Part shown: one piece after another, positions 1 to 36,621 of the stretch
Position numbering within the stretch: position 1 is the stretch's first letter
Layout: each line of letters opens with the position of its first letter
DNA from: Alphaproteobacteria bacterium
GTDB lineage: Bacteria > Pseudomonadota > Alphaproteobacteria > Geminicoccales > Geminicoccaceae
NCBI GenBank assembly: GCA_030431615.1
Contig: JAUIID010000028.1
Coordinates: forward strand, 1-36,621
Direction: 5' to 3'
DNA: 36,621 bases
Position numbers and translations under genes: made by a program
The notes under the pieces: model-generated
Seen by the model: the letters and a program-made list of their open reading frames with translations, nothing else
What the model was told of the DNA's origin: nothing
The model's database searches: none

Positions 1-664
1 GGGCAGGATCATAGCCCGCGATCCGCCTTGCCATGTCGGGTGCCTCGAGCCCGGCGCTGTTGATGAGCACCGCGCATTCGAGCTCCATCGGCGCATCGCC
101 GCCCACCTCGAGGTGGAACCCGTCACCGGTCACGCGGGCCTGCTCCAGGCTGGCGTTGAAGGCGATCATGCCGCCGCCGTCCTCGATGTCGCCCTGGTAG
201 GCGAGCATCAGGCCGTGGCTGTCGATGATCCCGGTGGACGGCGACCAGAGTGCCCCGGTGCAGGAAAGCTCGGGCTCGAGCTCCCTGGCCCTCGCGGCAT
301 CCCAGTGCTCGAGATCGGTGACGCCGTTCTCGGCGGCCTTCAGGCGGATGCGCTCGAGCTCGGCGAGCTGGCCCTCGCTCGTGGCGACGATCAGCTTGCC
401 ACATTGGCGGTGCGGGATGCCCCGCTCGCCGCAGTAGCGATAGAGCGCCTGCTTGCCGGCGACGCACAGCCGCGCCTTGAGACTGCCGGTCGGGTAGTAG
501 ATGCCGGCATGGATGACCTCGCTGTTGCGCGAGCTCGTCTCGCTGCCGATGAGCCCATGGCGCTCGAGCACGATCACCTCGCGCCCCGATCGCGCCAGAG
601 CGGCGGCGACTGCAAGGCCGACCACGCCGGCGCCCACGACGACGCATTCGATCCGCTCGGTCAC
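1..664 (-). CDS. L-2-hydroxyglutarate oxidase-like FAD-dependent oxidoreductase (3' end outside window)
   Basis: A flavoprotein of the DAO/LhgO family, which oxidises L-2-hydroxyglutarate or a similar 2-hydroxy or amino acid and passes electrons to oxygen or quinone. The product begins [20 protein letters not shown], a Rossmann dinucleotide fold (GxGxxG) at about residues 11-16, then VLERH for the FAD ribose. The segment [20 protein letters not shown] at about 42-61 is the LhgO-type substrate-side signature. The GTG at 664-662 is chosen because GGAGG lies 9 nt upstream and the Rossmann strand follows at once. The last third or more of the protein lies beyond base 1. It follows the dehydrogenase gene after a 56-nt gap on the same strand, so co-transcription is likely. 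Family assignment is firm; the exact substrate is inference. Confidence 0.85.
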
Positions 665-720
665 CCCGGTCGGCCTCCAGCACTCGCCTGTTCGGTCTGG
701 CAGGTCATGGGCAGATGTCC

Positions 721-1800
721 TCAGGCTGCATAGGCGGCACGGGTCGCATCGACGAGCGCCGGATCGACGCCGGCGGCGATCGCCGCCCCCAGGATATCGT
801 CGACGCTCTTCGCATCGAGCGGAATGCCCGACCTCCCACGGCTTTCGCGGCTCTCCAGCTCCGGCTCGCCGGGCAGGCGCACCTTGTCGAAGCCGGGTGC
901 CGGCGGCGAGGCGCGAATCCAGTCCTTGACAGATTCCACCTCGTCAATGATCGCCGCCGGGTCGCCCATGCGCGCATTGTCGATCACGATGCCGAGCACG
1001 CTGTTCAGGATGCCGCCGGATGTCTCCTCCGCCGGCTGGATGGTCCGGCCGCCGGTCAGCGCCGCGCCGAGCAGCTCGCAGAACACGGCGAGCCCGGAGC
1101 CCTTGTGCTGGCCGAAGGCCATAAGGGCGCCCTTGCGCTCGTCGACCAGCATCGTGGGATCGGTGGTCGGTCGCCCGGCGTCGTCGATGACCGAGCCTTC
1201 CGGCACCGGCACCCCCTTGTTCCTCGCCACTCGTGCCTTGCCGAAGGCGATGGCGCTGGTGGCCATGTCGAGCACCGCGGCGGGGCCGGCGGTGCCCGGC
1301 ATGGCGATGGCGAAGGGATTGGTGCCGAGCCTTGCGTCGCTGCAGCCGAAGGGCGCCTGGAAGGCCAGGTGGTCCGCCACGTTGACGAAGAAGATGCCGG
1401 TCATGCCGGCGGCGGCACACTGCTCGGCGTAGTGCCCGACCCGTCCGATATGCCCGCAGTCCCGGGTGCCGAAGACGGCCGCCCCCTGGCCCCGTGCGCG
1501 CTCGATCGCGGCTGCGGTCGTTGCCTCCATCACCCGCTGCCCGACGCCGCGTCGTGCGTCGAAGACCATGAGGGCACCGAAATCGACCAGCGTCAGGATC
1601 TCCTGATTGGGCACGATCAACCCCGCCTGCACGAGCCGGACATAGTCCGGCAGCATGCCCACCCCATGGCTGTCGTGGCCGCTGAGATTGGCCAGCACCA
1701 GATGAGCGGCGACGATCCGGGCTTCCTCCGGGGCGCTGCCGAGCGCCAGCATGGTGGCCTCGGCCAGTCGCTCCAGCTGCTCGGCCTTCAGAGTGTGCAT
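721..1800 (-). CDS. Malate/L-lactate dehydrogenase family (Ldh/YlbC type) NAD(P)-dependent oxidoreductase
   Basis: A 359-residue member of the malate/L-lactate/ureidoglycolate dehydrogenase family, a cytoplasmic NAD(P)-dependent 2-hydroxyacid oxidoreductase unrelated to classical Rossmann malate dehydrogenase. The motif [11 protein letters not shown] at about residues 40-50 carries the family's catalytic His region; later KVRLPGEPE and the glycine-rich [11 protein letters not shown] also fit. ATG at 1800 is preferred because AGGGA lies just upstream; an in-frame GTG at 1833 would add 11 residues with no convincing ribosome site. The neighbour downstream is an LhgO-like oxidase, so a hydroxyacid/oxoacid pathway is plausible. 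The substrate (malate, lactate, 2,3-diketogulonate, ureidoglycolate) cannot be told from sequence alone. Confidence 0.9.
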
Positions 1801-1859
1801 CTCGTTCCCTAAGCTTGCGTTAACAACGGACACCGACGAGTCGCTTCCGGGCGCTTCGC

Positions 1860-2717
1860 TTATCCTGTCCGTGTCGCTGTCGGCAAGACGGTCCCGTCCG
1901 GCCCGGCGACGCTGGCGAGCGCCCGTAGCGAGCGGGCAACGAGATCACGATGCAGGAGGGGCGGGGCGGCGAGCAGCCCGGCATGGCGTGGCGAGGCGCG
2001 GTTCAGAAGCAGGGCGCCGCCCGAGCGGTCGGAAACCATGCCGCCGGCTTCCGCCAGCACCAGCATGGCCGCCGCGATGTCCCAGTCGTGACTGTAGCGC
2101 CAGGAGAAGTAGGCATCGAACCGGCCGGCAGCGACCAGCGCCATCTTGTAGGCGAGCGAACCGATCGTGCTGAGCTCGGCCTCGGGCAGCATGGGCCGGA
2201 AGTCGCGGGTCCGCCGCTCGCCGGCGCTGAGCACGATCCGCGCAGCGGCGCCGAACGCCGGCTCGCGAACCTTCAGGGCCCGCCCGTTCAGCGTGGCCCC
2301 CCGCCCGGCCACCGCCTCGAAATGCTCGCCCGTCGCCGGATTGAGGAGGCTGCCGAGTACCGGCCTGTCGCCGGCCACCAGGGCGACGCAGATGGTGAAT
2401 TCCGGCTTGCCGGCGGCAAAGCTGCGCGTGCCGTCGATCGGATCGACCACCCAGACGAGGTCGGCATCGTGGCGCCGGCCGTCATCGGCGCTCTCCTCGG
2501 AGAGCCACGCCGCGGCGGGTACCAGCGCGCAGAGCGCCGCATGCAGGTGCCGGTCGACGGCGAGATCGGTCTCGGTGACCAGTTGTCCGGGGGATTTTTC
2601 CCAGCTTCTGCCCTGCCGGCCGAAATGCTCCATGGCGATCCCGCCCGCGGCCCGCACCGCGTCGCCGACCGCCGGCAGCAGCGCCTCATGGTCGATATGC
2701 GAGGCCTTGCCCGTCAT
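1860..2717 (-). CDS. Inositol monophosphatase superfamily phosphatase, CysQ-like
   Basis: A 285-residue Mg-dependent, Li-sensitive-type phosphatase. Family landmarks in order: LVTETD at 46-51, the acidic pair SEES at 73-76, the metal-binding core VDPIDGT at 91-97 (Asp92, Asp95, Thr97), and [15 protein letters not shown] from 212 (Asp213). The text [12 protein letters not shown] after the core resembles CysQ, the 3'(2'),5'-bisphosphate nucleotidase that clears PAP during sulfate assimilation. Inositol-1-phosphatase and histidinol-phosphatase of the same fold cannot be excluded. ATG at 2717 overlaps the ubiD stop as ATGA, implying translational coupling. A longer frame runs upstream to 2987 but lies inside ubiD and lacks family sequence. 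Confidence 0.85.
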
Positions 2718-4207
2718 CGCCAGATCGATCGGCCGCTGCCAGGCAGGCCATAGCGCTGCCACTTTTTCGTCACCTTCTCGACGATGTCCTCGGCCATGCG
2801 GATCTTGGTGCCCCATTCGCGCCGGGTCTCCGGGGGCCACTTGTTCGTCGCATCGATGCCGAGCTTGCCGCCGAGGCCTGATTCGGGCGATGCGAAGTCG
2901 AGATAGTCGATCGGCGTGCCGTCGACGACGGTCAGGTCGCGACCGGGATCGACCCGGGTCGAGATCGCCCAGATCACGTCGACCCACGAACGGGCGTCGA
3001 TGTCGTCGTCCACGACGATGACGAACTTCGTGTACATGAACTGCCGCAGGTAGGACCAGACGCCCATCATGATGCGTTTGGCGTGGCCCGGGTAGGCCTT
3101 CCTGATGGATACGACCGCGACGCGATAGGAGCAGCCCTCGGGCGGCAGCCAGAAATCCACGATCTCGGGGAACTGCTGCTGGAGGAGTGGCACGAACACA
3201 TCGTTCAGCGCCTCACCAAGCACGGAGGGCTCGTCCGGCGGCCGACCGGTGAAAGTCGAGTGGTAGATCGGATCGCGACGCATGGTGATGGCTGTGACCC
3301 GGAAGACGGGGAAAGGCTCGACCGAATTGTAATAGCCGGTGTGATCGCCGTAGGGCCCCTCGTCGGCGGTCTCGTCGAGGCTGACTTCGCCTTCGATGAC
3401 GATCTCGGCGGTCGCCGGCACCTTGAGCGGCTGGCTGACGCAGTCGACCAGCTCGACCCTCTGACCACGCAGGAGGCCCGCGAACTGGTATTCCGACATG
3501 GTCTCCGGCACCGGCGTCACCGCAGCGATCGTGGTGCCGGGGTCGGCGCCGAGGACGGCGGCCGCTGGCAGGGGCTCCCGCCGTTCCTCCTTCCAGCGGC
3601 GATGCTGCTGGGCACCCCCGCGATGCTTCAGCCAGCGCATGATGGTCCGGTCGTGCTCCAGGACCTGCATCCGGTAAATGCCGAGATTGAAACCATCCTC
3701 GCGGCTGCTGCCCGGCCCCCTGGTCACCACCAGGGGCCAGGTAATCAGTGGCGCCGGCTCGCCGGGCCAGCAGGTCTGGACCGGCAGGCGGCCGAGGTCG
3801 ATCTCGGCGCCACGCCAGACGATCTCCTGACAGCTGGCGCGGGCGACGTGTTTCGGTCGCATGGCGAGTGCCGCCTTCATGAGCGGCGCCATCTCGAGCG
3901 CCTCCCTGAAGCTGTCGGGCGGCTGCGGCTGACGAAAGAACGCGAGCATCTCGCCGACGGCACGCAACTCATTCGGCTCTCGGCCAATGCCCCAGGCAAC
4001 ACGCTCGACCGTGCCGTAGAGGTTGACGAGCACCGGCAGGCTCGTTCCCTCGACCTTGGTAAAAAGCGCGGCAGGACCCTGCTCGGCAAGCAGTCGGGTC
4101 TGGATCTCGGTCATCTCGAGTTCTGTCGAAACGGGCTCCGCCACGCGGACCAACCGGCCGCGCGCCTCGAGATGCGCCATGAAAGACCGCAGGTCCGCAA
4201 ATGCCAT
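2714..4207 (-). CDS. ubiD: UbiD family prenylated-FMN-dependent decarboxylase (3-octaprenyl-4-hydroxybenzoate carboxy-lyase)
   Basis: From the ATG at 4207 the product is 497 residues, the same length as E. coli UbiD as I recall it. UbiD removes the carboxylate of 3-polyprenyl-4-hydroxybenzoate in ubiquinone synthesis using prenylated FMN made by UbiX (no ubiX is in this window). Visible motifs: NLGIYRMQV at 174-182 (cofactor side) and [11 protein letters not shown] at 283-293, the invariant acid-rich UbiD signature. The C-terminus has [12 protein letters not shown], also typical. A longer frame to 4282 adds a low-complexity leader and is not favoured, although no strong ribosome site is seen at 4207. 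The stop overlaps the next gene as ATGA. Related aromatic-acid decarboxylases share the fold, but the length and motifs favour UbiD proper. Confidence 0.92.
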
Positions 4208-4544
4208 GAACTCAGCTGCCCCGATGGCGGATCGAATGAGCCAGTGAAGGCATGGGGCCGGAGGCAGGCGGTGCGCCGCCATGCATGGGCAGGACTGTGA
4301 TCAGAGGCACCATATCTCACGCGAACTGTGAAGGCCGGACAGGGTCGTTGCACCGGGCCGCCGCATGCTCCGGCTCGAGGGAACATCGGCTGCAACGGAC
4401 AACTGACACAATGCACGCTTAGCGATGGACGCGCCACTATGCGACTATCGTGCCTCCACGACGTCCCCGGTCGCGATTCCGGCAATCAGTAGCGGCCGCC
4501 CTCACACAGGAGGTCCAACCGCATGTCTGCTGTCGGGCGGCAGG
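4208..4544. other. Intergenic region between ubiD start and Hpt gene stop (337 bp)
   Basis: No open frame here looks protein-like: frames across it give Arg/Pro/Ser-rich text typical of antisense or non-coding GC-rich DNA. It should hold the ubiD promoter on the minus strand, but I cannot point to a convincing -35/-10 pair. No terminator with a T-run is seen after the Hpt gene. Confidence 0.5.
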
Positions 4545-4865
4545 TCATGCGGTGACCAGACATTTTGCGCAGGCCGTCAATTCGGTCAGGAGCGTTTCGA
4601 TCTTGGCGGAGGGAGGATTGCCTTGCTCGGCTGCCGCCTCCAGCGCCGCCGCAGTCTCCGCCAGAGCGAGGAATCCAAACGTGCCGGCAGAGCCGGCAAG
4701 CTGATGCGCCTCGCGCCTCAGCTCGTCCAGTTGGCCGCTCCCTCGCCCGGCCCGCCATGCTGTGGCGAGCTCGTGGATGCACGCGAGGCGATCCTGGGTG
4801 CGGGCCGCGAAGCGTTCCCTGAGCTCAGCCAGCGGATCAAGTGGACGAAGGGACGACGGCGGCAT
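4545..4865 (-). CDS. Hpt-domain histidine phosphotransfer protein
   Basis: A 106-residue stand-alone Hpt protein, which relays phosphate between receiver domains. The signature REAHQLAGSAGTFGF sits at 51-65, so His54 is the phospho-acceptor, followed by the expected helical LALAETAAALEAAAE. The rest is a four-helix bundle by pattern. ATG at 4865 lies inside the 3' end of the response regulator gene (29-bp overlap), so the two are probably translated together. Together with the receiver-kinase hybrid upstream it makes a complete His-Asp-His-Asp relay set, but the final output regulator is not in the window. Confidence 0.88.
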   Translation of the reverse strand: MPPSSLRPLDPLAELRERFAARTQDRLACIHELATAWRAGRGSGQLDELRREAHQLAGSAGTFGFLALAETAAALEAAAEQGNPPSAKIETLLTELTACAKCLVTA

Positions 4866-5283
4866 GAAGTAGCCTCAGCTGTTGCGCCAATGTGAGGGGA
4901 TCGAAGGGCTTGGCGATGACGCCCAGTGCACCACGTGCCAGATAGTCGGCGCGGTGATGGGGCTGGATCCTGGCAGTCATGAAGACCACCGGAACCAGGC
5001 GATTGCGCGGATCGAGGCGCAGCCGTGCCAGGGTCTCGAGGCCGTCCATGCCCGGCATCATGACGTCGAGGAGCACGAGATCCGGATCGATCGCCGGCAA
5101 TGCTTCGAGCGCTGCGTGACCACAGTCGCAGCAGGTGACGGCGAGCCCGCCGACGTGGCCCAGAGCCAGTTCGATCACGGCACGAATATCGGGATCATCC
5201 TCCACGGCGACCACCCGGGACATTGCCCGGCGCTGACCGCTGTCCCCTGTCGATCGAAATCGATTGGCCGTCGGGCCCAGCAT
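4837..5283 (-). CDS. Single-domain response regulator (CheY-like receiver)
   Basis: A 148-residue frame with one receiver domain and no output domain. The acidic pair is ED-D at 28-30, the phospho-acceptor Asp73 is in LVLLDVMMPGMDG, the switch Thr103 is in VVFMTAR and Lys125 is in IAKPFDP, so all catalytic residues are present. The start is uncertain. ATG at 5283 is 3 nt after the kinase stop but gives a 20-residue tail of odd composition; ATG at 5223 begins MSRVVAVEDD, right at the first beta strand. Neither has a good ribosome site. The gene overlaps the Hpt gene by 29 bp and probably acts as a phosphate shuttle in the same relay. Confidence 0.88.
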   Translation of the reverse strand: MLGPTANRFRSTGDSGQRRAMSRVVAVEDDPDIRAVIELALGHVGGLAVTCCDCGHAALEALPAIDPDLVLLDVMMPGMDGLETLARLRLDPRNRLVPVVFMTARIQPHHRADYLARGALGVIAKPFDPLTLAQQLRLLHAAVVPSST

Positions 5284-5286
5284 GGC

Positions 5287-6771
5287 TCAGGCGGCCAACG
5301 GCAGGCCGATGCGCAGGCACCCGCCATTCTTGCGTTCGGCTCCGAGTTCCACGACGCCTCCCTGCCCATCGATCAGACGCTTGACGATAGCGAGGCCGAG
5401 ACCACCGCCGCAGCCATGCCTCGAAGCAGCGCTGTCGGCATGCCCGGGTCTTTCGAGAACGGTGGCGACCGGCATGGCGTGAAAGCAGAACCCGCTATGG
5501 GCGACCTCGATCCAGGCGCGATCGGCGATGGCCCGAATGGCGAACTCGACCGAGCCGCCGACCGGCGAGGATTTGATGGCTTCGGCGATCAGACAGTCCA
5601 TGGCCTGGCGCAGCTTTGCAGCATCGCAAAGACAGTCGAAGTCTGTCGAAGGCGTGAGCACCTGCATTCTGACGCCGGCCGCGTCGGCTGCCTCGCGATG
5701 GGCGGCGACGGTGACACTCAGAAAGGAAGCGAGGGAAAAGCGGGCAGGCACAAACGGGACGACACCACTCTCCAGACGATCCAGATCGAGCAGGTTGTCG
5801 ATCATCCGGGCGAGGCGCTCGGCATTTCGCCCGGCGCTTTCCAGCAACTGCACCGCCGCATCGGATGGCGGGTGATCCAGAAGACCGGGGAGGAGGCCGA
5901 GCGAACCGCGGATGGCGGTCAGCGGCGTCCGCAACTCATGGCCGAGAACGGAGACGATCTCGTCCTTCAGACGCTCGAGCCTGCCATGCTCGGATTCGTC
6001 GCGCAAAATGCCGAAGGCCCCTTCCATCTTGCCCCGCTTGTCGCGGCGAACCCGGGCTTCGAAGATCAGGTCGACAGGCGCATCGCCGGGGCGCAACGCC
6101 TCGTTGTCGAACAGGCGGCAGGCGACGCTGTCCTTGCCCGCCTGGAGCGCCCGCCAACAATGCCGGAGCCTGAGCCGCGCCGTCCTGGGCAAGTTCCGCA
6201 GGAGCTCACCCAACGGCCAGAACGAGGCCACCGGAGTGTGGCCGAGCAGCCGCGCTGCCTCGCCCGAGAGCTCCACTGTGGGTCTGCCGGCCCGCAAGCT
6301 CCAATGCCCGAGCCGAGCAAGCCTCTGGGCCTCCTCGAGCTGTTGTTCACGCTCGTGCAATGCCGTGACCAGGCGCTGGCGTTCGACCGCTGTAGTCAGC
6401 ATTCGGCCCAAGAGATGTGGAGCAAGCCCACCCTTGGGGAGGAAATCCTCGGCGCCCCGGAGAATGGCCGCACGGGCAAACAACCGGTCATCGGCGCGTT
6501 GGCCGCTGAGCACGATGATTGCGGCACTCCCGGCCGACTCCCGCATCGTGGCCAGCAGATCGACGCCGCGTGCATCCGGCAGCAGGAGATCCAGGAGCAC
6601 CGCGTCGAAGCGCTGTTCGACGAGCGCCCCCAGGGCCGCATCGAGACGCTGCACCCATGTGACGGAGATGTCGGCACAGTCCCGAAGCTGCTCGTGAACC
6701 AGACGCGCGTCCGCGGCATTGTCTTCGATCAGCAGCACGCTGATTCCATTGTCGCCGTACGGCTCGTGCAT
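5287..6771 (-). CDS. Receiver-histidine kinase hybrid with degenerate ATP-binding motifs
   Basis: A 494-residue soluble protein with no membrane segment. Residues 10-125 are an intact receiver (Glu16/Asp17, phospho-Asp61 in VLLDLLLPD, Ser89, Lys113). A coiled segment and a PAS-like middle (about 130-260) follow. HisKA is at 268-335 with phospho-His278 in VLGHELRTPLTAI. The C-terminal HATPase region is recognisable but odd. The N box reads MDCLIAEAIKSSP, with Glu397 where Asn is expected, and the G1 box reads VAHSGFCF where DxGxG is expected. The G2 box GGGLGLAIVKRL at 455-466 remains. The protein may therefore accept phosphate but not bind ATP. It heads the kinase-regulator-Hpt operon (3-nt gap to the next gene). 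A CtrA-type box lies 70 bp upstream. Confidence 0.9.
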   Translation of the reverse strand: MHEPYGDNGISVLLIEDNAADARLVHEQLRDCADISVTWVQRLDAALGALVEQRFDAVLLDLLLPDARGVDLLATMRESAGSAAIIVLSGQRADDRLFARAAILRGAEDFLPKGGLAPHLLGRMLTTAVERQRLVTALHEREQQLEEAQRLARLGHWSLRAGRPTVELSGEAARLLGHTPVASFWPLGELLRNLPRTARLRLRHCWRALQAGKDSVACRLFDNEALRPGDAPVDLIFEARVRRDKRGKMEGAFGILRDESEHGRLERLKDEIVSVLGHELRTPLTAIRGSLGLLPGLLDHPPSDAAVQLLESAGRNAERLARMIDNLLDLDRLESGVVPFVPARFSLASFLSVTVAAHREAADAAGVRMQVLTPSTDFDCLCDAAKLRQAMDCLIAEAIKSSPVGGSVEFAIRAIADRAWIEVAHSGFCFHAMPVATVLERPGHADSAASRHGCGGGLGLAIVKRLIDGQGGVVELGAERKNGGCLRIGLPLAA

Positions 6772-6840
6772 CGGGACTCGCGCAGCAGATGGCGTGGCAG
6801 GACGGAGCGGCGGCTCCTCAGGGAAGTTGCCATGCCGGGC

Positions 6841-6855
6841 TTAATGTATGGTTAA
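6841..6855 (-). promoter_or_regulatory. Perfect CtrA-type binding box upstream of the histidine kinase gene
   Basis: The minus strand reads TTAACCATACATTAA, exactly TTAA-N7-TTAA, and contains TTAACCAT, the half-site form reported for rhizobial CtrA. It lies 70 bp upstream of the kinase ATG and about 120 bp downstream of the terminase stop, in a GC-rich setting where such an AT-rich symmetric word is unlikely by chance. CtrA is the alphaproteobacterial cell-cycle/motility regulator. That CtrA binds here is inference. Confidence 0.65.
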
Positions 6856-6972
6856 AGGGCAAAACCGCAGGTCTCTCCCCGCAGCTTGCGGAACAGCATG
6901 AGGCGAGGTGCTGGAGCGCCGGTTCGCGGAGAGATCCGAAATCGACCGGGCAGAGGCCGCGACAAGTGCCGG

Positions 6973-8490
6973 TCAGATGGCGAACTCGGTGTTCGCGTGA
7001 AAGCCACTTCCGGTCGACCGCGATCCGGCGGCGCCGGCGTATCGCCTGCTGCCGACTGTCACGGGCTGCTCGAGTATGGCACCGCTGACGGCATCGAGCC
7101 CGTCATCGCGGGCGGAGGAATCCGGCGCCCACTCGTGCATCTCCTCGAAAAAGCCGCTCTCGGCAACCGACTGGTGAACCAGAAGATGACTGGCGGCGAG
7201 GATCGGATCGAGCGCCTGCAGGATCCGCTCTGCCTTGTTTCTGGTCGAGTGGCGCTCGACCAGGGTCAACCTGGATGCCCTGCCCCTCAGCTCCCGCCGC
7301 ACGAGGCCCGGCAGGAAGCGCCCGATACCGTTCGTCTCGATGAACAGCCGGGTCTGATGCAGCGACTCTGCGAATGCGATGGCTTGCCGCACCAACTGGG
7401 TCGCTTCGTCCGACTCCTCCAGGTCCTTGGGCGAGAACTGCAGGTAGCGAAGCGCGTGCAGCCAGTATTTGCCCTGCCGATCGATCAGCACGACGGCAAT
7501 GGCACTGCGATCACCACGACCAGGCCGTCCATAGGCCGGATCCCACCAGCAGACGCTGGAAACCATCGGCGTGTCACCGATCGAGAGTGTCAGTTCCCTG
7601 TTTGCGAAAGCGGCGTGCAACGGATCGGCGTAGGTGACCAACCGGCCCGGATCGAGCTTGGCGGCGCGTGCCGGAGTCGGCTCCAGCAGCATCTGGCTGC
7701 GAAACCGGTGTGGACCCGCCTCGCGTCGCAGAGCGTCGATGGTGGCCGCTGGAAAGCGCTCTGGCCATGCACTCTCACCATGTTGGTTCACCAGTGGAAT
7801 GCACAGTCTACGAAAGCCCTCCAGAAATGCCTGTTCCTCTCCGATCTCGGCGCGTGGCGAATTGGCATATATCGAATAGTAGCTATGGGGTGTTCCCACA
7901 TAAATCTGGAAACCAGTTGGCACCAGCACGAAGTTGATCTCGGCCAAACGTTGGCGCAGCAGGCTACGATTGAGTGGCGTACTGCACGTCCTCGGCACTT
8001 CGACATCATCGCAAATGATGACGTCGGCGCGAGTGCCGGTGAAATTTCCGGCAATACCGCGGGCCAGCACGGACGGATCGCGGTGATCGCGGCTACGCCG
8101 AACCGTGAACTGACTGGACGTCCACAGCTCCGCACGGGGAGGCACCAGATGCCTCGCCGCCGGATGCATCTCAATTATTCTTCGAATGCTCCGGCTCATT
8201 TTGTCGGCGAGCGCCTGATCGGCAGAAAGTATCAGAATCCTGAGATTTGGGTTATAAGTCAACAGCCAAGACACGAACAACCCAACGATTGTCGACTTTC
8301 CCGCATCTCGAAATACCATTAGCAGCAAACGACTACAACCGTTTACCCAACCCTCCTGCAACCACTGAGCAACGGTAAGATGAATTTCAGGCGTATTGAG
8401 TTGTTGGATCTTGTTCCATAGAACGACGAACTCGGGGAAGCTGATGAACTTCTTCGTCTTGAGTTCATTTTTTGGCAAGAGCGTTTCCAC
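6973..8490 (-). CDS. Phage terminase large subunit (T7-like)
   Basis: A 505-residue two-domain packaging motor. The N-terminal ATPase has an altered Walker A, FRDAGKST at 60-67 (Lys65), and Walker B VIICDD at 157-162. The C-terminal RNase-H-type nuclease has CWWDPAYG at 314-321 (Asp317), LFIETNG further on, and a final acidic DDGLDAVSG. All key residues are present, so the protein could be active. The start is a GTG at 8490 with a weak ribosome site. The gene is last in the virion operon, 40 nt after the gp14-like gene, the position terminase holds in T7-like phages. No small terminase subunit is found beside it. The first 250 bp or so are less GC-rich than the rest. Confidence 0.92.
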   Translation of the reverse strand: METLLPKNELKTKKFISFPEFVVLWNKIQQLNTPEIHLTVAQWLQEGWVNGCSRLLLMVFRDAGKSTIVGLFVSWLLTYNPNLRILILSADQALADKMSRSIRRIIEMHPAARHLVPPRAELWTSSQFTVRRSRDHRDPSVLARGIAGNFTGTRADVIICDDVEVPRTCSTPLNRSLLRQRLAEINFVLVPTGFQIYVGTPHSYYSIYANSPRAEIGEEQAFLEGFRRLCIPLVNQHGESAWPERFPAATIDALRREAGPHRFRSQMLLEPTPARAAKLDPGRLVTYADPLHAAFANRELTLSIGDTPMVSSVCWWDPAYGRPGRGDRSAIAVVLIDRQGKYWLHALRYLQFSPKDLEESDEATQLVRQAIAFAESLHQTRLFIETNGIGRFLPGLVRRELRGRASRLTLVERHSTRNKAERILQALDPILAASHLLVHQSVAESGFFEEMHEWAPDSSARDDGLDAVSGAILEQPVTVGSRRYAGAAGSRSTGSGFHANTEFAI

Positions 8491-8530
8491 AATCTACTCA
8501 GCTAGCGCCATCATTTCACGATTGGCATGA

Positions 8531-8965
8531 TTACCCGAGCAGGCTCCGCCGACTGCCACTGGCGCCGGCATTTCCGGCAATCGACCCCAGGAGCCGATTG
8601 GTCGTCGTCAGCAGGTTGTTGCTTCGACGGGCGCCGAATGTTTCATTGATCTCCTTTACTTTCTGGGCGGCAGCTTCCCGGCGGGCCCTGACGTCGAGCT
8701 CAGCTTCGCGCTCGAGGCCACGCAGGATCGCATCAATTGATCCACCGGTCGTTGCCGTGCCGGCGGCCCCGGCGCGCACGCGTTCGCTGGCGAGCCGGCG
8801 GCGCAGGGCATCGGCCTGCAACCTTTCGTTTTCCGTGCTCGACCGCATGATCGCGGCGATCTGGCGGTCGCGCTCCGCCTTGGCTTCCTTGCTCTCCTGT
8901 CGCATTGCCTGCTGGCCGAGCGCGAGGTTCAGCCCGACGCCGGCAAGACTGTTCATTCCACCCAT
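8531..8965 (-). CDS. Small phage virion protein, coiled-coil (possible T7 gp14-like internal protein)
   Basis: A 144-residue protein beginning MGGMNSLAGVGLNLALGQQA, then a long charged, probably coiled-coil stretch (about 20-60: QESKEAKAERDRQIAAIM onward), then AGTATTGGSIDAILRGLEREA and a second charged helix. The Gly/Thr-rich hinge between helices resembles gp14-type internal core proteins of podoviruses, which help eject DNA; this is pattern memory, not a search. ATG at 8965 overlaps the preceding stop as TGATG, which fixes the start; an upstream extension to 9067 lies inside the neighbour and is not favoured. Gp15- and gp16-like partners that normally follow are missing here. Confidence 0.7.
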   Translation of the reverse strand: MGGMNSLAGVGLNLALGQQAMRQESKEAKAERDRQIAAIMRSSTENERLQADALRRRLASERVRAGAAGTATTGGSIDAILRGLEREAELDVRARREAAAQKVKEINETFGARRSNNLLTTTNRLLGSIAGNAGASGSRRSLLG

Positions 8966-10902
8966 CAGAGGTTCACCTTTGCTTCGACAGTGACCGATAG
9001 AAGGCTCAAGGCTCCGGGAGCCTGTTGTGTGATCCGCCACGGCGGGTATTGAAGGCCTCGCCGCCAACCCATGGCCCGCACACTGACATCCCGCGTGCGA
9101 ACAACGTCGTTCGTTCCGCCGAGATCGAGCGCGCGGAAACCCGAGCCTGCATCCAGTGTGAGACTGTCTGTCAGCCCGATGCGCAGGCTGATCCTGACGG
9201 GACGGTAGGGGGTATCCGGCGCCGCACCACGCGCATTGAAGTCCAGCGGCAACCCTTCGATCGCGTGCACGAAAGGCAGGCCGACTGTCAGCGTTGTCGC
9301 GGGGTGATCAAGGATCAGTTCGTCCCCGGCGAGTTCCATCTCGCCCAGCGCCACGCCGTCAGCGAATACAAAGCATCGCTGCCCAGCCCACTGGGCAAGT
9401 CCGCTCCAGCTTACCTTCGGCGTTGTGCTCGTGAACGTCTGTTGACTGTCCAGGATGGCGGCGTCCGCGACGCGTTCGAGGCAAAGTCCCGATTGGCGTT
9501 CGACAAGCATCGTCAAGGCGCCTTCATGCCCTGCGAGTGCCAGCAGGCTTCCCTCGGTCTCCAGCAAGCTCCACGCCACAACATTGCTGTTGCGATCGAT
9601 GGTGACAGCACAGCATTTGCCGTCACCGCGCGCGATCCAGAGCCCGCGACGGGCCTGATCGAAGACCAGATCCCGTGGATCAGCCATCAGATGGCGCGAC
9701 AGAACGGCGATATCGGCGGCCTGATAGGCCTGCTCGGTGTCGGTGAAGAGGAACTCGCGCAGATCCCGGCCGCTCGCGCCTACGAAGAGCGTCGCTCCGT
9801 CCACGTCCACCGGCGCCAGCTGCCGCTCGGCAGGCGAGCCGACCCTGGTCTGCAGCTCGACCCTCGCCGCCCCAGGCGTCAGCGGAAATCCGCTGACGGT
9901 CCACTCACCGGCCGTCGTGAAGACCTGCAGGACACGACCCGAAAACAGTTGCCGTATTTCATGCTGACGCTCGGCCGCAATGCGGAAAGCGAGCGCGCCG
10001 TCATCGATCCCGTCGGCGAAGTCAAAGTCGAACGGTCTCCCCGTTCTGGAGAACCACAAATAGTCGGGCCGGCCGCGACAGCCACCGAGAACCAGGCGGT
10101 CCTGATGCATCGCCGCACAGATCGGCCAGCCGTGCACCTCGGAGAACGCCTGCTCGTCCCAGTTCGTTGTCTGCAGCTCGTCCTCGAGAGGCTCGAGTGG
10201 TCTGGCGTAAGCTCTCTTGCCGTCAGAGCCCGGAACAGACGCCGAGACCAAGAGCTGACGCCCCTTGATGCGGAGGACAGTCCCGTGGTGGTCCGGCGTA
10301 AATACCGGCGCTAATGTCCGGAGCTCCACGGTGGTGCTTCTCGCCCCTGAACCGGTAGGATCGCCGCCAGACACGCGAAATGGCTGAATGGTGACGTCCG
10401 AGGGTGCAAACCGGGCGAATGGGCAATGCCGTCGCTGGTCGTTTTCATCGGCGTGTACCTCGGCGAACTTCAGTACCTCGATCGACCACGTACCCGCCGA
10501 GTCGCGACGCAAGAGGCGTGGCTGGTAGGCCGGATGGCAGACCATTATTGCCTCGTCCACCAAGGCAAAGTCTAGTTGGCGGAGTTCCTCACCGGCCCAT
10601 AATGCATCCTCGACGATCGTCTGGCGCAACAGTGAACCACTGACGACATGGACGGCGCGGTCACCGAAGATCAGCAGATCGCTGAGCCCGTTGCGTTCGA
10701 ACGAGAACAGCCTCTTGCCATCGGGCACCTGGATGAGAAGCTCGGTCCCGGGACGCCGGGCCACGCCGCCGGTCCTTTGCACGATGACGTTCGTGAGTCT
10801 GGCCGCGCCCTCCTCGTACACACGAAGATCCATGCGCCCGAACAACGCCGGGTCGATTTCGCCGGAGGTAAAGCTCGACTTGGTAGCGACAATGCGAGTC
10901 AT
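8965..10902 (-). CDS. Tail tubular protein B-like (T7 gp12-type nozzle)
   Basis: A 645-residue protein whose N-terminus KSSFTSGEIDPALFGRMDL followed by NVIVQRTGGVARRPGTEL is the hallmark of podoviral nozzle proteins (T7 gp12 type), which form the distal tail tube. The rest is beta-rich, in line with the propeller of that family: repeated short strands such as LLIFGDRAVHVV, RLVLGGCRGRPDYLWFSR and LQVFTTAGEWTVSG. The length is somewhat below T7 gp12. ATG at 10902 overlaps the gp11-like stop as ATGA, so start and coupling are clear. The frame is intact. Family placement rests on N-terminal text and gene order. Confidence 0.82.
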   Translation of the reverse strand: MTRIVATKSSFTSGEIDPALFGRMDLRVYEEGAARLTNVIVQRTGGVARRPGTELLIQVPDGKRLFSFERNGLSDLLIFGDRAVHVVSGSLLRQTIVEDALWAGEELRQLDFALVDEAIMVCHPAYQPRLLRRDSAGTWSIEVLKFAEVHADENDQRRHCPFARFAPSDVTIQPFRVSGGDPTGSGARSTTVELRTLAPVFTPDHHGTVLRIKGRQLLVSASVPGSDGKRAYARPLEPLEDELQTTNWDEQAFSEVHGWPICAAMHQDRLVLGGCRGRPDYLWFSRTGRPFDFDFADGIDDGALAFRIAAERQHEIRQLFSGRVLQVFTTAGEWTVSGFPLTPGAARVELQTRVGSPAERQLAPVDVDGATLFVGASGRDLREFLFTDTEQAYQAADIAVLSRHLMADPRDLVFDQARRGLWIARGDGKCCAVTIDRNSNVVAWSLLETEGSLLALAGHEGALTMLVERQSGLCLERVADAAILDSQQTFTSTTPKVSWSGLAQWAGQRCFVFADGVALGEMELAGDELILDHPATTLTVGLPFVHAIEGLPLDFNARGAAPDTPYRPVRISLRIGLTDSLTLDAGSGFRALDLGGTNDVVRTRDVSVRAMGWRRGLQYPPWRITQQAPGALSLLSVTVEAKVNL

Positions 10903-11471
10903 CGGTTGCGCGCCATGATCAGCGTGAAGTCATCGACGGCCCGCGGCGTCGCCTGCTGACTGTCCGCGAGCTTCGCGACCTTGAGCTCGGCGGCTGCTAT
11001 CCTGTGTAACACCTCGGACCGGCTGGTTCCCTCGGTAAGCGGCAGGCAGAATTCCGCCGCCAGTCGCGCGAGGAACGCCTGGACGAAAAAGGGCGGGAAC
11101 TCGGACGTGGAAGGGCGTCGCTGGTAGCTCAGGAAGATGCGATCGGCATCGGCGAACAGGCGGGTTCCAGCGACGTGGTAAATCAATCCGGCAGCGCGGG
11201 AATCGGCGCCGGCGGAGATCGTGCGCAAGGCGTCCGGGGGCAGCGCGAAGGCACGGGAGAAGCCCGCCTGCGGCTCCTCGTCGAGCCCCGCGAGTTCGTC
11301 CTGCGCCAGCGTGAAATGCCAGGGATGTGAGGTGATCAGCCCGCGCAGCGTCAGTTCGTACAGTCGCTTCGCGACGTCGGCTTCGGCTGTCTCGTCCTCG
11401 AAGGAGGTGATGACGGCTGCGCCGATCTTGACGAGTGCAGCGGAACAAAGCTCGACATCGGTGAGCGGCAT
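10899..11471 (-). CDS. Tail tubular protein A-like adaptor (T7 gp11-type)
   Basis: A 190-residue protein (from MPLTDVELCSAALVKIGA) of the kind that forms the ring joining portal and nozzle in T7-like virions. Helical N-terminus with the typical CSAALVKIGA, then AKRLYELTLRGLITSHPWHFT, a segment I associate with gp11-type adaptors (Tyr-Glu, His-Pro-Trp), then a strand-rich middle and a helical tail ending LIMARNR. ATG at 11471 is preferred over a GTG at 11507, although neither has a strong ribosome site. It is ATGA-coupled to the nozzle gene. A strong hairpin at 11546-11575 separates it from the capsid-side genes. Confidence 0.8.
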   Translation of the reverse strand: MPLTDVELCSAALVKIGAAVITSFEDETAEADVAKRLYELTLRGLITSHPWHFTLAQDELAGLDEEPQAGFSRAFALPPDALRTISAGADSRAAGLIYHVAGTRLFADADRIFLSYQRRPSTSEFPPFFVQAFLARLAAEFCLPLTEGTSRSEVLHRIAAAELKVAKLADSQQATPRAVDDFTLIMARNR

Positions 11472-11545
11472 GGCGTTCGTTCGCTTCTGGCTGGTGTCCG
11501 ATGGCACGACGGGCGTCGTTGCCGTGACACGGGATGACGGCAGAG

Positions 11546-11575
11546 GCGGGCCGGCGCCGGCTGGCGCCGGCCCGC
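11546..11575. other. Perfect 13-bp inverted repeat (GC-rich hairpin) within the virion operon
   Basis: Arms GCGGGCCGGCGCC and GGCGCCGGCCCGC with a 4-nt loop, between the small structural gene (stop 11617 side upstream) and the gp11-like gene. No T-run follows on either strand, so it is not a standard intrinsic terminator. It could be an attenuator, an RNA processing or stability element between highly expressed capsid genes and tail genes, or a Rho-linked pause. Confidence 0.6.
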
Positions 11576-11616
11576 AACGCAGCGGTCAATGAAACGAGGA
11601 TCAGTCGCGTCGACGA

Positions 11617-11886
11617 CTAGTCGGTGTCGATGGCGCCGAACTGCGTGACATTGCTGACGTTCACCACACCGCTGGTGTTGGAGAGGACGACGACGACACC
11701 ATGCGTCGGGATGTCGTCCAGGCCGGCATTGACGAACACGAAGTCGCCGGGCCGCAACATCTTGTTCGCATCATTGAAGTAACCGACGTTGTCGACTTCA
11801 GCGATGAGATCATCGGTCCGATAATGCCAAAGGGTGAAACCATTGGCATAGGAAATGGCACTCAGGTTGCTGGGCGAATAGGCCAT
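11617..11886 (-). CDS. Small phage structural protein next to capsid (unknown function)
   Basis: An 89-residue protein beginning MAYSPSNLSAISYANGFTLW, with RPGDFVFVNAG in the middle and a beta-rich end. Position directly after the capsid gene, a ribosome site GGAG 8 nt before the ATG, and a 2-nt gap to the capsid stop suggest high-level co-expression. A head decoration protein or head-tail component would fit, but I do not recognise a named family, so function is inference from position. A GTG at 11892 is a less likely start. Confidence 0.7.
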   Translation of the reverse strand: MAYSPSNLSAISYANGFTLWHYRTDDLIAEVDNVGYFNDANKMLRPGDFVFVNAGLDDIPTHGVVVVLSNTSGVVNVSNVTQFGAIDTD

Positions 11887-11888
11887 CT

Positions 11889-12707
11889 TCACATCTCCAG
11901 GCAGGGCATCTTCACGACGCCGTAGTCGTCGATCAGAACCGCACCCTGCGACATCGAGTTGGAAATGAAATGCGCCGCACGATCACCGTGCCAGGTGATG
12001 TCGGTCTTGACGTCCTGACCGATCGCATGACCGACGGCACTCTTGTGGAACCAGAAGCAGTTCCGCACATTGTCGACCTCGGTCAGCCCCGAATGCGGCA
12101 TCCAGAGCGTGCCGAGCCAGACCTTCGCCTGCGTCCCGCGCCAGGGAAGCTGCTCGTCCCCGACGAACTCGGCATTGGCGAACTCGGCGACGTTGAGCAG
12201 ATCCGACCACTGCTTCCAGCCGATCACTGCGTAGCGCTGGCCGTCGTCCGGCACATCGGCCGAACCCAGCATCTCGAACGCTTCCAGCGCCTTGTCCTTC
12301 GTCAGGCCGGTGGCGGGATCGCCGGCCGACTGCGTGGCGTCGGCAAGGGCCGAAATGATGAGCTCGTCGGTCTTGCGTCCCAGCGCGAACGCGCCGGCAT
12401 TGGCGAGGACCTGGCGCTCGTCCAGGTTCGTCTTGAGCTCGTCGAGCTGGTCGACCCACTCACCAGCGTAGTAGTCCACCAGCGTGGCCTCTACCGCACT
12501 GAAGTCGACATTCATGACTGGCACCATCCCGTGCCGCGCCTTGGTCGAAGCCGCTCCCTTGCCGACCTTCTGGAAGATCGTCGAGCTGCCGCGGACCCCG
12601 TTCTTGACTCGCACGGTGGAGCGCAGCTTCGAACCCTGCCGCTGGTAGGCTTCATGTACTTCGCGCTCGAACTGCTTCGAGAACGCCTGATCAATGGTAA
12701 TGGACAT
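11889..12707 (-). CDS. Major capsid protein (podovirus type)
   Basis: A 272-residue protein placed between scaffold and tail-tube genes, where T7-like phages carry the coat protein. It starts MSITIDQAFSKQFEREVHEA; the N-terminal arm is helical. The middle segment DERQVLANAGAFALGRKTDE and AVIGWKQWSDLL, followed by HGDRAAHFISNSMSQGAVLI at the C-terminus, fit podoviral HK97-fold coat proteins as I know them: a DNA-binding-free core with late acidic and aromatic strands. A clear ribosome site AAGGTG lies about 5 nt before the ATG. The 130-bp leader upstream is the largest gap inside the operon and may hold its own promoter or processing site, though I could not define one. Confidence 0.82.
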   Translation of the reverse strand: MSITIDQAFSKQFEREVHEAYQRQGSKLRSTVRVKNGVRGSSTIFQKVGKGAASTKARHGMVPVMNVDFSAVEATLVDYYAGEWVDQLDELKTNLDERQVLANAGAFALGRKTDELIISALADATQSAGDPATGLTKDKALEAFEMLGSADVPDDGQRYAVIGWKQWSDLLNVAEFANAEFVGDEQLPWRGTQAKVWLGTLWMPHSGLTEVDNVRNCFWFHKSAVGHAIGQDVKTDITWHGDRAAHFISNSMSQGAVLIDDYGVVKMPCLEM

Positions 12708-12837
12708 CGCGCACCTTGGGTTTCTGTAGTCGCGATAAGGGGGGAGCCAGCAGTTGTCCGAACGGGCCGCCGGCTCAGACGAATTCGCGGCGCCAGGGGG
12801 CCGGAGAGGTTGTCCCCGGGCGTCGCCCGTCAGCGAA

Positions 12838-13635
12838 TCAGTCGGGATAGAGGTTGCGATAACCTTCCGTGACTCGTCTGACGTAAGTCGGATCGCGATC
12901 GCGCCAGTAGCGGGGATCGCGAATCATCTCTTGCAGGCTCTCTTCACTGGCGCCCATCTGGCCCGAGCCGGCCATGCCGATGATGTCGGGCTCGGCCTTG
13001 CGCATCATGTCGTGGAGAGCCAGCACACCTTCGAAGCTGGTGGAGAGCGCACTGCAGACCTCGCCAGGGAGGTTCGCCTCGGCATAGGCCTTGATCTGCC
13101 TGGCGGTGGTGCGCCACGCCTCCTCACCGCCGAAATGCTCCTTGAGCCGATCGACCTGGCGGGTTGCCGCGAGCTCGCTCGACGCCTCGCTGACGATCGG
13201 CAGGATATGCTCCGCCGCGAGGTCGTAGACGAGCTGCGCCTGGCGTTGCGTGAAACCGGCTTCGTGGAGCTTCTGGTTCACGGCCGGATCGGGCTCGATC
13301 AGAGGATGTGACGGCGTCAGCGCATACTGATCGGGGGCCTTTGGACGACCGAGCGCTTCCCAGAGGCGATCCATCCCGGCGGTATCGTCATCGTTCTCGG
13401 GCTTCGGCAAGGACCGGCCCAGCCTGCGCTCCAGTTCGAGATACGATTGAAGGAGGGCATCCGTTCGAATACCGCCGGTCTCGCTGTCCCAGAACTTCTC
13501 CGGCACGCTTTCGGGTCGCTCGACCGTCGGCGCCGAAGGCTGAGGCGTCAGCTCGAGCTCCGGCGTGTCGGCGCCGGAGTCATCTGCCTCGCTGTGGTGA
13601 GGATCGGAATCCGTCAGGAAGTCGCTTGTCTGCAT
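12838..13635 (-). CDS. Capsid assembly scaffolding protein (T7 gp9-type)
   Basis: A 265-residue acidic protein. The first 45 residues are Asp/Glu/Pro/Ser-rich and probably disordered, followed by VPEKFWDSETGGIRTDALLQ and SYLELERRLGRSLPKP, a block common to podoviral scaffold proteins. The C-terminal half is helical (QAQLVYDLAAEHILPIV, then basic/aromatic RDPRYWRDRDPTYVRRV), as expected for a coat-binding tail. It lies directly before the capsid gene and 2 nt after the Bbp19-like gene. Assignment relies on composition, the conserved N-terminal block and gene order. Confidence 0.82.
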   Translation of the reverse strand: MQTSDFLTDSDPHHSEADDSGADTPELELTPQPSAPTVERPESVPEKFWDSETGGIRTDALLQSYLELERRLGRSLPKPENDDDTAGMDRLWEALGRPKAPDQYALTPSHPLIEPDPAVNQKLHEAGFTQRQAQLVYDLAAEHILPIVSEASSELAATRQVDRLKEHFGGEEAWRTTARQIKAYAEANLPGEVCSALSTSFEGVLALHDMMRKAEPDIIGMAGSGQMGASEESLQEMIRDPRYWRDRDPTYVRRVTEGYRNLYPD

Positions 13636-13637
13636 CT

Positions 13638-13895
13638 TCAGCCTCTCGGACGCACCAATCGCGTCAAATAGTCGATCGCGCTTCTCTGCCCTTCGACGTG
13701 TCTGAGCAGTGAATCGCTGGCATCGGGCGGCACTCGCCGATCGACGAACACCGATCGCAGGTGCCGCAACAGAAGATCGCCATCGGGACCGGTGAAACAG
13801 GCACCTGCTGCCCTGTTCAGAGGTTCATCCCTGGTGGTGTCCGACGGCGGTGAGTCGAACCACGACCACCCCTTCGAAAGGTCGTCTTCAGGCAT
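13638..13895 (-). CDS. Bbp19-like small phage protein
   Basis: An 85-residue protein from MPEDDLSKGWSWFDS. The segment ACFTGPDGDLLLRHLRSVFV followed by an acidic turn and RHVEGQRSAIDYLTRLV resembles the small Bbp19-type phage domain (aromatic-Thr/Ser-x-x-Gly, then helix; final helix with EGxRxxxxYL). The ATG at 13895 is fixed by a strong GGAGG 9 nt upstream, inside the portal gene, with an 8-bp overlap. A longer frame to 14144 is antisense-like text and is rejected. Role in the virion is unknown; it sits between portal and scaffold. Confidence 0.72.
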   Translation of the reverse strand: MPEDDLSKGWSWFDSPPSDTTRDEPLNRAAGACFTGPDGDLLLRHLRSVFVDRRVPPDASDSLLRHVEGQRSAIDYLTRLVRPRG

Positions 13896-15378
13896 CCAGA
13901 TCCCCCTCCATGCCGAAAGTCTGGCGAAGCACGAGGCTGTTGGGCACGCCGAGTGTTTCCGCGAGCCAGCTCGCCGTTTCGCCGAGATCGGCGAACTGCC
14001 GCGGGTCACCCCCGATCTTGGCAATCGTCTCCAGCCACAGGATGACGTTGCGGACTTCCTCGCGGGCCTGGATGCGCGCGAGCGGCGACCGGTAGAGAAT
14101 CTCCGCAATCGTTCCATCCAGAGCGACGCCGGGAACCTCGCCACGCCGCCGGAGAATGGCCAGCGACCGCTGCAGCAGTGGCGTCAGCAACTCGGCCTGC
14201 AGGCGGCCGTAGATTGCGCCGAGCAGTCGCGTCATCTCTGCGCTGCGTTCCAGAACCTCGGTCGCCGTCATGCGGCGATCATTGACGGGCGCAAGCCGGT
14301 CGGCGAGCAACGTGTGCCGGATGCGCGAGCGCAGATCACTGAGGACCAGCTCCGACACGTCGAATCGACCTGGCGCCTGAAGAGGGGTGAGACCGGCAGA
14401 GCCCACCGCTTTCGGAATGATGCTCCCAGGGGCAAGCCGAATATTCGCGGGATTGAGAACACCGTCATCCTCGGCCAGCCAGATGCCTGTGGCGGCGATC
14501 GACGCGTTCTTGAGTACAAGCTCGACAACCTTGTTCGCCGTCTTGATGTCGGGCAGCGCCGTCATGACCGGCGAGCGGCCATAGAGCTCGCTGGTGCCCT
14601 TCATCCACCGGAACGTCAGGAACGGCGATTGCTCGAACAGCCCTTCAGACAGTATCAGCGGAGACTGGACAAAATCACGCTGCGCAGGAAGGATCGCCTG
14701 ATACTTGAACTGCGAGCCGATACTGGCGACCGCCTCGACGAGCTCCAGCCTGACACCATTCTCATCGGCCTGCGGCGCATGAATCTCGCTCAGCTGATGG
14801 CAATGGCCGAACCGCGACCGCAGTTGCGCCAGCGAGACTGTGGTCGTCCTGTAATGCCGATTGATCGCGCCGTTCGCGTCACCGTCGATGTAGATTTCGG
14901 CAGCAGGAATCGCCGTGAACTGGAATGCCGAACTGGAACCGATCGGCGCCTCCTCAAAAAGAAGCGTTGCAGTTCCCGTCGTCACAAGGTCCAGAAAGCA
15001 CTGGTGGATCTCGACCGCAAAATTCGACCGCTCGAAATGGCCCTGGAGACGCAGGGCGGCAGCGTCGAGGACGGCAGCGAGCGCTTCGACGTCAATCGGG
15101 TCGACATCGTGGCCAGGCTTGAGACCGAACCACCGCGACCAGGGAGGTGTCAGCTCGGCGAGGAGGCTCGCTGCCAGCTGCTCGACGGCGTCCGGGGCCG
15201 TGCCGTCGAACAGGCGCTCGGCATGGTTCGTGCCAGCCAGGAAAGACTGTGCCAGACCATGCCCCCGCATCGGCAGGGCGTAGGCGTAACAGTCGCGCCA
15301 CAAAGTCTCCCAAGGAAGGCGACGTTCCCGGGCAGTCGCGAATCCCGCGAGTAGCGCAGGAATTGACGATCGGGTCAT
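13888..15378 (-). CDS. Portal (head-to-tail connector) protein, T7 gp8-type
   Basis: A 496-residue protein near the usual length of podoviral portals. Characteristic text includes LPWETLWRDCYAYALPMRG and AERLFDGTAPDAVEQLAASL near the N-terminus (the helix that senses head filling in this group), SELYGRSPVMTALPDIKTAN in the stem region, and NDRRMTATEVLERSAEMTRL in the wing/crown region. This last is highly conserved in podoviral connectors. Ribosome site GGAG 7 nt before the ATG. A near-consensus promoter lies just upstream (15411-15439). The stop is overlapped by the next gene. Confidence 0.9.
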   Translation of the reverse strand: MTRSSIPALLAGFATARERRLPWETLWRDCYAYALPMRGHGLAQSFLAGTNHAERLFDGTAPDAVEQLAASLLAELTPPWSRWFGLKPGHDVDPIDVEALAAVLDAAALRLQGHFERSNFAVEIHQCFLDLVTTGTATLLFEEAPIGSSSAFQFTAIPAAEIYIDGDANGAINRHYRTTTVSLAQLRSRFGHCHQLSEIHAPQADENGVRLELVEAVASIGSQFKYQAILPAQRDFVQSPLILSEGLFEQSPFLTFRWMKGTSELYGRSPVMTALPDIKTANKVVELVLKNASIAATGIWLAEDDGVLNPANIRLAPGSIIPKAVGSAGLTPLQAPGRFDVSELVLSDLRSRIRHTLLADRLAPVNDRRMTATEVLERSAEMTRLLGAIYGRLQAELLTPLLQRSLAILRRRGEVPGVALDGTIAEILYRSPLARIQAREEVRNVILWLETIAKIGGDPRQFADLGETASWLAETLGVPNSLVLRQTFGMEGDLDA

Positions 15379-15410
15379 TGAGAACTCCGAGCTCTTGGGA
15401 TGACGATATA

Positions 15411-15439
15411 GGTATATAATCCTTTTCTTGTCATGTCAA
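15411..15439 (-). promoter_or_regulatory. Putative sigma-70-type promoter for portal and downstream virion genes
   Basis: On the minus strand a perfect -35 TTGACA (15439-15434) is followed after 17 bp by TATACC (15416-15411), with an overlapping TATATA, all in an unusually AT-rich patch about 35 bp before the portal ATG. The -35 overlaps the last codons of the preceding small gene. Identification is by consensus only. Confidence 0.6.
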
Positions 15440-15798
15440 GCGACGTCCGCCGCGCAAAGGAGACGGCGAAACAACTGATTGGGGGTGATGACATCGGCCC
15501 GCGCGCAACGCACCAGCCGCTTGCAGAATTCAACGCAGGTGAACGGCCGCAGCCATGGCAGCGACCGCTGTATCCCTGTTGACGGGCAAGCGACAGCACT
15601 GCCGCCGACAGCCGCCAGACAGGCGAGCAGCCGCCGGGTTCGAATGGAGCTTGCGAGTTGCAGCTCTATGCCGGCGCTCAGCGGATCGCAGGCGATCCAG
15701 TCGTTCCCCACAGCCCTGTAGGCGAAACAGTGACGAAACCCCCGCTTCAACCAGGCCAATCGCCAGGAGCTCGCGCACTGAAACCCGATGACAATCAT
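15436..15798 (-). CDS. Conserved-looking small phage-module protein of unknown function
   Basis: A 120-residue frame that opens the virion operon. It reads like a folded protein: MIVIGFQCASSWRLAW, then KRGFRHCFAYRAVGNDWIAC with alternating hydrophobics, DPLSAGIELQL, and a distinct end block WLRPFTCVEFCKRLV followed by ITPNQLFRRLL. I recall similar FTCVE-x-x-KR-like ends in proteins next to podovirus-like modules of alphaproteobacteria, but I cannot name the family. The ATG is preceded only by a weak AGGG. It starts 104 bp from the divergent repressor and is the first gene behind the putative operator. Not recognisable as terminase small subunit. Confidence 0.55.
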   Translation of the reverse strand: MIVIGFQCASSWRLAWLKRGFRHCFAYRAVGNDWIACDPLSAGIELQLASSIRTRRLLACLAAVGGSAVACPSTGIQRSLPWLRPFTCVEFCKRLVRCARADVITPNQLFRRLLCAADVA

Positions 15799-15827
15799 GA
15801 CGAGCCCTGGTCATTCCATTTACAAGG

Positions 15828-15856
15828 AATATGAACTTAGTGACGCAGAATGTCTA
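15828..15856 (-). promoter_or_regulatory. Putative operator-controlled promoter of the phage structural operon
   Basis: The minus strand reads TAGACA (15856-15851), a 17-bp spacer, then CATATT (15833-15828), upstream of the first virion gene. The -35 lies within the 22-bp palindrome at 15847-15868, so a bound repressor would block RNA polymerase. Consensus match is 5/6 and 4/6. Confidence 0.5.
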
Positions 15857-15868
15857 GCAAGACATTCT
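15847..15868. promoter_or_regulatory. Palindromic operator between repressor and virion genes
   Basis: A perfect 9-bp inverted repeat, AGAATGTCT / AGACATTCT, with a 4-bp spacer (AGCA), 35 bp before the repressor start. Size and symmetry fit a site for a dimeric helix-turn-helix repressor. It overlaps the -35 of the divergent promoter, and the same site could also autoregulate the repressor gene. A weaker 5-bp inverted repeat (ATTCC / GGAAT) lies at 15813-15830. Confidence 0.7.
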
Positions 15869-15902
15869 TACCGTCATATCTGAAAGTGGAGGGAGGGGCC
15901 GT

Positions 15903-16541
15903 ATGTTGACCCATGAGCAGATCTGGCGGGGCGTCGATCGGCTTGCTCTGCACAACGCCTTGACCCCTTCCGGCCTCGCCAAGCGAGCCGGCCTCGATCC
16001 GACGACATTCAACAAGAGCAAGCGGATCACCCACGAAGGCAAGCAGCGCTGGCCGAGCACGGAGAGCATATCCAAGATTCTGGAAGCGACTCAGACGACC
16101 TTCGTGGATTTCGTTGGGCTCATTGATCAGGACACAGCCGTCACCACCAGCCCAGGTGACATGCGCCTGAAGTCGATCCGCCTGTCCGCGCTGTCCGAGA
16201 AGAATTTTGATTCAGCAGGCTTCCCGAACTCTCACGATTGGGAGGATATCGAGTTTCCGCAAATAGAAGATTCTCATTCTTACGTGATAGAAATAGACAA
16301 GAGCAGCAAGAACTCCTTCCTTCGCTCGGGCGACCTGGTGGTCGTAGCGCCGTCAAGCAGCGTCAGGCGTCATGATCGCGTTCTGGCATTCACCAGCGAA
16401 GGCAGCATGCATTTCGGAGTCCTGAAGAAAAAGACCGCCTCTCAGATTACCATCCAGCCTTTTGACAACACAAGCAATGACTATACGATTTCCACCGCCA
16501 CCGTGTCTTGGATCTCCAGGATAGTATGGATAGGAGGATAG
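15903..16541 (+). CDS. S24/LexA-like helix-turn-helix repressor lacking the catalytic lysine
   Basis: A 212-residue two-domain regulator. The N-terminal half is a helix-turn-helix (LTPSGLAKRAGLDPTTFNKS at about 20-39, then RWPSTESISKILEAT). The C-terminal half (about 126-212) matches the S24/LexA autocleavage fold: YVIEIDKSSKNSFLRSGD with Ser135 at the nucleophile position, then DLVVVAPSSSVRRHDRVLAF. Where relatives carry the dyad lysine (context xxMAKxL), this protein has HFGVL, with Gly172. It may therefore not self-cleave in the SOS response. Strong ribosome site GGAGG before the ATG at 15903. Divergent from the virion operon, with a palindromic operator between them. Confidence 0.85.
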   Translation: MLTHEQIWRGVDRLALHNALTPSGLAKRAGLDPTTFNKSKRITHEGKQRWPSTESISKILEATQTTFVDFVGLIDQDTAVTTSPGDMRLKSIRLSALSEKNFDSAGFPNSHDWEDIEFPQIEDSHSYVIEIDKSSKNSFLRSGDLVVVAPSSSVRRHDRVLAFTSEGSMHFGVLKKKTASQITIQPFDNTSNDYTISTATVSWISRIVWIGG

Positions 16542-16861
16542 GTCCTCCATCGGCGAGTGAATATTTCTGATTGATTTTTGCACCTGCAGGTCGTTGTGCG
16601 GCTGACGCTTGGCGCATGAGGAAACGTGACCAGGGCGGCGACCGCCGGCAGGCGTGCCGCTCGTCCAACATGACATCTCGTAGCCCCGGGCCATCGCCTT
16701 CGTCACTCGGCGCAATATGATCGTTATACACCGCCACCGACCCCCTGCCGAGAGATCGGGCGCAGGCGAAATCGGCACGAGGCCCCAAGACTGGCTTGTG
16801 CGGACATTCGTCCTGCGGCAGTTTTCAGGCACACCTGTTCGGCTTGAAAGGGAGGCAAGGC
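16542..16861. other. Intergenic region between repressor and amidase genes (320 bp)
   Basis: This is the right border of the phage-like module. It begins AT-rich then becomes GC-rich. It holds a 10-bp palindrome ACCTGCAGGT and a 5-bp-arm hairpin GGCGG-CGA-CCGCC, neither followed by a T-run. A TATGAT word near 16715 could be a -10 but has no fitting -35. No tRNA, integrase fragment or att-like repeat shared with 6772-6972 beyond 8-bp matches was found. Frames through it are not protein-like. Confidence 0.5.
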
Positions 16862-18349
16862 ATGTCGGCATTGGATCAGTTCGCCTGCAACTCGGCGAGT
16901 GCATTAGCGGCGCAGATCCGTGCCCGCAAAGTGTCGCCGGTCGAGGTCATGGATGCGACCATTGCCCGAATCGAGGCACGCAACCCGAGCCTGAACGCCT
17001 TCGTCTTCACCGACTTCGACGGCGCGCGGGCATCGGCCCGCAAGGCCGAGCAGGCGATCATGTCCGGTGCTGCCATCGGTCCCTTGCATGGCGTGCCGAC
17101 CGCCATCAAGGACCTCTTCGACTTCAAGCCCGGCTGGCCGGCCACGCTCGGCGGCGTGCGCGCGATGAAGGACTGGCGGCCGGACATGACCTGTCCGTTC
17201 ACCGAGCGGATGGAAGCCGCAGGTGCCATCGTTGTCGGCAAGTGCAACAGCCCGACGATGGGTTTCCGCGGCGTCTGCGACAACTACCTCTTCGGTCCTA
17301 CCGCCAACCCCTTCGACACCACCCGCAATCCGGGCGGCTCGTCGGGCGGCAACGCGGCGGCCGTCGCGGACGGGCTGGTGCCCATCGCCGAGGGTACGGA
17401 CGGTGGCGGATCGATCCGCATTCCGGCCTCCTGGTCCGGCATCTTCGGCTTCAAGGCGGCCTTCGGGAGGGTGCCGATCAATTCCCGTCCCGACGCGTTC
17501 ACACCATCCAATTGCTTCGTCCACGAGGGGCCGCTCGCCCGCAACGTCGAGGACGCGGCGCTCGTGATGTCGGTGATCGGTGGCTACGACAGCCGCGATC
17601 CGCTGAGCCTGCCCGACAACGTGGACTATCTGGGCGCCACGCGGCGCTCGATCGAGGGCATGCGCATCGCCTGGACGCCAGATTATGGCGTATTCCCCGT
17701 GGAGCCGGCGATCGTCGAGACCTGTCGCGAGGCGCTCAAGGCCTTCGAGGCGGCCGGGGCTGTCGTCGAAGAGGTCGATTTCGGCATCAAGCGGCATCAC
17801 CTCGAACTCGCCGAGCTCTGGTGCAAGCTGATCCTGCCCCTGAACGTCGTTTCCTTCGAGACCTTCAAGGCGAACGGCATCGACCTTCTGGCCGACCACC
17901 GCGACGACTTTCCCACTCAGTTCCTCGAATGGATCGACCGCGCCTACGGGATGTCGCTTCTCGACCACCTGAACAACATGAAGGTGCGCACCGAGATCAA
18001 CGACGCCGTCCAGGCAGTGCTCGACAACCACGACCTCATCGTTTCGCCGACGCTGGCGGCCCTGCCGGTCAAGAACGGCACGGACGGCAACACGCTGGGT
18101 CCGGCCGAGATCAACGGCGAGAAGGTCGAGCGGCTGATCGGCTGGTGCATGACTTATTTCTTCAATTTCACCGGCAATCCGGCCGCCTCGATTCCGGCCG
18201 GCCTCGCCCCCGGCAACCTGCCGGTGGGCCTGCAGATCGTCGGCCGTCGCTATGCCGATGCCGACGTGTTCGCCGCGAGCGCCATGTTCGAGCGGATCAG
18301 GCCCTGGGCTGACAGCTACCGGATCCCGGAGGCACGGGCCCTCTCCTGA
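16862..18349 (+). CDS. Amidase signature family hydrolase
   Basis: A 495-residue cytoplasmic amidase that hydrolyses a carboxamide to acid plus ammonia or amine. The Ser-cisSer-Lys triad is visible: Lys83 in AIKDLFD, cis-Ser160 in [12 protein letters not shown], and nucleophile Ser184 in [13 protein letters not shown]. The usual Thr of TGGS is Gly here, a mild variation. ATG at 16862 has GGGAGG 8 nt upstream; an earlier in-frame start at 16796 is unlikely. It is not in a gatCAB context, so a role in small-amide catabolism is more likely than tRNA amidation. It converges on a dimethylformamidase-like gene, sharing a 34-bp hairpin between the two stops. Substrate unknown. Confidence 0.9.
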
Positions 18350-18361
18350 GACCTGGCTTGC

Positions 18362-18395
18362 GATCCAGCACCGTTCAGCGGAACGGTGCTGGATC
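18362..18395. terminator. Perfect 15-bp hairpin between convergent amidase and dimethylformamidase genes
   Basis: Arms GATCCAGCACCGTTC and GAACGGTGCTGGATC with the loop AGCG. It includes the last codons and the stop (18377-18375) of the minus-strand gene. Symmetry means both transcripts would fold here, as for a bidirectional terminator or a convergent-transcription barrier. No T-run follows, so termination may need Rho or the hairpin may only protect 3' ends. Confidence 0.65.
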
Positions 18396-20588
18396 CAGGA
18401 ATCGCCTCAACACATTGCCGGTGATCTTCGAGACGTTGTTGTCATAGCCGTTCCACGAAAGGCTGCCGCACCACGCGATCGAGCCGGTGGCGAAGACCGC
18501 GCCACCGGCTGCCGTGTCATAGAATGTCATGTCGGCGCGCACGTTTGGATGCTCGGAACCCTTGAGGTTGGGCGGAACGACGCCGAATTCCTCGTTGACC
18601 AGCATGATGATGTCGCTGTGCGCTTCAGAGCTCGCGAGGACCAAGGTGTGTGGCGGCGTGCCGAGGTCATGGCGGACGGCATCCAGCTCGAGCCCTGCCG
18701 CACCGCCGCCGATCAGGCCGAAGTCACCGATGATCTCGCCGTCGACGCCATCGAAGACGAAGGCCGCCCGTGGGTCGTGGCTGTCGGGCTGCCGGCGATA
18801 GTAGGAGCAGATATCGAAGCCCTGAGCCATGAAGCCGATGCCGAGCAACGCCTGCGGCGGCCGTCCCTGGCGGCGCCAGAGCCCGCCATACTCGCCGGTA
18901 AAGCTGTGGTGGTACTCGCCCGGATCGGCCTCCCAGGTGCGAATGCCGTCCTCGGCCCGGCGCACCTCGATGACGCCGTCTAGCTCGTCGTGAAAGGCGA
19001 TCCGCCAGTACCAGCCATTGGCGGCAACGTACATGAGCCGGCCGCCCCGATCGATCCAGGCGCGCATCGCGTCCCACATCCGGGTCGAGTGGTACTCGGG
19101 GTGCGTGCCGGTGATTACCACCTGGTAGGGCTCGAGAAGGGCAAGACCTTCTGCGTGCAGGTCCTCGTCGGTGATGACGTCGAACTCGACCTCCATGTAG
19201 CTCTCGAGCCAGTCGGTGATGTGGAGGTCGGCGTTGAACTGCCAGAGGCCCGAACCTGTGGCGCCCAGCCACGAGCTGTATTTCGGCCGCATGTTGAGGA
19301 TCGGTCGGTGCCGGGAAGAGTAGCAGACGCCACTGCCGTCGGCGTGGCGGTCATAAAGCGAGAGGCCCAGCTCGGGGTGGTCATGCAGGAAGATGTCGGC
19401 CGGTTGGTAGGTGACCAGCCGGCCGATCACCATCTCGGCCGCCTCGCCCCTGATATGGTTCTGATCGTTGGCATAGGCCATGTACGCAGCGGTCGGTGCC
19501 AGGAAGGCCAGCTTCGGCCGGTTGCGATCGCCCCGCCTCGGACGGACGAAGAACGGAATCAGATCCTCCTGCGTGCCGTCCTCCGCGTCGCCGCACCAGA
19601 CATGTGCCGCATAGACGCCGGAGCGAAGGTCGTCCGGCACCGTGAAGGCGAAGTCGGTGGACCAGCCGGCGTCATGCAGGTCGTCGGCGTGGAAATGAAT
19701 GGCGCCATAATGCTCGGGCTTTCGCCACCAGCACATCTCTTCGCCGCTCCAGCACCAGCCCTTCATCGCCCGCGCCGGCATCTGCTCGAGCCGACCTTCG
19801 AGCTTGTGCGGGCCGACATCATGAATGCGCGTCGTGCGCGTTCCCTCGGCAAAATCGAAGGCTGCAACCAGATCGGGCAGGAGATCGGCCGCCAGCGGCC
19901 GGACCAGAAGCGCCTCGAGGCGCTCCGGCGACAGGGCGCAGGCGAGCAGGCGCGGGCTGTCGATCTTGCCGTTGAGATGGTTCCGGCGCGGGTTGCCTTC
20001 GGCCGCGATCAGCAGCTCCGCATCAGCGAGGCCGGGTCCCTTGGCCGTGGCGCTCACCATGGCGGCGTCCGGCGCTCCCGGATAGCCATGCAACGGACGC
20101 TGGATCAGCGTCGCCCTGCCGCTCGCAGCATCGAAGGTCAGCGCGGCCAGATACCAGTGACGCTTGAGCAGCGGTGCGTCGCTCTCGAGCGTCGTCGAGC
20201 CGACGCGGCCGGTGAGCCCGCACTTCTCGCCGATGGCCAGAACCAGATCCTCGCCGAGCGCCAGGATCGCCTGACGTCCCTTGGCCGGCGTGGTCGGCCA
20301 GACCATGGCCAGCAGCGTGAAGCTCTCCAGCGCAGCGAAGGCTGGATGATGCGGGACCACGCCAGAGGAGCCCGCTTCGATCGGCTGGTTCCTGCCCTGG
20401 TACTCTCCCTCGATCGCCGATGGCACGACGACGTGCTTGTAGCCCGGGCCATCCGGGTTGGCGTCCCCGTGAATGAGCCGCACGATCTCGGCGCGAAAGC
20501 GCTGCCCCTCGAAGGCGCTGACCTTGAATTCGATCACCTCGCCCGGGGCGACGCTGAACCTGTCGGCATATCCAAGGAGCTCCAGCAT
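18375..20588 (-). CDS. N,N-dimethylformamidase-like large (catalytic) subunit
   Basis: A 737-residue protein similar in architecture to the large subunit of dimethylformamidase (about 760 residues in Paracoccus), which hydrolyses DMF to formate and dimethylamine with a mononuclear iron held by two Tyr and one Glu. Residues 75-250 form a LamG-like beta sandwich (LLAMVWPTTPAKGRQAIL onward). A Rossmann-like/amidotransferase-type core follows from about 358 (KLAFLAPTAAYMAYANDQNH). Candidate iron ligands by spacing are Tyr372, Tyr412 and Glu498 (in GTHPEYHS); this is inference. ATG overlaps the small-subunit stop as TGATG. The natural substrate may be another N-substituted formamide or amide. Confidence 0.85.
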   Translation of the reverse strand: MLELLGYADRFSVAPGEVIEFKVSAFEGQRFRAEIVRLIHGDANPDGPGYKHVVVPSAIEGEYQGRNQPIEAGSSGVVPHHPAFAALESFTLLAMVWPTTPAKGRQAILALGEDLVLAIGEKCGLTGRVGSTTLESDAPLLKRHWYLAALTFDAASGRATLIQRPLHGYPGAPDAAMVSATAKGPGLADAELLIAAEGNPRRNHLNGKIDSPRLLACALSPERLEALLVRPLAADLLPDLVAAFDFAEGTRTTRIHDVGPHKLEGRLEQMPARAMKGWCWSGEEMCWWRKPEHYGAIHFHADDLHDAGWSTDFAFTVPDDLRSGVYAAHVWCGDAEDGTQEDLIPFFVRPRRGDRNRPKLAFLAPTAAYMAYANDQNHIRGEAAEMVIGRLVTYQPADIFLHDHPELGLSLYDRHADGSGVCYSSRHRPILNMRPKYSSWLGATGSGLWQFNADLHITDWLESYMEVEFDVITDEDLHAEGLALLEPYQVVITGTHPEYHSTRMWDAMRAWIDRGGRLMYVAANGWYWRIAFHDELDGVIEVRRAEDGIRTWEADPGEYHHSFTGEYGGLWRRQGRPPQALLGIGFMAQGFDICSYYRRQPDSHDPRAAFVFDGVDGEIIGDFGLIGGGAAGLELDAVRHDLGTPPHTLVLASSEAHSDIIMLVNEEFGVVPPNLKGSEHPNVRADMTFYDTAAGGAVFATGSIAWCGSLSWNGYDNNVSKITGNVLRRFLDPAPFR

Positions 20589-20887
20589 CAGTTCAGTTCC
20601 TCACCGGTGAGCGCCTTCCAGCGAAGCTTGAAGACCGCCCATTCCGCCTCCTCGCGACTGGTGAAGACGTGGTCGTGCAGGATTTCGATCGGTCGCTGCC
20701 TGTCGCCGTGGATCGCGAGCTTCCATTCCCGGAAGGGCTTGGTGCAGACCAGCACGTACTTGCCGTCGAGCGGGACGCAGCGCATGCGGTTGAGGATGCG
20801 CAGCAGGCCGGGGCTGTGGCGGCCATAGGGGTTCTGCCGGAACTCGTCGACGAGCATCCGGTCCTCGGGCTGGATCTGGTAGCGCAT
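20588..20887 (-). CDS. N,N-dimethylformamidase-like small subunit
   Basis: A 99-residue basic protein beginning MRYQIQPEDRMLVDEFRQNP, with GLLRILNRMRCVPLDGKYVL and KPFREWKLAIHGD, matching in size and position the small helical subunit of dimethylformamidase, which packs on the large subunit. ATG at 20887 is chosen because upstream text to 20959 is Arg/Ser-rich antisense of the neighbour; the ribosome site is weak. It starts 25 nt after the Gfo/Idh gene stop and overlaps the large-subunit start by 1 nt, so the two subunits are almost certainly made together. Confidence 0.82.
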   Translation of the reverse strand: MRYQIQPEDRMLVDEFRQNPYGRHSPGLLRILNRMRCVPLDGKYVLVCTKPFREWKLAIHGDRQRPIEILHDHVFTSREEAEWAVFKLRWKALTGEELN

Positions 20888-20912
20888 GAGTTGGTCGTTC
20901 CGGTTCGCGAGA

Positions 20913-22004
20913 CTAGAGCGAGATCGCCCGCTCCTCGTCGATACTCTGCTGGGCGGCAAGGACGATGCGCAGGGAATTCACCGCATCAGCCATGCTGTCG
21001 GTGAGGTCGACGTCGTTGACGATGGCGTCCAGGAACATCTGCTGCTCACGCTCGCAGAGCTCCTGGTGGTCGGGTTCGTCCTCGGTCGAGACCCATTCAT
21101 CGGGCCTCGTGAAGTTGTTCTCCGCATCGATCTGGCTGTGGTGGAGCTTGATCGCGTTGGTCTTGGTGTGCTGGTCGATGTCGGCCGAATCGGAGACCTT
21201 GTCGGACTTGGCCTCGTTCTGGCCCTCCTGGGGCTTGTAGGCGATCGAGGCAGCGCCGTTCGGTCCCCAGACGTCCTTCACGAAATAGGCGACCTCCGAC
21301 ATCATCGGCCCCCAGCCGGCCTCGTACCAGCCGACCGAGCCGTCGTCGAAGGTGACGTGCAGGTGGCCGTAGTTCTGCACCTTCGTCTCGGCGCTGAGCT
21401 TCGCACCGATGCCGTGGACGCGCACCGGCTTCGCCCGGGTCATCTGGCACATCACGTCGACATAGTGGACCCCGCAATCGACGATCGGCGTGAGGCTCTC
21501 CATGAGCGCCTTGTGCCAGTTCCAGGCCGGCCCGGAGGATTGCTGATTGAGGTTCATCCGCATGACGAGCGGCTTGCCGAGGCCGTGCGCCATCTCGACG
21601 AACTTGGACCAGGCCGGATGGACGCGAAGGATGTAGCCGAGAACCAGCTTCCTGTTCTTCTCCTTCGCCTTGGCGACGACCCGTTCGGCGTCGGCATTGT
21701 TGGTCGCGATGGGCTTTTCCATGAAGACGTGGCAGCCAGCGTCCATGGCCCGGATCGCGTAATCCGCATGGGTGTCGGGATAGGTGTTGATCGAGACAGC
21801 CTGCGGCCTGGTCTCATCGAGCGCGGTCGCGAAATCGTTGAAGCGGGGGTAGGCGGCGAGCTCGTCAGGCAGCTTCGTCTCCGGCCCCATCGAGCGGCTG
21901 ACAAGGCCGACCAGCTCGAATCCCGGGTTGCGATGATAAGCCTTGGCGTGGCTGGCACCCATGTTGCCGACCCCGACGACGAGCACCCGTACCGGCTCTG
22001 CCAT
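20913..22004 (-). CDS. Gfo/Idh/MocA family NAD(P)-dependent oxidoreductase
   Basis: A 363-residue oxidoreductase. The N-terminal Rossmann domain has VVGVGNMGASHAKAY at 9-23 and the family EKP motif in VFMEKPIATN at about 94-103. The C-terminal alpha/beta half has DCGVHYVDVM with the catalytic-type Asp/His. Known members oxidise sugars, inositols or related polyols and reduce carbonyls. GGAGGGGG lies just before the ATG at 22004. It leads the operon with the dimethylformamidase-like subunits, so its substrate may be linked to the same N-substituted compound; that is inference. Divergent from the ABC importer across about 190 bp. Confidence 0.88.
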   Translation of the reverse strand: MAEPVRVLVVGVGNMGASHAKAYHRNPGFELVGLVSRSMGPETKLPDELAAYPRFNDFATALDETRPQAVSINTYPDTHADYAIRAMDAGCHVFMEKPIATNNADAERVVAKAKEKNRKLVLGYILRVHPAWSKFVEMAHGLGKPLVMRMNLNQQSSGPAWNWHKALMESLTPIVDCGVHYVDVMCQMTRAKPVRVHGIGAKLSAETKVQNYGHLHVTFDDGSVGWYEAGWGPMMSEVAYFVKDVWGPNGAASIAYKPQEGQNEAKSDKVSDSADIDQHTKTNAIKLHHSQIDAENNFTRPDEWVSTEDEPDHQELCEREQQMFLDAIVNDVDLTDSMADAVNSLRIVLAAQQSIDEERAISL

Positions 22005-22182
22005 GACGTCCCCCCTCCGTTGCTGGCCGCCATGTTACGCACCGGCCGGCGCGCGGCAAGGCCCGGGTCGGCCTGCCTGCAGCCAGGCTGCGAGCGACGC
22101 TATCTTGCCACAGCGTGCGAGGCGCTTGCCGGGCCATCTTGACGGATGATGCGCGCTCGGTGACCTTGATGCGTGGGAGCAT

Positions 22183-22187
22183 AGGAG
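22183..22187 (+). promoter_or_regulatory. Ribosome binding site selecting a TTG start
   Basis: AGGAG 8 nt before TTG at 22196. It decides in favour of TTG over the in-frame ATG at 22169, which has only a poor site, and gives the usual length for this ATPase family. Confidence 0.65.
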
Positions 22188-22195
22188 CCTGCGCC

Positions 22196-22978
22196 TTGAG
22201 CCAGAACGGGCAGCCCAAGCTGGCGGTAGCCAACGCGTCGAAATTCTACGATACGGGCACGGGCAAGGTGCACGCGCTCGACGACTTCTCGATGGAGGTG
22301 CAGGAGGGCGAGCTTGCCTGCCTGCTCGGCCCCTCGGGTTGCGGCAAGTCCACGCTGCTCTGGGCGATGGCGGGGCTGCACGGCCTGTCGGCGGGCGAAA
22401 TCCGTCTCGACGGGCGACCGGTGACCAGACCGAACCCGCAGATCGCCATGGTCTTCCAGGAGGCGAACCTCCTGCCCTGGCGCAACCTCATCAAGAACAT
22501 CGAGCTGCCGTTCGAGATTCGCGGCCAGCGCCCGGACCAGGCGCGCATCGATGCCCTGCTGGCGGAGGTCGGGCTGGCCGGGTTCGAGAGCAAGATGCCG
22601 CGCGAGCTTTCGGGTGGCATGCAGCAACGGGCGTCGATTGTCAGGGCGCTCTCGGTCGATCCGTCACTGCTCCTCATGGACGAGCCGTTCGGCGCCCTCG
22701 ATGCCTTCACCCGGGACGAGATGAACCTGCTGATCCAGCAGATCTGGATGGAGACGAAGAAGACCGTCGTCTTCATCACCCACAACATCGCCGAGGCGGT
22801 CTTCCTGGCCGACCGGGTCTTCGTGATGAGTGCGAGACCGGGCCGCCTCGCGCGGATCTTCGAGATCGACCTGCCGCGGCCACGTGGCCTCGAAGTGCTG
22901 ATGGCGCCCCACTTCATCGAGCTCGTCGGTGAGATCAAGGGCTCGATCGATCACAAGCCGCAAGTTCAGGCGGCCTAG
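22196..22978 (+). CDS. NitT/TauT-type ABC importer ATP-binding protein (SsuB/TauB-like)
   Basis: A 260-residue ABC ATPase that powers uptake of a small sulfonate, nitrate, amide or pyrimidine-like solute. Walker A LLGPSGCGKST at 43-53 (Lys51), Q-loop VFQEANLLPW near 86-95, signature LSGGMQQR at 138-145, Walker B LLLMDEPFGALD at 158-169, and the switch His in VFITHN. The first gene of a three-gene operon, 15 nt before the permease. Start is TTG at 22196 (see ribosome site). The adjoining divergent amide-hydrolysing genes suggest an amide or formamide substrate, but this family's specificity cannot be read from the ATPase. Confidence 0.92.
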   Translation: MSQNGQPKLAVANASKFYDTGTGKVHALDDFSMEVQEGELACLLGPSGCGKSTLLWAMAGLHGLSAGEIRLDGRPVTRPNPQIAMVFQEANLLPWRNLIKNIELPFEIRGQRPDQARIDALLAEVGLAGFESKMPRELSGGMQQRASIVRALSVDPSLLLMDEPFGALDAFTRDEMNLLIQQIWMETKKTVVFITHNIAEAVFLADRVFVMSARPGRLARIFEIDLPRPRGLEVLMAPHFIELVGEIKGSIDHKPQVQAA

Positions 22979-22993
22979 GAGCACAAGAGCGTC

Positions 22994-23851
22994 ATGGCGA
23001 GCGTCGATCGCGAGCTCAGGGACAAGATCCCCACCTTCGAGAAGGCCGGCACACAGGCCGCCGAGGTCGGCAACTGGTCGAGCGCAGCGTCGACACTGTC
23101 GATTCTCAAGGGTGGCCGCGACGCGACCCTGATCGCCATCACCGCGATCATCGTCTTCGGCGGTGCCGAGTTGCTGCTGCGGCTCCTGGAAGTGCCCACC
23201 TACATCGCGCCGACCCCGTCACAGGTGGTATGGGCGCTGATCGCTGACTTCCCGCATATCGGGCCGCATATCGGCTACACGCTGATCGAGCTCGTCACCG
23301 GCTTCGCGATCGGCGCCTCGATTGGCTTCGTGCTGGCGGCCGTGATCACCCAGTTCCCGCTGGTCGAGAAGATCGTGGCTCCCTACATCCTGCTGCTCGT
23401 GACGACGCCGATGCTGGCGCTCGTGCCGCTCCTCATCCTTAAGTTCGGCTTTGGCTTCACGCCGCGAATCATCGCTGTGGCGCTGGCCTCCGGCCCGATG
23501 GTGATGATCAACGCGGCGACCGGGTTTCGCCGCACCGACCTCGCGAAGATCGCCCTGGCGCGCAGCTTCGGTGCCTCGACGCTGCAGATCTTCCTGAAGA
23601 TCCGCATTCCCATGGCAATGCCGATGGTCATCGTCGGCTTGATGATCGGCTCGATCTTCGGCCTCCTGACGGCCGTGGGTGCAGAGATGGTCGGCGGCTC
23701 GTTCGGGCTCGGCAATCGCCTGACCTACTACTCGTCGCTGATCCAGATGCCGCAGTTCTTCGCCTGCATCCTCGTGCTCGCGATCATCGGCATCTCGATC
23801 TATGTTTTCTTCTTCTGGGTCGGCAAGAAATGGGCGAGCTGGGAAAGCTGA
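22994..23851 (+). CDS. NitT/TauT-type ABC importer permease
   Basis: A 285-residue inner-membrane protein with a cytoplasmic 40-residue N-terminal extension and about six hydrophobic segments (for example LIAITAIIVFGGAELLLRLL, VLAAVITQF, YILLLVTTPMLALVPLLIL, VIVGLMIGSIFGLLTAV, FACILVLAIIGISIYVFFFW). The coupling loop is present as FRRTDLAKIALARSFGAS (EAA-like), which docks on the ATPase. It lies between ATPase and binding-protein genes, in the usual order for this transporter class. A 26-nt gap to the binding-protein gene contains its ribosome site. Confidence 0.9.
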   Translation: MASVDRELRDKIPTFEKAGTQAAEVGNWSSAASTLSILKGGRDATLIAITAIIVFGGAELLLRLLEVPTYIAPTPSQVVWALIADFPHIGPHIGYTLIELVTGFAIGASIGFVLAAVITQFPLVEKIVAPYILLLVTTPMLALVPLLILKFGFGFTPRIIAVALASGPMVMINAATGFRRTDLAKIALARSFGASTLQIFLKIRIPMAMPMVIVGLMIGSIFGLLTAVGAEMVGGSFGLGNRLTYYSSLIQMPQFFACILVLAIIGISIYVFFFWVGKKWASWES

Positions 23852-23877
23852 TCGCCCGAACAAAGGGAGAAACAGGG

Positions 23878-24999
23878 ATGTTCAGACTTCCGAGGCGGCG
23901 GTTCCTTGCGGCGACAGGCGGCACTGTCGCGGCGGTCGGTCTGGGGTCGGCGGGCCTCGCCCCGCGCCGGGCGCACGCGGTCGAGGGCACCGTCCGCTGG
24001 GTGAGCCCGCGTGGCACGATCGAGGTGCTCGACGACTATCCCTACTGGGTTGCCAGGAAGTACGGCTGGTTCGGCGATATCGAGACGACGCTGGAGCCCG
24101 GGCCGATGGAGGCGACCGCCACCATCAAGCTGGTGGATCAGGAGCAGTCCGACATGGGCTTCCCCTCGCCCGGCGTATTCTCGCTCGGGCTCGAGCAGGG
24201 CATGCCGATCACCTCGGCTTGGCAAATGGGCGCCTTCGACGTCTTCAGCTTCGCCTTCCGCCCGGGCGAAAAGCCGGCCGACCCGAAGGAGCTGGCCGGC
24301 AAGACCATTCTCCTCGGCTCGATCGGCTGGAAGTCGATCGTGGATCCGGAGCTCGCCCAGCTCGGCATCGATCCGGCCAGCGTCGAGTACGCCGAAGCCG
24401 GCAACCTCTGGGGCCAGGCGCTGCTGCAGGGCCAGGGCGACGTCGCCCTGTCGTGGGAAGGCCTGCGGGCGCAGTGGACGGGACAGGGGCTCGAGTTCGA
24501 CTATCTCCTGCCGTATGATTTCTCGCGCCTGCCGGCCAACACCTTCGTCGTCCGCCGCTCGGACGCCGAGGATGCGGCGAAGGCCGAGCTGTATGAGGCC
24601 TATCTGCGCGCCTGGGCCATGGGCCTGGAGTTCGGCTACCTGAACCCGCGCGCGACGACCCAGATCGTCATGGAGCAGTTTCCGGGCCTGGCCTCGACTC
24701 TCGCCCCAGACATCGCCACCGAATCGATGATGCAGCTCGCCAAGGTCTTCCGCGGCCCCTGGGACCAGCGCGAGGGGTGGGGCTGGCACGACATGGAGCA
24801 GTGGCAGTTCTTCTTCGATCTCCTGCTGGAGATCGGGCAGATCTCGAAGCCGATCGTCGCGACCGATGTCTGCAGCAATGCGTGGGTGCCTGCCGCCAAC
24901 GACTTCGACCATGCGGCCGTACAGGCGGCGGCCGACGAATTCGAGCTGAGCGACGACTACAGCGCCGTCGACGTGTCGGTGATCGAGTCCCGGCTCTAG
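23878..24999 (+). CDS. NMT1/NitT-type ABC importer substrate-binding protein with Tat signal
   Basis: A 373-residue periplasmic binding protein. Residues 1-31 are a twin-arginine signal (LPRRRFLAATGG, hydrophobic core, cleavage near RAHA), so it is likely exported folded. The mature part begins VRWVSPRGTIEVLDDYPYWV, followed by ARKYGWFGDIETTLEPGPM, the two-lobe NMT1/SsuA pattern, and DPKELAGKTILLGSIGWKS. ATG at 23878 has GGGAG upstream; an earlier in-frame start at 23830 would put the signal peptide internally and is rejected. Its TAG stop interlocks with the stop of the convergent regulator gene as CTAG. Confidence 0.9.
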   Translation: MFRLPRRRFLAATGGTVAAVGLGSAGLAPRRAHAVEGTVRWVSPRGTIEVLDDYPYWVARKYGWFGDIETTLEPGPMEATATIKLVDQEQSDMGFPSPGVFSLGLEQGMPITSAWQMGAFDVFSFAFRPGEKPADPKELAGKTILLGSIGWKSIVDPELAQLGIDPASVEYAEAGNLWGQALLQGQGDVALSWEGLRAQWTGQGLEFDYLLPYDFSRLPANTFVVRRSDAEDAAKAELYEAYLRAWAMGLEFGYLNPRATTQIVMEQFPGLASTLAPDIATESMMQLAKVFRGPWDQREGWGWHDMEQWQFFFDLLLEIGQISKPIVATDVCSNAWVPAANDFDHAAVQAAADEFELSDDYSAVDVSVIESRL

Positions 25000-25730
25000 G
25001 GTTTCGGCAGCTTGGTGGCGGACGCCCGGCCCTCTTCGGACGCGGCGTCCGCCTCGCCACCGGCGGATTGAGCTGACGCCCTGGCGAGGTCGACCAGGTT
25101 CTGCAGATGCCCGGCGCTCGGGCTGTAGCAGACATTGATCACGAGGGCGTCGGTCTCGCCGATTGCCAGCGAAGCGTGCGCCATCGTGCTGTCGATATAG
25201 ATGGCATCGCCCTCGTCGAGGCGCGCCGGGGCGTAGTGCTCGGTGTGCACCTCGATCGGACCGCGCAGCACATAAATGAACTCTTCGCCCGAGTGCCGGC
25301 TGAGCTGACTGAACCTGACCAGCGAGCGGGCGCGGATGGTGATCAGGATGGGCACCATCGCCTTCTGCGACAGGTCGGTGCAGAGGTAGCGGTAGTCGTA
25401 GTTCGGCGTCTCGACCAGCATCTCCTCGCCGGGCCGGGTGATGCTGCGCCGGGCCGTCACCTGGCTGTTGCCGGCACCCGCGGCGGGGGGTCTCGCATCG
25501 AAGAAGGCGCTGATGTCGACCTCGAGGCCCTCGCTGAGCTGCACGAGCTTGTCATAGGTCAACGACATCTGGCCGTTCTCGACCTTGGACAGGGTCGAGA
25601 CGCTCACGCCGGTGCGCAGCGCCACCTCGGCGAGGCTGATGCCAAGCCCGGCGCGGATCGCGCGCAGCGCGCGACCGAGCCGAGCCCGCGCCGGCCGTGG
25701 AGGTGCCTCTGGCTCAGTCGGTGCGGCCAC
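24996..25730 (-). CDS. XRE-family regulator with C-terminal cupin domain
   Basis: A 244-residue regulator with an N-terminal helix-turn-helix (LRAIRAGLGISLAEVALRTG, then VSVSTLSKVENGQMS) and a C-terminal cupin that senses a small ligand (RHSGEEFIYVLRGPIEVH, DEGDAIYIDS, then AHASLAIG). This architecture commonly controls amino-acid, polyamine or small-amide catabolism. The GTG at 25730 has GAGG a few nt upstream; ATG at 25763 is the alternative and has no clear site. It overlaps the aldolase-like gene by 17 bp and is the last gene of that operon. It probably regulates the amidohydrolase/aldolase operon, the ABC importer, or both; targets are not shown by sequence. Confidence 0.85.
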   Translation of the reverse strand: MAAPTEPEAPPRPARARLGRALRAIRAGLGISLAEVALRTGVSVSTLSKVENGQMSLTYDKLVQLSEGLEVDISAFFDARPPAAGAGNSQVTARRSITRPGEEMLVETPNYDYRYLCTDLSQKAMVPILITIRARSLVRFSQLSRHSGEEFIYVLRGPIEVHTEHYAPARLDEGDAIYIDSTMAHASLAIGETDALVINVCYSPSAGHLQNLVDLARASAQSAGGEADAASEEGRASATKLPKP

Positions 25731-26856
25731 GCGCCTCGATCGCCCAGATATCGACGAGATCATCGCCGCGCACGCAGTGATAGTGGTCGTAGAGGTTCAT
25801 GGTCGGATCGCAATGCGGCACCATCCAGGTGGTGAGCTCGCCGAGTTCAACGGGTCTGTCCGACCCGGTGAGGTCGAGGCGGCCGAACTGGTCGCCGGAC
25901 CGGCCATAGGTCGAGCCGGGCGTGGGACCCTCCCAAAGGACCGGCATCGGTCCGTCCATCGAGAAGCTCTTGGAGCCCGCGTCGATCGTGGCGAAGTCCC
26001 GGTGCTGCCGGCTGATCACGCGGCTCGCGACGAAGAGCGACGGCAGGACGGGCCGGTCTCCCTCCTTGCCGATCTCGATCGAATTGTAGATCACATCGGA
26101 GAAGATGTAGGAGCCGACCTGCAGATCGGTGAACAGGCCGAACTCATGGTCGAAGTCGTGCGTGCCGGTGCCGCTGCCGGTGACGATCGGGCAGGGATGG
26201 CCGTGCTCGACCAGCGCGTCGCGCACATCCGCGAGTGCGGTCAGGGCCTGGCGCGATGCCTCCCGGCGCTCGACATAGCCCGGGATCGCCTGGGTCTGCC
26301 CGGCATAGCCCTGCACGCCGACGAGCTCGAGCCCGTCCGCCTCGCGGATCGCCGTGGCAAGCGCTAGTGCCGCTTCGGGGCTGGTGACACCCAGACGATG
26401 CGTGCCGACATCGACGTCGATCAGGAGCTTCAACCGCCGGCCGGCCTCGGCCGTGGCAGCCGCCAGCTCGGCGACGTTGGCGGCATCATCGACGACGACG
26501 GTGAGATCGGCGAGCCGGGCGTTCAGGGCCATCAGCCGCCGGACCTTGGCCCGGCTCGTGACCGGTGCCGTGAGCAGGAACCCGTCGAGGCCGGCCGCGG
26601 CCAGCGCTTCGGCCTCGCCGAGCTTGGCGCAGCAGAGCCCGATGGCGCCGGCCGCCAGCTGGGCGCGGCCGACGGCTGCCGATTTGTGCGATTTGGCGTG
26701 CGGCCGCAGGGCGATGCCACGTTCCCTTGCCCGGTCGTGCACGGTCCGCAGATTGCGCTCGAAGGCGTCGAGATCGAGCACCAGGGCCGGGGTGTCGAGC
26801 AGGAGGCGCGAGCCGGGCTGGCCCACCAGCGCTGCATTGGGGCTGGTCATGTTCAT
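25714..26856 (-). CDS. D-threonine aldolase / D-serine dehydratase-like (DSD1 family) PLP enzyme
   Basis: A 380-residue alanine-racemase-fold enzyme acting on D-3-hydroxy amino acids. The PLP lysine is in RPHAKSHKS (Lys55). Near the C-terminus VPHCDPTMNLYD carries His348-x-Asp350, the metal pair I associate with D-threonine aldolase, rather than the His-x-Cys pair of D-serine dehydratase. So cleavage of a D-beta-hydroxy amino acid to glycine plus an aldehyde is the better guess. GAGGAG lies 8 nt before the ATG at 26856, which overlaps the amidohydrolase stop as ATGA. The neighbours suggest a D-amino-acid or N-acyl-D-amino-acid pathway (inference). Confidence 0.85.
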   Translation of the reverse strand: MNMTSPNAALVGQPGSRLLLDTPALVLDLDAFERNLRTVHDRARERGIALRPHAKSHKSAAVGRAQLAAGAIGLCCAKLGEAEALAAAGLDGFLLTAPVTSRAKVRRLMALNARLADLTVVVDDAANVAELAAATAEAGRRLKLLIDVDVGTHRLGVTSPEAALALATAIREADGLELVGVQGYAGQTQAIPGYVERREASRQALTALADVRDALVEHGHPCPIVTGSGTGTHDFDHEFGLFTDLQVGSYIFSDVIYNSIEIGKEGDRPVLPSLFVASRVISRQHRDFATIDAGSKSFSMDGPMPVLWEGPTPGSTYGRSGDQFGRLDLTGSDRPVELGELTTWMVPHCDPTMNLYDHYHCVRGDDLVDIWAIEARGRTD

Positions 26857-28001
26857 GCGGACGTCTCCTCGCTCGGCCACCAGGATCCGCCGGTGACGAG
26901 CCCGCTGCAGAAAAGATTCTCGCTGGCGGTGATCGTCTCGCCGAGGCTGTCCGTGTGGACATAGCGGCCGGGGCGCCGCTCGAGGACGGTCGCATCACCG
27001 ATGGCACCCGGGGCAAGACTGCCGAGATCACTGCGGCCAATGGCGGCCGCCGGATGCACCGTGGCGGTGCGGATGACGTCGTCGAGGCGCATGCCGAGGG
27101 CCAGGAACTTGGAGAGTGTCTGGAGGAGATCGTAAGCCGGTCCGTGGATGCAGAGCGTATGCACGTCGCTGGAGATGACGTCCGGCAGGAAGCCCTGCTC
27201 CAGCATGGCGGTCGCCGTTTCAAAGGCGAGCGAGCCCATCCCGTGGCCGATGTCGAAGACGACGCCGCGCTTGCGGGCGCTGTGCATGTCGGCACGGATC
27301 TGGCGATGCCCGTCGATCGGCGCGTTCGGGAACGGCTTGAAGCAGTGGGTGAGGACGTCGCCCTTGCGCAGATGCTCGATGATCTCGTGACGGCCCGGTG
27401 GCGGGTAGTCGAGATGGGTCATCAGCGGCATGTGCAGCTTGTCGGCGGCATCCAGTGCTGCATTGAACGGCCCGGCGCTGTTGCTGCCGCTGGTGACCAG
27501 TCCGACGCGGACCTTGATGCCGACCAGATGATCCAGGTGCTCGCGCGCGACGGCCACCACCTCGCGTGGGTTGCACATGCGAATGTCGAGGTTTTCGCCG
27601 ACCATGACGTTCTTCGAGAACGCGAAGATGCCGGCGAACGAGATGTTCATGTAGGCCAGGATGCGGACCCTGGAACGCTCGATGACGTGGTGGCGAAAGC
27701 CCGGGAAGTTGCCGGGCCCGGCGCTGCCGGCATCCACGAAAGTCGTGGTGCCGCTGCGCCGCGCCAGCTTGTCGGCGTCCACGCCCAGCGACGTGCCGCC
27801 CCAGTAGACATGGGTGTGCAGGTCGATCAGCCCTGGCGTGACGAGCCGGTCGGTGACGTCGACGACGTTCCGGGCGCGTTCGGCCGGAATATCGTCGTCG
27901 AGGGCGGCGATTCGCCCGCCCGCGAAGGCGACATCGGCGCGCCGGTCGAAATTCTGCCCCGGATCGAGGACATGGCCACCTTTGAGGATCAGATCGAACA
28001 A
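26853..28001 (-). CDS. Amidohydrolase/deacetylase family metallohydrolase (COG3964-like)
   Basis: A 382-residue metal-dependent hydrolase often mislabelled dihydroorotase. The metal site begins TPGLIDLHTHVYWG (HxH) at about 54-67; later His residues are in MTHLDYPPPG and LTHCFKPFPNAP, and the catalytic Asp is likely in VISSDVHTLCIHGP. COG3964 members studied biochemically hydrolyse acetylated (R)-hydroxy or D-amino acid-type esters and amides, which suits the D-amino-acid enzyme encoded next. The start is taken as TTG at 28001, with GGGAG 8 nt upstream, because LFDLILKGGHVLDPG is the true family N-terminus; a GTG at 28046 adds 15 residues. First gene of a three-gene overlapping operon. Confidence 0.87.
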   Translation of the reverse strand: MFDLILKGGHVLDPGQNFDRRADVAFAGGRIAALDDDIPAERARNVVDVTDRLVTPGLIDLHTHVYWGGTSLGVDADKLARRSGTTTFVDAGSAGPGNFPGFRHHVIERSRVRILAYMNISFAGIFAFSKNVMVGENLDIRMCNPREVVAVAREHLDHLVGIKVRVGLVTSGSNSAGPFNAALDAADKLHMPLMTHLDYPPPGRHEIIEHLRKGDVLTHCFKPFPNAPIDGHRQIRADMHSARKRGVVFDIGHGMGSLAFETATAMLEQGFLPDVISSDVHTLCIHGPAYDLLQTLSKFLALGMRLDDVIRTATVHPAAAIGRSDLGSLAPGAIGDATVLERRPGRYVHTDSLGETITASENLFCSGLVTGGSWWPSEETSA

Positions 28002-28009
28002 GGACGAAG

Positions 28010-28014
28010 CTCCC
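28010..28014 (-). promoter_or_regulatory. Ribosome binding site selecting a TTG start for the amidohydrolase
   Basis: GGGAG on the minus strand, 8 nt before TTG at 28001. The upstream in-frame GTG at 28046 has no comparable site. Confidence 0.6.
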
Positions 28015-28112
28015 GCGGGCGCCCACTCACCCCGTGAGCCGCGCACATTTTTCTGTTTCCAATAAGCATGACCCGTTTACGATACGAAACAGCAGGAGGG
28101 AACAGGTTTCAT

Positions 28113-28137
28113 AGCGGTCGCCAGCGTTGCGACCGCT
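28113..28137. repeat. Perfect 9-bp inverted repeat in divergent promoter region
   Basis: AGCGGTCGC, 7-nt loop CAGCGTT, GCGACCGCT. It may be an operator for a dimeric regulator or an RNA hairpin in the leader of the plus-strand transcript, 168 bp before the subunit-3-like start. No T-run follows. Confidence 0.55.
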
Positions 28138-28304
28138 GTGCCAGCAGGCTCGAAGCGCAAGAAACCGAGGTGCAGGACTACATTCGCGGTGCCCAGGATC
28201 GGCCGCGGTCAGCCGACAGGTCGAGACGGCGGCCGGCCGAGCTTAGCAGCGGCCTTGAACGGGCTGGCAAGGGAGAACTCGAAGGTGGCAATGGAGACGC
28301 GCGG

Positions 28305-28790
28305 ATGAGCGATGCGGGCGGGCGGGCCGCCATTCTCGAGGCCCTGGTCGCGGTCCTGCTGCCGGGCGACGCCGACTTCCCCTCGGCCGCCTCGGTCGGC
28401 GTGCAGGGCAAGCTCGCGGAGCGCATCCTCGCGACCTCGGGTGCCGACGCGCTGGAGCGGGTGATCACCGGCCTTGCCGGGCTCGCCGAGGCGGGCGAGA
28501 CCGGTGCCGACATGGTCCGGGCCTTCGAGCAGGCCGAGCCGGCGCTCTTCGGGTCGGTCCGCAACATCACCTTCATCACCTACTACGAGAGCCCGTTCGT
28601 CCAGGAGGCGATCCGGGGCCTCGGCTTCGCTTACAACGCGACGCCCCTGCCACGTGGCTATGGCGTCGGCCGCTTCGACGAGGCGACCGACCGGCCGACC
28701 CATGGCCGGGGCCACTATGTGAAGACCGAAGAGGTGCGGCGCGTCGACCTGAGCGGCCTCGATCTCGAGGGGCTGCGGCATGGCCACTGA
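28305..28790 (+). CDS. Gluconate 2-dehydrogenase subunit 3-like protein
   Basis: A 161-residue small protein of the kind that pairs with membrane-linked GMC dehydrogenases as the non-catalytic subunit. Text AAILEALVAVLLPGDADFPS at the N-terminus, TFITYYESPFVQEAIRGLGF in the middle and the end TPLPRGYGVGRFDEATDRPT fit the family (helical body, aromatic YYxxP). Unlike many subunit 3 proteins, no Tat signal is seen, so it may be cytoplasmic or exported with its partner. ATG at 28305 has GGAG upstream. It overlaps the GMC gene start by 11 bp, supporting a complex. Confidence 0.75.
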   Translation: MSDAGGRAAILEALVAVLLPGDADFPSAASVGVQGKLAERILATSGADALERVITGLAGLAEAGETGADMVRAFEQAEPALFGSVRNITFITYYESPFVQEAIRGLGFAYNATPLPRGYGVGRFDEATDRPTHGRGHYVKTEEVRRVDLSGLDLEGLRHGH

Positions 28791-30414
28791 GCAACAGGGC
28801 GGGCACAGCGACGTCCTCGTCATCGGCGCCGGTGCGACCGGTGCCATCACCAGCCTGATCCTCGCCGAGGCCGGGCTCGATGTGGTCTGCCTCGAGCAGG
28901 GCGGCTGGACGGCGGCCGAGGACCATCCGCATTTCAGCCGCGACTGGGAGTGGCAGAAGCAGGGGCGGTGGAGCCCCAACACCAATATCCGCCGGGCGGC
29001 GAGCGACTACCCGGTCGAGACCAACTCCTCCAACGTCCTCATGTGGAACGCGGTCGGCGGCTCGACCAATGTCTACGGCGCCCTCTGGCCACGCTACCGG
29101 CCGTCCGACTTCAGGAAGGGCGTCGAGCACGGGCTCGCCCCCGACTGGCCGATCACCTACGAGGACCTGGCCGATCCCTATGACCGGGTGGACCGGCTGA
29201 TCGGGGTGAGCGGCCTCGCCGGCAACCCGGCCCTGCCGCCGCATGGCCCCTACCCCACCCGGCCTTTGCCGCTGCGCAAGTCGGGAAAGGCTCTTTCCCG
29301 GGCGTTCGACCGGCTGGGGTGGCACTGGTGGACGCTGCCGGCGGGCGTGATCGCCGAGGATTATGACGGCCGCCCGGCCTGCAACGGCTGCGGCGCCTGC
29401 GCCGCCGGCTGTGCCCGCAACTCGATGAACATGTTCTCGCTCGCGATCTGGCCGAAATGCCTCGCCGCCGGCGTCGAGCTGCGCATCCAGGCTGCCGTCG
29501 AGCGGGTCGAGAAGGGCCCGGACGGGCGGGCCACGGGGGCGGTCTACATCGACCGCGCCTCCGGCCGGCGGGTGCGGCAGACGGCGGATGTCGTGGTCCT
29601 CGCCTGCAACGGCGTCGGCACGCCCTGGCTGCTCCTCGCCTCCGACAACCTGGCGAACAGCTCGGACCAGGTGGGGCGCAACCTCATGCACCACACGCTG
29701 ACCTCGGTCGACATCTGGGGCGAGGACATCGTCGACACGCACATGGGCTATACCGGTTCCCTGATCAGCATGGAGTTCGCCGAGACCGACACGAGCCGCG
29801 GCTTCGTCAACGGCTTCAACTTCAACTGCACCGCCTCCGGCCACGCCGGCAGCCAGTCGCTCGGCATGCTGACCCGGAGCCCGGCACCCTGGGGTGCCGC
29901 CCACCACGAGTGGTTCAGGACCCGCTTCGACCGGGGCTTCGGCGTCTTCGCCCTCGGCGACGACCTGCCCTCGCCCGACAACCGGATCACCCTCTCGGCG
30001 TCGCTCAAGGACGAGCTCGGCCGGCCGGCGCCGAAGCTGCACTACAAGCCGGGCGACAACGACGAGCGCATGATGCGCTACCAGCTCGAGCGGCTCGAGG
30101 AGATCGCCAGGGCCGCCGGTGCAGTCGACTACCGGCTCAACGACTACAAGGACGCCGACGGCGTCTACCGCACCCCCGCCTGGCACCTGCTCGGCACCTG
30201 CCGCATGGGCGCCGACCCCGCAAGCTCGGTCGTCAACAAGTGGCACCAGAGCTGGGACGTGCCCAATCTCTACATCGTCGACGGCAGCGTCTTCGCCACT
30301 GGCGGGGTGGTCAACCCGACGCCCACCGTGACCGCCCTGGCGCTCCGCGCCGCCGAGCACCTGCGCGACAACTTCGCCGAGCTGCGCCGGGCGACGAAGC
30401 CGCTCGAGGCGTGA
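28780..30414 (+). CDS. GMC family oxidoreductase with four-cysteine cluster motif
   Basis: A 544-residue FAD-dependent alcohol/polyol dehydrogenase. The Rossmann FAD motif VLVIGAGATGAITS is at 13-26 and the ADP-ribose acid is in CLEQGG. The Cys motif ACNGCGACAAGC gives Cys201, 204, 207 and 211, as in GMC dehydrogenases reported to bind a 3Fe-4S cluster. C-terminal catalytic text is AWHLLGTCRMG (His) and VVNPTPTVTALALRAAEH (Asn-Pro). No signal peptide is seen, and the cytochrome c subunit usual in gluconate or fructose dehydrogenases is missing nearby, so the electron acceptor is unclear. The neighbouring subunit-3-like gene overlaps by 11 bp. Confidence 0.9.
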   Translation: MATEQQGGHSDVLVIGAGATGAITSLILAEAGLDVVCLEQGGWTAAEDHPHFSRDWEWQKQGRWSPNTNIRRAASDYPVETNSSNVLMWNAVGGSTNVYGALWPRYRPSDFRKGVEHGLAPDWPITYEDLADPYDRVDRLIGVSGLAGNPALPPHGPYPTRPLPLRKSGKALSRAFDRLGWHWWTLPAGVIAEDYDGRPACNGCGACAAGCARNSMNMFSLAIWPKCLAAGVELRIQAAVERVEKGPDGRATGAVYIDRASGRRVRQTADVVVLACNGVGTPWLLLASDNLANSSDQVGRNLMHHTLTSVDIWGEDIVDTHMGYTGSLISMEFAETDTSRGFVNGFNFNCTASGHAGSQSLGMLTRSPAPWGAAHHEWFRTRFDRGFGVFALGDDLPSPDNRITLSASLKDELGRPAPKLHYKPGDNDERMMRYQLERLEEIARAAGAVDYRLNDYKDADGVYRTPAWHLLGTCRMGADPASSVVNKWHQSWDVPNLYIVDGSVFATGGVVNPTPTVTALALRAAEHLRDNFAELRRATKPLEA

Positions 30415-30543
30415 CATAGGACTTATAGCCTACATCGTCCCCGAGCGCAAGTCCGTGCGGGGTTCGTTCGGCAAGACATGGCTTTCGGGTTCGATGTCGG
30501 TACAGGCGGCGCCGGATTGCTCGACTTCGCTGCACCGGGTTTT

Positions 30544-30627
30544 GGGTTCGTTCGTCGAATCCCCGGGTTCGATCGTCGAATCGGTGGGTTCGATCGTCGA
30601 TTCCGCAGGTTCGTTCGCTCGAATCTG
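30544..30627 (+). repeat. Four tandem 21-bp direct repeats
   Basis: Units start at 30544, 30565, 30586 and 30607, exactly 21 bp apart (two helical turns). The shared core is GGGTTCGWTCGTCGAWTC; the fourth begins AGG and has one extra C in the core. Each core includes the partly symmetric TTCGATCGTCGAA or TTCGTTCGTCGAA. The last unit abuts the first palindrome of the second array. Confidence 0.85.
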
Positions 30628-30771
30628 TCGCGGAATCCGCGACTTTCAGGGGCAACTGTCGCGGTATATGCGACATCCGGAGCGCTGCTGTCGCGTATTC
30701 CGCGACAGCGAACCCAAGGGTGTCGCATATACCGCGACAAGCCGAGCCGAACTGTCGCGTTATACGCGACA
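30626..30771. repeat. Five 19-bp palindromes at 31-32-bp period
   Basis: Sites are 30626-30644, 30657-30675, 30689-30707, 30721-30739 and 30753-30771. All have TGTCGC on the left and GCGACA (GCGACT in the first) on the right, with a 7-bp AT-containing centre such as GGTATAT, GTATTCC, ATATACC or GTTATAC. The second and fourth are exact reverse complements (TGTCGCGGTATATGCGACA). Spacers are 12-13 bp and unrelated to each other. The 32-bp period is three helical turns, so all sites face one side of the DNA. The last ends 63 bp before the desulfhydrase-like GTG. Confidence 0.9.
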
Positions 30772-30834
30772 CCCCGAGCCGCTCGAACGCCCTGACCGAA
30801 ACGCCGTGACCACCGCCCACTGGAGGCCCGAGAC

Positions 30835-31854
30835 GTGACCCGCGACGAACTGCTTGCCCGACTCGACACCCTGCCGCGCGTGAAGCTGGCCCATCTGCCG
30901 ACGCCGCTCGAGCCGGCGCCGCGGCTGTCCGCAGCACTCGGCGGGCCGGAGATCTGGCTGAAGCGCGACGACCAGACCGGCCTCGCCTTCGGCGGCAACA
31001 AGACCCGCCAGCTCGAGTACGTCTTCGCCGACGTCCTGGCCAAGGGGGCGGACACGGTGATCGGCAGCGCCTACACGCAGTCGAACTGGTGCCGGCAGAT
31101 GACGGCGGCGGCGAGGAAGCTCGGCCTCGACATGCATCTCGTGCTGCTGCACGGCGAGAAGGGGCCGCTCTTGCAGGGCAATTTCCTGCTCTACCGGCTG
31201 ATGGGTGCGGAGATCGACGTGGTCGATCTGACCAGCCTCGAGCAGGTCCAGCCGTTGCTCGAGGCGAAGGCGGCGAAGCTGCGCGAGGCCGGCCGCAAGC
31301 CCTACATCGTCGGGCCCATGCAGACCGAGAACCTCGTCACCGGTGCCCTCGGCTATGTGCGGGCCGCCGCCGAGATCGACGAGCAGCTCGAACGCGAGGG
31401 CATGACGCCAAGCCACCTCTACCTCTCGGGCGCCAACATGACGCCGGCCGGCCTCGCCCTCGGCTTCCAGCTGATCGGCCGCAAGCTGGCGCTGCACAGC
31501 ATCGCCCCCATCAAGTGGGAGACGGACCGCGCCTGGGACATCGCCCGGATCGCCACGGCGACGGCGCGCCGCCTCGGGCTCGATGCCACGATCGATCCTG
31601 CCTCGATCCAGAGCTCGGACGACTATATCGGGCCGCGCTATGGCGTGGTGTCGGACGCGTCCCGCGAGGCGCTCGAGCTGGTCGCCCGGACGGAGGGCGT
31701 CATCCTCGACCCGGTCTACAGCTCGAAGGCCATGGCCGGGCTGATCGACCACGTCCGCCAGGGCCGGCTCACCTCGAGCGACACCGTGATCTTCGTCCAC
31801 ACCGGCGGCACGCCGGCGCTCTTCGCCTATGCGGGGGACGTCATCGTCGACTGA
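30835..31854 (+). CDS. D-cysteine desulfhydrase / ACC deaminase family PLP enzyme
   Basis: A 339-residue fold-type II PLP enzyme. The PLP lysine is Lys56 in FGGNKTRQLEYVFADVL, the hallmark of D-cysteine desulfhydrase (DcyD) and ACC deaminase. The C-terminus FVHTGGTPALFAYA is shared by both. D-cysteine desulfhydrase converts D-cysteine to pyruvate, sulfide and ammonia; ACC deaminase opens 1-aminocyclopropane-carboxylate. I cannot decide from the visible residues, although the text LKRDDQTGLAFGGNK favours DcyD-like proteins. Start GTG at 30835 with GGAGG about 10 nt upstream. The repeat array lies just upstream. Confidence 0.88.
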   Translation: MTRDELLARLDTLPRVKLAHLPTPLEPAPRLSAALGGPEIWLKRDDQTGLAFGGNKTRQLEYVFADVLAKGADTVIGSAYTQSNWCRQMTAAARKLGLDMHLVLLHGEKGPLLQGNFLLYRLMGAEIDVVDLTSLEQVQPLLEAKAAKLREAGRKPYIVGPMQTENLVTGALGYVRAAAEIDEQLEREGMTPSHLYLSGANMTPAGLALGFQLIGRKLALHSIAPIKWETDRAWDIARIATATARRLGLDATIDPASIQSSDDYIGPRYGVVSDASREALELVARTEGVILDPVYSSKAMAGLIDHVRQGRLTSSDTVIFVHTGGTPALFAYAGDVIVD

Positions 31855-31872
31855 GTCTCTCGACTGAGGCTC
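31847..31872. repeat. 13-bp tandem duplication at convergent stop codons
   Basis: TCGACTGAGTCTC followed directly by TCGACTGAGGCTC (12 of 13 identical). The first copy holds the TGA of the desulfhydrase-like gene; the second ends at the stop of the convergent ABC exporter gene. It looks like a recent small duplication in a 16-bp intergenic gap. Confidence 0.6.
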
Positions 31873-33670
31873 AGGCCGCCTCGCCCTGGCGGAACTGCAG
31901 GTCGGCGAGGCGGGCGTAGAGGCCGCCGCGGCCGATGAGCTCGCGATGCGTGCCGGCGTCGACGATTCGCCCGTCCTCCATGACGAGGATCCGGTCGGCC
32001 TTCAGCACGGTGGCGAGGCGGTGGGCGATGACGATGCTGGTGCGGTTGCGCATCAGGTAGTCGAGCGCCTGCTGGACGGCGAACTCGCTCTCGGCATCGA
32101 GCGAGCTGGTCGCCTCGTCGAGCAGGAGCACGGCGGGATCGCGGAGGATGGCCCGCGCGATGGCGATGCGCTGGCGCTGGCCGCCCGAGAGGCGGACCCC
32201 CTTCTCGCCGAGGAAGGTGGCGAAACCCTGCGGCAGCGCCTCGATGAAGCCGCGGGCCGCTGCCGCCTCGGCCGCTTCGAGGACTTCCGTGTCGCTGGCC
32301 TCGGGCCGGCCGTAGCGGATATTGGTCCAGGCATCGGTCGAGAAGATCACCGGCTCCTGCGGCACGAGGCCGAGGCGCGCGCGGTAGAGGGCCGGGTCGA
32401 GCTGGTCGATGGGCTGGCCGTCGAGACGGATGCGTCCGGCCTGCGGGTCGTAGAAGCGCATGAGGAGCTGGAAGATGCTGGTCTTGCCGGCACCCGACGG
32501 GCCGACCAGAGCGACGCTCTCGCCGGGGCGGACCGCCAGGTCGAGGCCGCCCAGGATGACGCGCTCGGGATGGCCCGGATAGGCGAAGCGGACGGCTTCG
32601 AAGCGCACCTCGCCGGCGGTTCGCTCTGGCAGCGCCAGTGGTGCCGCCGGTGCCCTGATGGCGGGCTCGCTGTCGAGCAGCTCGAAGAGCCGCTCGGTGG
32701 CGCCGGCGGCCCGCTGCAGGTCGCCGACGATGTCGGAGAGCCCGCCCACGGCACTGGCCACCACTGTCGCGAAGAAGACGAAGGCCGAGAGCTCGCCCGC
32801 CGTGATCCGGCCGGCGAGCACGTCCTGCCCGCCCATCCAGAGGACGGCGACGATGGCGCCGAAGACCAGCGAGATAACGACGGCGGCCAGCATCGAGCGG
32901 GCCCTCGCCCGAGCCGCGGCGGCCTGGAAGGCGCCCTCGCTGGCGGCGGCGAACGCCGTCGATTCGCGCTCCTCCTGGGCGAAGGCCTGGACGGTGCGCA
33001 CGGCGTTGACGGTCTCCTCGGCCCGGCCGCTGACATCGGCGAGCCGGTCCTGGGCGGCACGCGACAGGCGGCGGACCATGCGGCCGAAGACGACGATCGG
33101 CACGACGACGAGTGGCACGACCAGGAGGACGAGGCCCGCGAGCTTCGGGTTGCTGTAGACGAGGAGGCCGACGCCACCCACCGTCAGGAGGATGTTGCGG
33201 AGCGCCTGGGTGACGGTCGAGCCAATCACGGTCTGGACGACAGTCGTGTCGGTCGTCAGGCGCGAGAGCACCTCGCCGGTCCGCGTGGTCTCGAAGAAGC
33301 CGGGCGGCATGCGGATGATGTGCCGGTAGACCTCGCTCCTGAGCTCGGCCACGACCCGCTCGCCGAGCCAGGTCACGAGATAGGAGCGGAGATAGGTCGC
33401 GACCGCGAGCGCCAGGATGACGAGGAGCGAGGCGCGGAGCGCATGGTCCAGCGCCTCTGCCCGGCCGGCGCCGAAGCCGCTGTCGATCAGGTAGCGCAGG
33501 CCGATGCCGAGCGAGAGCACGGCGCCCGCGGCGACGACGAGGGCCACGAGCGCTCCGGCGACCCGCCAGCGATAGGGGGCGAGATAGGCGGCAAGACGGC
33601 GAAGCTGCCGGAAGTCGCGGCTTCTGGCACGATCGGCGGCTTCCGGAAGCGGGGCGGCTGCCCGGGACAT
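31871..33670 (-). CDS. ABC exporter, fused permease-ATPase half transporter (MsbA-like)
   Basis: A 599-residue half-transporter that dimerises in the inner membrane. Residues about 30-320 hold six membrane segments ([60 protein letters not shown] and others). The ATPase follows: Walker [12 protein letters not shown], signature [16 protein letters not shown], Walker [13 protein letters not shown], and H-loop IVIAHR. The ligand is not predictable; lipid, lipid A or multidrug export are typical. GGGAG lies before the ATG at 33670. It is divergent from rpmE, an arrangement I recall as common in alphaproteobacteria. It converges on the desulfhydrase-like gene with a 16-bp gap. Confidence 0.93.
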
Positions 33671-33758
33671 GCAAGGCTCCCTGGGAGTTCGGACGAATCG
33701 GGCAGTCGGCCGCCAGGGGTGCGACAGCGAACCCGCGCGAAAGGGTGCCGGCGAAGGC

Positions 33759-33787
33759 TTGAGTTCGTCGGGCTGCCCCGCTATATA
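33759..33787 (+). promoter_or_regulatory. Putative promoter of rpmE-rpmJ
   Basis: TTGAGT (33759-33764), 17-bp spacer, TATATA (33782-33787), 29 bp before the rpmE start. Each hexamer matches the consensus at 4 of 6 positions. Confidence 0.5.
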
Positions 33788-33816
33788 CCGGCGGCTTGGC
33801 TTAGAGGAAAGTTCCC

Positions 33817-34041
33817 GTGAAAAAGGATATCCACCCGGCTTACCACGAGATCAACGTGGTGATGACCGACGGCTCGACCTTCAAGACGCGCTCGACCTGG
33901 GGTGCGGAGGGCGACACGCTGACGCTCGACGTCGATCCGAAGTCCCATCCCGCCTGGACCGGCGGCTCGATGCAGCTGCGCGAGCGTGGTCAGGTGGAGA
34001 AGTTCAACCGGCGCTTCCAGAGCTTTCGCCGCAAGGCCTGA
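33817..34041 (+). CDS. rpmE: 50S ribosomal protein L31 (zinc-free, alphaproteobacterial type)
   Basis: A 74-residue protein, [20 protein letters not shown] onward, with [13 protein letters not shown] at about 39-51, the L31 core. It has no cysteine at all, so it is the C-minus form without the zinc ribbon. L31 bridges the ribosomal subunits near the central protuberance. Start is GTG at 33817 with AGAGGAA upstream and a fitting promoter before it. It is followed after 29 nt by rpmJ, so the two are likely co-transcribed and stopped at the terminator at 34220. Confidence 0.96.
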
Positions 34042-34070
34042 TCGCGCACCCGCAGGCATCGGAGACGACG

Positions 34071-34196
34071 ATGAAGATTCGCAACTCGCTGAAGACGGCG
34101 AAGACGCGCCACAAGGATTGCCGCCTCGTGCGCCGCAAGGGCCGCGTCTACATCATCAACAAGAAGGACCCGCGCTTCAAGGCCCGCCAGGGCTGA
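34071..34196 (+). CDS. rpmJ: 50S ribosomal protein L36 (zinc-free type)
   Basis: A 41-residue protein, [20 protein letters not shown] then [20 protein letters not shown], an evident L36. Only one cysteine (Cys17) remains, so the Cys3His zinc site is absent and this is the 41-residue C-minus paralogue type. GGAG lies 6 nt before the ATG. Encoded 29 nt after rpmE. Being very short and basic it is easily missed by length cut-offs. Pairing of zinc-free L31 and L36 suggests ribosomes that do not depend on zinc at these positions. Confidence 0.95.
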
Positions 34197-34219
34197 AGCC
34201 GGCGCCTGGAATGTTGACG

Positions 34220-34250
34220 AAAGCCGGGCCTGGGCCCGGCTTTGTTTTTT
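34220..34250 (+). terminator. Intrinsic terminator after rpmJ
   Basis: Perfect stem AAAGCCGGGC / GCCCGGCTTT with loop CTGG, then G and six T (34245-34250), 23 nt after the rpmJ stop. It is the only textbook terminator in the window. Confidence 0.93.
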
Positions 34251-34265
34251 GAGGTGATGGGCGGC

Positions 34266-35531
34266 ATGGGCGAGGCCGGGCCGGACAGACTCCTGCGTTC
34301 GATGCTGGATGCAGCGGTTTCGGCCGCCATGCCGGAGCGCGCCGTGCCGGGGCGCCTGCCTGAGCCACCCAAGGGTCGCACGATCGTGATCGGCGCTGGG
34401 AAGGCCAGTGCGGCCATGGCGCGGGCGGTCGAGCAGCACTGGCCGGGCCCGCTCGAAGGCCTCGTGGTGACCCGCTACGACCACGCCGTGCCGTGCGAGC
34501 ATATCGAGATCGTCGAGGCGGCGCATCCGGTGCCGGACGCCGCCGGCGAGGCAGCGGCGGCGCGCATCCTCGCCATGGTCGAGGGCCTCACGGCGGACGA
34601 TCTCGTCCTGGCGTTGATCTCGGGCGGCGGCTCGTCGCTCCTGGCCCTGCCGGCGCCGGGCCTCAGTCTCGAGGACAAGCAGACCGTCAACCGCGCCCTC
34701 CTGCGCTCGGGCGCCTCGATCGACGAGATGAACTGCGTGCGCAAGCACCTCTCGGCGATCAAGGGCGGCCGCCTCGCCGCCGCGGCACACCCGGCCCGGC
34801 TGGTGGCGCTCATGATCTCCGACGTGCCGGGCGACGATCCGGCGGTGATCGCCTCCGGCCCAACCGTGCCGGACCCGACCACCCGCGCGGACGCGCTGGC
34901 GCTGATCGAGAAATACGGGATCGAGCTTGCCCCCCATGTGCGGCGGCATCTCGAGGACCCCGCCTGCGAGAGCGTCAAGCCGGGCGACCCGCGCCTGGAG
35001 CGGGCGGAGACGGTCATGATCGCGACGCCGCAGGCCTCGCTCGAGGCGGCAGCGGAGGTGGCGCGCGCGGCCGGCATCACGCCGCTCATCCTCGGCGACA
35101 GCCTCGAGGGCGAGAGCCGCGACGTCGCCAAGGTGATGGCCGGCATCGCCAAGCAGGTGATCCGCCACGGCCAGCCCTGCCCGCGGCCCTGCGTGCTGCT
35201 CTCGGGCGGCGAGACGACGGTGACCGTCAGGGGCGACGGCAACGGCGGGCGGAATGTCGAGTTCCTCCTGGCCCTGGCCGTGGCACTCGACGGCCTGGCC
35301 GGCGTGAGTGCGATCGCCGCCGACACGGACGGCGTCGACGGGGCCGCCGAGGTGGCCGGTGCGTGGATCGACGACGCCACCCTGGCGAAGGCGGAAGAGC
35401 GCGGCCTCGCCGCCAAGGCCAGCCTTGCGCGCAATGACGGCCACACCTTCTTCGCTGGCCTGGACCAGCAGGTCGTCACCGGCCCGACACTCACCAACGT
35501 CAACGATTTCCGGGCCGTTCTCATTACCTGA
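34266..35531 (+). CDS. Glycerate 2-kinase (MOFRL family, TtuD-like)
   Basis: A 421-residue cytoplasmic kinase phosphorylating D-glycerate to 2-phosphoglycerate, or in older naming hydroxypyruvate reductase TtuD. Landmarks: GRTIVIGAGKASAAMARAVE near the N-terminus, VLALISGGGSSLLALPAPG, MNCVRKHLSAIKGGRLA, and the C-terminal MOFRL domain with VLLSGGETTVTV, GGRNVEFLLALAV and AADTDGVDGAAEVAGAW. Start: ATG at 34266 has GAGG 11 nt upstream; ATG at 34257 (three residues longer) is too close to that site. An in-frame TTG at 34242 lies inside the rpmJ terminator and is unlikely. It is transcribed from beyond the terminator, but I see no clear promoter. Confidence 0.92.
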   Translation: MGEAGPDRLLRSMLDAAVSAAMPERAVPGRLPEPPKGRTIVIGAGKASAAMARAVEQHWPGPLEGLVVTRYDHAVPCEHIEIVEAAHPVPDAAGEAAAARILAMVEGLTADDLVLALISGGGSSLLALPAPGLSLEDKQTVNRALLRSGASIDEMNCVRKHLSAIKGGRLAAAAHPARLVALMISDVPGDDPAVIASGPTVPDPTTRADALALIEKYGIELAPHVRRHLEDPACESVKPGDPRLERAETVMIATPQASLEAAAEVARAAGITPLILGDSLEGESRDVAKVMAGIAKQVIRHGQPCPRPCVLLSGGETTVTVRGDGNGGRNVEFLLALAVALDGLAGVSAIAADTDGVDGAAEVAGAWIDDATLAKAEERGLAAKASLARNDGHTFFAGLDQQVVTGPTLTNVNDFRAVLIT

Positions 35532-35562
35532 GGCCCCAGGGTGCGCCCCGCCCCTTGGGCGA

Positions 35563-35596
35563 TACAACCGCGCGAAATTTCGGTACAATTGCGCGA
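35563..35596 (+). promoter_or_regulatory. 21-bp-phased direct repeat upstream of the efflux adaptor gene
   Basis: TACAACCGCGCGA (35563-35575) and TACAATTGCGCGA (35584-35596) start exactly 21 bp apart and agree at 11 of 13 positions. They lie 77 bp before the adaptor start in an AT-richer patch. Candidate site for a regulator (for example a TetR- or MerR-type) controlling efflux; no such gene is visible in the window. Confidence 0.55.
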
Positions 35597-35660
35597 CACC
35601 TAATTGCTTGCTCGTCGCTGAAGCTCCGCTAACTCTAGCGCATCCACCCGGAGCCGCGTC

Positions 35661-35664
35661 GGAG
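35661..35664 (+). promoter_or_regulatory. Ribosome binding site selecting a TTG start for the efflux adaptor
   Basis: GGAG 8 nt before TTG at 35673. No ATG or GTG lies suitably placed upstream of the hydrophobic N-terminus. Confidence 0.6.
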
Positions 35665-35672
35665 AAGGATTC

Positions 35673-36621
35673 TTGTCGACCGTTCGTCAAATCGTGCTGT
35701 CGCTGCTGCTCCTCGGCGGGGCGGCCGGCGGCTATTACTTCTACGATCACCTGACAGCGGCGAGCGCCATCTCCAGCGATGACCGGGGCGGCGGGCGGAC
35801 GATCAGTGTCGAGGTGGCGCCGGCGGTGCGCGAGACGGTGCGGGACCGGGCCGAGGCGGTCGGCACGACGCTGGCCAACCAGGCGATCGAGATCGTGTCG
35901 CTGGCCTCGGGGCGGATCATCGAGCTCCTGTTCGAGCCGGGCCAGGCGGTCGAGACCGGCGCCGTGTTGGCGCGGCTCGACGATGCCATCGAGCAGGCGG
36001 ATCTCGCCGAGGCGCGGGCGATGTCGAAGGAAGCGCAGTCGGCGCTGGATCGCGCCCGCCGGCTGCGGGCCAGCAACAATGTCGCCGAGGCCACGGTGGT
36101 CGAGCTCGAGGCTGCCGCCGCCGCGGCCCAGGCGCGGGTCGACCGGGCGGTCCAGCGGCTCGAGGACCGGCTGGTCCGGGCACCGTTCGACGGGGTCGTC
36201 GGCATCCGCCGGGTCGATCTGGGGGCCAGGGTCGACAACGACACGGTGATCACCACGCTCGACGATCGCAGCGAGATGATCGTCGAGTTCATGCTGCCCG
36301 AGGCCTTCTACGGCCGCGTCCAGCCGGGCCTCAAGGTCCAGGCCAGCAGCACCAGCTTCCCCGACCGCAGCTTCGCCGGGACGCTCACCAGCATCGACAC
36401 GCGGGTCGACGTCAACAGCCGCGCCTTCCGTGTGCGGGCCTCGCTTCCCAACCCCGATCTCCTCCTGCCGGCGGGCCTCTTCGTGCTGGTCGACATCACG
36501 CTCGGCGAGCGCGAGGCGGTGATCGTGCCGGAGGAGGCCGTGGTCAGCGAGGCCGATCGCAGCTTCGTCTATGTGGCCGGCCCGGAGCGGGCCGAGCGGC
36601 GGCCCGTCGAGCTCGGCACGC
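35673..36621 (+). CDS. RND efflux periplasmic adaptor (membrane fusion protein), 3' end outside window
   Basis: The first 316 residues of a HlyD/AcrA-type adaptor that links an inner-membrane RND pump to an outer-membrane channel. The N-terminus has a single hydrophobic anchor (IVLSLLLLGGAAGGYYFY). Then comes VAPAVRETVRDRAEAVGTTL, the biotinyl-lipoyl half IIELLFEPGQAVETGAVLAR, an alpha-hairpin (about 105-155, ARAMSKEAQSALDRARRLRA), the second lipoyl half RLVRAPFDGVVGIRRVDLGA, and beta-barrel text (DDRSEMIVEFMLPEAF). The TTG at 35673 is set by GGAG 8 nt upstream and gives a proper signal anchor. The RND pump gene should follow beyond 36621. The downstream C-terminal domain is only partly seen. 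Confidence 0.9.
   Translation, partial: MSTVRQIVLSLLLLGGAAGGYYFYDHLTAASAISSDDRGGGRTISVEVAPAVRETVRDRAEAVGTTLANQAIEIVSLASGRIIELLFEPGQAVETGAVLARLDDAIEQADLAEARAMSKEAQSALDRARRLRASNNVAEATVVELEAAAAAAQARVDRAVQRLEDRLVRAPFDGVVGIRRVDLGARVDNDTVITTLDDRSEMIVEFMLPEAFYGRVQPGLKVQASSTSFPDRSFAGTLTSIDTRVDVNSRAFRVRASLPNPDLLLPAGLFVLVDITLGEREAVIVPEEAVVSEADRSFVYVAGPERAERRPVELGT

Follow-up and report, generated by a model that had tools for sequence, protein, structure and literature searches.

Loss of the ATP-binding residues in a receiver-first histidine kinase, a probable His-Asp phosphotransferase or phosphatase supplied by another kinase

The window, that is, the whole stretch of 36,621 nucleotides that was analyzed, encodes on its minus strand a predicted pseudokinase of 494 aa (5287..6771), in which a receiver is followed by a PAS-like, a HisKA and an HATPase_c domain, as defined by the open reading frame, Pfam and the orthologues. 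Sequence comparisons suggest, with a probability of about 0.58, that this protein is a receiver-controlled histidine kinase (Rec-HK) reduced to a His-Asp phosphotransferase and/or phosphatase supplied by another kinase. The ancestor would have been a receiver-controlled histidine kinase whose gene was accompanied by those for a single-domain regulator of its own and an Hpt protein. Since the Mg-ATP-binding residues were lost from the CA domain, phospho-His would no longer be made from ATP. A phosphorylated receiver, either that of the operon regulator or the protein's own after charging by another kinase, would donate a phosphoryl group to His278, and this group would then be passed on or released as phosphate. 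The window protein may in this way link other kinases to the regulator and Hpt protein of its operon, as a relay or a drain. By analogy with known systems, we infer all three elements of this proposal, namely the autokinase inactivity, the phosphotransfer or phosphatase activity and the external kinase.

The receiver domain comprises residues 8-130 (6382..6750, minus strand, as for all features of the protein; Pfam PF00072), with a Response_reg match of 54 bits over residues 12-114, and its phospho-acceptor, Asp61 (6589-6591), was invariant in nine orthologues. The AlphaFold secondary structure gives the linker that follows (residues 131-262, 5986..6381) a PAS-like fold and a long helix (residues 118-152). 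With Pfam, the intact orthologue L047 gave a PAS_4 match of 24 bits, just above the cut-off. The HisKA/DHp domain (residues 263-332, 5776..5985; PF00512) gave a match of 57 bits over residues 269-336 and carries the phospho-acceptor His278 (5938-5940) in the motif HELRTPL, this His being invariant in all orthologues. The degenerate CA/HATPase_c domain (residues 350-494, 5290..5724; PF02518) was matched over residues 383-493 with only 36 bits, the cut-off being 26.4. On the plus strand, antisense to the kinase operon, there is also an open frame of 657 aa (4882-6855), which is probably an effect of the high G+C content, because the genes supported by Pfam lie on the minus strand there.

The boxes of the CA domain were aligned pairwise with two histidine kinase structures, 5c93 (title 'Histidine kinase with ATP') and 4u7n. 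In the N box, Glu397 (5581..5583; IAEAIKSSP vs MNNAIKYSP) took the place of the Mg-binding Asn, and the G1 motif DxGxG was replaced by HSGFC (residues 425-429, 5485..5499), with His425 and Cys429 aligned to the Asp and the last Gly, respectively (HSGFCF vs DQGLGI). The G2 box, GGGLGLAIV (residues 455-463, 5383..5409), which reads on as GGGLGLAIVK, was kept in the window protein and is mostly gone in its two congeners. The residues His278, Glu279 and Thr282 of HELRTPL were all intact, and so were E16, D17, D61, S89 and K113 of the receiver. The preliminary description had reported an intact HisKA domain, phospho-His278 and receiver, a normal G2 motif and the loss of the N and G1 boxes, and each of these observations was confirmed. 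From these alignments, the window protein is predicted to lack normal ATP binding, and we advise that its gene should not be annotated as a functional hybrid sensor kinase.

Judged by the alignments, the loss of both boxes exceeds chance, since, among the other HATPase_c domains of the window's genome, the N-box Asn was found in 26 of the 26 alignable ones and the G1 Asp in 25 of them. This baseline consisted of 30 loci, 26 of them alignable over both boxes (two resemble GyrB and MutL), and was counted by eye. Another HATPase_c protein of the genome, L268, had an Asn for the G1 Asp (TNQGEP) and retained the N-box Asn.

Orthologues were found in ten species of four genera by the family search, and the order search comprised the same 31 genomes. 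A contig scan returned only generic REC-HisKA proteins of other groups, and no orthologues. The residue tables hold nine orthologues, the tenth (G023) being omitted as it is split across two contigs. The N, G1 and G2 boxes were present in G003, G017 and G014, and the intact genera, g2 and g13, had normal versions of all three and HATPase_c matches of 107-113 bits. The N and G1 residues were gone in six orthologues, belonging to the genus of the window (g1: the window protein, G001 and G002) and to a second degenerate genus (g15: G016, G026 and G028). The position of the Mg-binding Asn was occupied by E, R and R in g1 and by A, Q and H in g15, and that of the G1 Asp by H, P and P and by A, A and A, although the alignment of these columns is only approximate in the copies with the strongest decay. 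The HATPase_c match reached 21.7 bits in G026 and 13.9 in G016, and was undetectable with Pfam in G001, G002 and G028; both congeners have thus lost more of the CA domain than the window copy. The N and G1 boxes would have been lost first and G2 later.

The preliminary description had proposed a search for the same substitutions in orthologues, and the five degenerate copies found besides the window protein, in two genera, support its reading of a probable pseudokinase. Because the losses are common to these copies, a sequencing error or frameshift was rejected as their origin. The HisKA match was above the cut-off in every orthologue (40-74 bits, PF00512), and the phospho-His, the Thr of HxxxT and the receiver residues E16, D17, D61 and K113 were invariant in the nine alignable ones. 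G001 carries HALRTPL for HELRTPL, so that the acidic residue after the His is gone and the Thr stays. In HisKA proteins, the acidic residue next to the His is needed for the kinase reaction (autophosphorylation).

The window protein might still have kinase function, either because its nucleotide site works in an unusual way or because an intact kinase, paired with it in a heterodimer, phosphorylates His278 in trans. Its HisKA domain is intact and K400, G427 and the G2 box are still present in the alignment; furthermore, weak or unusual nucleotide binding by its CA domain is possible, because the model keeps the predicted fold together with the G2 box. Nevertheless, the Mg-binding Asn and the adenine-contacting Asp are both gone, and a conserved function cannot rest on a domain that is unrecognisable in other orthologues. 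Hence, an active kinase appears very improbable, with the heterodimer as a possible exception.

Constraint was compared by codon position, and dN/dS is not given because the synonymous sites are far diverged. In the CA domain, the divergence at codon positions 1/2/3 was 0.36/0.30/0.50 between G001 and G002, 0.36/0.41/0.52 between G016 and G026, and 0.14/0.15/0.40 in the intact pair. Corresponding values for the receiver were 0.23/0.15/0.44 (G001-G002) and 0.20/0.18/0.31 (G016-G026). The constraint on the CA domain is therefore relaxed in the degenerate pairs, not absent, the receiver and the DHp domain are constrained, and the intact pair constrains the CA domain. The relaxed CA domain and the greater domain loss in the sister genomes would also be expected if the entire system were being lost and the intact motifs were merely slower to disappear. 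The chance of such a decay is very small, as the receiver, the DHp domain, the regulator and the Hpt protein are constrained across two lineages and the gene trio described below stays together. The reading frames are open in all orthologues, which argues against decay and, with the constrained receiver and DHp domain, led to the rejection of a pseudogene.

An AlphaFold model of the window protein (13 sequences, mean pLDDT 79) comprised the receiver, the PAS-like domain, the hairpin of the DHp domain and a CA fold whose lid (residues 442-455) was of low confidence. The Foldseek matches were the Rec-HK LvrB, RetS, DivL and ordinary kinases; LvrB chains were among the best, and RetS and DivL were among the best for the DHp-CA region. 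RetS and DivL are proteins of the histidine kinase fold that act as regulators. The structural match to them, and a CA fold predicted to persist, would agree with an allosteric scaffold of the same kind, which binds and controls another kinase or regulator without any chemistry at His278. DivL, however, has lost its His, whereas that of the window protein is invariant in nine orthologues. Moreover, a scaffold based on the CA domain would not be the conserved part, because Pfam does not recognise this domain in G001 and G002, and the model of G002 shows it as partly unfolded: the predicted remnant, of low confidence, has no lid or G2 helix and only part of the sheet (AlphaFold, mean pLDDT 70). 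A scaffold is accordingly considered highly doubtful.

The kinase gene is followed on the minus strand by a gene for a single-domain response regulator of 148 aa (4837..5283; PF00072, 86.7 bits), starting 3 bases past the kinase stop codon, and by one for an Hpt protein of 106 aa (HQLAGSAGTFGF; 4545..4865; PF01627, 48 bits), which shares 29 bases with the regulator gene. At each of the eight further loci examined, the orthologue of the regulator adjoined the kinase gene, and the motif around the Hpt His lay downstream, with only a very short match in two of them. The Hpt matches of G016 and G026 are short but contain the motif HELAGGAGSFG. The gene order kinase, regulator, Hpt is common to the other loci. 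Beside the kinase gene, a glutamate dehydrogenase, a Clp ATPase, an IMP dehydrogenase or a dipeptidase is encoded in the relatives, and a phage terminase gene adjoins the operon in the window. As the neighbours differ between loci, the trio of kinase, regulator and Hpt is the unit. The claim of the preliminary description that the relay is still in use is consequently supported at the sequence level by the conserved His and Asp sites and by a trio that is kept in differing neighbourhoods. The operon encodes no output domain. The large genes upstream of the operon in the relatives were considered as partner kinases and rejected, being unrelated metabolic or chaperone genes.

Directly upstream of the operon, on the same strand, positions 6973-15378 hold late genes of a T7-like phage: the terminase large subunit, two tail proteins, the major head protein and a head-tail adaptor. 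Some 200 bases separate the terminase gene from the start of the operon downstream of it, and the neighbours checked in the relatives were non-phage genes. Searches of the window for known RNA families found none.

If the window protein is a phosphotransferase or drain fed by another kinase, its possible donors would include the many further intact HATPase_c proteins that its genome encodes. A second phosphotransferase is not obviously needed in an operon that already has an Hpt protein. The EnvZ variant N347D, in which only the Mg-binding Asn is lost, reportedly undergoes reverse phosphotransfer from OmpR (title of Dutta and Inouye 1996, cited in PMC3868531). PhyK with its G1 or G2 box mutated still relays phosphate from MrrA to PhyR (PMC5964349), and PhyT, whose ATPase domain is naturally degenerate, acts as a phosphotransferase (PMC5898713). 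A pure phosphatase or sink, gated by its own receiver, would dephosphorylate only the operon regulator charged by another kinase, without any forward transfer. This activity would be consistent with the Thr of HExxT, kept in all orthologues and even in the Glu-less G001; the Thr of HxxxT has been tied to phosphatase activity and the conserved His itself has been implicated in dephosphorylation by HisKA kinases (PMC5727384). It would also be consistent with EnvZ N347D, described as kinase-negative and phosphatase-positive (Dutta and Inouye 1996, title). Nevertheless, the conserved Hpt protein and receiver suggest a multistep relay, and phosphatase action as the sole function seems unlikely.

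A second type of large histidine kinase, of 905-1180 aa, was observed at L240 (313-4235, G001:C5) and L242 (5950-9016, G020), with 34% identity to the window protein over DHp-CA. These kinases adjoin a regulator with 46-48% identity to that of the operon, and the operon may have its source, or a partner, in a kinase of this type.

By its architecture, with a receiver N-terminal to the DHp and CA domains (Pfam order REC-HisKA-HATPase_c and structure model), the window protein is a Rec-HK (PMC13269768) in which the N and G1 residues of the ATP-binding CA domain are lost. It resembles LvrB in having the receiver first and the DHp and CA domains after it, a description that the orthologues G003, G017 and G014 fit fully. 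It differs in the PAS-like domain between the receiver and the DHp domain and in lacking the catalytic residues required by an autophosphorylating kinase such as LvrB. A search of open-access papers found no description of a kinase-dead Rec-HK.

In its proposed working, the window protein is similar to PhyT of Sphingomonas and PhyK of Caulobacter, which are His phosphotransferases derived from kinases, have no autokinase activity and have a single-domain regulator as partner (PMC5898713, PMC5964349); the degenerate ATPase domain is shared with PhyT. For PhyT, however, a periplasmic domain and the motif HRxxN have been described, and PhyK has been described as HisKA2, whereas the window protein has a fused receiver and the motif HELRTP, and its DHp domain, as in all orthologues, is HisKA (PF00512) and not of the HisKA_2/HWE type. 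No link is known between its system and PhyR. In ChpT, a DHp protein, the CA domain is functionally degenerate (PMC9981736). A DHp domain with a phospho-acceptor His and a degenerate CA domain, as expected of a kinase-derived His phosphotransferase, was found in the window protein, which shares this pair with ChpT and Spo0B and differs from them in its receiver and PAS-like domains and in having intact relatives that persist in the same bacterial family. Membership of the ChpT family was rejected, as PF10090 had no match in the window protein (E up to 1) or in eight orthologues (E up to 0.1). By analogy, the protein would thus resemble ChpT, Spo0B and PhyT in its way of working, not in sequence family. 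Elsewhere in G023, G028, G014 and G016, PF10090 matches above the cut-off were detected, which may belong to a separate ChpT-like protein.

The receiver-first Rec-HK architecture, the intact kinases in other genera, the graded decay and the probable occurrence of two losses were missing from the preliminary description. In a gyrB tree, g15 grouped with g13 and g2 (g13+g15 98/93; all three 100/100), and g1 was placed elsewhere. The gene tree of kinase and regulator supported each genus and left the order among genera open, and a single clade of degenerate copies was not rejected by the AU test (p 0.41). Given the gyrB tree, and provided that inheritance was vertical, the catalytic domain was probably lost at least twice; by itself, the gene tree is compatible with one loss.

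ChpT and Spo0B, dimeric phosphotransferases, are thought to be derived from kinases, and intermediates are hard to find. Tentatively, this family may offer a natural series in which a receiver-controlled kinase became a kinase-dead His-Asp phosphotransferase at least two times, with intact, half-decayed and fully decayed forms extant. If so, its operons would repeatedly have handed their phosphate supply to an outside kinase. All three stages are found within a single bacterial family and share their regulator and Hpt partners, and the order of loss and the change of function are therefore directly testable.

The gene rpoB, present in 25 of the 28 genomes searched, was not found in the draft G000, probably owing to a gap in assembly or binning. 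The window's genome is a draft with an estimated contamination of about 5%; in the gene tree, the window copy grouped with its two congeners at 100/100, which speaks for the contig belonging to this genome.
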